Assembly: GCA_022264855.1 (NCBI GenBank)
Contig: JABYQU010000017.1
Coordinates: 248,001-312,000 of the forward strand
Direction: 5' to 3'
DNA length: 64,000 bases
Origin: Lenzites betulinus
Lineage: Eukaryota; Basidiomycota; Agaricomycetes; Polyporales; Polyporaceae
Made by a program: the position numbers and the translations under genes. Positions 1 through 64,000 of the stretch are shown one piece after another. The stretch's first letter is position 1, and each line of letters begins with the position of its first letter. The notes beneath the pieces are model-generated. The model was not told where the DNA came from, did no database searches, and was given only the letters and a program-made list of their open reading frames with translations.

Positions 1-763
1 CTGGGTCGACGCGACTGTGTGTGATTAATATTTGGAGTGAGCGGCATGCCGGGGGTGTGTAGTGTTAGAGAGGGGCGTACCGAGGGTCTCTAGCGTGACT
101 GCGTCTGGGGGCTTGGAGGATGCGTCCTTGAGCGACTGCAGGAACGAGAGGTAGTCCTCCTCTGCGCCGCGGGTTAGTGTGTGCGCGTTCGGAGGGGGTG
201 GGAGGAGCGCACCTTTCTCGATCGTGCCCGCGCGTGCGTCTGGCTTCTTCTTGTCGGACGGGACTTTCTGGAACGGGGCGAACTCGACTACGGCGATAGA
301 CTCATTCCCTAGAATGCATATGTGAGAATTCGCTCGCGAGCTAGGTGATTAAGGACGGATACACACCGGCCTTGTCCCTGAAGACGTGCCCATCGTACTC
401 CTTACTGAAGAGCGCGAGGGTTTCCGGGCTCTTGAACGCGATATATGCGCGCGAAGCGACGTTCTCCTTGTTCAACCTGCTCTCCAAACCCTCTCAGGCC
501 GCGCTCGCGCACCCACAGATCCAGCGTACGCACCTCGTCTTGAACTTGCCCTGGTTGTACGCCCTCCACGAGACGGTATCGTCCGCGACCCACGGGGCGA
601 CGCTCTGCCAGAAGATGTCCTCGGGGAGGTTCGGCGGCAGGCGGCGGACGACGATCTTGAGGCGTTCGGTCTGGGCGCTGCCGCCGCCGGGAAGCTTGGA
701 TTTCTTGTCCTTGTCTTTCGGCTTGGGCTTCGCGGCAGATCTCGAGGGGTCGACGGCAGACAT
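1..763 (-). CDS. UPF3: UPF3 nonsense-mediated decay factor, partial (3' end outside window)
   Basis: UPF3 bridges the exon-junction or terminating ribosome complex to UPF2/UPF1 and promotes nonsense-mediated mRNA decay. The start ATG is at 761-763. Visible exons on the minus strand are 534-763, 367-476, 81-308 and 1-13, joined in phase by GT-AG introns. The product opens with a Lys-rich head, then the RNP-like Smg4/UPF3 domain: KIVVRRLPPNLPEDIFW, then RAYIAFKSPE, then the DGHVFRDKAGNE and VVEFAPFQKVP blocks diagnostic of the family. About 195 residues are seen; the C-terminal half lies left of the window. The identification is strong from the domain blocks; the exon limits are read from splice signals. 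Confidence 0.93.
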
Positions 764-1331
764 GGGGAAGACGCGGCGGAGATGGTGGAGGATGGCGAGT
801 GTGTGCGAGCGCCTAGTCGCTACCGCCGCGGACGCTCAGTGGGTGTCGACTATGCGCAGGCTTGACACAGGCTAATATTAATATTCGTACCTACGTCCTC
901 AAGAGTAGTGTATGTTGTATCTCACGCGCACGCCTTGCGTTGTCTCTGTGTGCCTAGATCCACAGTGAGCTATACACCACCGAGCTCGGAGTTGCACCAC
1001 TGCGCAAGCTTGGTTGTGACTTCCCCATAAGTACCTAGATATGCTTTTCGAAGCGGCAGCCCCCAGGCTTGCTCTCGATGCTTTCATACGTTGATCAGGG
1101 TTCCTCGGTTTGAATTGCGCAATCTTGTTTGATTACTAGATGATGTACAATATAATCGAGCATTTGTTCGAGTTGGCAGGTCGTGGACATTTTGTCCTCA
1201 TGCCACCAACTCTGCCTCAAATTTATCCCCGAGCCCTTTGGTCGGGGATACCAGCCAGATCCCGAAGAATAACAACCGAGTCCTCTCAAGAGAGCACGGA
1301 ACAAGAGCAACGCACTCGCGCACACTACCAC
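764..1331. other. Intergenic: UPF3 promoter side and 3' flank of the LRR gene
   Basis: Both flanking genes run leftward, so this 568 nt holds the UPF3 upstream region and the 3' UTR of the LRR gene. An AT-rich patch (taatattaatatt, about 873-885) lies roughly 110 nt upstream of the UPF3 start and may act as a TATA-like element. Short open frames here show no conserved motif. Nothing else is seen. Confidence 0.6.
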
Positions 1332-3348
1332 TCAAGATGACTCTTCCGCAGGCTCAGGCTCCTCCGGAACCTCGACGTCCGCGAACAAGGACGGCACCTG
1401 GTCAGCCTCGAGCATCGGGCACAGCAGCTTCCCCGTCCGCGGGTGCTTCACCAGCAGCAGCGCCTGCAGAGTCTGCACCGCCTCCGGCGCAGGCATTGGT
1501 CGCCCCTCACTTTCCATGCACGCGAGGTAGCCTGCCAAATCGTGCACCGTGCCCGTGTACGTCGGGCGCGCCGCCGTGGCGGCAGTGTCGGACGCGGGCG
1601 GCGCGTCGTCGCGGACGTAGCGCACGAACGCCCACCTGTCCCACTCGCCCGCCTGGACCAACGTCCCGCGATAGCAGCAGTAGAACGTCCACAGCACACG
1701 CTGCGCGGGGTCGATGGGGATGAGCGGGACGCCCGGGGGCGCATCCCAGCCCGTGATGCGCGCAACCGCGGACACCGTGTCGTACTCCCACGGCTGCGCG
1801 GGGGCACGCGTGGCGGCGCCGAGTGCGGCGCGGATGACGTGCGCGACGACGAAGCCCCAGGAGGTGCCCCCGCCCGGCCAACGCCACGTCCAGGGGATCG
1901 TGTCGGTGATTACTTGCACGGCCTGGGCGGGGGTGAGGAAGGGCGTCCAGACGGAGCGGATGTTGTTGTTATCGGCAAACTCTCTTTGGCAGCGGATGGC
2001 GAAGCCGATGGGGTAGGTCGTGGCGGGCTCTGTGGCGAGGAAGGCGGGGTGGAGGATGCCCTCGATGCCGCTGAAGACGGCGGGGTGCGCGATGACGGCC
2101 TGGCGGAGGTCTGTGTCTCCGACGGATGGGCATTCCATCATGACCAGGCGGCGGAGGCTCGGCGCTGCGGAGACAATGTCGACCACGTCGCTGGTCTGCA
2201 GGGACTGGTTCTCGGATATATCCAGGTAGGACACATTGCCCAGGGATGTGACGATGTGCGAGACTTGCTTCGCAGAGAGTTGGAAGCCGGAGAGGTCGAC
2301 ACGGGTGACCTCGCCGAGCTCACGCAAGGTGTACTCGAGCAGCGCCAGCGCATTGTCAGGCCAAGGCTGCAAGGATCGCAGCGACGTTTTGACCTCGTGC
2401 ATTTTACCAGACAGCCACTCGAGGGACCCAAAGTTGGTCTCACCGGAGTCGACGAGGTGCTTGACAGCGGTACCGAGGGATCTGTTTGCGCGTGAAGCTA
2501 CTAGCCCATGAAAGGATTGCGCCACTTGGGGCATGCGCCACCTCCAGGTCCATATTTGCCATAGTACGTATTGTAGTAGGTTCAACTTGATGTCCGGCCA
2601 TGCCTCCAGCAACTGGTTCGCGGTTATGAGAGGAATCCCATCCATGGCACCGATTGTATCGAGGATCACCTGTTTTGTCGGGTGATCTGGACGCATGCGA
2701 AATTGAGTATCGCTCGCCAAAGCTGCGAGCCATTTGTGCTCACCGTCCGGTAATCTCTTGAGGTTACAGTATTTTGTCAAGTAGCGCCACGCGTTTTGAG
2801 GCACTTTCGGATAGCGCTGCCCGAATATGAGGAGCTGAAGGATGTTCTCCGGATGGTCCACGAATATATACGCGGGGTTTTCAGGATCAGTAATGTCAAT
2901 AATCGTTATCCCATACACGTTCGCTGATAGGAGACTGCTTTAGCGAAAAGCACCGATGCTTGTCAAGCAGCAAACGCTTACCTGGATTGCCCCAGAAGGG
3001 GAAGGAGGCGGGGAGCGTGTTTGCAACAGCGCCGTCTTTGTCCCCCGCAAGATCGAGACACCAAGCACGGTGGAGCAGAGAGAGGGCGAAAGGGCAAGGT
3101 ATATCGGGTATCAATGGCTCGCAGGTACGGCCGTACTTGCCTTGAATAGCACGAAGCTCGTAGCGTATGACCGCTGCATTGTCCTTCTGGCTGGCGAGTG
3201 CGACGAAGTAGATGGCCGCTGGAAGTGTGCTAGCCTCGGGCGCTATTGTGAGGTCTAGAGCTGCGACACATCGATACTTGCCTCGCGATGTGGGTCGTGC
3301 ACCGTGGGGACGAACACGGGCAATGAGATAGGCTTGTTGGTGACCCAT
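1332..3348 (-). CDS. Leucine-rich-repeat-like protein, function unknown
   Basis: Two exons, 2982-3348 and 1332-2922, give about 650 residues. The second exon uses the acceptor at 2923-2925; the nearer upstream AG would bring in a stop, so the frame decides the splice. I do not recognise the protein. The middle (about residues 315-410) has leucine-rich, ribonuclease-inhibitor-like spacing, for example VTRVDLSGFQLSAKQV, VSYLDISENQSLQ and LRRLVMMECPSVGD, as in fungal F-box/LRR-type orphans. No F-box is clear at the N-terminus. The C-terminal third is rich in Trp, Pro and Ala and ends in an acidic tail. It could be a protein-interaction scaffold, but this rests only on the repeat pattern. Confidence 0.75.
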
Positions 3349-3493
3349 AGGGAGCAGGATGTGGGCTAAGGCAAGGAGGTGTAGTTGGGTTGAACACCGC
3401 TTTTAAGCGTTGGGTCTCAGATCTCAGATCTCAAGAGACGCGCACACTCAAGGCCTCAAGCCATATTTGTCCCAAGCCATAATGCATAACCCC

Positions 3494-3577
3494 GCCCGCC
3501 TAGCTCAATCGGATAGAGCGTCAGACTCTTACTAGCGGGCGATCTGAAGGCTGCGAGTTCGACCCTCGCGGTGGGCT
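3494..3577 (+). tRNA. tRNA-Lys (CUU) with a 10-nt intron
   Basis: The sequence folds as a standard tRNA: acceptor GCCCGCC (3494-3500) pairs with GGTGGGC (3570-3576), the D-arm is TAGCTCAATCGGATAGAGC, the anticodon stem is TCAGA/TCTGA, and the T-arm is TGCGAGTTCGACCCTCGCG. The anticodon is CTT (Lys). A 10-nt insert, ctagcgggcg at 3532-3541, sits directly after the base 3' of the anticodon, which is the canonical position for introns removed by the tRNA endonuclease. It lies between the 5' end of the LRR gene and the 3' end of MCM5. Confidence 0.93.
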
Positions 3578-3680
3578 AACTGTTTTGCCCTTCTACTGCT
3601 ACATGATAAACTACAGTACTGCAAACAGAGCAAACCGATAACCAGCTGCGACAACATATAAACAGCGCAAATCCAATCCA

Positions 3681-6539
<2,859 letters not shown>

Positions 6540-6936
6540 GACCGCGGCAGTTGCTCTGTAGGGTTGAGAGAGAGTGATAGGGAAGGACGAGGAGGAGGAT
6601 GAGACACGCGCGGTGAGCAACTTGACGCGTCGCGGGCCACAAATGAGATTCAGGGCAGGCTCATGCGCGTCGTGGTCTAGCGCTCCCTGAGAGACGCCCA
6701 TCGTCGCAATATGATCATGTCCGATACGCCCATGGCGCTGGTACCTCATGAGAGCTTGAATGTCGTACATGGGCGCCGGAAGCTATACTAAGACTTCTAT
6801 CCCGCGCGGCAGGGATCTCAGACTTTCCAGGTTTGCATGCGAGAAGTCTAGATCTCATCATTAGGGCGGTGGATGTCCCCTCGGACTCTATATAGCCAGC
6901 ACTCATAACACACCTCGCCCGCATTCCCATCCTCAG
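6540..6936. other. Divergent promoter region between MCM5 and the FAD monooxygenase
   Basis: These 397 nt separate the MCM5 start (leftward) from the monooxygenase start (rightward). On the minus strand the MCM5 frame stays open to an ATG at 6768-6770, so an N-terminal extension of 77 residues is formally possible, though it has no MCM-like sequence. The monooxygenase side carries a TATA-like element. Confidence 0.6.
6889..6894 (+). promoter_or_regulatory. TATA-like element of the FAD monooxygenase gene
   Basis: TATATA lies 43 nt upstream of the ATG at 6937 and is the only strong TATA-like motif in the intergenic region. Its role is inferred from position. Confidence 0.45.
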
Positions 6937-9152
6937 ATGTCTTCACAGAGCGAAATGTCGTATCTAACACAGCCCGTCGCAGTCATAGGAGCTGGTGCAG
7001 CTGGATTGAGCACGGCGCACACGCTCATTCGCGACGGCTTCACTGATGTTCACATACTGACTAGTGACGCTCAAGTCGGTGGCGTCTGGGCCCGCGACCG
7101 CATTTACCCTGGGCTCTACCTCAACAAGTAAGTTCTATGTGTTTCTTAGCAGCACCTAGGATTTTAATTTATTCTATAGCGTACATGGCGAATATCGTTT
7201 CTCGTCACTGGAGATGCCTCCTCCCGTTGCAGAAGGAGGTCGCCTGAGTGGGGAAGACATGGCAAACTACTTCGCATCGTTCGCTTCAAAGTTCCTGGAA
7301 GGAAAGATACAATTCAGCGTGGAGGTGTCCAATATCCGCCGTGGCGTTGACGGAAAGGGCTGGTTGCTCAATGTGTTCAACCTGGACACTCATGCGGCCG
7401 AAACCAGGACTTATGCTCGGCTCGTCCTTTGCACAGGGGTGAGTCGTGCCTTGGCGATAGCTCGAGTTGCGCTGACATCACGTACAAGGGCTGCAGTAGT
7501 CCTCACGTACCTGATGCATTCAGCCCTGCGGCAGTAGCCGCCGTCGGTTTCGAGGGAATCGTGATCCATAGCGCTGATTTCAGCCGGAATATCGATACCT
7601 TGCTCTCCCATTCTGTCCCAAATGGGTCTGAGGGTGACTCACAAACTGTGGTCGTTATTGGCGGCGGTAAATCTGCTCAAGAGTGCGTAGATGCAGATAC
7701 TATTACTTGCGTGTGGTTGATTGCTTACGACCTACCCTGTGGCGTTCAGCATATGTGCATACCTCGCAAACGAAGGCCGAGATGTTACGATGGTATGCCC
7801 CAAGCTCGATGCATTCACTGCGTCGCCCAAACCTTTGCCAGACTTTCTGCGCAGGAGCAGGTGTGTTCCATTTATAATTGAACCGGGTCGCAGGGCTGTG
7901 AAGGCGGTCACTGACACTCCTGAAAGACTATTTTCTGCGTTCTCTCCTCATATACATCTGCGTACATCCCTTGAGTGAGCTTTCTTACTGAGCATTTTGC
8001 TCCCACACACTTTAACACCTCCTCAGGCGTTTCCTCCATACGACATGGTTAGGGAAGAAGATCGTCAACTTCGTTTGGCACGGTCTCGCAGATAGCTCGG
8101 TAAGATCGCTGCTACCTCGCATTAGTCTTCCATTCACTTTTATTTGCAGTTCCAAGCTGCGAACATCCCACAGGAGTCCCCTCTTCGTAACACTCTCGCT
8201 GCCTTTTGGAATATTCGGGTCAACGATGAAGGGATACCGCGTCCGAACGGTTTCCACGCGCTAGCCGTTGCGAACAAAATTAAGGTCCTAACTCCAGCTC
8301 GCGCAGTCAAGTTCGGCGACGATGGTCGTTCAGTCATCTTGGACGACGGACGGAAGCTTTCCACGAGTGCTGTTGTCCTCGCCACGGGATACCGATCGTC
8401 TTGGTCGACCTTATTCAGTGGTATGGGGCGTCGCATACATGAGGTTGTACTGGAAAATCTCACACTCAAGTGGCATAGATGGAACTATGGATGCGCTAGG
8501 CCTCAGTCCCCATCCCACCGACCGACAATCGTCTCACGTTTGGAACTACAAAACATTGTCCGATTCACCTCCGATCCATCCTGACGCCAAAGCGTGGTCC
8601 TCTTCACTAATCAGGGGAATCGTGCCTGCGAAGAACATCGCAAACAGGGACTTCGCTGTGAACGGTAATTGCGTATGTATTTAATTGGCTCATGTCGTCG
8701 ACGCATAGCGCTGATACCTTCTTACGCAGGTGGCGACAAACACTGGATACGTGATAGAAGTGTCCTCCCATTGGATCTCCTCGTATTTCCTCGGTGATAA
8801 GATGCGTATCCCGCAGACACCGGAAGCTGCCCTTGCAGCCGCAGAACGCGACGCGGCATGGCTGAAAAGACGCTATCCCGAGATCCCAGCGGCACTCCAT
8901 CCCAACCACACCGGCTATGTGGCGTTCTGGACGTGAGTTATGACGCTTCATCTCTGCGCCAATACTGATCTGGCGTTCTCGTTTAGATGGCCGCAACATG
9001 TCGACGATATGCTGGAGGACATGGGTTTGCCCGTGATGCGGAGCGGAGGAAACGCCCTCACATGGCCTATCCAGGTGATTGATTCCAAGGAAATTCAACA
9101 CCTTAAGCAAGAGCGGGATGAAGCGAGACGAGCTTCGAAGAACGCTTCGTAA
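6937..9152 (+). CDS. Flavin-containing monooxygenase (FAD/NADPH)
   Basis: A two-dinucleotide-fold monooxygenase of the FMO/dimethylaniline monooxygenase type, predicted to oxygenate a soft nucleophile or ketone; the substrate cannot be told. The FAD-binding motif AVIGAGAAGLSTAHTL is at about residues 11-26, followed by GGVWARDRIYPGLYLN. The NADPH-binding motif VVIGGGKSAQD is in the middle and ATGYRSSW near residue 330. About ten exons join in phase (6937-7127, 7180-7438, 7489-7682, 7750-7859, 7894-7974, 8027-8099, 8150-8421, then three more), giving about 550 residues with no stop. The C-terminus ends in a charged helix (KEIQHLKQERDEARR). No biosynthetic neighbours flank it, so a place in a metabolite cluster is not supported. 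Confidence 0.88.
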
Positions 9153-9557
9153 ACTATCATAGGAAGGCGGCGTCTCCTCGGGCACGGCTGAAGCTTGAAG
9201 TCGGTGCTCTCATTGTGAATTCTGAGTTCATGTCATATGCTTCCCATATATCGAACACTTTCAATTTCAGACTCAGTACTAGTTACGGGTCAAACCTAGG
9301 GCTCAGTAAACATTGTTAGGTGGTGAGCTTATACTGATGTATCCAGGTTGGTTTGCCTGCGTGTCTACGGAGATAGCAGTACTAGTCTAACAGTACTTAC
9401 TATTGTAGCGCCACTAGCAGTACTTGGTGATTTCATATATAGCTATATAGTAACCCTAACCTGACCTGTCGTGTCCCACAAAGTGTTGCAGCTTGTGCAA
9501 GACAGAATAGTGTATAGCAGGACACGGTCCTCTACCTTCGCCCACAACGTGCGCAAT
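9153..9557. other. Intergenic: CSN6 upstream region
   Basis: This 405 nt holds the 3' UTR of the monooxygenase and the CSN6 promoter. It contains three copies of CAGTACT (9377, 9391, 9418), a 14-bp palindrome at 9436-9449 and a telomere-like TAACCCTAACC at 9451-9461. No coding sequence is seen. Confidence 0.6.
9436..9449. promoter_or_regulatory. TATATAGCTATATA palindrome, probable CSN6 TATA element
   Basis: A perfect 14-bp palindrome lies about 110 nt upstream of the CSN6 ATG. It is followed at once by TAACCCTAACC, which contains the telo-box AACCCTAA. A TATA role is inferred from base content and distance. Confidence 0.4.
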
Positions 9558-10969
9558 ATGGCATCCATGGACACTGATGAGCTCCCAGTCGTCTTGCCCT
9601 CTACCACCACATCTGGTCTCTCCATCGCACTGTTCGTCTTGTAGCCTGTTTCCGTGCTCCGCCACTGACGCGTACAGTTCAGCCACCCATTGCCTATCCT
9701 CAACATCTCTGAGCATCTCACCCGTCTGCGGCTTCAGAAGAGGACACGGTTACCGTTTGGTGTGTCTAAACAACCTATTTGCACCACTTTAGGGGCTGAT
9801 CTCTGCCATTCCAGTCCTCGGAGCATTACTAGGAACCCAAACAGGTCGCGATGTCGAGATCGTCAACACCTTCGAGCTTGCTGTCGCAGACGACGAAGTG
9901 ACTGTCGACCAAGAGTTCTTGGTAACACGCAGAGACCAATGTGCGTGTAGAATGACCATATACCGATTTGACGTTGTACCCATGGAATCCTCCAGACAAA
10001 CAAGTATTCCCTTCCCTAGAATTCATCGGGTGGTATACTGTCGCAGAGCGGCCAACCGCACGTCATATAGCTCTTCATGAACAGGTAAGCTTTCATGTAC
10101 ACCCTGTCGCTCGATCTCACAGTAGGCTATCCCAGTTTACGCCATACAGCTCTACGCCACTCCTCCTCATACTCCAACCCTCCACAGTCTTCGTCGCATC
10201 AGCGGATAGCTCGGGTCAATCCTTGCCATTGAAAGCTTACGAACCTACACTCGAAATTCGTGATCGCAAGTCGCGGTCCGTCTTTGTGGAGGCTCCGTAT
10301 AACGTGGAAACCGGCGAAGCAGAGCGCATTGCCGTAGACTGGACAGCGAAGGGAGGATCAGGAGGAACAAGTCGTACGTATATCTACGCTTTGAGCTCAT
10401 CTCTCCTCGATGCTGAACATTACCATAGTGGAGTCACATCTACAAACGCAACGTGCGGCCGTCAAGATGCTCCACGACCGGATATTGCTCCTTGTCAAAT
10501 ATGTCGGAGACGTGATAGCAGGTCGGTCTTAGCGGTCAGCTTAAGTGATGTCGCTGACACTGCAGTCATTCTTAGGCTCCGCCACAAAAGACCATGCTAC
10601 CCTTCGTGCACTTGCTGCTCTCATCGCCTCTCTCCCGGCAAGCGAGAACACAAATTTCAGGGAGGAATTCGACACCGTAAGTCCCATCTCCACTCTCCAC
10701 TCTCCACTGATCACCTGCTAATGCTGATACTGTCTTCCAGGAATATGAGGACGTGCAGCTTACCGCATACCTCGCCACCCTGACGAAGTCGGCCAATCTT
10801 TTGAACGACGTAAGCATTGCCTTCCATGGGTCGGGCCGCTTTGCTTACTATCCCCATTCAGCTCGTCGACAAACACGTCGTCCTCACTGCCTCGCGAGAC
10901 GATCGTCCGATGGGCCCGCGGCGAAGAGGGATGATGGGACGGCCGAGCGACTTCGATCGCTTTCACTAA
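9558..10969 (+). CDS. CSN6: COP9 signalosome subunit 6 (MPN-domain protein)
   Basis: CSN6 is the non-catalytic MPN subunit of the COP9 signalosome, which removes Nedd8 from cullins. The ATG is at 9558; a second in-frame ATG follows three codons later. Signature blocks match CSN6: HPLPILNISEHLTRLR, GALLGTQTGRDVEIVNTFEL, LEFIGWYTVAERP, GEAERIAVDW, AAVKMLHDRILLLVKYV, VQLTAYLATLTKSANLLND and the Arg/Gly/Met-rich end. No JAMM zinc motif is present, as expected. The first intron has a weak donor (gttcgt), chosen because it rebuilds SIALHPL. The exon ending at 10521 joins the acceptor TTAG at 10571-10574; the nearer AG would break the frame. About 330 residues. Confidence 0.92.
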
Positions 10970-11532
10970 ATCCCGCCTCTGTCGTCGTTTCCCAGTGCTG
11001 CAGCCTGCGAACGCTGCACGCATGTGTATCGGACCGTGTGGTCATCGGAATGACCCCCGGCGCCCACCCCATAGCCCTCGTCAATTGTATCATGTTCTAT
11101 GTACTAGCAATCGTTGTCGCGCATATCAGTTGAACACGCCTGATGTTGCTTTCGCCTGTGTTGTTCTCATAGATGTTCCGTCGATAATTCTCGTCACGAA
11201 AGTCCGTGCTTCCCCATGGATCTTGTCCGACAATTTCAAAGGTGCAGCGAGCACACGTGAGCGTGATTTCGATCGCGTGCGAGCGCAACAGCGCGCAACT
11301 TCGCGTCGCCGAGCCTGAAGGAGGCCCGCCTCGGCTTCCGGTGTCTCAACGTTCAACTGCTGCTGTTCCCGCAACTCCTTCCCAGGACTCCCCAGGACAT
11401 CATCCTGCTTGCGTGTCTCTCAGCGTCTTCGTGTTCGTATAAATCCTGCAGGATACGTAGCCCGACGACCCCCAACACCGATCGGCTTCTCGACCTAGTG
11501 TATATACTACACCTCAACTTTCGTTCCTCGAC
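10970..11532. other. Intergenic between CSN6 and the TMEM205-like gene
   Basis: This 563 nt stretch between two co-directional genes holds the CSN6 3' flank and a promoter. A motif tatatactacacctc lies about 30 nt upstream of the next ATG. No conserved coding signal or RNA gene was found. Confidence 0.55.
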
Positions 11533-12399
11533 ATGGCTGAGGTTCAAACGCTCACGTTGTCCTCGTTCCTCGCGCTCTTCAGTGCGCAAGGTTTCTACCA
11601 GGTCGGATATGCGTGGTTGTACGGGATGAGTGAGTCCTCACCTCCTTGTACATACATAAGGATCCCCACTGACAGTGACGAACCCCCCTTGCAGCCGTCT
11701 GGGTCACCTTCATCGGAGGTACGTCTCACCATTCTTAGACCCATCTCTGGCTGGCGATACAGCCCTCTGTCATGCCCTCCGTCATGCCCTCCGTATCCTG
11801 ACATGCCGTGCACAGGCGTGATCGCATTCAAGACGCTCCCCCGCCAGCAGTTCGGGACGCTCCAGCACCGTACCTTCCCTATCTACTTCGTGCTCAGCAT
11901 TGGGCTCTCCTCAGGCCTGCTCGGTCTCTGGACCTACAGCCACCCCGCGGTCCTCACCGCGTACCTCGAGCCCAGCCGGGGCGACGTCGCGCAGGCGTAC
12001 GCGCTCGCTGCGGTCGTGCTGGGCCAGGTGGCGAACCACTCCGTTGTGGGGCCGTTGACGAGCAAGTGAGTGTTGTATGCGGAGGTCATATGTACGTGAT
12101 TGCTGATGGGAGCGTGTCTACAGGACGATGTTCAAGCGCCACAAGCTCGAGAAGCAGGAGGGCAAGGCATACAACGAACCCGGGGTGCGTCTCGGTGCAC
12201 GCTACTTCCTGAAGGTGGCGCAGCGATGCTGATAAGTCGTGGTATCTTGCAGGTCTCTGCCGAAATGAAGGCCCTCAACAAGACTTTTGCGAAGCTGCAC
12301 GGCGTCAGCTCCCTCGCGAACATGACTGCCTTCCTCGCACTGCTGTTCCACGGCCTCTGGATCGGGAACCACGGGACAGGGATCAAGAGCATCCTCTGA
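11533..12399 (+). CDS. TMEM205-like four-helix membrane protein (DUF4149)
   Basis: Five exons (11533-11629, 11695-11718, 11816-12065, 12124-12184, 12253-12399) encode about 192 residues. The second exon is only 24 nt and encodes part of TVWVTFIGG. Hydrophobic segments are FLALFSAQGFYQVGYAWLYG, the GGVIAF region, FVLSIGLSSGLLGLW, ALAAVVLGQVANHSVVGPL and a C-terminal MTAFLALLFHGLWI. The pattern of F-GVIAFKTLPRQQFGTLQ, HPAV and KLHGVSSLANM is that of the TMEM205/DUF4149 family, found across fungi and animals; the human member is linked to platinum-drug resistance and its basic function is unclear. Membrane location is predicted. Confidence 0.85.
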
Positions 12400-12541
12400 A
12401 CGTGGTATCGACGCTTGTATACGTACCAGATGCTTTGCTTGCGTATGTGAATGGATCGGATGCTCGATGAGTGCACAAGACAAGGACATCGATACCAGCG
12501 TTACATTCATCGTACACGTGCAGTCACCATAAAAGCCGGGG

Positions 12542-13457
12542 TCATGCCCCGACAGACTCCATGCCGGGGAGGAAGCCCTCGCGGAGCATACGCTCCAGTC
12601 GCCGGATCTCCTCCACGGACGTCGCGCGCGCGATCGCCTCGCGGACCTTGTCCGCCTCTTCCTTCGACATCAGCCTGCCCGCCTTCCCGGCTTGCACGAG
12701 TGGCTTCGGCTCGTCCGATGTGACGGGTGGTTTTGATGAGTGCGTCGAGACTGTCTGCGAGATCGTTGTGGCGAGCTGCGTGGGTAGGTTGTCCGCGGTG
12801 AGGAAAAGAGCGCGCGCAGCTTGCCGCTCCTTCAGGGCAGTGAAGATGTTAGCGGAACGTTTGCCGGATGGAATGCCATGAGACGCACTTTGTCCCGGAT
12901 TCTTTGGAAGTCGAGTACCCTGAGGTTGGGGATGCGCCATGCGAGCCATTCCCGGTACCACTTCTTCTCGCTCACGGGGTTGCCTAGCAGGGACAGGTAT
13001 TGTAGGGACTTGACATCCTTTAACGGCTCCAGATCGCCCAGCTCGGCGATGTTGTTGTTGGTGAGGACGAGGGTAGCAAGGTTCGGGACGGAGAGGTGCA
13101 AAGACTGCGAGATGGATGATATTCGGTTGTTCGCGAAGAGGAGGGTGCGGAGGCGGCGGAGGAGAGGGAGGTTGCCCAGCACGGTGACAGAGTTGTCTGT
13201 GAAGTCTATGCAGTCATTTTGGTCCTGGACACGCGCCGCGAGTCAGTATAAGCCCGTGTGTATCCTGCACGAGACAAACCTTGGTGATACCAAGATTTTC
13301 GATCGCAGGGATGGTGTAACCTGTGAGACGGGCGAATTCAACAGAGGGAGTACGCGCTCGAGAAAAACGACGCACCTCTCAGATCGAGCTGACGCTCCTT
13401 TACGGGGTTTAGTTGGGAGGATACCGACTCGATGAGCTCGGGCGTAAGCTTGACCAT
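12542..13457 (-). CDS. LEA1: U2 small nuclear ribonucleoprotein A' (LRR protein)
   Basis: U2A' binds U2B'' and stem-loop IV of U2 snRNA in the spliceosome. The product starts MVKLTPELIESVSSQLNPV at 13455-13457, then ERQLDLRG, IPAIENLG, the LRR set (LPLLRRLRTLLFANNRIS, LATLVLTNNNIAELGDLEPL, LQYLSLLGNPV) and the cap YREWLAWRIPNLRVLDFQRI, followed by a helical tail ending KEEADKVREAIARATSVEEI. These are hallmark U2A' blocks. Three or four exons make about 245 residues. It shares a short bidirectional promoter (13458-13650) with SAC1. Confidence 0.94.
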
Positions 13458-13650
13458 GGTCCGTCCAAGGCGCGAGTGCTCGTGGTAGGGCGCGAAGCTG
13501 GAGGCGAGCCAATCCTGGCACACACGGCGCGTGTGGCACGAAATCACGACGCGGCGCGCGCTGCCTGCCTGCGCACCTCGCGCGTTGGCGGTACTACCAC
13601 TACCACCTACGCAGTCTCTCCATCACCCCCTCTTGCCTCCGACCACCATC
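13458..13650. promoter_or_regulatory. Bidirectional promoter U2A'/SAC1
   Basis: The start codons of two divergent genes lie only 193 nt apart. The sequence is CT-rich on the SAC1 side (13610-13650), as in many fungal core promoters, and has no clear TATA box. Confidence 0.5.
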
Positions 13651-16424
13651 ATGAAGTCCCTGCACCAGAGACTGACCCTGTGCGCACCCCGGTATCTCAT
13701 CTGAGCTTCCTCGCATGCTTACACGTTCTGTGCAGCTACAGCGACGGGAACGAGACGTATACGTTCGTTCCCGCCGAGCCGGTAGGGGCTCGCTCTCTGA
13801 CTATCTATCGCAACTCGGGGGATGTCGTTCTCAATGGTATGTTCCCCGCTGAACCTCATATGTTTTGGAGCAAACCTCTCCTCAGCTCCGAATACACAAC
13901 TGCCCGTTACCTCTGAACGTTCTCCGAAGACGATATACGGCATTTACGGGATGATTTCATTGGCAATGTGTGCGTATCGTCCTTGTGCTCTCTGCCTCCT
14001 CACTTGACATTCCCTGAATAGCGGATTACATCATTGTTATTACCGGGCGTGAGCTTCGCGGCCATATCATGAGGCAGAACATCTACCGGGCCACCGAGTA
14101 CGACATCCTGCCACTGAACCCCGATGTGTCTGTACAGACACCACCCAACGCCATTGAGACGCACCTCCTGGCACTCGTTCGGTCGCATCTTCAGGGCGGC
14201 ACCTTCTACTTTAGCTATGCGTGGGACATTACTAGGAGATTGCAGGCTCAGTGGTCGACCATTCAGCAGGACGGGGACAAGGCGCTTTGGGAGATTGTGA
14301 GTCCAAACTGGTTGCAGGCGAATGTAGTGCTAATAGCGCATACAGGCGGACGATAGGTTCTTCTGGAACAAGTAATGACGGTGTACCCCTGTGCAGGATA
14401 TTGTGCTAACATATCATGGCACAGGTTCTTGCATAACAGGTTCATAGACATCACAACCATGAACCCCGACCAGAATGTGAGTCTCGAATTGCTACATGGA
14501 CGTGTGATATCATTGACAGGTTATCCCTATAGTTGAGCGCATATATCCTTCCTGTCATATACGGCAGTATGTCTCCCCTCGCTGAACCATTTGGAATCGC
14601 ATTTGCTAAACATTTCATTTATCACACCTGTTCCAGCGTTCGATATCCGTCCCGTCAGTGTTGGTATCCACCCGCTTCGCCTCTGCCTCATCAGTAGGCG
14701 GTCCCGCCACCGCGCCGGCACTCGCTACTTCCGGCGTGGCATCGACTCGGAGGGGCACGTCGCGAACTTTAACGAGACCGAACAGATTCTGCTCGTTGGT
14801 GGCGATGACTCGAGCACACAGCTCAGTTTCGTGCAGATTCGTGGGAGCATCCCTGTCTACTGGGCGGAAATCAACACCCTGCGGTACAAGCCGGACGTTC
14901 AGATCATGGAGCTGCAGGACACGGTAATACACCTTGAGTTTGATTGACGTATTTGCTTACGAAATTCCAGGTTGATGCTATGCGTGCCCATCTCCACGAG
15001 AACGAGACGCTGTATGGCCGGCAGGCGTTGGTGAACCTGGTCAACCACAAGGGTCACGAAAAGCCTGTCAAAGAAGCGTTTGAGAAGGTCTTCGAACAGG
15101 TCGGTGATCCGTATTTCACATGCAACGACCGTCTCGCTAATAGGCTGTGCAGGCGAAGTCGTCGAAGTCACGATATGAGTACTTTGACTTCCATAACGAG
15201 TGCAAGAACATGCGGTGGGACCGAATCAGCGTGCTCATATCCAAGCTGGAGGATGAGCTTCTAGAATACGGGTAAGTGTTGGTAAGAATGCTGTGGTATC
15301 AATAGCCTCACCCCGAGGTCTAGGTACTTCCATCTCGACTCGAACAAGTCCGAGCCCGTGAGGATACAGACGGGGGTTGTTCGGACCAACTGTATGGATA
15401 ACCTGGACCGGACAAACGTCGCACAGGCCGCTATCGCGAAGTGGACCCTGGACCGCCAGCTGCGGACGCTGGGAATCATCCAGTCGAACGATTCCGTCGA
15501 CAACTACGATGACTTGATCAGGGACTTCCGTGAAAGTACGTGTTGGCATTGGTATTTGGATGCGCAGTGGAGTGGGCGACTGATGGTTGCGACGCCTTCC
15601 AGTGTGGACCGACCACGCCAATTTCATCTCATTAGCATACAGCGGCACGGGAGCCCTGAAGACCGACTTCACTCGGACCGGAAAGCGAAGCCGTAAGGGG
15701 CTGCTTGAGGACGGGTACAACTCTGTAATGCGGTATCTCAAAAATAACTTCCTGGACGGTGCACGGCAGGTGCGGATACAGTTCAGTCTTCACGTCTGTC
15801 AGGCTGAGCGTCCGAGCATTCCTTTTTCATAGGATGCATTTGACCTGATGACCGGTGCATGGTTCCCTCGCAGGGGATGGAACCCCGCCACGTTGGTTAT
15901 CGACAGCAGGCCGCTCATCATCCGCGCGGTAGGTTCTCATAGCATTGCATACATCGAACCCAGGTCTGACGCGCACGCACACGCACCCAGCCCCCCTACG
16001 TCCTATTTTTCTCCCTGTTCATGATATGTGCCGGCCTGACCCTGCCTCGCACATCTGGTACGTGTGTCGTCGGCGAAGCCTCACGCGCAGCGGCTGATCG
16101 CCCTTGCCCTGCCCCTTCCCAGACTACTCGCTCTTCTACTATTTCCTGCTGTGGATCGCCCTCGCCATGGTCTCGCTCACGTTCATCTTCCTGCACGGCA
16201 TCGATTACGTGAACTGGCCGCGCCTGCAGCCGCTCACTGACATCATCTACTACGACGGCCCCGGCTTCCGCTCCGCGCGCAAGGGCACGGGGCTCGGGCT
16301 GCCCGCGCTCGAGAAGCTGAAAGAGGGCGCGACAGAGCGCGCGAAGGTCATTGCGGACCAGCACCGGCGGGTGAAGAGCAAGCGGCTTGAGGAGATTGAG
16401 ATGGGTACTAAACGGGTGGACTGA
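13651..16424 (+). CDS. SAC1: SAC1 phosphoinositide phosphatase
   Basis: SAC1 dephosphorylates PI4P in the ER membrane at membrane contact sites. The ATG is at 13651, and a 29-nt first exon leads into [12 protein letters not shown]. The SAC domain carries [44 protein letters not shown] (a 26-nt exon, 14346-14371), [21 protein letters not shown] and the catalytic CX5R loop in [12 protein letters not shown]. Two transmembrane helices near the C-terminus ([16 protein letters not shown] and [22 protein letters not shown]) anchor it, as in yeast Sac1. The C-terminus ends in a basic helix. Many exons of 25-250 nt join in phase. Predicted length is about 660-680 residues. Confidence 0.94.
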
Positions 16425-16848
16425 ACTTGTACTCGAGTGCTTGAGGCTCCTTATTCCCCTTGCTGTTTTGTAGATACGGACAAGGTAGGCACGGTCAGGC
16501 GACTGGCAACATCTCGGTGTCTCCAGCTGCGACTAGTACTTCTCGCGATTGCGTTGCAGACGATTTGGTACTCTATGTATTTATGATAATGCACGAGATG
16601 TTCATGGCCACTATGAGCAGCGAATATATTGTTCCTGTGATTATATGTGGCCCAGCCTGCATACAAGATGATGTATATGGATGCCGTTGTTCTTGAACAC
16701 CGTGAGCGCCTACGAGCATGGTGGGCGCTCTGCCACAGCGGAGTCTGAAAGACGAGCGTGACAACTCCGACTGCAATCTGTGCGTGAACGCAGAACGCGC
16801 GCGCGAAGGCAACGAAATTTACCCATCACCCAACTTCCAACGACCGCC
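16425..16848. other. Intergenic between SAC1 and the SET/NAP gene
   Basis: 424 nt between co-directional genes: SAC1 3' flank and the promoter of the chaperone gene. No open frame or RNA-like structure stands out. Confidence 0.5.
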
Positions 16849-18027
16849 ATGAGCAGCAAGGGTGTCAAACGCGCGTCCCCCGGGGCCGAGAGCGAAAAGA
16901 ACCCCCTCGGGGACGTCGAGCTCACCGACGAGGATGCCCTCAAGCTCCAGGCCATCCAGAAGGACATCGCTCGCGTCGAGCTCGCGCTCGGTACGTGCCC
17001 CCCGCCGCCACCCTGCCGCCCCTCCCGTTCCGCTCTCTATCCCCCCTTCGCGTATCACGGTGCTAATTGGGGCCGCCTTGACAGAGCGCCGCGCGCAGGA
17101 GAAGATGGTCCCCGTGTACGAGGCGCGCCGCGCGATTCTGAAGGGGATCTCCAAGTTCTGGCCGGTCGCGCTCATGAACCACGGCTTGCTCGCGCTGCAC
17201 GCGCAGCACAGCTCGGACCAGGCCGCGCTGAGCTACCTGGAGGACCTGTGGCTCGTCCGGGACCCGAAGGAGTCGCGCTGCTTCACGCTCGAGTTTGTGA
17301 GTATTTTGCGTTTCTGCCCTGCGTGGGGCAAGCCACGCACCGTATGCCGTCCTTCTAGGTACGGCTGTGGGTGGAGCGGTAGCTGACTGGCATGGTGTTT
17401 GGGATGGCTAGCACTTTAAAGAAAACCCCTACTTCTCGAACGCGGTGTTGAAGAAGGAGTACAAGTTCCTCCCGCCCCCGGTCGATGGTGACGAAAAGCC
17501 AGACGCTGATGGGATCACGGAGACGATGGTCGAGTTCTCCTGGGAACGCGATGTCCAGCCCCAGGTGAGTTGTTTTTAGAGATTATGCGCGATGGACCGG
17601 GTCGGGCGAGTTGGCGAGAGCGGGAGAGACGCTGAGCGTGTCCTGCAGGCGACGAAGATCGAGTGGAAGGACGAGGCGAAAAACCTGACGAAGCTGCACC
17701 CGCGCGTGCTCGACGAGGACGACGACCTGCCGTCCGAGGGCGGCAGTTTCTTCAACTTCTTCGAGGTCGGGGAGGATCCGTTCGACGTGAGTAGTCCCGT
17801 TTGGGCCCCCGATTAGCCTTTTGAGATGCCGGGGCTGATTCGCGGCGGCGGGGCAGATTGGGGTCACGATCGCGAACGACGTGTTCCCGGAGGCGATCGA
17901 CTACTTCCTCGGCAACGCTGGGGGCGACGACGTGGACACTGAGGAGGAGGACGACAGCGAGGACGACGAGAACGAGGACGAGATTGATCTGGAGAAGCCG
18001 CGGCCGAAAAAGCAGAAGAAGGCGTAA
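16849..18027 (+). CDS. SET/NAP-family histone chaperone
   Basis: A nucleosome-assembly-protein fold of the SET/TAF-I or Vps75 branch, expected to bind H2A-H2B or H3-H4 and act in chromatin assembly. The ATG at 16849 follows CCGCC. The N-terminal dimerisation helix contains LQAIQKDIARVELALERRAQEKM, then the earmuff domain with FWPVALMNH, YLEDLWLVRDPKESRCFTLEFHFKENPYFSN, VLKKEYKF, IEWK and GSFFNFFEV, and an acidic C-terminal tail (EEEDDSEDDENEDE) followed by a basic PRPKKQKKA end that may be a nuclear localisation signal. Length is about 265 residues from six exons, typical for SET proteins. Confidence 0.9.
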
Positions 18028-18456
18028 GCGCGGGGGAACGCTGTTTGCAACGCATAGTATGCATATGGGGATGCACCGGTTGGCGAGATGCAATTCATGC
18101 GCGGCGGATAGGCGCACGGGGCGCGACGGAGAGGGATGCCCGCGCAGGGCTCCAGGGCGCAAAACGCAGAATGGATGGTGGATTGGGAGGTGCTGATGTG
18201 TCTAAATATACTGCTCTGTGCATTGGATGCTATTTCTGGCCGAGTCGGTGTGCTGCCGTACGGCTGGGTGGCGCGTGTGTTTGGCCGTGTTGTCCGTCCT
18301 TCGCTATATCGTCCGCGTCCGCTCGCGCTCGTCTGTGCCTTCGTTCCGACTACTCTCGCCCCCTCCGCCAACTACCCCCTCCCCGCCGAGCGCATCTCCT
18401 CGACGGCGTCCTCCCCAGTCCACACGACCCCCCCTTTCGCTCTTTTACTTCTCGCC
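18028..18456. other. Intergenic: chitin deacetylase promoter
   Basis: This 429 nt stretch becomes strongly CT-rich from about 18300 to 18455 (long ctcgcc and ccctcc runs), a usual fungal core-promoter feature for a well-expressed gene. No RNA gene or ORF with conserved sequence was seen. Confidence 0.5.
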
Positions 18457-20076
18457 ATGAAGCTCGCTGCCGTCTCCGCCATTGCCCTCCCGGCTCTTGT
18501 CTCCGCTCACGGCATCAGGGACGTTCATCACGCACGCCAAGCCCCCGCCTCTGCCGCCGCTGCCGCGTCCTCTGCATCTACCGCTGCACCCGCGGGCACG
18601 AGCGTCGCGGTGGCCACCCCTACGCCTGCCGGGGCCACCACTTTGACGTTCACCTTGGCCTCTACCAACCCGAGCGCCGTCCCGCTCTCCCAGATTGTCG
18701 CAAACATGCCGTCCCAGGCGACCGTGGCTGCTTCTACCACCATCGCGGGGGGCGCATCCCCCACGTTCTTGCCTGGAGCGCCCGCACTCCCTGACAGTAC
18801 GTCTCGCAATTTTCAACGCACCTCGATCACCGGCGCTCACCGGACGTTTTATCACTCACAGTCTCCACTTTGATTCCGAGCAACTACCCGGCGCTGGATG
18901 TGGTCCCTCCTACGGACTCCCCGGAAGTTCAGCAGTGGATCAAGGAGGTCAATGCCTCTGGTATCGCGATCCCCACCTTTGCTCCTACGGTTGATTCAGG
19001 AGCTTGCGGCTCGAACCCCGCGGCCGCAGCGGACCAGAGCCGTTGCTGGTGGACTTGCGGCGGTTGCAAGGGTGATGATGACATCGAGGAGTGCCCCGAC
19101 AAGCTCACTTGGGGCCTCACTTACGACGATGGCCCCGCTCTGTACACGGGTGACCTCCTCCATTATCTCGACACCGTCAACCTGAAGGCAACCTTCTTTG
19201 TGGTCGGATCCCGCGCTATCTCCTACCCCGACTTGTTGCGGGAGGAATACATGGCGCAGCATCAGATCGCTGTTCACACATGGAGTCACCACCCGATGAC
19301 CACTCTCACCAACGAGCAAATCATCGCTGAGCTCGGTTGGTCGAAGAAAATCATCAAGGACGTCCTTGGCGTCACCCCCACCTACTGGCGTCCTCCGTAC
19401 GGTGATGTCGACAACCGCGTTCGTGCGCTTGCCAAGGCCATGGGCCTGCAGACTTCCATCTGGACACGTATCAGCGCTTCCGCCACCTTCGACACTGGAG
19501 GTATGTGCGCCGTTGAACTTCTCCCACCCAGTAGGGAGCTAAAATCTACATGATCAGACTTCGATATCAACGGCGGTACCATCACGTCTGAACAGGTCCT
19601 CAACAACTGGCAAAACATCATTGGCAACGCGACCACAATTAACCACGGTTTCATTGTCCTTGAGCACGATCTGTTCCAGCAGACCGTCGACATCGCCACT
19701 GGTTATATTCTCCCTGACGCGCTCGCACACCAGCCCGCCTTCGACATCAAGCCCATGGTTGAGTGCCTCAACAAGCCTATGACGGACGCATACGTTGAGA
19801 CTAACGACAACACAACCAACCCGCTCGGTATGTCCGCAACGAGCGTAATCAATGTTCACGAACAGCGCTCACACAACGCCCATCACGACAGGTTCTGCTA
19901 ACCCCACTGGCACCGACAGCGGCGCGGCAGCGACTGGTAGTAGTAGCAGCGGCAGCGGGAACAGCTCGTCTGGTGCGCAGACCGGCCAGAACAGCGCGAT
20001 GGGCATTGCCACCCCCGGCTCGCTATCAGCAGTCGCTCTTGCGCTCGTGTCGGGGGCTATCGCGCTCTTCCTATAG
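18457..20076 (+). CDS. Chitin deacetylase, GPI-anchored (polysaccharide deacetylase)
   Basis: This enzyme removes N-acetyl groups from cell-wall chitin to give chitosan. A signal peptide (MKLAAVSAIALPALVSAHG) is followed by a Ser/Ala/Thr-rich stretch, then a Cys-rich linker (CWWTCGGCKGDDDIEECPDK) and the NodB fold. Motif 1 is TYDDGPA, motif 2 (metal-binding histidines) HTWSHHPMT, motif 3 RPPYGDVDNRVR, and the later motif HGFIVLEHDL carries the catalytic histidine. The C-terminus has a Ser/Gly/Thr-rich linker, a probable small omega site and the hydrophobic tail LSAVALALVSGAIALFL, typical of a GPI signal. Four exons give about 450 residues. Its neighbours to the right also act at the cell surface. 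Confidence 0.93.
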
Positions 20077-22985
20077 AGTGCGGGTTTTTTTGGGACTAGC
20101 CGTGGATCTATATCTTCGTTTATGCTACGCCGCGCAATGGTCAGTGACTCTAGTCGTACTTGCAGCATGCGCCCGCGCGCCGCCCCGTCCGGTGACGGCC
20201 GCCGCGCAAAAGTTACCCACATCCCACCGGACCCACCATATCTACCTCACGACCGCTGTTTCAATTCCTCCCCTAGTCTTTTCTCGCTTTGCACTGCTCG
20301 AACACACCGTACTTTATGTCTCCCCCGGCTTGTCACTGGACTATGACAACACCTCATTTTCGCTCGCTGTCTCGGCCCTCTCCCGGTGTTGTTCGCTGCC
20401 CCCACCCTTGTCGCTCGTTGTGCAAGCTCAAGCTTTGTTGTCGTCACCAGGTCAGAGTGATTAGGCGAGTCCACAAGAGGTGTGATCGGTGGCGCTGTGC
20501 ACCGCGTGCCTCGCGTCAGATTGTATGTGGATCCGCAAGCGCGGCTGTTGCATGTGTCATTGTAATGCGCTCGCGCTGCGTCGTTGTCTGACCTGCACAG
20601 CACATCCAAAAAAATCTCCAAAGCCGTATTAACCCCGTACGCGACTACGCGTGTATGTTTGATCGACACCCGAAGGCAACGATTATTTTGGGGACGTCTT
20701 CGGTCCGTGACGTCCTCACCATGGACGGGAACTTCAAGTTGACTGTTGTTGCATTTCATTTCGTGTTCGCCACAGGCCACTCTCTCGCCCTCATACGTGT
20801 CTCAAGTCCGAGGAAATTCAAGACAGACCGGCGCATCAAGAACCAACGCCCACATGAACACTAGTACTGGTTGCCAGCGCGTTTTCCAGGCCCGATTGCA
20901 ACGGCCCATTTCTCAATTCATACGGATCCATTTGACATGGTATTTCATCTGTTCCAGCTCGAAGTTCGCGCCAGGCGCAGCCTCCGACGCCGTCGGTGGT
21001 CCCGAGTCGACGTCGCACCAGCCGAGGAGTCGACCTCGAACAAGCTCAAGGACGTCGACCAAACAGGCAGTCGGCGGCGTGATGCGCGTGCATAATCCAT
21101 GGTCCATAATGAACTCAACGCCCAAGGCCCAAGGGACACCTCGGGACGCGACGCGTGCGTGGATGATGGGATACAGGGACCAGGAACGCGGGCCCGGAGG
21201 CGAGGCCGTTCGCGGCGCCGGCGCGGACCCGACGTTGTTGCGAGCTTGCGCGAGTCAGAGCTGGATATGTCATGTGTGCGGGCCCGCAGGTACGTACACG
21301 CTGTAACGGGGGCAGTATACGGTACTAGCGGTACTGACGGCACCACTGACAAACGGCCAGCTGCCCCTCGCTGGTACTAGTGCTTGCGCAGGCGCGGCGA
21401 GAGCACGGACGAGTGCCAGCTGGACTGGTCGTGTACTTGCGCCGATTGCATCCGACCTGCCAGCATGCGTAGGGTCGCAGTACCGGAGCTATTATGGGGT
21501 TTATAACGTCCTCGAGCTCGTGCCACAAGCTGAGTCGCGGGATGCCTTGTGCTCGTCCCTTGCTAAGTTACGTTGACGGTATACATAGGTCTTTTACTCG
21601 AGCTCGAGATCCAAATATTCACCGGTACTGAGCAAGCTCCACGTGCGCATGGTTCATGCCACTGGCATCCTCTGGCATCTGGACGTTCTCCAGGGAGTAG
21701 GCTGTATGCGCATGCGTGCTGTTGGTCACTCGCCGCTTGCGGTTTGAACTAAACGATAACCTACTGGGCAACTCCGTCTACGATTCCCCAAAATTACTGC
21801 CCACGCCGCGAAGTGCACTACCGCAAGGACAACACCATGTCAAGTACTCTAGAAATCAGGTTCGCACAGATTTGCCAGGCGTTCAGTATGCCTGCACATC
21901 GGAGGGTCTTACGGCGCAGTATTCACCTGGAGGAGCTATTTGTTTAGTGAACTGTTGCAACTCAGTCACTGTGGTGATGAGTCCTCACCACTGATCCACG
22001 AGCCCAATCGCCGCTGATTGCGCGTTTCCAGGCCTTTCTCTGGGGCATACTCCCTGTGTACTTGGAATATGCTGTCTGGTATCGACCAGCCGGAGGACAG
22101 AACACGAAAGCGCCATTGCAGCCTCTGCGTCAGCACGGAACGGACGCAGAAGGACACCTCCGGGATCTCAGAAGTCCAGCACGTACACTTCACCGGGCCC
22201 CCTGGAAGACAATGTGATATCCGAGGCTACTCCTGCGTCCGTATCTGGGGATATACTCACGTTTCCCGACAGTCGCTCGACACTACCGCCTTCGGATTCC
22301 AAGCGAGCGCAAGTTTTTCTTTTCTTTGTGGCACCTTACGCTCCTGAGACGGTCCTGGTGGCCAGCCCGAATCACTGCACCGCCTCAAGGAAGCCTCCAT
22401 CGTCACCACCATAGTAATGGAAAACTATCCCACCTTGACTTGATGTGTCAGATGCGAGTCATCCCTGCTAATCCAAGCCAGCTGGCTGTACGTCGTGGTA
22501 TATATACGCAATATACATATCCACACATACAGCATCCATGAGCACCAGAACCAGAGAGACGTCAACAAGAAAAAATGTAAACAAGTAGGTATTGGCGGCC
22601 AGTAGGAGTACTAGGGTATGGAGTATCATCATCATGACGCTACGGTCCGACACATGGGTGGGGTAAGGCTACGCAGAATGAGAGTCTGTCGCGGTCCAAG
22701 AGAAAAGGGGGAGGGAGGGGAAAGGGATTTTAGGGGATCCGACGGTGCCCAGGGAAATGCGGAAGCGAGCTAAGGAAAGTACCTAGTACCTGGTGACGAC
22801 GGAGCCAAGGCAGACAAATGGACGATGTGCGCATACATGCATTACAAGTGGCGGCCATGGCGCTGTCACTACATACTGTGTCCGGCCGGTCCGCCCCAAT
22901 GCGCTGCTCCTTCCGATCCATATCCTGTCCAAGTGCACGCCACACCTCGCCGCGGCGCCCTATCCGAGACTCACGGGGAGCCCGC
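20077..22985. other. 2.9 kb stretch without a recognisable gene
   Basis: I find no protein-like reading frame on either strand. The longest open frame (plus, 20746-21306) has no conserved motif and no supporting splice structure. There is no tRNA B-box, transposase motif or terminal repeat. Small items are a CTCGAGCTCGAG palindrome at 21597-21608 and scattered TACTAG motifs. It separates the deacetylase from the convergent glucanosyltransferase and could hold untranslated regions, a non-coding RNA or decayed repeats. Confidence 0.55.
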
Positions 22986-25032
22986 TCACGCGAACGTGAG
23001 CGCGGAGCCGAGCACGCTGAACACGAACGCGACGCCAAGGCCCACGAGCGTGCTCTGGCTGCTCGCAAGCAGCGCGGCGGCGGCGTTGCTCCCGCTGCCG
23101 CTGCCCGACGAGCCGGAGCCCGTGCCGGTGCTGCTGGACCCGGACGAGCCGCTAGGTGCGCTCGGCGTGAACGTTGCAGAGGGGTTCGAGAGGCACGAGC
23201 TCGCGGCGGCGTTCGCGCCCGACACGGACGAGGGCGCGTTCTTGTTCACCGTCGCGTTACCGGCGAAGTCGCACGAGGTCGCGAGGCGGTTCGTGAGCTC
23301 GTAGTACTCGCTCATCACGAACGAGAGCTGGGTCTCTGTGGGGTGGGTCAGTTTGCGCGCTTTACAGGACGGGGACGCAGCTGTGGGAAGGTGAGCGAAA
23401 GAGACGTACCGGGGTCGCAGAACGCAACGCGCCCGTAGGTGCCAGTGGTGCCGTTCGGGGTGATGTCGTTGCAGTTCCCGCCGTTCTGGCCGAGGAGGGA
23501 GCAGGTGAGGTCGATGAGCGAGCCGACGATCGCGCTCGTGTTCGTCGTCTGCGGGGTGAACTGGCAGCTGACGATGCTCTCGAGGCAGTTGCACGCCGCG
23601 GCGTTGGGCGTCGGGGGGAGCGTCGTGCTCGCGAGCCATGTCGAGTTCTGCGCGGGGCACGAGGGGAACTCGGACGTGCCGGCGTCGCTCTTGCTCGGCG
23701 TCGTCGGCAGCGTGAGGTTTCCATACTGGTTCTTCAGGCGCCCGAAGTCGTCGTTTGGCGTGACTGTGCTGCCGTCTACGGTGACCATGCCGAACGAGCC
23801 GGCGCTGCTCTGCGCGGCGAAGTAGCTGAACGCGACCGCGCCAGACCAGATGTCGGACATCGGCTCGCTGAAGATGATCGGGACCTCCGTCCAGAGGCGT
23901 GGCGGCGACGACACGCATCCGAACTCGCTGAAGTACGCGGGGAGCTCGTACCCGGCGAAGTCGCCGTTCTTACCGTTGTACGCGGAGGCACTGGCGTCGC
24001 CGCAGAACTCACTGTGCGTGTGTAAGACGTGCGGAGCGTATCGTGAGGTGGGAAGGACGGAAGTGGCAGGGGTGTAAAGCATACGTCAGATATGCTCACA
24101 CGAGGGGGCGCTGCGCAGTGGACGTACTAGTTGTTCAGGCCGAAGATATCAATAGCAGTCGAGCCGGAGTTTGCGTTCGTGGTATCGCACGCCAGGTAGT
24201 TTGCCAGGGGAACGACCCATGAGTCGTCTCCGTCGATGGCGGCATAACCGACAAGTGCAGAGGACGAGATGGAGTTGCTGCGGGTCGAGAGAACCATCAG
24301 CTACATAGTCGACACGTGCATTGATAGACGGTTGCTTGGCACTTACAGGTATGCCCTCACATCACGGGCAGCAGCCTTGATGAAGGCTGCCGCGCCCGTA
24401 CCAGCAGGGGCGGTGATGACCTCGTTACCAACGTTGTATGCCAGAACGTTGTCGTACTTGCTGAAAGCGTTGATGGTGTTGATGTACTCGTCTAGGAGGT
24501 TCACTGTCCATGTAGGTTGGTTGCGGTCGATAGAGCCGTTCAGTGGAAGAGCGAGATCGATGCTGCAGAGCCTGAGTGAACACCGCAATACAATGGAAAG
24601 CAAAGGCACGGAACGCACATGGTGTAGATGCCAGCCCCGCTGAGGGCGCTCATGCAGTCATCGTGGTTGAGGGACGAGTTTACGCTGTATACACGGATGG
24701 TGTTGACGCCAAGTTGCTGGAGGAAGGGTAGGTCGCGCGCACAAGCGGCGCTGTCGATCAGGGGGTCAATGAAGGTCGACGGCTCGGAGAACGGGCTGTT
24801 GGGGTCCGTCGAGACGGCGCCTGAGGGGCCTGGTCAGCGCCCCCAGAATAGACGGAGAGACAAGAAACACACCCTGCTCCTGGTATGCAATACCCTTGAT
24901 GAGGAAGCGGGTTCCGTCGTCGCTGTAGAGATACCTCCCTTGCCTCGAGACCTTGGGGAGGGCACTGACACCCGCGGCGAGAGTTAGGGCGGCGGCGACG
25001 AGGCCGGCGGCGCGCGAGATGGCGCTGTACAT
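22986..25032 (-). CDS. 1,3-beta-glucanosyltransferase, GH72 with X8/CBM43 module, GPI-anchored
   Basis: A GAS/GEL enzyme that elongates cell-wall beta-1,3-glucan. The ATG at 25030-25032 gives MYSAISRAAGLVAAALTLAAGVSA (signal peptide), then GTRFLIKGIAYQ. GH72 motifs are NTIRVYSVN, the acid/base glutamate in AYNVGNEVI and the nucleophile glutamate in AYFSEFGCV. A C-terminal Cys-rich X8 module (CNCLESIVSCQFTP, CSLLGQNGGNC, CDFAGNATVN) follows, then a Ser/Gly-rich linker and the hydrophobic GPI tail LVGLGVAFVFSVLGSALTFA. Several exons give about 540 residues, in line with the Gas1/Gas2 class that carries the carbohydrate-binding module. Confidence 0.94.
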
Positions 25033-25498
25033 TAGAACCTCGGCTGAGGGGGCGTCAAGGATAGTATGAAGATTCGTGCAAGGGACCGACAGGAGGAGGA
25101 GAACAAGTGAAGCGAGTGGGGAGAGGGAAGGAGGGAGGCAGCTTGGCGAGGACAGCCGCCGCGGTTTTGAGACGGAGCGTGGGTCCGAAATGCACCTGCC
25201 GCGGCGGCGCGGCCAACCCCGGCCTTTTCTCTCCGTCCCCGGGCGCCTCACCTTGCAACACTTAGCATATACTCTGCCTCTACAGTCAACACGCAGGCAG
25301 GGAACAGGAAGCCGTTGCAGTCGTCTACGTGCGTTCAATTTCGTCTACGGGTTCTTCATATACATAGCGTGCATTACATAACCGGGTCGTAAAAGCGTCC
25401 GTGAGCAGCAGGCCTCCCACTGCACGCGAGGTCATGCGTTACGAATAAATGTTACAGAGCAATGCCTGCGGCCCAGCATGGCCGCATAGGTCCGGGTC
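25033..25498. other. Intergenic: glucanosyltransferase promoter and SUR7-like 3' flank
   Basis: 466 nt between two leftward genes. The part next to 25032 is purine-rich on the plus strand (aggaggagga, agggaaggaggg around 25090-25140), which is CT-rich on the coding strand, as expected for a fungal promoter. No coding sequence seen. Confidence 0.5.
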
Positions 25499-26623
25499 TC
25501 ATCCCCGATAAGTGCAGCAACTGTGGACAGCGGTCAGCACATACACTGGGCGACGGTCAAAGATGGCGCACCTAATCATGTAGGGGAGGATAGATACGAG
25601 CAGGCATGCCCAGGCAGCCCACAGCAGAAAGAGTGCATTACCAGTCGTGACCGTGATGCCCAGTGGGACCGGTGCCGCGGCAGGTCCGACGATGAAGTCG
25701 TTTATTGTCTCGGCCTTTTTGATCATGACCGTCCAGATCGTCGCGCCAATGAGCAGCGTGAGCGCGCCCAAGACAGCGAACAGGGTGGACAGGAAAAAGA
25801 GTACGGTGTGCTTCAGCAGGCCGCTGTGCAGAATTCGGTTAGCAGAGAGATCCCGAATTTGAATGCATGACCAACGTGAGCAGCGCTAATGCCGCGCATA
25901 CCGAGCCGATGATGATCAGGTAGTACGCGCCGTTCGTGAACTCGCCCAGGTAGTCAGAGTCGATGAACGTCCCCTGGGTGATGAGTGCTGTCGTAAAGTC
26001 CGAGTAGTTCTTGAGCATGTCGGCGGTCATAACCTGCAGCGGCTCAAACCGAGTTGCGGCAGAGGAATTCGAGCATATGCCTGCGGTCCCATTGACGTAT
26101 CCGCAATACGAGTAGAGGCCGAACTTGTATAGGTCGCGGATGCCTTGCTGCTGCTGGAGGGGCGCCGAGGCGTTGTTCGTGTAGAGCCCGCCAATGGGGT
26201 CACCTAACGCAGCCGCGAGGCCTAGCCTGGACCAGAATCAGACCGGCAGTCAAGGTTAAATTGGCACGGCACGCACCCGTAGCCAGAAGTGTTGACATTG
26301 ACCTGCGCAACTTATTGCGTCAACCGACTGCCTACGCTGTGGAAGTGCGGTCTCGAATCACCATGGAAATGCCTCGCGGGACGGTCGAGGTGTTTATTTG
26401 CCCGACCTGGGAAGACGACCGGGAATCGAATCAATTAGCGAGAGATAACGCGTTATCGAGAAGACCTGTGACGCACATGCAGGAAGATGAGGAGGACCAA
26501 AGAGACGAGACTGGTGCCATGTGCGGAAACGGCCGTGGCGTGTCAGCTTATGTTTGAACCAGTAAAACACGGCGCGACGCACGATAGAACAGACGCGCTG
26601 CCGATGCATACTTCGCCGCGCAT
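25499..26623 (-). CDS. SUR7/PalI-type four-TM plasma-membrane protein
   Basis: Assembled from short exons beginning at 26621-26623: MRGEVCIGSASVLS (41 nt), then SLVSLVLLIFLHV, VGQINTSTVPRGISM and VNVNTSGYG, then larger exons. TM1 is LSLVSLVLLIFLHV. An outer loop with two cysteines (YSYCGYVNGTAGICSN) follows, then TM2 LIIIGSVCAALALLTLV, TM3 LFFLSTLFAVLGALTLLIGATIW and TM4 ALFLLWAAWACLLVSILPYMI, with a short Cys-containing tail. This is the topology of the fungal SUR7/PalI family (eisosome domains, pH sensing or cell-wall stress). The family call rests on topology and the paired loop cysteines, so it is less firm than the gene itself. About 270 residues. Confidence 0.75.
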
Positions 26624-26982
26624 GGTAGAAGAGAGAGGAGGAAGGGGTATCCCGGCGGACGGAGAACGTTGAAGTCGGAACGTGCAGAGTGAGTGTGCAG
26701 AACGAGCGCGACGGCCTCGAGGTTTCTTGCAGTCCTGACGCGACGATCACGTTAGACGCCCAGCGCGCGCTGCCCAAAGTCACCTGCCTAATATCCCAAT
26801 ATTCCCACGGTCGCGTATTAGCGGGCGCCTGTTCGCCTGTGATGTGCGTGTCTCGCGATCCACTGCTAGGACCGTCCTGACTCTCTCTCTTTCTTCTGTC
26901 ACTGTGTCCACGAAACATGTCCTCCGCGTAGTTGTCTGAACTTCCCGAAGCTACTCATTGTTTGCCAAACTCTACATATTCC
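26624..26982. other. Divergent promoter between the SUR7-like gene and sterol glucosyltransferase
   Basis: 359 nt between two divergent starts. It contains a pyrimidine run (26878-26900, ctctctctctttcttctg) upstream of the glucosyltransferase start. No other feature is clear. Confidence 0.5.
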
Positions 26983-29900
26983 ATGGCGGACGACTCGGGC
27001 GATCTGCCCACCTCCCTAGGAAGCCCCGCGAGCGCGATAGCGCACACTCCTCCCGCAAATTCGCCCGATTCCACACCGACACCGACAGCCGCGTCTGCAG
27101 CAGGATTGGTCAATCGCACAGTAGAAAAGACCCGTGCAACACCCCTGCTCTCGCAGAGCCAGCCAGCCCTACCCCAATCAAGCCACCGGCGCATGTTCAG
27201 CCTCACCAGGGGCAAAGGCAAGGACAGGCAGACCCATGATGGTACGCTCACCTACATGCCTTCCGCGAACGAGTAGTAACCTCACGACGCTTACGTTTCA
27301 GGCGACCACCCCGCGGCGTCCCAGTCCCAAGTCCTCTGCTCACCGCCGAGGTCCCCCTCGCGTCTCCCCTCCCTGCGCCGGCGTAAGCCCGCGGCCGGCG
27401 GGGACGACGAGTCGCCCTTCATTACCCCTGGCTCCCCGCCGTTGGGCCCAAGCCAGCCGGAGACGCAGAACGCGATTTGGCGTGGCTTCCGATCGGTGCG
27501 TTCCCCTTCGGGCCGAGTGACATGTGTTATTCGACCCCGAACTGATCACCCTGCGGACTGTGGCTGTAGATGCATGCGGGGACGCAGACGTTCATCCAGG
27601 CGCTGCAGGCCGTGCCGTGGGCCGAGGACCAGGACAATGACGACGAGTTCATGAACCACGATGTGGCGCCTGCGGAGGCGGACAGCGACGAAGACGACAG
27701 ACCCGGTGCGTGTGGCGGCGGAGTGTATTGTAATGGGCACTGACTATCTACTGCGTTTGCGTAGTCAATCGGCTGACGTCCTCAATCCATGCCATCTACC
27801 GCCCTCTCGCCCGTTTCAGGCGAGGAGAGCTCTCTAGTTCTGCGCACCCCTCGGCTATAAGCCCCACGCTCCCCACGCTGTCGGACGCTGAGGAAAGCGT
27901 GCCCTCGGAAGAGCACCCCATGTCTGACGAAGATATAGAGGGCGACTTTGAGCCGACCGCTCCTGGGCACGTCTTGCACTCGAGCCATACCGGCCGCGCG
28001 TCCCCAGAGCCGATCCTTGGGTTAGACGCTTCGATCTCGGGTATCTCGGAACTGCACACGAGGGAAAGGGCGGGCAGTCGGTCTGCCAATATGGCCACTG
28101 TGCGTCAGAACCGACGCACGCAGCTCGCGGAGAAGCTGCGGGATGTGTTCGAACTGGACAACATACAAGAAGTGGTTGCAGGTCAGTGGTTTTCTTTCGC
28201 GGAAACGGTAAGATGTAACGGCTGTGCTGACACCTCGAAGAAATGCCGTGTTGGCTTCTGCGCTCAGTCTGTAAGCCGACTTGCCTAATTTATCCGGCTT
28301 AGGACATGTAACCTGACTTGCTGCGCAGTGCTGCAGGGCTACATGTATCTGACAGACGCGTACATATGCTTTTTCGCGCATCTTCCCTCACGAGAGGTTT
28401 GTGCATCTCTTGTGTATTCTGACGTCATCACTCAACGTAACACAGGACCAAGTGTTGAAATCAGGTTCGCTACTGAAGAGGGCACAGCGCACGAAACGCT
28501 GGATCAGGCATTGGTTCATCCTAAAGAACGACGTGCTCTCCTGGTATCAGTCTGCTTCGGTAAGTTGCTATCATTTACTCTGAGAGAACGGGCGCTCATT
28601 TCCCGCAGGATCCGTACTTCCCTCACGGCGTGGTAGACCTACGATATGCTATCAGCTGCGAGCCTATAAACCAGAAGGACATTCGTCTCCGAACCAACCA
28701 GAAGTCTATCCGGCTTTCGGCGGACTCCGTTGCCAGCCGTGACGAATGGGTGAAGGCAATCCGCAAAGTCATACTGAAGGTCACCAATATGGGGAACAGC
28801 ATCAAGGTCAGTGGCTCTGGAATAGAAACAGCACTTCACAAGCTAATGAATTGACGCGCTTCAGATTGCTATCCCCTACCCAGCTGTTGTAGACGTGGAC
28901 AGGTCCAACACCATGGAATTCAGTGAGACGATTGAGATCAAGGTGCAGGACAGGAGTTCCGACCTTGCCCTCGACTCCTACTTCTTCGCATATTTCAACG
29001 ACCTGCCCGCTGCACTGGAACAGATACGGGATGCGGTACGGGCATACCGCACCATGCCTTCCTTCCAGCATGCTCCTTCGGTGGTTGACACCACTATTGC
29101 ACGCTCACCTGGTCCCAGGCCGCCCAACGAGCGTGCGCCGAGCAGCGCTACTGCCGACCAGTTGCCGCGAACACCGTCAGGCTTCAAGCTGACGTCTCTC
29201 CTCCCTCTGGGACGCGCCGCGAGCACCCCCGGGCCGTCAACGGGGGACACAAACAACGAGGACTTCACGCACATCGTCAAGCGGAGCGGCTCTTCCTTTG
29301 TCCCCATCGCCTCACTCGCCGAGACAACCTCGCCTACCGAAGGTGAGAACCCCGTGCGGGCTAACCTCCTCCGCGCGTCCTCCTCCAGTCTGACCCCGAC
29401 CCCCTCTGTCTCTGACCACACTTACCCGCCCTCTGTCTCAGCGTCGACTGCAGACACGCGTGGATCACAATCTCATCCTTATCCCCATTCTTCGCCCGCG
29501 TCGGCGAAAGACACCGCGGGCGGATGGTCGGTCGGCATGCCCTCGATGCCGTCCTGGCTGCGCGTCCCTTCGCGCAGCTTGTTCAACGCGGCCATCCCAC
29601 CGATCGTGCGCCCCCACCTCGAGCACGCGCTGACGCTCCCGCTCGGCGTCGGTGTGAAGGAGATCGTGTCATCGCACTCGCGCGCGTCTTCGCGCAGCCG
29701 GCACGCGCCGAGCAACAGCGCGAGCGGTAGCGGCGAGTTTGGCTTCTTCAGCATCCTGGAGAGCCCCGGGACTGGCGTGGATCCGGAGACGGCGGATAAG
29801 TTCCGGACGGCGTTTGCGTTCGACGAGAAGGAGAACCTCCTGGGCAGTGAGTAGCTTTCTGTATATGGGGGTTGGAGCGTGTGCTGATGCGTTGAGCAGT

Positions 29901-32299
29901 CTTCCCTGGGTACTTGTATAGGCTCCTTCCCGTCTACGGGCGGCTCTACGTCTCCACCAACTACTTCTGCTTCAAGTCGAGTGGTCCGTTGACCTCGCGC
30001 ACCAGGGTACGTCTATTTCCCGCTTCCCCTGCTAGTGCTCCACTGATGCGCCGCATGCCGCACAGATGATGCTCCCGCTCAAGGACATCCTCGCGACCGA
30101 GAAGCAGAAGTCCTTCCACTTCGGACACCACGGCCTCGTCGTGATCGTGCGCGGGCACGAGGAGCTCTTCTTCGAGTTCTCGGACGAGGAGCGGCGCGAT
30201 GCATTCGTGAACGTTCTCCACCAGCAGCTCGATGACGCGCGGCAGCGCCCGGCCCCGGGAGGCAGCGGCAGCGATGCGCAGGCGCGGTCGCAGGACCCGC
30301 TGATCCTCGAGGAGTTCGGCCCCCGCGACCCTCTCGCGCGCAGCGGCTCGCAGGGGAGCCTCGCGGAGTCGACGGCGCCGCCCGCGCACATGTTCACGTC
30401 CCAGAGCTCGACGTTCCTATCGTTCAAGCCGGATAAGCCACTGCACTTCACGATGCTGACGATTGGCTCGCGCGGAGACGTGCAGCCGTATATCGCGCTC
30501 GCGAAGGGGTTGATGGCGGACGGACATCGGGTACGGATCGCGACGCATGGGGAGTTCAAGGAGTGGGTTGAGTCGGTATGTCTACTCTGTTATGTTGCGA
30601 GGATCGGTAGCGCTGACTGATGATGCGTTTGGTAGCATGGCATCGAGTTTGGGTATGTTGGGGGTGACCCGGCTGAGCTCATGCGGATTTGTGTCGAGAA
30701 CGGGACGTTCACTGTCGCGTTCCTCAAGGAGGGTGTGCAGAAGGTTGGTCTCTTCTTGTGCTTAATGACCGCATATACTCAACAAATATTGGCATAGTTC
30801 CGCGGTTGGATCGACGACCTGCTCAAGACATCATGGGAGGCGTGCCAGGGCACGGACGTGCTGATCGAGAGTCCAAGTGCCATGGGTGGCTTCCACATCG
30901 CTGAAGCACTCAAGATTCCGTACTTCAGGGCGTTCACTATGACTTGGACACGGACAAGGTCAGTAGACGTGGCCTTCCTGCGTTACGAATGTAACACTAA
31001 CCTCGTCGCAGGGCATACCCCCATGCATTTGCAGTGCCCGAGCACAAGGTGAGTATTCGCATTGACTGGCTTGCGAGAGTTTCTGCTTACAACATCATCA
31101 GATGGGCGGCAACTACAATTACATGGTGAGCCTTGCCAATGCATGAAGTGCTGCACTGTTGCTAAAACGTATAACTAGACCTATGTCCTATTCGACCAAG
31201 TTTTCTGGAGGGGCACTGCTGGACAGATCAACCGCTGGCGCCGCAACACCCTGGGCCTCCCGGGCACAAGTCTCGACAAGATGGAGCCTCACAAGATCCC
31301 ATTCCTCTACAACTTTAGCCCGATCGTCGTTCCCCAACCTCTGGACTGGCCCGAGTGGATCCGCGTGACGGGCTACTGGTTCCTCGACGCCGCCGACGTG
31401 GGCTCAAAGAAGTGGGAGCCCCCGCAGGAGTTGTTGGATTTCATGGCCGAAGCGCGCAAGGCAAAGAAGAAGATCGTGTATATCGGCTTCGGGAGCATCG
31501 TCGTGCCCGACCCGAAGGCCATGACGCGCTGCGTGATCGACGCCATCGTCGAGAGCGGCGTCTACGCTATCCTGTCCAAGGGCTGGTCGGACCGGCTGGT
31601 GAAGAACGCTCCTGCGCAGACCGAGCCCGAGGAGCCGCTTCCGAAGCAGATTTACCCGATCTCTTCTATCCCTCACGACTGGCTGTTCAAGCAGATTGAT
31701 GCTGCATGTCATCACGGCGGTGCTGGCACCACCGGTGCTAGTCTGCGAGGTGTGTTGCGTCTTGGTGCTTGTTTCTAGGTGGGGTACTGACAATCTGCAG
31801 CCGGTATTCCTACAATCATCAAGCCGTTCTTCGGTGACCAGTTCTTCTGGGCTGACAGGGTCGAAGCGCTTGGGATTGGTACGGCTGTACGCAAGTTGAC
31901 CGTAGAGACCCTCTCCCATGCACTGCTCGACGCCACGACAAACCAAAGGCAGATAGAGCGCGCCAGCGCTATCGGTGAACAGATTCGCGGGGTATGTAAA
32001 CAAGCTCGCTCAAATTCACTTTCACTCACATCTATATACAGGAGGATGGCGTCTCAGTTGCTATCGAGGCCATTTACCGCGATCTCGAGTATGCGCGGTC
32101 GTTAATCAAAGGCACTGCCAATCGTGATATTCGCGACCTCCGCGAAGAGCTTTTCGACGCTGAACACGCCACCATCCGCGACTATCCATCCGCGACGCCA
32201 CCTGAACACCCAAGCCCCAGTGGGTCGGCCACCGCTGCCAGCGACTGGAGCGTCATATCGGACTCGGATGAACCCTCACACGACTCGCATGACCCCTAA
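26983..32299 (+). CDS. ATG26: Sterol 3-beta-glucosyltransferase (UGT51/ATG26 type, GRAM-PH-GRAM-GT)
   Basis: Transfers glucose from UDP-glucose to ergosterol at membranes; some fungal members act in pexophagy. The start ATG at 26983 gives [14 protein letters not shown]. Order of parts: Ser/Pro-rich head, GRAM1 ([15 protein letters not shown] to [13 protein letters not shown]), PH domain ([20 protein letters not shown] to [11 protein letters not shown]), a long Ser/Pro linker, GRAM2 ([20 protein letters not shown]), then the family-28 fold with [34 protein letters not shown] and the nucleotide-sugar site [20 protein letters not shown] with [12 protein letters not shown]. It ends in an acidic tail. 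About 1,400 residues from some twenty exons. The full set of membrane-binding domains is intact. Confidence 0.94.
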
Positions 32300-32519
32300 T
32301 GCCCCGTCTCATAGAACAAATGCCTTCCGGCTTCCTTATCTCGTATATAATCACTCGTCTTGCATCCATGCGCACACTCCTCAACTCTGCCATTCCGCGT
32401 TCGACCATTGATGTCCTCCTCCTGTCCTCCACTGTAGATGCCCCCCCCCTGCTCCCCTGTAGTCGTACCATAACACCATGTATATGCGCCCTCCCTGCCG
32501 TGTCCCCTACGTGTACCCA

Positions 32520-34071
32520 CTACGCCGAGGCTCCCGCGGCCTCGTCCTTGTAATGCTCGTCGAATATGCGCTTGCTGAACTGCCCGAAGTCCTCCGTCGC
32601 GGACAGCTGCTGGTCAACGTTCGGCTGCATGAAGAGCGCGAACGTCTCGCGCGAGACGCTCTCCGCGTCTGCCGCCGCACCGACGCGCACGCAGTGCGGG
32701 GTGGCGCGCAGGCGACCGGCCGTCGCGAGCTCAAGAGCCTCGCCCGTCTGGAAAGCGAGGCAGTCGACGGGGATGGACACTTTCGTGAGGGCGCCGCCGC
32801 GTGTGCGGATGTAGAGCCCGGAGCTGGGGGAGGGCGATTGGACGACGCCGGGCTCTCCGGAGGGGTTGTTGCGGAGGTACAAAGCCTGTTGTGTGGCTGC
32901 ATTAGTTTGTTTACCTACTTTTGAGAAGGAGACTTGACACCCACGGAACAGAGACCAGTAAGCAGAGAGTGGTCTAGGTGGAACCCGCACCAGCTGTCGA
33001 TAGCTTCGTCATCTGCAGGGAGAGGATTCTCTGGTGACGGAGGGAAGTAGTGCAGGAGGCGTGCCTTCACAGTCTGGGAGGAGCTGATCAGGTCGGAGAG
33101 TGATAGGGAGGCGTCGCTCAAATACGACGACGCTAAAGATTACTTTGATGTCAGAAGGCTAGAAGTTCGGCGATGGCAATGGTATAATTTACCGAATGGC
33201 TGGCAGGCCACAGCAAGCTGGCATCCGACGCCAAAGACGAATCTGTTGTACACATTCGTGAGTGGAAGGGGGTTAAGCTATCGGTCTATCACATACCGTC
33301 CGAGATCCTTGAATGCATGCTCGAAATCCTGGACTTCCGCTGTCTCTGAAGGCCCTGGGTTTATCGATTGTTCAAAACAGAGCAAAGGTGAAGGCAATGT
33401 TCACGATGACTTACAGATGTTCTTGCCGTAATATTCAGGATAAGCTTCCCGCAGCTGAGCGGAAACATTCGGCTCGTCGAGCACCGGGTTAGCGTAGTAT
33501 GACCCCTTCATCGTATCTAGCGATACGATTAGCTCATCTTTATAATATGCATGGCCTGTATGAGTCACCTGGCTTCCCATTCATGATCTCCTGCGGGTTA
33601 GTAGCGGGTTAGCGATCATCAGCATATTCGGCACTCCCTTGCTGCACTACAAGACTGACTTTTCCATGGGACCAACCGAAGCTACATGCGAAGTGAGTGC
33701 TAAGTTCGAGCGCGAAGATGAAAAGCTTTGTTCCCACCTGTATCTGCTCTTAGAGTCCGCATAGCGTTCCCTGATCTTGGGATCAAGGTGGGCGAACCGG
33801 TATGCCAACTTGAGGAGCCTCTCTCGAGCCGGGGCATAGGTCTTTGGCAGATCCCGGACAATAATGATCCCCAGACTATCCGGGTGTGATCCAAACGCTT
33901 TCTCTAGTATAGTTATATGTTCGTGAGCGGTCACGTCCTCGAAAAAGTGGGTTATCGCTTACCAATGGAAGAAGTCAAGGTCAAAGGAGAGGATACGAGC
34001 TCGTTGTACGAGATCGATACTGCGCCCTCTGATGTGAGCGTGACATTCCCGTTGTGTGCAACCGTGGCCAT
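32520..34071 (-). CDS. 2-oxoglutarate/Fe(II)-dependent oxygenase (clavaminate synthase-like fold)
   Basis: The start at 34069-34071 gives MATVAHNGNVTL. Exons join in phase, including two neighbouring 22-nt exons that encode SFGWSHGK and EIMNGKP. Conserved parts are IIVRDLPKTY, GSYYANPV, the iron ligands His-x-Asp in WCGFHLDHSLLTGL, and downstream CLAFQTGEAL with the distal His in RATPHCV and VSRETFALFMQPN. This is the layout of isopenicillin N synthase-like non-haem oxygenases. The substrate is unknown: similar uncharacterised proteins occur in many fungi and plants, and no cluster neighbours point to a pathway. About 370-390 residues. Confidence 0.82.
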
Positions 34072-34506
34072 GGTTCTACGCAAGATACTCCTTGTGAGAT
34101 AGTGCATGGAGTATGCAACCCTAGTGAACGACGTCTCCGAGTGCTTCTTGAGAGGCTGTGCTTCAGTACAAGAACGTCGTGGACCGAGCTTACAGAGCCT
34201 GAACCAGATGGAAGATAACGCCGGTATATCATGTCAGGTACCTGAGCTGGCCCATGTGCTCCCCAGTGTGCTACTTGACAGTCTGGATTCTGATGGGCCC
34301 CTCCCCACCTTACAAGCTACCACTAGTACTATGCACTACTAGTCAAACAAGTGTGATATCAACGCATAGTTCATAGCAGCCATAATCTGCGTCCGAGATA
34401 AACATGTGCCATGCGGCAGTCCTAATACAGAGGGGTGTACGTGCGGTAATAAGTTATCCGTATCCGTTCTCTAGTCCATGCAACCAAACCTATAGTCCAT
34501 CCCCCG
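34072..34506. other. Intergenic: oxygenase promoter and RIC1 3' flank
   Basis: 435 nt between two leftward genes. A 7-bp inverted repeat ACTAGTA/TACTAGT with an 8-nt loop lies at 34322-34343, beyond the RIC1 stop, and could form a small hairpin near RIC1 transcript ends. Nothing else is supported. Confidence 0.45.
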
Positions 34507-37500
34507 TCAGTGCGCACTCCCGTTCCCGTTGCCCTGGCCGAGCTGGGAATCAGCCGAAGGGACTATCTGCGTCTCCACGAGGGCGCTCTGCAGCGCCGCG
34601 CCGGTATCGTCGATCGAGTGCAGGAAGCGCAGGATCTCCCTGCAAAGCTGCCAGTCCTGTGCCGTAGTCGCGCTGCGCAAGAGGCGGATCGCGTCGCCGT
34701 TCATGCCATCAAGCTGCTCCAGACCGTGCAGCACGAGCAGGTACGAGCCCGCGGTCTTCAGCCGGCCAGTGCTCAAGCACGACTAGGCATCGGGTCAGTT
34801 GGAAAGGAGATGGGTGGGTTAGGAAATAACCAGCGTACCTCGAAGAGGATCTTCGGGTTGCCGACAATGTCGAACAGCCGGGGCCACCTATTCATTTCAA
34901 TCTTCCGCGCACAGCCGACGACAACGTCCAATGCGTCGTCGAAGTGGTCCAGGAACTCGATAGCAGCCTGGAGTAGGCCCTGTTCTTTCGAATCCGCGGA
35001 GATCGATGTTCCGTCGACCCCATCAGCGTCCTCTTCGACGACATTGTGCAGGAGAATTTCCAGTGCATGTGCGAAGTATACTAGATGCTGATAATGGGAC
35101 GCGAAGGTGACGGCCTCCCTGCACTGGTTGTTCTCCAGGTGGAATCGGAGGATGTGGTGGAGGAACAGATGGGACTAGAAAACGTACGTGAGTTTTTGCA
35201 AGAAAACAAATAGGGAATCTGCATACACTTGTTACATGTCTAAACATTGTGAAAGACAAGTTTGTCCGCGTCGCGGCTTCCACCTCCACGCCGATGATGA
35301 TACCCTTGTCCATGAGCACAGCTTATCCTCGTTGAGCATCGACGTGTAACGGAAGCGGGAGTGTACTCACACAACGGATAGAAGTCCAAAGGAATGTTCA
35401 CGCTCTCCTTGACACGATCCAGGGTCACGCTTCCATCCTCAACGTCCGACGCGGACGGCGTAGACTCAATCGCCAAGGCATTGAGCCAGACACGGATACC
35501 CTGGCCGTCGTACCCCCATAGGGAGTTCTCCAGTGTACCGATACCCCGAAGATGAATCCAGCAGAACTCGATTCTGTCTGCAAGTATCTGCATGTCGTAC
35601 TTGACCTCGCCTTCTTCGGACTAGAATGCACGTGTTAAATACTAGAAATACAGAATAAAGAACTGAGGCTTACTTTGCGAGGTCTCAATAGAACAAGCTT
35701 CCCGCCCACGATCATGAGAACAGTCGCCACAGCCAAGTCCTCTGCGGGGTCTCCAAGCTCTACAACGAGACGATAAATTTCTGGGAACGAACGACAAGGT
35801 GATAAGCTTACGCTTCTGAGCGCTGGGTATCATCCAACTCAACGCTCTGACCGCGCTGGGTACCGCGATCACCCCGTCAAATGTGATGCTGCCGCAAAAG
35901 TGGAGCTTGATCGCGTCCGTGGTGGGTATAATGAGATAGTGGTAGAGGGTGTTGTCAGCCGTATACACAAGGAGGGAGTTGTCCACGAGAGAGAGGATCA
36001 CAACGGGCGAGGGCACCATTTCGCGGTGCAGGACGTTCTGGTTGCTGAGCTCCAAATCGCGCGAGTACAAACGTATCTGGGTCAGTGTGTTAGACGGCTC
36101 TCTATATACCATGGAACAAAGTTGCCTCCACATACTTGATATGCCCCTGCGACTTCCACAGCAGCGATGAGCACATGGTGAAACCACAACAATCCGCCCT
36201 TGACGGTGAACGCCTGCTCCTGGAGCTCATCTGCGAACATCTTCCACCGGCCAGACGTAGAGCTGTAATGGACGAGCCCTCTCCGGCCGGCTATCGCGAT
36301 TAGCCTGCCGTCGGCGCTGAGAGACGAGTACCGGATGGGCCAGTTCGCAGACATGTATGACTGAGGGACCTTGACATGTTGCCATACATCCGCTTCTGGG
36401 TTGATGACACTCATGTCGGGCTGGTCGGCGCCGCGATACACGAGCACACGGTCGTCCATTTGCAGGAATGCATACTGGGTATTGTCCTGCCAATTGAATG
36501 AGAACGGAGGCCTGAAGGGGGACGCGTGAGTCATGTCAGCTTACTGGTGAATGTTGTCCTGTCGTGGCGCTCTTTGCGAATGGTAGCACGAAGAGCTGAC
36601 CATCCGCCGCTATGCATCGGTGTCAGCTTTAATCTCATGATCCACACAAGATATGCTTACTATTGGGTGATGACTGGGCTAGCATCACTAGCTCGAAGTT
36701 TCCTGGAGCCCAGAACTGTACGCGGTATGATCAGCTTCAGCTAGCTGCAAAAGGTGGTGAGAAGCTCACCAGGCTCCTCACGCCATACATGAAAGCGTCT
36801 TGGAATCTGCATGCGGAATAAACAACTCGGCCAGAGAGTGGTCAAAAGTTGAGTCCTCCACCTACCTCTCTTCATCCACCTCATACTCAACCCCAAAGCC
36901 CCACGCCAGACACCGTCCGCCGACGCTCCAAATCGCCCACCCCTTCTGCCAACCCACCGCCAACACATATCCGTCCGAGCTCCACTCCATCGTACACACC
37001 TCGCCCGTGCCATCCCTCGCATACATGCCTGGCACGCGAAGCACCTGCGGCGTGGGCGGCGCGCCCCCAACCGCGCTCGGGTTAGGAAAACCCGCGAATT
37101 CGACAGTGCCCCCATGTGTTCCCACAGCGAGCATCGAGAACTTGGGGTTTAACGCGACGGCCATCGCACGCCGTGGCTCCGTGTACGTGTACCGCGCGAG
37201 GTCGCCCGGGTCAACGTGCTTGCGCTTCTGCACCCAGCGCGGTGGGGAGACGTGGTGTATGCATGTGCCGTGCCATTGCAGTGGCCGTTCGGAGGAAGTG
37301 CTGTCCGCAGATGGTCGGCTAGGTGGGAGGTGGCCGAGCTGTTGGGGGTGTTAGAAGGGTACGGATAGAGATGGGATGAAGGAGATTAACCTGGGCCCGA
37401 TCGTCGTCTGCTGTACTGGTTTCGGATGCGCTGGGACCTATGTCCTGCTCTTGGTAGAGCTGGACGAGATATGCGCGCCCTTCAGAGGTTATCCACGTCT

Positions 37501-38417
37501 CGAAGCCGGTCTGGCGGTGGTATGTAATCTGGCATACGGTCACTGTGACAAGAGTAAGAACGCAGTCCAAGCACTGGGACCTCGGCACAGCACGATGTAT
37601 GCGCACCGTCAGGATCTACAAGCCAAGGAAGCTCTTCCTCGTTGATCCCCCAGGTGTCGTAGCCTTCCCGCACATGGTCGCCGCCGCTGCCGTTGGCGTT
37701 TGGCCAGGGCACGCGCTGTATGGCCCGAGGTTCGCATGTGGAGAACAGTATGTAGTCCTTGCGAGGAGACACGCTGTAGGCCGACATGCATACATGACAC
37801 TCTTGCTGTTATGTTAAGTACATATCACATACCTTAGCAAAGACCCCTCTATCCGTATCACGCCCTCCAGATGGAGATTGAGTGATTGGAGCGGGAGAGC
37901 CTCCCCCGCGCCCGGCAAGAAGTGTCGCGCAGCATTGGCAGGAAGTGGTGGGGTCTGGTAGGGAACTTCTTCGGCATTGTATTCGACCGTTACGAGAACG
38001 AGGTATGAGAGCGTCGTCTAAAGGCACGCCCACACTTTCTGTGAGCTCGCGCCCTTCGCTATGCCTGCAGGGTCAATCCAAACGCACCTGCACTACAATC
38101 CGCTGCCCGTCTGGCGACCAATGCAGATGTAGATTCTCGCCATGTTCTTGGACCGACGTCTCCGTGCGCGAAAGATGTGCAAGTACAGCTGAGGGCTATT
38201 GCCCGAACACACACTCCCTGTTTAGCTTTCCGCTCCGGTTGACTAGGACGAGATAGCAGACACGTACGCGCACGCGCCAGAGAGATAACCCGCTCTTCGT
38301 GACCGACGCGAAGAGTGTCTTGCGCGGGCTCGGAGCGAGTGCGAGGACTAGTTCGCTCGGAAGTGGCAGCGCGGGCGCGCTGGAGAGCTGCCTCGCCGCG
38401 GATGTCGGGAAGTACAT
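34507..38417 (-). CDS. RIC1: RIC1, Rab6/Ypt6 guanine-nucleotide exchange factor subunit
   Basis: RIC1 and RGP1 form the exchange factor for the Golgi Rab Ypt6/Rab6. The N-terminus MYFPTSAARQLSS at 38417 leads into beta-propeller blades with HLHWSPDGQRIVVQ, ARYTYTEPRRAMAVALNP, VCTMEWSSDGYVLAVGW and SLSADGRLIAIAGRRGLVHY. The C-terminal RIC1 domain contains SHLFLHHILRFHLE, FAHALEILLHNVVEE, VVVGCARKIEMNRWPRLF and YLLVLHGLEQLDG with DAIRLLRSA and LCREILRFLHSID. All segments lie in order on one strand and join through short introns, giving about 1,000 residues. RIC1 C-terminal blocks are distinctive, so the call is firm. Confidence 0.92.
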
Positions 38418-38901
38418 TGTACCTACACGACCAGGGCCAGGGCTAGCGTTGGTTCAAAGCTGAGACAGAGCAATGAGTCGTGGGGAGGCCGCGGAGAATG
38501 CGAGTGAGAGAGTCGCCCAGAGGATCTGACAGTGAGAAGCAGCATGAAGTGAGAGGTAAACGGCACACATCGCGGGACCTGATTTTCGCTTTGGAATGAT
38601 GTCTCATGCACATGCATGGTGTATCTCAACCAACGTTCATTCGGACATCAGCACAGGCGGTATGTAACATTATTTGCTGCGTGGCACTGGTAAAGAGAAC
38701 TGCTACGAGGGATATATGCGATGGGGTTAAGTATGGAACGGCGGAACTCATGGCTACAAATACACGTATGGTACAATTGAAAACATGCATGCGCGACCAA
38801 CGGAACTGACAGAACTGACGACGACTGAGCAGGGAGAAACGAATAAACGGATCGGGTGGAGACCGTCCAATGAATACGTTAAGTGACGGTCCGCTTCGCA
38901 C
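38418..38901. other. Intergenic: RIC1 promoter and PRELI-like 3' flank
   Basis: 484 nt between two leftward genes. No conserved reading frame, repeat or RNA gene seen. Confidence 0.5.
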
Positions 38902-39782
38902 TCATCCCGAGCGCAGCCACGATCTCATCCGCGACCATGCACCTCCACCATTGGCGGGGGATGAAGGCGCACCCGGAGTGTCATTTCGTGCCTCGTTTAT
39001 CACGGGAGCGTTGTGGGGTGCGGGAGCTTTTGCGGTCGGGTCGTTCAAAATGCGGTGGGAGACGAGGAAAGAGTTTGAGGCACCCAGGGTCAAGGGCTGC
39101 CGGCGAGACTGACGGATGAGGTCAAGTATGATGAAGAAGCCTTCGCGAGACTAAGGGGGTGTCAGCTGAGAGCTGTGCGAAGGTAGGGAGGCCATGCGGC
39201 TTACCCGCTGCAGGTTGGCCTTGAACTTTGCGAGACCGTAGTTCTCAATCTTCTTGGTCAGCCCCCAGCCGAAACCAGACAAGAAGAACGCCTCGGTAGT
39301 CTGCAATGTTCTCCTGCAGGGTGTGCAGTTAGGAGCTGTATGGGAAGCTGCGGGAGCATTACACGACGTACCCGTCTTCCGCCTGGCGAATGTGGATGTG
39401 CTCCTCCACCTGCATGACCTTGACATGGTCAAGGTTTTTCGTCGTGCACCGCATGACTTTGCCAAGCGGGTCAACCTCGCTCTCCTCCAAGACCCACGAC
39501 TCTGCTCGCTGGATCATGCCCTTCGGTGCCCATCTTGGGAGCGAGCCGGTCTTGAGTATAAGCCGTGTTGTCCGAAGAGTGCCGGCAGGTGTGATGTCCC
39601 GCGAAATCACGTCGCAGGAGAGGATATGCGATGAGTAGGGGTTGGGGTATCTTAACAGATACGCAAGAGAAACAATGGACCAGGGATCGCTAGAGGGACG
39701 CGTCTCAACGGTGTGTGGGAGCGGCAGACGACCAGGAGCGTCAAACTCACTCATACAAGAAGGACTGCGAGTAGAACTTCAT
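38902..39782 (-). CDS. PRELI/UPS family mitochondrial lipid-transfer protein
   Basis: PRELI/MSF1-domain proteins, with Mdm35/TRIAP1, carry phosphatidic acid or phosphatidylserine across the mitochondrial intermembrane space. The ATG at 39780-39782 gives MKFYSQSFLY in a 32-nt exon, then DPWSIVSLAYLLRYPNPYSSHI, the family hallmark. Further blocks are SRDITPAGTLRTTRLI, PRWAPKGMIQRAESWVLEES, KVMRCTTKNLDHVKVMQVEE and FGWGLTKKIENYGLAKFKAN. The C-terminus is a low-complexity Ala/Pro/Gly tail. Length is about 235 residues. Ups1- or Ups2-type specificity cannot be told from sequence alone. Confidence 0.92.
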
Positions 39783-40505
39783 TGCACACGATCCCGGTAA
39801 TTCTTGCGTTTGATGACGGGGGTGCCAAAGTGAATACTAGAGAACTAGAGGTGGTGGATAATATACGAACGAAAGAGTGATGGAGGGAAAGGATGAGGAC
39901 GAAGACAGACCTCGACGCGGCTCGCCCCTGGGAGTGGAGATTCGGCACCTATTAGGCGCTCACTGCCCCGCGCCGAGACTCCGCGTCCGCATTCGAGAGC
40001 CCCGCCGACTCCGAGGACGTCGTCCACGCACTACGTTTCCTGCTTGACTTCCGCCCCTCGCATCATCATCGACCACCCAGATCGTCTTCTTTGTCATCGT
40101 CATTGTTCTATACGAGAGGCTACGCGAGATGGCATTATAGAAAACGTACTTACTCTGAGGTCGACACCAGCGCTACTAGCCAAAACCTCTTGGATTTTTT
40201 TGCCCCGTGGTATGTATCGTCTGGAGTTGGCGAGCGGCGGTGTACTGGGTGAGTATGAGCAGAGCATAAGCTTCAGTGCACTTGGACAAATGTTTTGCTT
40301 CAAGAGTCCGGCCTGGGGGATGCGCGCTTCGAGCGCTTGAGCGCTAAAGACTATTTGGCACCGGCAGCGTCAAGCTCGTCCTTGTCTCCGCTCCTCACTT
40401 GGCTCTTGTCCACCACGCATCCACCGCGCTGCACGCGCGAGCTAATAGATCTAGTACTCACTCAAGTTAAATATCTGTTCCCCTACGCGGTGAGAATACG
40501 TCAAG
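39783..40505. other. Divergent promoter between the PRELI-like gene and DRG2
   Basis: 723 nt between divergent starts. An AT-rich gataatatac at about 39855 lies 75 nt upstream of the PRELI-like ATG. Open frames on both strands lack recognisable protein sequence. Confidence 0.5.
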
Positions 40506-42614
40506 ATGGGTATCGTGGAGAAGGTAGACATCCCTGCATCCTCTTGTGGCTGAAGACTCACCGTCTGTAGATCAAAGAAATCGAGGGTAAGCACATCGCG
40601 GGCTGACCCATGCCCTACCACGAGGAAGTTATCTAACACGGTATACGGCCGGAACACAGAGGAGATGGCGAGAAGTGAGCATGGCATCCATGTATTGGCG
40701 CTATAGAGCAATGACACTGAAAACGCTCGCAAATAGCGCAGAAGAACAAGGTGGGCGCGAATCGCCGACCGCCGACCGATCGAGCTGCTAAGTAAGGCGC
40801 GAAGGCGACGGAATATCACCTCGGTCTCCTCAAGGCGAAGCTCGCGCGCTACCGCGCCCAGCTCCTCGAGCCCACCGCCAAGTCGGGCGGCGCGGGCACT
40901 GGATTCGATGTCCAGAAGTCCGGAGACGCCAGAGTCGCCCTCATCGGCTTCCCCTCAGTAGGAAAGGTCGGTGTTTTCGTCGCCTCGCCTGCCGCTGTCC
41001 TTATCCCCGCGATTTTCCAATCCCGCAGTCAACCCTGCTCAGCAAGTGCACACACACGCAGTCCGAGGCGGCCGCATATGAGTTCACGACACTAACAGTA
41101 CGTCGGCGGCAAAAGGGACGCTTTATGGCTGGCGCTCATGATGCTATCAGGCAATCCCCGGTGTTATCGAATACCAAGGCGCGCGGATACAGCTGCTCGA
41201 TCTGCCTGGTATCGTTGAGGGGGCCAGCGCAGGCCGCGGACGTGGCCGACAGGTCGTGGCGACCGCCAAGACGGCCGATCTCATTCTCATCATGCTTGAC
41301 GCGACGAAGTCGGAGGAGCAACGGCGGCTACTTGAGATTGAGCTAGACGCGGTCGGCATCCGGCTGAACAAGACGCGGCCTGACGTCGTTTTCAGACGCA
41401 AGTCCACCGGAGGGGTGAGTGCCGCGAGCTTGCCGTAATCCTGACCCTCGGTTGAATTACCCCCGCCATGCATAGATTACGGTGAGATTGCCTCGTCAGC
41501 TTCGGGACCTGAAGTGTGCATTGACCACTATATCAGATCAACAAGACGGTGCCTTTGACCAAGACAGATGAGAAGACCATCAGGACAATCTTGGCTAGCT
41601 GTAAGTAGTACTCTGGTAGCCCATGTGGCCTACCCATTCATTGCGCGCGCTACGGTATAGACAAACTGCACAACTGCGACGTAATGATCCGGGAAGACGT
41701 AGGTTCTGTCCGTTCGTCGTCGATACCAGTCGCAGCTGACAGCGCACAGATCACCACCGACGAATTCATCGATGTATTGATAGGTATGTCCTTTACAAGA
41801 CGGCCACGAGGCGCTCTTGCCCTGATATCCCGCCGCAGGAACCCGCAAATATGTCCCGTGCCTGTGTAAGCAGCACCCTGCATCGTGTTGGCTTGCTCCA
41901 CTCATGATCCCTGTACAGATGTCTATAACAAGATTGACGCTATCAGCCTTGAGCAGATGGACAAGCTCGCTCGAGAAGACCACACTGTCGTGATTAGCTG
42001 CGAACTAGGGCTCAAGTAAGTGCTGCGCGCGCGAGCAAGCAATCGGAAGTACTCACGGCGTACCGCAATACACAGCCTGGACTATCTCATCGAGAAGATG
42101 TGGGAGGAACTTGACCTCGTAAAGGTGTACACCAAGAAACGGGGCGTGCATCCCGATCTCGACGACCCTGTTTGCCTAAGAAAGGGAGCTACGGTCGAGG
42201 TGGGTACCGCCCGTCGTTCGGCACCCGGCTACCGAAATGGGCGTTAGGTACTGACCTCATCTGGGGGATAGAGCGTCTGCAACGGCATTCATCGATCGCT
42301 GGCAACGAACTTCCGATACGCCTTGGTTTGGTGAGTGCAGACGCCACAAACTTTTTGTGTGCCGCCAGCTGACCGTTTCGGCAGGGTGAGTGAGCGCGCA
42401 GGCAGAAAGTTCTGCTCGACGGCTGCAGACGGGCTGACATCGGCCCTAGGGCAAGTCATCGAAGTTCAATCCACATGCTCAGAAAGTGAGCCTCAATCAT
42501 CACGTACTAGACGAGGACGTAGTGTCAAGTACGTTACCGTCCCTGTGCGGGCGCGCGCTAGGAGGTGGTGTTCTCAGACTAACGGACGGCGTGTTGACAG
42601 TCTTCACGAAATGA
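40506..42614 (+). CDS. DRG2: DRG2, developmentally regulated GTP-binding protein, microexon-rich
   Basis: DRG2/Rbg2 is a ribosome-associated TRAFAC GTPase that works with a DFRP partner. I read 18 exons: 40506-40523, 40571-40586, 40660-40674, 40737-40750, 40805-40966, 41029-41097, 41151-41414, 41476-41481, 41537-41600, 41661-41698, 41750-41783, 41839-41865, 41919-42015, 42076-42199, 42272-42330, 42385, 42450-42528 and 42601-42614. They sum to 1101 nt, 366 codons plus stop, close to the family length. The N-terminus reads MGIVEKIKEIEEEMARTQKN, then [21 protein letters not shown]1 is GFPSVGKST, G3 [10 protein letters not shown]4 NKID. The C-terminal TGS domain contains [13 protein letters not shown] and ends DEDVVSIFTK. 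Without the 1-nt exon the frame fails at the conserved Trp336. Confidence 0.93.
41476..41481 (+). other. DRG2: Candidate 6-nt microexon of DRG2
   Basis: ATTACG sits between an acceptor catag and a donor gtgaga. Including it gives [12 protein letters not shown], matching the residue spacing of animal DRG2 (GGISFNSTVTLT); skipping it deletes two residues in frame. The introns are 61 nt (41415-41475) and 55 nt (41482-41536). Confidence 0.75.
42385..42385 (+). other. DRG2: Candidate single-nucleotide exon of DRG2
   Basis: One G lies between an upstream acceptor gcag (42381-42384) and a downstream donor gtgagt (42386-42391). It completes the codon TG|G for Trp336 between YALV and GKSSKF. The flanking introns are 54 and 64 nt, each with its own gtgagt donor, a CTGAC branch point 11 nt before the AG, and an AG acceptor. 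Confidence 0.65.
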
Positions 42615-43228
42615 CGAGATGTGGGCAGTGGCGCGGGGTATATTAGGGGGAAGCGTTGGATGGCGGATTGTATCCGGCCCGGCTCTCGCGGCCGTGGGTG
42701 GGGGTGCGAGAGGATAATGGCCGGCGACCGCGCGGCGTGTGTACGTTATGCTAGGAGTGGGAATACACAGGTTCAGGCGTATAATCAGAGAGCGGCGTTG
42801 GCGTAGGACAGGAGGTATATGTGCGAGCGCAGTGTGGATCTGGGATCTAGGGACGGCGGCCACGTGGTGGGGGCGAAAGAGAGTGAGTGAGAGCCGAGGG
42901 CGAGGGAAGCGGTGATGGGATTCTGCCTGCACTAGAGTCGGAATGTGTGGCTATTCGCCCTGTATCTCCGACCTACGACGACAGACGTCCGTGTCCGTGC
43001 TCTAAGCCAGAATCTGCACAAACCGTCCCTGATGCTGGCGGAGACGCGCCATATGCTTACACGTGCGGAGGCTGATACCGAATCGCCCCAGCCTCAACCT
43101 CCGCCGACCAGTCCGAACACTTTATAAAAGGCCCTCCTTCTCCCTCGACATTCGCCCGGCCGCCTCCTCTGCCTCCTCCGTCTCTTTGCACACACCCTAC
43201 AAACACACCCACTAGCACGCGCGCTGCC
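42615..43228. other. Intergenic: DRG2 3' flank and metallohydrolase promoter
   Basis: 614 nt between two rightward genes. The last 100 nt contain a clear TATA box followed by a CT-rich tract. Nothing else is supported. Confidence 0.55.
43133..43140 (+). promoter_or_regulatory. TATA box of the PhnP-like metallohydrolase gene
   Basis: TATAAAAG lies 88 nt before the stretch ends and 96 nt upstream of the ATG at 43229. A C/T-rich run follows up to the start codon, the usual arrangement of a fungal TATA promoter. Confidence 0.65.
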
Positions 43229-44872
43229 ATGGGATCCATCGACGCTCTCGCCCCATCGCTTACCGACGACGTCGAGTTCATCCTCCTCGGAACCGGCACC
43301 TCCTCCACCATCCCCCATGTCGACTGCCTCACTGCCGCTCCCGACGCGAAAAAGTGCAGGACGTGCTTGTCGACCCTCTACCCCGATGGCAAGAAGAACA
43401 TTCGGGTATGTACCTATTTTCTTCTCCGCTCCGCGCGTCCGCGACCTGGTGCTGACTCCGCCGGATCTCATCATGATAGCGCAATACCTCCGCGGTCGCC
43501 AGAGTCCGCGCGCGCAACGGCGAGCTCGCGTGAGTGCTCTCACCGTTATCCAAAGCAAATCTCGTCCTCCCGCTCGCTGCACATTGCTGCGCGCGCCCTG
43601 ATACGCGCTGAGTGCTGACACCACCCCCGCGCGCGCAGGACGATTGTGATCGATGTCGGGAAGAGCTTCCAGCAGGCGGCGGTCGAGTGGTTCCCCAAGT
43701 ACGGCCTGCGCAAGATAGATGCCGTGCTCATAACCCACGCGCACGCGGATGGTATGTCCGGCTTCCATGCCTATTATCTTCGCGGGAGCGCTCACTCTCC
43801 GCCCCGAAGCCATGAATGGACTAGACGACCTACGAGGTGCGCGCGTGTGCTGTTTTCCCTGTGGCGCGGCGCGCTGCGTCGTGGCATGATGCACGGTGTT
43901 CTAACATTGCCGCCTCCCAGGGTGGACATTGCATGGCGCGGTGCAGTCGCATGTGGACCTGTACGTCTCGCTCGAGACGTTCCAGGAGGTCGGGAGGGCA
44001 TTCCCCTACCTAATCTCGAAGGAGTTCGCGTCCGGTGGCGGCGACGTGAGTGCTGCGCGTGGATCGTTTTCTCACTGAGGCAGCCCCGCTGAATGCCGCC
44101 GCCGCAGGTACCGGAGTTCAACTGGCACATCATTGAAGACCGGAAGCCGTTCACCATCGGCGACACCGGCATCGTCGTGGACCCGTTCAAAGGTGCGCGC
44201 GTGCGAACGGGATCTAGCGTGCCTGCGGCCCAAAGCTGACGGCCTGTAACTGCAGTCCACCACGGCCGCGTCTTCTCCGCGCCCCCGGTCGATTTCACGC
44301 CGAGCCCCAACTCGGTATCGCCCGCGTCGACGAATCCGCCCACGCCGGGACAGCCTGGCACCCCGGTTCGCGAGGGCGCGCAGTCGCCGTCCACCGAGGC
44401 CGTCAAGCAGATCTTCCCCTACTTCTGCTTCGGCTTCACGATCCAGCACGCCGTCACGTACATCTCTGACGTCTCGCACATCCCCGAGGACGTCTGGGAC
44501 TACATCCGTGCCTCGTACGCCGCTGCGTACGCTGCCGCCCGGCCGCCCGTCCTCGTGCTGGACTGCCTGCGCCTCGAGCCACACACGTCACATCTCAGCC
44601 TCGCGCAGGCCGTGGACATTGCGCGGCGCATGGAGGCACGCAGGACCTATCTCACCGGCTTCAGCCACGAGGTCTCCCACGATGAGTACCGCACGATGTT
44701 GGAGCATGTGGGAGGGCGGACGCCGCCGCAGGAGGAGATCACCGAGATGGTGCGCCGGGGTCTGGAGACGCTCGAGGACGGCCCGCCGATGTGGATTCGT
44801 CCTGCGTTCGACGGGCTGCGAGTTATGGTGTCGCCTAATGGGAAGCAGGTCTGGGATTCGGAATACGTTTAA
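43229..44872 (+). CDS. Metallo-beta-lactamase-fold hydrolase, PhnP-like
   Basis: Predicted metal-dependent phosphodiesterase-type hydrolase. The ATG is at 43229. The product has VEFILLGTGTSS, a Cys-rich insert (AAPDAKKCRTCLST) like that seen in PhnP relatives, NTSAVARV (54-nt exon), TIVIDVGKSF and the metal motif LITHAHADAMNGLDDLR, which keeps the HxHxDxxxxxD order. Further metal ligands are likely in VHHGR and DVSHIPEDV, and FSHEVSH near the end. Six exons give about 400 residues. Fission yeast and most fungi carry one uncharacterised homologue of this type. Substrate unknown; the genomic context gives no hint. Confidence 0.88.
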
Positions 44873-45139
44873 TTGGCATGGACAAAACACGAGAGCTCTT
44901 GTCTAGATTGGATTGCCTATTTTTACTGTACGGGTTCTGCCGTTGGTTGTTGTAATCTTCACCCCGTAGTGTTAGCACTGATAGCTGGTAGACTTGTAAC
45001 TGTAATACACCGATATAGTATCCGCCTTATACGGTGCTCACCAGCGGTGGTGTACCATGATGCATCCGCATGCACCCGTTCAGTCCGGTGGCAGCTTGCT
45101 ACCCGCAGGGAGTCGTCGATATTCATGCTGTTTAGTTGG
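44873..45139. other. Short intergenic stretch
   Basis: 3' flank of the metallohydrolase; the next possible gene is on the other strand. Nothing else seen. Confidence 0.5.
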
Positions 45140-46112
45140 CTAAGGACTGTCTGCTTTGCGGTCGCGGAGAGGGGGGCCAGTGACCTCGATAGATACGACG
45201 GGGGCGGGCACTGGAGATGTAGCGACGATGGGCGAAGGGACGGGCTTAGGAGGGGCAACTTCCTGCCTCTGGCGAGACGCTGAAGCTGGGGTGTCCGGCA
45301 GAGGCTTCTGCGAAGACCGACGGTCGAGGCCTAAAGACTGCTTCCGTGTTGTGCGCTCTTGCGACGGAGAGGATCCGTTGACTTGAGAACGTTCACGACG
45401 CGGCTCGGGCTTCGACTCGGACTCCTCGTACTCGACTTGGATGGTATTGCGGTTGCCCTTCGCACGCTTCGACTCAGGGATGAGGGGGAGTCCTCGTTCG
45501 TATGTCCATCGACAGACAAAGCACCCGGTCGTACATTGCGACCTGTATGGCTAAAGAGATCAATCGTGGTCAGTAGTCACTTAGTCAACTAGTCAGCTCT
45601 GACACCGTCGTCGAGAGTGACTATTAGTAGTATGTGGTCTTCTCGTCGGCATCGGTGATAGATCAATGACATGGACGAGCAAGTTAAACCCGACCGCTCA
45701 CCGGCGCATGACACTCTCAGCAATCAAGCGTATTTGAGGATCAATACGCATTGTAGGAAACTACACCGGCGCGTCGTTATACATCAAGATGTCCCTGACG
45801 CGCCCTTACTTCGTTCCCTCAGGGTTGTAAGGCTGGCAGCAAAACCTAAACAACATGTTTTCGAGACGTACGTCGCGTTATATACCTGGTGGTAGTGAGG
45901 TTCAACATATGTGCCGACCTTGCGTACTGCACAATGGATAAGCGAACGTACCATTCGCAGTACAACAGTATGCAGTAACATAGCTAGAGCTCTCACTAAT
46001 TAGTGGGTTTGAGTGGTGCCTTCATAGTACTTACCAATTGATGACTAGGCGCCGTAAGCGCGATCACTTCAAATTCCTCGACTAACATGGTTAGACATTC
46101 ATCTCCACGAGT
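45140..46112 (-). CDS. Doubtful hypothetical gene, possibly degenerate
   Basis: Coding-like pieces lie in order on the minus strand. 46035-46112 reads as part of GDECLTMLVEEFEVIALTAP and ends at a perfect gtaagt donor. A 23-nt piece near 45820 can encode PYNPEGTK before another gtaagg. The piece around 45710-45751 gives MRIDPQIRLIAESVMRR with a gtgagc donor. A final exon, about 45140-45555, gives CTTGCFVCRWTYERGLPLIP and a Ser/Pro/Arg-rich tail. The first piece is preceded in another frame by HELANDYLIHGRFRLND, so a frameshift is likely, and the middle junctions do not all agree in phase. I do not recognise the protein. It may be a fungal orphan with microexons or a decaying copy. Confidence 0.35.
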
Positions 46113-46360
46113 GAGAACGTACGTTGTACCTGTCGTTCAATCGAAATCTGCCGTGGATGAGATAGTCGTTCGCCAACTCATGAAAGATAGCGGTACAGAG
46201 AGGCGCAAGTGCGGATGCAGGTGGTCGAGCTAGGAAAGGACGCGCTGGACGTACTCGGACCCGGCGGGCCTTCGGGTAGCGCGCATACAGCCATCTTCCT
46301 CCTCCTCCGAATCCCTTCTTCCTCCTCCCCCGCCTCCTCTACGCCTCCTCCCTCCCGGCC

Positions 46361-49300
46361 ATGCCAAACAAACGGCATCAGCCAACACTGTTTACACACC
46401 CGGAGGGCGACGCTGATGACGAGAAGGACGAATCCTGGCAAGCCCGCTTCGCGAACTCTTCGGGCTCGCACTCCGGCAGCCTCAAGACGCGGTCGAAGAC
46501 CCGACAAAGGAGCGCGTTCTCCCCAAACACCCCCAACCCAAACGCGCCCATGTCATCGTCTGCCACAACCCTACCACCCACATCACGCTCGAACTACACC
46601 AACATCTACAACCAGTTCGTGCGCAGGTACCGGAATGGCCAGACAATCGACGACGATCCCCGCAACGACCCTGAGTCCCACTACTACCACCGCGGTTTTG
46701 GACAACTCCTCGATGTCGCTGACAGTGACGACGAAGACTCCCGTGCTCCGCCTACCATAGGGGAGCCGCACGACCGAATTTCCCTCATTCTGGAGCCGCT
46801 GCCCATCGAGCCACAGACACTCGAAGACAGAGAACGACTAGAGTGGCAAACCATGCTCGCGTCGGTTCTTGCAGGCGACGTGCTCAAAGCGGAGAACACA
46901 CGCATTGCCGTTGCACTCAATTCGTCCTCGGAGGAGGAGAACAACCCCCGCGCGGGCATCTGGCTAGGCATCCGCGCGCGCTTCCACGAGCGGACCGTCG
47001 AGGAGGAGCGCAAGAAACTTGAGGAACGACGTCTGCGCACCGTGGACTCGGTCATCAGAGAAATCCTAGGCTTCCGCATACAGGACCCACCCGCAGGCTC
47101 GTCGGACAGCCGCGAAACGTACGCACTGCAGCAGGTCAATGCCGTCCTGCGACGACTAGAGATCGCACACTCCCTATACCCCAGTTTGCGCGCTTTTTAC
47201 CTTGATTACCCTGCTGCCACCGACGTCGAGTTCCAGTCGCGGTGCGACACGCTTAACACCTGGTCCACTGTCCTCACTTCCCTTCGACAACTTCTCAGGA
47301 CGCTGAGAAAATGGACGGGTAGTGAAGATATGGACGTCACACAACCTTCATCCCATCCGCCCACCCCAGGTGCTGCACAAGCAGAGCCCGGCAACACGAA
47401 CGGCACGACCTTCGTCGAGCGCTTGCTCAAGGAGGAGGGCGTACAGAGACAATTTGAGAAAGGCTCAATGACGACCATTCACGCGCTCGTCGGGACCTCT
47501 CGCGATGCACATGTCAACCTCGCGCCTATGTTCCGCAAGATGAACCTCCCGTCGTTCGAACAGGAGCTCGTCCCGCTTGTTTCTTTTCTGACAAACCTAG
47601 CGCAGGCCGTGCTGCGCGTGCGACTGTCCTATGCGCAGAATCTTAAGAACCCTGACGTCCTCATCATCGATCAAATGACCGACGATTTGAAGGTCAAGAT
47701 TGGGTTCGCGTGCACACTCAAGCGGCAGTACGAGGCTTTCCTAATACCTGACCCCGGAGGCAACTGGAGACTCCCACCCTGCATCAGCGACGACTACGAC
47801 TCGACTATCCTCGAGGCGCTGACATTCTTCTTCAGACTGATACACTGGAAGCTGAAGAGCGGGACGAAGGGCATCTACTTCAAGGAGACAGACGTTATTG
47901 AGGCGCAATGGACCACGTTCAGCGATGTCAGTCTCACAATACCCGGAGGCGCATCCCTGGTCGCAGAGCAGCTTTGGTATGACACATTGCGATACCCCCT
48001 CTCTCTTATCCGACGATCGACGTTGACTCGCTGTTCGTACCAGCGCGCTCACGAACAAGTTGATAGTCCGAGTTACGAACTACTTCGATACTTCCATCCG
48101 TGTTCCTGGCCTACCAGACGCCGCCTTCCCTGCGAACCTGCCTGAACGCGCACGGAAAACGCTGAAGTCGAATGGGCTTAACCCTATGATGCAGCCATCT
48201 CTATCCACTGGCGCGCAGCCAACCGGGGTCAGCGTCCCCAAAGAGCGACTCGTTGGGTGGTACTCAAAGATCCTTGACGGAGTAAGGCAACGGTCGCGCA
48301 AGCTTCAGCGGCTAGCACGGTACGTCAATGGCGAACGTTCTGCAGTACCATCTTGGCGAACTCTAATAACATCCTTTGTGCAGGGTGCTGTCACATCGTT
48401 TCAGCGACTCCGCCGAGTATGACCTTGAAGAGGTTGACATTGACGCGTTCATTGCGACGTTGGTGGAGACAGACCACTTCCTTGTCTACACTCAGTCGTT
48501 CGAGGAGGACGGCACGTACATAGTCGCCCCCGCCGGTCTGCGCGAACACCCCGACCTCATTCGGCGGCTGCTCGTTGACGCGTTCCATGTTAGCGAGATC
48601 GACGAGAGCAGCTGGCTGATGGAGAGCGGAGATATCGAGCCCGAGGACGAGGAGGCCGTATCGTACCTACTCATCTTGTCCCCACGCACACGGTTCCTCT
48701 GGAACGGCCTCGTCTTGATGTTGCAGATACCGAAGATTGACTTGCAGCTCGAGGACAACCGGGTACGACTGGTGGCGGACGGGTCGCAGCATCGTCTGTT
48801 GAACGCGAAACGCCAGTTTGCGGACCTCTTCGAGCCCCTGTCGGACGAGGAGACGGGGGAGTCAATTGACGCGCCCATGGCTCCGCCAACGTGTTTGGTC
48901 GAGCAACAAGCCCACCTTCCACCGGTGAATCGCGAACTGCGCAAGATTGGACGCGCAACCAACCGCCTGGCGGACTCGATTGTCGAGGCGGTACACGTCG
49001 TACGCCACGCGCTGAAGGACACGAACAACTATCAGGAGCTGTTGGAGAACTGGTATGTCTTCGCCTCGGACCACGCGGCCCACGTGCAGAAGTACATGGA
49101 CGGACAAACACAGCTCAAGTACAACCAATCGTTGATCAAACTCGCGATTTCTTGGGTTTCCTTCATCTGCGACGACTGCGACCCATACGACCGGAAGACG
49201 TTCCGATGGGCGGTCACTGCGCTCGAGTTCGCGCTCCACCGCACCCGGCGGAATAACATTTTGCACCTACCCGACGACCAGTTCGAGATGCTCAGGCAGA

Positions 49301-50945
49301 AGGTGGCGACATGCATGACGCTTCTGATCAGCCACTTCGACATCCTCGGAGCGCGCTCGACGCTCGAAGCGAAGCGCGAGAAAGAGCGGCAGGAGGAACT
49401 CCTCCGGCAACAAGCGTCTCTGAACCGTCGCTCGGACGAGGACGAAGAGGAGGCGGCGTTCCAGGCCGGCCCGGAGGACACAAACTCGGTGCTCGCATAC
49501 GCTGACCCCGCACTACGCGCCTTTTGGGACAAGGCGTCTCAGGCGGCGCACGACATCGAGGACCACCGCGCTCAGATCGGCGCGGAGCGGCACATCATCG
49601 GCCGTGTACTCGACGAGAAGATCCTCGTCGACCGCTCTGTCGTCTTCCTTGCCGGCTCGAGCTCAAACATCTCCATCCGCTGGCAGCAGCGTCGTTTCAT
49701 CGGCGCGGGCTCGTTCGGCTCTGTGTACCTCGCGATCAACCTCGACTCAAATACGCTTATGGCCGTCAAGGAGATCAAGTTCCAAGAGACGGCGGGTTTG
49801 ACAAACCTGTACTCCCACATCCGCGACGAGCTGCAAGTTATGGAAATGCTGCACCATCCCAACGTGGTCGAGTACTACGGTATCGAGGTGCACCGCGACA
49901 AGGTGTACATCTTCGAGGAGTATTGCCAGGGCGGCAGTCTCGCAGCACTGCTCGAACACGGGCGTATAGAGGACGAGAACATCTTGCAAGTATACACGCT
50001 GCAGATGTTGGAGGGTCTCGCGTACCTGCATTCCCAAGGTGTTGTCCATCGTGACATCAAGCCTGACAGTAAGCTCGTCTACCTTCCTGGCCCTGTTCCG
50101 CGCTGACACCCTTATGACAGATATCCTGCTGGATCATATGGGTGTCATCAAGTACGTCGACTTCGGTGCAGCCAAGATCCTCGCGAAGAATCACCGCACA
50201 CTACAACGAACGCGTCGCATACCTGAGGTTCCTGCTCCTGCGCCAGAGCCAACCAGCGGCTCTTACGGGCTCAACAACAGCTTGACTGGCACGCCGATGT
50301 ACATGTCACCAGAAGTCATCCGCAACAATAAGCGTGGCCGCCATGGCGCGATGGATATCTGGTCCCTTGGCTGTGTCGTGCTGGAATGCGCGACCGGCCG
50401 GAAACCCTGGAGCAATCTCGACAACGAATGGTGAGTAGCTACTCATATATGTCATGTTGCACAGCTCGCTTAACTCCTCCGTCAGGGCAATCATGTTCCA
50501 CATCGGAGTGGCGACACAACACCCACCGCTGCCCGAGCCTGGACAGTTGGGCGACATGGGCATCGACTTCATCCGCCAGTGCCTCACGATCGATCCCGTA
50601 TCACGCCCAAACGCGATTGAGCTCATGAACCACCCATGGATGCTCGACTTCCGCGAGAAGCTCCGCAGCTACGAAGAGTCGGAGAACGCTGCGTCGAGCA
50701 CGCCCGCGGACCTCTCCGCGGAGAGCGGCACGTTCGAAGCCGCGACTGTCGCGCGCCAGGCGGCGATCCTCCAGGAGCAGGAGACCGAGTTCATCCAGGC
50801 ACAGTCGCCGAGCATGTCCCCCCTCGAGACGCCGGACGGCTCGTCCGACTCGTCGCCCGGCCTTCACCAGTCCCCTCCCGAGCGCGCGTCGAGTGGGTCC
50901 GACGGGGGGACGAGCTCCCCCGACTACAGCGGGAACAGCTCATAG
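46361..50945 (+). CDS. SSK2: SSK2/MEKK4-type MAP kinase kinase kinase (HOG pathway)
   Basis: Homologue of yeast Ssk2/Ssk22 and fission-yeast Wis4/Win1, which receive the two-component response-regulator signal in osmotic stress and phosphorylate the Pbs2-type MAPKK. The ATG at 46361 follows a long CT-rich leader. Exons are 46361-47976, 48044-48319, 48384-50068, 50121-50430 and 50486-50945. The long N-terminal regulatory region includes RLEWQTMLASVLAGDVLKAE and LCALTNKLIVRVTNYFDTSI, both typical of the family. The C-terminal kinase has GAGSFGSVYLA, AVKEIKF, HRDIKPDNILLD, DFGAAK and TGTPMYMSPEVI, then a Ser/Pro-rich tail. All catalytic motifs are intact. About 1,450 residues. Confidence 0.95.
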
Positions 50946-51528
50946 CGCATCGCCCCCGCCGTAACATATTGCGCCATCCTTGTACACCTACAGCACGAAC
51001 ATTGCCTCCCTTCTCGCCCGCATACCTTCCATGTAGCTTACTACTACCCCGATCTCGCCCTTCCACGCTGTTGTCATATTGTTTCCACGCATAGCTCTGC
51101 CCTTGCCCGTTGCTCCAGGTCCCCAGGCCCCATCTCCCGCCGTTGTCGTTATATTGTAGATCCTTCCGCCCCTCTCACCCGCCACTCAATTGTTTTCCCC
51201 ACGCTGCCACTATAATCGTGTCCGTGTCGCATGCATGTACAGTAGCACGCAAAGCAAGGAGCTGAATTGGAATCTACAGTAATACACGCAGCAACAGTAA
51301 CAGCAGCATCGAGCTGTTCTCGGGCGGGCCTCCCGGCGCGACCTAGAGTCAGCGACGGAAGGCGTACACTCGGAGGTATCATCCGCAAGGACAACAGAGT
51401 TTAAAGGAATACAGGGCACCCACCAGGCAAAGCACAGTGTCAAAGAAAGAAAGAAAAAGGTATGGTGGAGAAAGTGAATATTCGAAAGCAGACAAGAACT
51501 ACATTGTGGTCGCGGCCACGGACACAGC
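50946..51528. other. Convergent 3' flanks of SSK2 and the membrane-protein gene
   Basis: 583 nt between two convergent stops, expected to hold both 3' UTRs. No coding sequence, tRNA or repeat was recognised. Confidence 0.5.
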
Positions 51529-54500
51529 TCACTCGATCACCCAGCGCTTGCTCCGTTGGGAGCCCGCGCTCTGGACGGACGACTGGCTATGTTGGCTGCT
51601 CCGGCTGTTCTGGCGGTAGAGAGGGGGCGGCGACGCGGAGCCGTCCGACCCGATCGGCGTGTCGAACGGGTTCGAGTCCGTCGAGCCCGAGTAGAAGCGG
51701 GGGCCCATCTGGCGCGGCGCGAAGCGCATTTGCGAGGGCGGCGGGACCTCCTGTCCGGAGCCGAACGCGACGGAGAAGGTGGGGATGGGCAGGTCGTTCG
51801 AGGGGAAGGCGACCTTCTCCGAGTCGGCCTTCTCTCCGGGCGTTGTGTAGTCATCTTCGGGAAGCTCCTCCTGCGCGTTCACTAGAATGACATACGTCAG
51901 TCATCACTAGGACGAAGACAGAAGACGAGAGGGTACGTACGGTAGCGCGGCAGGCCCTTGCCGAAGTTAATGCGACACACGATGCCGAGTACGAGGACGA
52001 CGACGGTGAGGAGGACGGCGGCGGTGGTCATCAGGCTGAAGAACAGCCAGGTGACGTACGTCCAGCGGAACGTCGCCGCGATGAACATCGCCGCCCAGCC
52101 TGCGAGTATGAGGACGGCGCCGCCGAGGAAGGTCGCCATCGGGATCCTGAGCTCTCTGCGGACGGAGAGCCAGCCGGTGGAGAGCCACGGGATGAGCATC
52201 TGTAATATTTGGCTGGTAAGGTTATGCACAAATGGCAGTGGTACGTATCGGACTTACCACGAGCACGATGATCATGACGGCTTTGAAGAACGTGGGCTTC
52301 ATGGTGAGGCGTCCAATGTTCCCATTGTACACCTGGTCGACCCAGAGCGCAGCAGACGCGCCGACGAAGAAGAGCGCAAGCTGGATAGAGATCGAGAGCA
52401 TGAGGACGAGGTTGTACACGCGGTTGATCACGCGCGACGCGCCGACACGCTTGAACGTCTGCCAACCGAACGACTGCGGCGAAGGTTGTGATGTCAGTGC
52501 AACTTCGAAAGCGTAGTACACAGATTATCCGTACCTTCATGAGCCTCCAGCTGAGGAATGCAGATACCACGAGGGCAAAGCAGTTAAGTGCCAAGCTCGG
52601 AATCTCCGCGTTCGAGCGCGTCCTCCAATAGTCCGGGAGGAGGTTGACACCGCATGCACCTTGGGTGGTCAGCGTGGTGAACTTGCGGTGGAAGTCTTCC
52701 GTGTTGTACTGCCGACAGTATGTCAGTTTTCTTTCCATATGTCTTCACGAAGGTCCTCTCACGATTTGGAAACCACCCCAGGCCGTGGCGAGAATGTGGG
52801 TCAGGAGAGACGCGACACTGGTTGGTGTCGTTCATATTAGTGGACTATATGCGCGTGGGTGAAGACTTACACATGAGGAATCGACTCGTTCAGCAGCGCG
52901 ACGAGCGACATCCCAAGCAACCAAACCTGGAAGGCAATAAAGGCGACGTCCTCCCGTTTCGTGTTCTCAACGCTGGACGCAACAGATTAAATCATTTTTC
53001 CACAATTTCCCAAAGGGTAAAACTTACTTATCGACAGGCCAGTTGAGTACGTACAGGCACTTCCTTGAAAGATCAACCTCCCCAAGACCATTGAGGCCGT
53101 TGAGGTTGACCCTCGCGGTACCGTTGAGCGTGAGCAAGGTCTGCATGGCTTTGAGGTCGATGCCAGAGGCACGACGGTGTAGCGGCTGAACGCATATATC
53201 AACAACGCGTTACCTAGAACGAGAGCCTGAATATTACCTGGGCATCGCTGTCACCGTCACCATCCTTGTCAGAAAAGCTGATCAACTTGGGCAGGGCATT
53301 CTCAAGGATGTCGGTCTCCTTCTGCTTCTCGTCCTCGACATCGTCGTCTTCGTCTTCGTCCTCATCGGAATCGGAATCCGAGTCAGAATCATCATCGCTC
53401 TCGTCGTCTTCGTCGTCGCCGACGTGCGCAGAGTTGTCCTGCGACGTAGCCGAAGGGGTAGGGGACGAGGCGGCCACCGTGACAGTCAGAGTACGAGTGG
53501 CATTGTGAGAAGCTGAGAGGGTGGTGACAGAGCTGGTGACGGACGAGAGAGTGCGGGTGATAGTGACGGTGGAGTGCTTGGACGCGGCGGCGGAGGAAGA
53601 TGTTGAAGAAGCCGTCGTTGAAAGAGCGGACGAGGTCGAAGACGCCCCAGCAGATGATGTAACGTTCGCAAAGCCAGACACGATAGCACTTGATGAAGCC
53701 ACTGCACTGCTGGAGGATACAGACGAACTTGTCGCAACGCTGCTGGAGGACACAAACGAAGATGTCGCAACGCTCAGGCTACTGGAAGACGCAGATTGCG
53801 AGCCGATAGAGGAAAGCGCCGCAGCGTAACTTTGGTCGTTGCTAGCGAATGTTACGTTCGCCTTGGTGCGCCCGTCCCAGACCAGAGTGCATGAGCTAGA
53901 GTCCACAGTGCGGGGGACGGTATCGCACATGCGGAGCTCCTGGTTGTAGACCGCGAAGCCAGGGTCGGTCGCGTTCCCCTGCTGAACAAGCCCGTAGAGA
54001 AACGTTGCCGCATTTGCATTGGCGACGAACGCCTGGACCTGGAAAACGACCTGGATGATGCAATGAAGGACAGAGAAAACAAAGTAGATCTTCGTGAGCC
54101 GGGAGAAGGTAACACGCTCCCACTGTGAATATAGTCGTTGTCAGCGATGAGTATGCCATAACTACACCAGGACTCTGATTAGGCTGCCGCGCTCGCGGTC
54201 AATACCCTTCAAAACAACAGGCCGCACTGAGGAGAAGGATGTGCAATATTGACGCCCCAACAGTCTCGGTCTATGAGCAAAACTTATCGCCCTCCTCACC
54301 ACAATCCTGTTCATCTTACGCGCCGTATTGAACGTGATGGCTTTCGCTGGAAGATAGAGTGCACTGCGCCGCACAACCCTGCGACTTCCCAATTGGGAAA
54401 AGTGTACTTTCGGAGGGCAGAGGCAGAATGTAGAACGCAGCGGTGACCCATTGTCTTGTCGGGTACGAGTGGTAGCGGTGGTGTCCCGACGCGCAGCCAA

Positions 54501-54567
54501 GTGGTGTACTTACGAAAAGCTTCACGCCAGCGACGACCGGAACGCGGGGGGTAGTGGGGAACTGCAT
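51529..54567 (-). CDS. Polytopic membrane protein with Ser-rich and acidic Asp/Glu region, function unknown
   Basis: A first exon at about 54514-54567 (MQFPTTPRVPVVAGVKLF) joins across an intron of some 380 nt to WERVTFSRLTKIYF. TM1 is about IYFVFSVLHCIIQVVFQVQAF. Next is a non-membrane part of about 300 residues: two Cys, a Ser/Thr/Ala-rich stretch of roughly 150 residues and then an acidic run of Asp/Ser/Glu repeats. It ends in DKDGDGDSDAQ, which resembles a calcium-binding DxDxDG loop. After that come about seven hydrophobic helices (for example VYNLVLMLSISIQLALFFV and LLTVVVLVLGIVCRI) and a soluble C-terminal tail. I do not recognise the family; similar layouts occur as uncharacterised proteins in Agaricomycetes. 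Receptor or sensor roles are only guesses. Confidence 0.75.
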
Positions 54568-56089
54568 GATAGGCAGAATCTGGATAAACCAGGACGCAGA
54601 GCGCGTTGAGTTGCGTCATAGGTCAAGGAACGAGCTAAGAGACTCTACCAGGCTTGGTCGACGAGGAAAACCTTGGCAGAAGATGATGCCGCTAGGGCAG
54701 GGAAAGCGAGGTGAAGGCCGGCCAGTGCAACTTCAACGAGCTCGAAAAGAGAAGCGTGAACAATTGCAACGACGGTCCTGCCCGTCAGCTGCAATCTTCA
54801 AAGGTTTTGGGGAAGAGAGAAGGAGGGAAGGTGGTGGTAGGAGCCAGGAAGTCCTATCGCGGGACTCGCGGCGGCGGCAAGAGGTCGAAGACCGTTATGA
54901 TGCTCTCGCTTCCAGTCGCTTCCCCACCGCGCCCGGCGCTTAGCCCTCCATCAGCGACCCTAATATTCCGTAGCAACGCCTTCTCACAATTATGAAAGTC
55001 ATGTATGTTTTCCCTGAACAGCCCCCGCCTTTCTCGCCACAACCATATCGCGGCATTTACGCGAGCCTTTTGCTGCCTTTTGCTATGAGCTCCAGATCGC
55101 CACGTACCTCCCCGGTGCGACTGAGCTTCCTCTACGCTTCCTTTAATTATCCGGCAGGCTACAGTTCAGGCCTCAGGTACATAATGGCAAACCCGTTTCT
55201 TCTTACCCGCTTCTTGCTTGGGGATCTGCTCGACTAGTCCTCTCTAGGCAGGCGTACCAAGACGTACCAATGTCCAAGCACAATTGTTCGACGCCGCGGG
55301 CATTCTCGTGTTCACCGCCCAAACCATAGATCAAAATCAAGATGACGAGCGTCCGCGAAGCCACCGGCGGGGTCTAGTACAAAGACTGGAACGTTCACCA
55401 GTGCCGCCTCGGCCCTCCGCACGGTGTCGCGATCGCACGGCAGAGATATCAGTCGTCCGCACTATGTAGCGTTGACGATGGACTCGGACTTGGCTCGGGA
55501 AGGCGCTGCTGCGCGGATCTCTCTGCTGATTCTGGACGGCTGGTCACGGTTGACACAGTGTGCAGGAACTTAAGCAGCTGGCCCATATTTCACAACTCCC
55601 TTCATCCTCATCGATGCATCTCCTGCTGCATATACACCGTCGTCGCCGGTCGGGGATCGGGATGGCCTTGTCCGAGATCGTTGTGTCACTGTCGCTGACA
55701 ACTCTTGACGGCGAATCTGACGCTCCGCAGGACAAGTCAGGTTATTTTTCCACATTGCATACCCATTGGCAGTTCGCAGAACGGCCATGCGTCGCCAACC
55801 GCAATGTGCTACTACCGGGTGAGCATCCTGTCAATATTACCAGCACAGGATCACTCCCATGATATTGACCCTCGATGTGCGGCGCAGAGGTTTGCCACGG
55901 CTGCTGATGCATGTTCCAGACATAAATACCTAGCGCGTCGGATTCGTCACCTAGTACACGAGGTATCTCCTTCCACAGTGTTGTTTGGTGCCCCTGACTG
56001 CACAACATATGAACAAGGGCCTCCTAGTGCTGAAGTAGCCACGGTCAGTGATGAACGCGCAAACAATGATCATATCATAACACAAGAAT
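54568..56089. other. 1.5 kb intergenic stretch
   Basis: Lies between the 5' end of the membrane-protein gene and the 3' end of TFC3, both leftward. Several open frames of 60-150 codons exist on both strands, but none shows conserved motifs, consistent splice sites or domain-like composition. No RNA gene or mobile-element end was recognised. Confidence 0.5.
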
Positions 56090-59000
56090 CTATACTTGGT
56101 ACCATCGTCGACCACCGCCATCCGCCAGGAACCAGAACGTAGCGCGCTCCTCGTCGTCATCGGCGGGCCCGACGTCGGGCTCTCCTTCGCGCACATCAGT
56201 GCGTGACACAATAAAGCCCTCCTCCTGAAGTGACTGCAAAGGGTGCACCACCTCCTGGCGGTCGTACGCGGCGCGGAGCCGCCAACGGATCTCGGCCTGC
56301 AGAATGGCGCGAGTCAGCAAATCATGCGAAACCGACGAACGGCTCCCCGACGCACCTGTGAGATCCCGGGGCGAAGGAGCACAAGGCCTACGACGGCGCG
56401 CAGCGCGGCGTCCCAGACCTCGTGTAGCTTCCGGCCGTAGATGTCCAGCCACCGCCGCGGGAAGATCATCCGCTTCGCAGTCGGCTCTGCACCCCTACCT
56501 GTGTCCTCGGGTTCGGACACAGGCACGACGACCGCCCACGGCCTGATATGCGCGGCGCCGACGAGGACGACCGTAGCGTGTCCAGTCCAGTGTGCAAGCG
56601 GGACGGGCGCGTCGGTCATGCGGTGGATGACATCCTTCGCCGTGGCAGCTGGGACGGCCTCGAGGTGGACCTGTGGTAGCGTGAACACCCTGTACGATCA
56701 ACGGTTTGACGTGCGCAACTCACGAGAAGCTGCCGCTTTGCCACGCCCGTACGACCCGCATCGCGCAGCGCGGCCAAAATCTTCTCGGCTGCAGCACGTC
56801 CGGCCTCATCGAGTTCATGCAAAAGCGATAGCTCTGCCTCCGCGAGACAGGCGTGGCAGTCGACGAGGTCTTCGGTGGTGCGGCGGCAGAAGGTAGGATC
56901 GCCGTCCGCGTTCTTCCCATGCTCGGACGTTAAAGGCGCGTCCATCTCCATCCTGACATCAGAGCTCGTTGCTGCTGCTGCGGGGGTCTCGGGGCCCTCG
57001 GCGGCTGGGGCTGCGATGTCAACGTAGCGCACGCGGATTTCCGTCTCGATGTCATCGTCATCTGTGGATGGACAACGGAGGTTTAGGCTCAACGGCGTAC
57101 GACCGAGGGGGGTTGATTGATGCTCACCTGCTTTCTTGCTATTCCAGTCGATGGTCGCACGCATCGAGCGCGGATGGGACGTGTTGACATCGAAGCGCAC
57201 CTGGAGACGTCTGTCAGTTAGGATATCCCCGACGAAGCCACAAGCTGTGCTGGTGGTGATAAAGGATATGCACCTTGTTCTCCGAGGCAAGCTCGATGAG
57301 CAACGCGGTGTCACCGTCGCTGGCGAGCAGAGACCAGTCCTGCCATTGAGCGGTGTCTTCCTGCTGGCTAAGCAACTCTTCTAGCGCTGAGGCATCTTGA
57401 AACACCTCGCGGGGCAGCTGTCCACCCAAGGCATTGAGGTTGCTTGGGAAGTATGGTCAATGAGCTATTCATGGGTACCAGCGCGGCACGTTCCGGGGCT
57501 TACTTGTCGGAGATCTTGAGCGTGCGCCCTGGTTTTGTCTTCGTGGGGTCGCGCGCAGTCTTCGCGAGAACGCCGCGGTTGAGAAGTTCGGTCGTAGCCG
57601 TCCTGACATGCTCATGGCCTGCACCCTTCATTAGCTGTGACGCCACCTCGGGGTCGTACGTTTCGTTCGGATTTCCCAGTGCCATCTAGTCCGGGTTCGT
57701 GTCAGTACTACTCATTACGTGGCCGCGAAAATGTTCTTACCTTGACTGCGCCATCCGCTATCTGAATCCATTCGGACTCGTACGAGCTCGTAGGTGGCAT
57801 GTCCCCGACGTCCACCGTGAATGCATGGTGGGCGAACTGCTTTTCACGGCCCTCCTCTGCCACGACACTCCACATGAAGTCCCAGGGGGGCACGGTGGGG
57901 ACCTTCTCCACGACATCGTACGCGCGCTTTAGCTCTTCGACCGACGCTGGTAGCACGGTCTGCCCATCCTGTACCTCCACAAACCCAACGCGTCTGCAAC
58001 ACATCGTATCAGCCGCCATCCAGTCCACGTATGAATAACGTGTGCTCACAGCGCGTTCTTGTCCACATGTTTCCGCAGGAACTTCACGTGCGTCGCGAGA
58101 TCGAAGTTCGTCGCACTGGTCGGGTCCGGATCTGGTAGAACGTCCGTACCGCGGTGCTGCAGCCACAGCTTGCGCCACTCCTCTTCGAGACGTGCGAGAT
58201 ATGTCTCCGTGCCGGGCACCTCTTTGATATGGACGAGGCGTTGCCGTACCGAGTTGCGCGGCACCGCAGGGAAGACTTGCTCCAGCGCGCCCCAGTCGAG
58301 GCGCGTTCCATCTCGACAACGCGCCTTGATGATCGCAGACGCGTCGCGCACCAGCTCGTCGTAGTCCCGATTCCAGAGGAAGCGATGTCGTCGCTGTGCT
58401 TGACCTGTCGCATTGTCAACGTCTGACCATCTGCGCGCGCGCATAACAGACAACTTCTTACCCTTGTCCTTCTCTTTTCCCTTCTTCGACTGCTTGAAGC
58501 GAACTTCCTGCTGGGCACGATGCCCTTGCGCCGCGATGAGCTCATCCACGTCCTTATCCTGCGTGGCCGTAACAACCGGCGCAGGCAGCACGGGTTTCGC
58601 CTTCGGCAGCGGGGGCAAACCCGACGTATGCGCGGGCGGCAACGCCGCCACAATGTCCGCCTCGCGAATGGCCTCCCGGATTTTCGCCTCCCACTTCTCC
58701 CCAGGCTTCGCCGCGCCCTGCAGGAACTTCGTCTTGAGCCGCTGCACGCGCTGCGCAACCGCCGCGCGGAGCTCCTCGGGATGCACCCGGCGCAGCATGT
58801 CCTCCCAGTCCCGCTCGCGCTGCTCCTTCGCCTCGGCGGCGCGCCGCGCGAGCGTCGTCCCTGCGTCCTCGCCCCTCGTCGAGCCGCGCTGTTTCCCCTT
58901 GCCTTTGCCTTTCTCCTTCGCTGCGCGCGCCTCGACCTTCTTTAGGTCGCGCAGGTGCTTGTGGCGCGCCTTCGTGAAGTAGGAAGTGATAACGTCCGGG

Positions 59001-62000
59001 TGCGCGCTGATGACCCACGCGAGGCGCGCGAGCTGCGTCGCACCACCCTCGGCATCTTCTAGGGGGGTTTGGCCGGTCGCGACATCGATGTACCGCCGCA
59101 GGTACTCTGTCTGGTACAAGGAGAGGCTGTAGGTCGCGCTCCACGAGATCGAGCGGCGCAGGGTCTTCGCGGCCAGAGCCACGTCCTCGGGCGCGTCTTC
59201 CGCCGGAGGCGGCGCGAGGCCCTGAATGCCTTCGGCGAAGGCGGTGTCGATGCTCACTTTCTCGAGGTCGCTCCAGTATGTGGCGGCTTGCTCGCTGGTC
59301 GAGATGGTGGCAACTTTCCAGAACTGGCATAGGCCGTTGGACAGAGCCCAGAGGCGGATGGGTGCGGTGTCGTTGAGCCGCCAGTACATCGGTGCATTCG
59401 AGGCGGTATATGGTCCTGGGGGTCCAATGTCGAAGGTCGCAGGGTGATCTGAGGCGGGAGCGCATGTTACAGGGGGGTTGGGGGAGTCGGAAGAAGTCAA
59501 GGGTGTTACTAGGCCTAGTACGCGCAATATGTCTAGCAGGGAGAGAATCCGAGTGCGCGACCTCGATTGAGCTGGTGCAAGCGTGTTGCGAAGGTTTTCG
59601 GACAAATCTCGCATAGGTGTAGCTCTCCCCTCCGGAGTCTGTAAGAGCTGGCCGAGCTCCTCATCGGGCTGATTGACTGCGACCAGGGCGCAGAACGCAG
59701 ATACCGATATGTCAGTGTAGTAGTAGGCGAGGCTGATAATCCGGCTGGTTGTGGAGACGATTTGTGTGGACTGTGAACCGTGCTCGAGCAGATCCATTGT
59801 AAGGAGATGCAACGTCCGCGCCCTCGCGGCCTTGCCGACAATGTACCCATATAGCTGCGCGACGGTGTTCTTCTCCGTGAGGAGTGCGTTGCGGATCGTC
59901 TCGTCGTCCTTCTCGAATAACTGCTCCGCGTTCTCCTGCAGCAATTCGGGCGTCTCGGTATGCTTCGGGGCCACCGATGGACGTGGTTTGGGCTGCGACT
60001 TGACACTCGCACCGCCATAAGCTACGGGCTCCTCCAAGGTCTTCAAGCTCGGTGCATATACGGGCTGCACATTCTCCCCGAGAGTTGTCAGGAAGTCATT
60101 CAATGCCTCAGCGGACGTGTCCGCGAGGTACGCCACACGGACAGCACGAGTGCTTCCGGTTGGATTGGGCACAACCGTGGTCACGAGCTTGATCTTGCCC
60201 TTGGTCTCCAGCGTACTGAGCGTCGCCTCGACCGTCCGCTTGTCGATCCTCGTGCCGGGCCGCGTGCTGGCTACCTCGCCCGCATTCGTGATAGTCTCGA
60301 CAAGCGCCGCGTGCGCCTCGTAGAACTCCTTGCAGCTGGTGTTCAGGACGCCTCCCGCTTCGGCGAGCAGGCGCAGGATCTCGTTTTCGCGGCGGGACTG
60401 CGAGATGTTTGCCTTCGAGCGGAACCTGCCCCCGTCGCTCTGACCTGTTTTGGTGCGCTTGGATGCTGGTTGAGAGGAGAGACTGTCGAGGTTATCCCGC
60501 TTCCTCGATAGACCTTGGCTGTTGCTCGGGCCCGCCTCAGGGATCTCAGGTTCAGGTGTCTATCAGAAATTCAGCGTCATCAGCATCGAAGTCATCTGCC
60601 CACATACCATAGCGATCAGTGAATGACCATGCGAATCCAGCAGAGAGGCGTTGTTTGGCTGATCAATAGCAAAGCTTTGCGTACGGTGCGAGGACTTTGC
60701 CTTCCTCGAAGGTGACAGAGAATCCCCTCGAATCCGCACCTTTGAGGTGCGCGCTGAACGACGAACGGGAGAAGCAGGGCTCTGGGGTGTCCCGTCCGCG
60801 GTGGGCCCTGTGCTGACCGACTGAGAAGGTGCTGCCTGTGCGACAGTTAAAGGTGGAGCTGCAGAGGCTGCAGCCGCCTCGTTCGCAAGACGTCCTAAAG
60901 GCGTGGGTGAAGAGACACGAGGAGATGCTGGCACAGGGAGTGGTGAAGCATCCAGAGGGGGAAGGAGGTCCACTATGTCCGACATACCCATGGCGCTGGA
61001 ACCCGGCACTGGCGCGTCCACCACTGTTGATGGGGCGAATATATCTACATCCTCTTCTGCGAGTACAAGAGACTTCTTGGGAGGGCGACCACGTCGTTTC
61101 GGGGCTGGTGTTTGTGAGGACGGCCCAGCTGCAGCGCTTGTCGAGGGCTCGTCTTGCTCGTTCGCATTTACCGGGTTCTTGGGTGGGCGGCCCCTCTTCC
61201 GCTTGACGGTCGACGACACATCTACCGTGGCGCCTGTGGCTGAAGGGGTTTCCGGTGGTAGCGGATTCTTGCGAGGGCGTCCCCGCTTTCTCTTCGGGGG
61301 CGGCTCCTCTGTTTTGTCCTGCTCACCATCACCCTCTCCGTCCTCCCTCTTCCGTTTCTTGCCCTTCGCCACAGAAGACGGAGTAGGACCCAAACCCCCA
61401 TCCTTGCGCGGACGGCCCTTCTTGACCGACCCGTCCGGCAAGATCGGGTTGACCCGCTTCTTCAATTTGCCCTTCGCGCTCGGCGCATCGCGCTTCGTCG
61501 ACATCAGCCGTCCCACATGCCCGGTCACCTCTTCCTCCCGCTCATAGAACGCCTCAGCATCGACGGGCAGGAATCCACCCACGTTTGAAAGATCCACATC
61601 ACCGTACGCGCCATCGTCGAGGCCCTCTCGCTCGGCCATCGCGCGGTAGTGCGCGACGGTGTAGTACTTGTAGCGGCGCTCGCGCCCATGTGTTTCCGCA
61701 AGCTGGGCGACGCCGAGGTCCGCCAGATGCGCGGGCGGTGGGTCCTTTTCGAGGCGGTTAAGTAGCAGGTCGATCGTGCGTCGGTCAAAGTCGCCGAGCG
61801 CGGCTGAGAGCTCGTTGAGCGTGAGGCCGCGGGCACCAGCCTCTGCGAGGAGATCGACCATCTGGCGGTGGAGGGAGATGTTCGCTTTCAGGCTGGGGGC
61901 GCCTTCTGCAGTGGGGCCTTCTATCTCTGGTGTGTGTGGGTCAGAATAGATGTACGAGGGTCTTAGTATGAGCGACGTACCTTCGAAGTCGTCGTCCGCT

Positions 62001-63497
62001 ATGGGCACAACTTCTCCTCGGGGCTCTGCACTAGTCTCCTCGGTGATGAGACGTATGCATGGTACCTTCCTGTCGGGGAACTTCTTCCTGTCTGCATGGG
62101 GAACGTGGACTTTCTCGATTATTCCTTGTTCCATGAGCTCACGAAGGCGACTGCGGAAAAATCGTCTGTCTGTTCGTGAGGGATTCACAAAGCCCTATCA
62201 ACGTAGCGTGAGCCATGACATGCACCTACGACCAAAATCGGAGAGCATACAATCTTGAGCATGATGTTGCTTGATGTATGCATGTAATGCGGACAGTTCT
62301 TCAGCAATTTGGTCAGGCGCGACTTGAGGACGGTCATGCTCGAGAGGTGGCGCGAGTCGATCGGGTCGAAATGCATCGGGGCGAACGGCTTTGTCTCGTC
62401 CTGTTCGATCTCATCTTCCGACGCAGCTGCGTCCTGCTCCTGCGCATGTTCCTCGGTCGCAGCTTTCTTCTCTTCCTCAGCGACTTGCTGCCAGATGGGG
62501 CTGCGCTCGTAGAAGTACTTATGTACACAGAAGTTAGTGCTAACCCCTGGGCGTCGGAGCTTGACACTATTGAAGGAGGTTAGGCAAGGACGTCCGGCAG
62601 AGTATCGTAAAGAGCTTACACTAAGTCAAGCTCGACAAGCTGCTTGATGATGTAGAAGCACGTCTTTTGGTCGTACCCGGATTTCTTGCCCAGATCGAGC
62701 ACGCTCACGCCCTGTTCCCTTCCGCGCGTGATTATTTGAAGCCCGGTATATATCATCGGAGTCAGCTTCGACGGCTGCAAGGAAATTGAAGTGATTAATG
62801 TCTGGAACCAGTTGTCAGCTCAGAGGGCCTACTCGAATGTGCGAACCCGTCAGGGCCGTAAACGTCGTGTCCGGATCGGCCGCAATCCTCAGCCTCTCGC
62901 CATACTCATTTCTGAGATCCGCAAGCGAGCGAATCTTCGCATCATGGATTATACCCAGTCCGGTGTGGGGTACCGGCTCTTCCGTGGGCTCACCCGCTGC
63001 GGCGGTCGACGCCCGGGCCTTCGCTTTCCGGACAGCGCTCGCTTGCGGGGCGATGAATACCTCCGTCGACGCCCCTGGAGGGACGGTTCCGACGTGCACC
63101 CCTGGCTCCTGGACGATCACGGACCACACGAATGCGCAGAAGGCATCGTCGACGTTCTGAGGCTGCGAGCTCCCCGCCTCGCTGCCGCCCGGGTTAGTGT
63201 AGTAGTCGATGATAAAATCTCGAAGACGAGACACGTCGCATCCTGTCACACACCCGTCATTTGTCAGTACATGATTCGGAAATATGGTCACAAACTACGA
63301 GACGGTGAAGTGCGGCGACAGATTGAGAAAAAATACGACCATCGAGGGTTCGAACCCCTGTACGACCGTGTCGCAGGCGTATACAGCGTCGCGTGTGTCG
63401 CGACGCCACGATCACATGCATCATGAAAACCCATCTACTCACCAAGGTCGCCGTCGAAGGAAAGCTCCCGGAGGCAATGGCGGACGAGTTCATCCAT
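56090..63497 (-). CDS. TFC3: TFC3, TFIIIC B-box-binding subunit (tau138)
   Basis: The largest TFIIIC subunit binds the B box of tRNA genes and helps place TFIIIB for RNA polymerase III. The start at 63495-63497 gives MDELVRHCLRELSFDGDLG (55-nt exon), then after a 200-nt intron CDVSRLRDFIIDYYTNPGG. Helix-turn-helix B-block domain: TPMIYTGLQIITRGREQGVS, LGKKSGYDQKTCFYIIKQL. Next come HSS-type segments and repeated winged helices (LLAEAGARGLTLNELSAAL; ILRLLAEAGGVLNTS). Between about residues 550 and 690 are four AT-hook-like motifs (KKGRPRK, KRGRPRKN, KRGRPPKN, RRGRPPKK). The C-terminal half includes RRWSDVDNATGQAQRRHRFL, the tau138 Myb-like/extended-helix block, and ends RATFWFLADGG. About 2,000 residues; all junctions checked stay in phase. 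Confidence 0.9.
63346..63357. promoter_or_regulatory. B-box-like palindrome in TFC3 intron 1
   Basis: GGGTTCGAACCC is a perfect 12-bp palindrome matching the Pol III B-box consensus on both strands. On the minus strand it is followed 12 nt later by a T6 run (63328-63333). It is flanked by direct repeats TACGACC at 63334-63340 and 63361-63367. A full tRNA fold is not supported. Confidence 0.45.
63386..63406. repeat. Perfect 8-bp hairpin in TFC3 intron 1
   Basis: GCGTCGCG and CGCGACGC are perfect inverted repeats with a 5-nt loop (tgtgt), inside the 200-nt first intron of TFC3 and next to the B-box-like palindrome. Confidence 0.6.
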
Positions 63498-64000
63498 CTG
63501 TACGCCGTTTGGCGTCGAAGTAAACGTTGGTTTCTGCGGCGAGAAATTCTTGCGTTTGCGCGAATTGAAACGACCTGAATAGCGAGCCAATTTAGACCGT
63601 GTGATTCTTTCCTATCTCTTCTTGGTGTGTCTTCCGGTCGCAGAGGCTCAAAGAAAGCCTCCGAGTGGCGAAAGTGGCCAAGAGGATGAGCGCGACAACT
63701 CGGAGAATCGCCCGAGAGTGCCGGGCGCGAAGACATTCCATTTTGAGTAATGCGTGCCGTATCATTTTCGGCATCGGCCGACAGGCTGCGTCAGTTCTAC
63801 GGCTTGCTAACTGCGGCCAGACATATGTTTGAAAAGCACCCGTTCACGCGTTTGGCCTCTGGCCACTGAGAGGAAAGGTATAACACATATTTCGGATGTT
63901 GGGAGCCTATCGACAGCACTGCGGATGAAAGAGTGGGTGCGAACGCCGCGACAAGCAGACACGGGTGAGGTATCTAAGGAACCCGTGGGAGGATGTAGAG
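63498..64000. other. TFC3 upstream region to window edge
   Basis: About 500 nt upstream of the TFC3 start. No conserved ORF, tRNA or repeat is seen. It probably contains the TFC3 promoter; the next gene must lie to the right. Confidence 0.5.

What the first reader, a model, noticed from the sequence alone, without database searches (positions are those of the whole stretch)
42331..42449. Candidate single-nucleotide exon (G at 42385) in DRG2
The exon ending at 42330 stops after TG of the Trp codon in the invariant YALVWG motif, and the next conserved exon begins GGC AAG at 42450. No AG in the 119-nt gap gives an open frame in one intron: every candidate either shifts phase or meets the TGA in the branch point at 42434-42438. 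Treating the gap as two introns of 54 and 64 nt around one G solves it exactly. Each has a gtgagt donor, a CTGAC branch point 11 nt before the AG, and an AG acceptor. With this 1-nt exon the 18 exons total 1101 nt and the TGS domain is complete to DEDVVSIFTK. Skipping it would frameshift and stop 13 codons later (TGA at 42487). A very small number of 1-nt exons has been described (one in an Arabidopsis gene); I know of none in fungi. It also resembles a recursive-splice site that leaves one base behind.
Basis: partly seen in the sequence, partly recalled or inferred. Interest (0 to 1): 0.88.

Follow-up and report, generated by a model that had tools for sequence, protein, structure and literature searches.

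The report
One-nucleotide exon in fungal DRG2 gene
A conserved housekeeping gene (DRG2/RBG2) in a bracket fungus appears to contain an exon of a single DNA letter, and errors in the public gene models of many related mushrooms suggest that the same one-letter exon is widespread among them and often missed.

Summary
The gene at 40506-42614 (+) is DRG2/RBG2: 18 exons, 1101 nt, 366 aa. Between the exon ending TG (42330) and the exon starting GGC AAG (42450) one G is missing for the Trp codon of YALVWG. Two canonical introns of 54 and 64 nt around G42385 are the best of 30 in-frame paths to GGC AAG (18.4 against 8.8 bits). The only in-frame open single GT-AG intron ending before GGC deletes Val-Trp; the public Lenzites betulinus model takes it and is otherwise identical apart from small exons it skips, so the window is probably L. 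betulinus. Sequencing error is unlikely: relatives' gene models fail at this same codon. In the first search 48 of 94 annotated Agaricomycete proteins are broken there, against 1 of 24 transcript-like ones. Two failure types (18 lacking VW; 14 with one extra residue, each encodable by TNN) are what a missing +1 forces; they occur in six orders. Tremellomycetes are intact, 23 of 23. So a 1-nt exon, probably shared by many Agaricomycetes, is the best reading. It is not the first: plant APC11 and VPS55 and Fusarium CYP621A are published. No RNA or DNA of relatives could be read.

The parts
40506..42614 (+). DRG2/RBG2 gene, start codon to stop codon, 18 exons, 1101 nt CDS, 366 aa
   Evidence: model; Pfam MMR_HSR1, MMR_HSR1_Xtn, TGS; yeast Rbg2, 7nrc, E 1.7e-142; Polyporales proteins up to 95% identical
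42272..42330 (+). exon 15, ends ...GCC TTG GTT TG (first two bases of the Trp336 codon)
42331..42384 (+). intron 15, 54 nt, GTGAGT ... CTGAC-CGTTTCGGCAG
42385..42385 (+). exon 16, the single nucleotide G, third base of the Trp336 codon
   Evidence: comparative evidence
42386..42449 (+). intron 16, 64 nt, GTGAGT ... CTGAC-ATCGGCCCTAG
42450..42528 (+). exon 17, GGC AAG TCA..., [26 protein letters not shown]
42326..42449 (+). rival single intron (donor GTTTGG, 124 nt); deletes Val335-Trp336, as in the public Lenzites betulinus model
41476..41481 (+). exon 8, 6 nt (ATT ACG, Ile-Thr), also left out by the public model

Best explanation
G42385 is a constitutive single-nucleotide exon of DRG2. It supplies the third base of the Trp codon in the conserved YALVWG segment of the TGS domain. 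Shown: the sites, the phases and the protein they give. Inferred: the two short introns are each recognised by intron definition and removed one after the other, because intron 15's AG is also the exonic side of intron 16's donor (cAGG|GTGAGT) and both cannot be occupied at once. The outer GT and AG are intact, so neither order is forced; which comes first is open. Inferred from gene-model errors: the exon is shared by many Agaricomycetes in at least six orders, with some lineages having the G joined to a neighbouring exon.
For: Best of 30 in-frame open paths, 18.4 against 8.8 bits; of the 5 with GT donors only, the sole one giving VWGK. The only in-frame open single GT-AG intron ending before GGC loses VW. 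Both introns fit the 47-73 nt range; 119 nt does not. VWG is kept in yeast Rbg2, in 48 of 51 transcript-like proteins (2 more have VYG) and in 24 of 24 annotated Tremellomycete/Dacrymycete proteins. This junction is the worst annotation spot of the gene: 40 of 95 by indel, next worst 25 of 95. In 112 annotated Agaricomycete proteins 18 lack VW (a -5 nt shift) and 14 have VW plus one residue (a +4 nt shift); both add the missing +1. The 14 residues are Y4 C4 S4 W1 L1, each encodable by TNN, as expected if the donor is TG|GTNNGT and the gene caller slid to the next GT; P(TNN) 0.19 per residue. Trametes polyzona P0143 reads exon 15 in the +1 frame and joins it to GKSS. In Lactarius and Armillaria one species shows the deficit and another shows G followed by donor-like codons.
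Against: No RNA of this species was available. 48 of 112 annotated Agaricomycete models are intact, and how they reach VWGK is unknown. Abortiporus P0054 decodes to ATHGG-GGAAAATCG: if H is A, a single phase-2 intron ending ATAG|GGGA would do there, so the exon is probably not universal. Within the gene, intron 15's donor (5.1 bits) and the acceptors of introns 15 and 16 (2.8 and 1.4) are the weakest of the 17 introns by a matrix trained on the other 15; intron 16's donor is strong, 9.1. An AG-G-GT candidate of any quality arises by chance in about 3.5% of such gaps. The second protein search was seeded with a VW-less model and so over-samples that class; the third was seeded with an intact protein. 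Annotated models are not independent of one another.
Confidence: 0.9

Rival explanations
1. Assembly or sequencing error: one G was lost at TTTGG|TGAGT or CTAG|GGC, and the real gene has one ordinary intron of about 119 nt.
For: Runs of G stand at both ends of the gap. Abortiporus seems to have AG|GGGA at this place (decoding of P0054). Only one assembly of this species could be read.
Against: The same +1 deficit shows in gene models of other species in six orders. The intron would be 119 nt where the other 15 are 47-73 nt. A well-formed AG-G-GT with matching splice sites in the gap would be coincidence (9 of 20000 shuffles, 19 of 24624 genomic cores).
Confidence: 0.03
2. A single in-frame intron with donor GTTTGG at 42326, so that the protein lacks Val-Trp, as in the public gene model.
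For: In frame and open; 18 annotated Agaricomycete proteins, the public L. betulinus model P0008 among them, have this form.
Against: Scores -3.7 bits against 18.4; VW is present in yeast Rbg2, in 23 of 23 Tremellomycete models and in 48 of 51 transcript-like proteins, 2 more having VY; Schizophyllum commune has one model with VW (P0048) and one without (P0124).
Confidence: 0.03
3. One non-canonical intron, cut one base off the GT-AG sites (TGG|TGAGT...CTAG|GGC), with AG-G-GT in the middle as chance.
For: Gives the same protein with one 118-nt intron; the base balance is identical (sequence).
Against: Needs a TG-AG or GT-TA intron in this gene and in each lineage with the deficit, leaves the length unexplained and the internal splice sites and branch point to chance. 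Lactarius and Armillaria models show G followed by donor-like codons.
Confidence: 0.03
4. The complex is a zero-length recursive splice site or a stwintron.
For: Acceptor and donor nearly abut; two successive excisions are needed.
Against: One nucleotide remains in the mRNA in the best path; the outer donor and acceptor are intact, so no outer splice element is interrupted (definition in PMC9024468).
Confidence: 0.01

Closest known systems
Fusarium CYP621A single-nucleotide exon (PMC12940212; abstract, Introduction, Results and Discussion read)
   Same: Fungus; G flanked as AG-G-GT; inside a conserved motif; gap more than twice the usual intron length; the missing base defeats ordinary gene models
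   Different: Ascomycete P450, middle base of a Gly codon; SRA reads cross it in two species; here a basidiomycete GTPase, third base of a Trp codon, no reads
Plant APC11 and VPS55 1-nt microexons (PMC4674806: part 1 of 3 read; PMC8831610: passages read)
   Same: Single-base exon between canonical introns, conserved over deep time and missing from reference annotations
   Different: Plants; RNA-seq, RT-PCR and (APC11) reporter tests done; the base is A in Arabidopsis APC11
Fungal mitochondrial rnl 1-nt exon between group II introns, Ophiostoma ips, with a similar case cited for Ceratocystis (PMC12308204: passages read)
   Same: Fungal exon of one base between two introns
   Different: Mitochondrial group II introns, not spliceosomal; rRNA gene
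Stwintrons [D1,2] of fungi (PMC9024468, PMC5639578: passages read)
   Same: Two U2 introns so close that they are removed in consecutive reactions
   Different: In a stwintron the inner intron splits a splice element of the outer one, order is forced and nothing is left; here one exonic base is left and the outer sites are intact
Placozoan mitochondrial cox1 single-base exon (PMC5436844; search listing only)
   Same: Exon of one base
   Different: Animal mitochondrial gene (title); not spliceosomal (recalled)

Membership tests
Single-nucleotide (1-nt) spliceosomal exon | One base flanked by AG upstream and GT downstream, with a complete intron on either side | tested here: met
Single-nucleotide (1-nt) spliceosomal exon | The base is needed for the reading frame of a conserved protein | tested here: met
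Single-nucleotide (1-nt) spliceosomal exon | The base is present in mature mRNA of this species | not testable with these tools
   No RNA reads; relatives' transcript-like proteins have VWG in 48 and VYG in 2 of 51
Single-nucleotide (1-nt) spliceosomal exon | Conserved in relatives at DNA level | not testable with these tools
   No fungal DNA but the own genome; indirect protein evidence only; one scan each of genome contigs and viral contigs gave no fungal locus
Zero-length recursive splice site (ratchet point) | AG directly followed by GT, no base left | tested here: not met
   AG-G-GT at 42383-42387; zero bases left would frameshift
Stwintron | Donor, branch point or acceptor of an outer intron interrupted by an inner intron | tested here: not met
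   Outer donor GTGAGT at 42331 and acceptor CTAG ending 42449 are intact
DRG2/RBG2 GTPase | OBG-type G domain, extension and C-terminal TGS domain; yeast Rbg2 as closest solved relative | tested here: met

The most novel reading that the evidence does not exclude
The DRG2 1-nt exon was present in an early ancestor of the Agaricomycetes and has been kept in many descendant orders, now and then dissolved by loss of one flanking intron. It would be a very widely shared fungal 1-nt exon, missing or misread in a large part of the public mushroom gene models. Incomplete splicing of its two introns may act as an off-switch for DRG2, since skipping the base, or retaining intron 15, ends the protein at or soon after Trp336 and removes the last 30 residues of 366, about 40% of the TGS domain.
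Probability: 0.6. Interest if true: 0.7.

Novelty: new member of a known kind. Interest (0 to 1): 0.62.

Why it matters
It adds a gene and, as far as the searches show, a phylum (Basidiomycota) to the handful of known spliceosomal 1-nt exons. It points to a systematic fault in published gene models of a conserved ribosome-associated GTPase. It also offers a method: a codon at which annotations of one conserved gene fail in the two ways that add one base flags a hidden 1-nt exon from proteins alone. How a spliceosome handles an exon smaller than either splice-site footprint becomes testable in a tractable mushroom such as Schizophyllum commune, which has a VW-less model (P0124).

Tried and rejected
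Sequencing error, Val-Trp deletion, shifted non-canonical intron, ratchet point and stwintron were considered and ranked low as above. Single introns ending inside exon 17 were looked at for donors 42331 and 42326: 1 of 8 and 4 of 8 acceptors are in frame and open, and each of these deletes more conserved residues. The first gene model ended exon 11 two bases early, so that the frame was lost, missed the 6-nt exon, split exon 17 and left out the last exon; it was replaced by the model. A direct repeat GGTGAGTG on both sides of intron 15 was considered as a trace of tandem duplication and set aside, because it is nearly the donor consensus itself. Intron statistics beyond this gene were not collected.

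Full report
What is there. The + strand gene at 40506-42614 encodes DRG2/RBG2. The rebuilt model has 18 exons, 1101 nt and 366 residues, Pfam domains MMR_HSR1, MMR_HSR1_Xtn and TGS (290-365), and yeast Rbg2 as best solved relative (7nrc, E 1.7e-142). The window lies in a 37.4 Mb genome of 108 contigs, and a 291-base stretch across the gap matches there once. The public Lenzites betulinus protein P0008 is identical to the model apart from places where it skips small exons or patches a junction, so the window is probably that species (Polyporales).

The gap. Exon 15 ends with TG of the Trp336 codon at 42330; exon 17 starts GGC AAG at 42450. Joining them directly gives 12 foreign residues after Trp and TGA at 42487-42489. 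With donor 42331, 9 acceptors in the gap were tested and none is in phase and open; among all 56 single GT-AG combinations tested (introns of 20 nt or more, acceptor in the gap) one is in frame and open, donor GTTTGG at 42326, which deletes Val-Trp. Acceptors inside exon 17 give five further in-frame open paths, each losing more conserved residues. With paths of one or two introns (GT or GC donors, introns of at least 35 nt, final acceptor fixed at 42449), 30 of 280 are in frame and open; 5 of the 30 use GT donors only, and of these only the 1-nt exon path gives VWGK. It scores 18.4 bits, the next path 8.8 and the Val-Trp deletion -3.7, by matrices trained on the other 15 introns. Results against: intron 15's donor (5.1) and the acceptors of introns 15 and 16 (2.8, 1.4) are the weakest of the 17 introns on that scale; intron 16's donor is strong (9.1). 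Both introns have CTGAC 11 nt before the end, and lengths of 54 and 64 nt lie in the 47-73 nt range of the other 15; 119 nt does not.

Chance. With the gap's ends fixed and its core replaced, a 1-nt G exon scoring at least as high arose in 9 of 20000 dinucleotide shuffles and 19 of 24624 cores from the rest of the window on both strands; any in-frame two-intron path as good arose in 116 and 120; any AG-G-GT 1-nt candidate, whatever its score, in 700 and 844. Branch points were not scored.

Relatives, first search. One search listed the best 120 of 7658 proteins. Of these 95 are genome-annotated (NCBI, UniRef, nr), 24 come only from environmental or assembly collections, mostly on short contigs (called transcript-like here, an inference from a continuous reading frame in a gene with 17 introns), and 1 (P0007) was dropped as not aligning in this part. 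By indels within three residues, the VW|GK junction is the worst spot of the gene: 40 of 95 annotated and 1 of 24 transcript-like. The next are the last small exon (25 of 95, 1 of 24), the 6-nt exon 8 (24 of 95, 0 of 24) and the junction of small exons 2 and 3 (24 of 95, but also 4 of 24 transcript-like). By a stricter pattern, 48 of 94 annotated Agaricomycete proteins (Calocera set apart) are not intact, against 1 of 24 (Fisher 1.3e-5).

All three searches. Together they give 187 proteins after dropping P0007. Annotated Agaricomycetes: 112, of which 48 are intact, 18 lack VW (class A), 14 have VW plus one residue (class B), 10 have longer inserts (C), 8 diverge after VW (D), 14 are other (E). 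Annotated Tremellomycetes: 23 of 23 intact; Dacrymycetes 1 of 1; transcript-like 50 of 51, of which 48 read VWG and 2 VYG (P0184, P0185). Class names, apart from the seven species looked up, are recalled. The second search was seeded with the VW-less model, so class A is over-sampled; the third with an intact Calocera protein, best 120 of 154 listed. The first search alone carries the rate.

Why the error classes matter. Losing VW moves the donor by -5 nt and adding one residue moves it by +4 nt; both add one to the frame, which no gene caller would need if the G lay next to either exon. In class B the added residues are Y4, C4, S4, W1, L1, each encodable by TNN, as expected if the true donor is TG|GTNNGT and the caller slid to the GT at +5. 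From this gene's intron composition P(TNN) is 0.19 per residue, and 0.19 to the 14th is about 7e-11; for F, L, S, Y, C or W by any codon it is 2e-8. These figures assume independent models, which they are not fully. A GTRAGT donor, as here, would give a stop in that slide and leaves class A, as seen for L. betulinus. Trametes polyzona P0143 reads exon 15 in the +1 frame and joins it to GKSS (RLQRHSSVAGDELPIRTGL-GKSS, against [19 protein letters not shown] for that frame here). Class A or B members with looked-up orders: Lenzites (Polyporales), Tricholoma (Agaricales), Hygrophoropsis (Boletales), Multifurca (Russulales), Coniferiporia and Phellopilus (Hymenochaetales), Gautieria (Gomphales).

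The second donor. Of the 18 class C and D models, 11 continue after TGG with V, and 8 of the 11 have S, R or C next, as GTRAGT, GTRCGT or GTATGT would give; 3 have L or M. In Lactarius, L. psammicola shows the deficit (VW-S) while L. deliciosus and L. vividus show VW-VRY...IPQ-GKSS, a 75-nt readable tail ending like CAG|GGC; in Armillaria, A. fumosa lacks VW and A. mellea reads VWVS. Within a genus this is the pattern TG|gt..ag|G|gt..ag|GGC, if gene structure is shared in the genus. P0074, the one broken transcript-like protein, ends VWVSCLKQHAC, as if intron 16 were retained after intron 15 was removed; a species with a single intron after TGG would look the same.

Limits. No DNA of relatives and no RNA could be read. 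Abortiporus P0054 decodes to ATHGG-GGAAAATCG before and into exon 17; if H is A, a single phase-2 intron ending ATAG|GGGA would do there, and P0003 of the same species is intact. The 48 intact models may rest on 1-nt exons found from transcripts, or on loss of either flanking intron; this is open.

How it works. Shown: canonical sites, phases and product. Inferred: intron-defined, sequential removal, because the AG of intron 15 is also the exonic side of intron 16's donor. Either order leaves intact sites. Skipping the G, or retaining intron 15 (stop right after Trp), removes the last 30 residues, about 40% of the TGS domain; retaining intron 16 replaces them by 62 foreign residues (86 if intron 17 is retained too). 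Whether this is regulated is not known.

Known cases. Arabidopsis APC11 (PMC4674806, part 1 of 3 read), plant VPS55 and APC11 (PMC8831610, passages), Fusarium CYP621A (PMC12940212, abstract, Introduction, Results, Discussion), which calls itself the first for a fungal gene. A fungal mitochondrial rnl 1-nt exon between group II introns is also described (PMC12308204, passages). Searches listed no basidiomycete nuclear or DRG2 case in the held open-access library, which lacks most subscription journals. Stwintron papers (PMC9024468, PMC5639578, passages) describe nested introns that leave nothing behind and force the order, which this does not.

Verdict. Real, and best filed as a new member of a known, very small class, with indirect but strong signs of wide sharing in Agaricomycetes.

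Noticed in passing
40506-40750: Four consecutive tiny exons open the gene: 18, 16, 15 and 14 nt; their junctions are frequent annotation errors in relatives (15-24 of 95 annotated proteins, 3-4 of 24 transcript-like).
   Followed up: partly
41476-41481: A 6-nt exon (ATT ACG, Ile-Thr) between introns of 61 and 55 nt; yeast Rbg1 has a matching segment (GGISITNTV); 24 of 95 annotated relatives err here, 0 of 24 transcript-like.
   Followed up: partly
40506-42614: The public Lenzites betulinus model P0008 lacks the residues of the 14-nt, 6-nt and 27-nt exons (the first partly replaced by other residues) and Val-Trp, and so is 351 instead of 366 residues.
   Followed up: yes
42386-42614: If intron 16 is retained after G42385 is joined, the frame stays open for 62 codons after Trp with intron 17 spliced, or 86 with it retained, ending beyond the normal stop.
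   Followed up: partly
43229 onward, + strand: The next gene seems to start with MGSIDALAPSLTDDVEFILLGTGTSSTIPH (read by eye), possibly a metallo-hydrolase; not searched.
   Followed up: no
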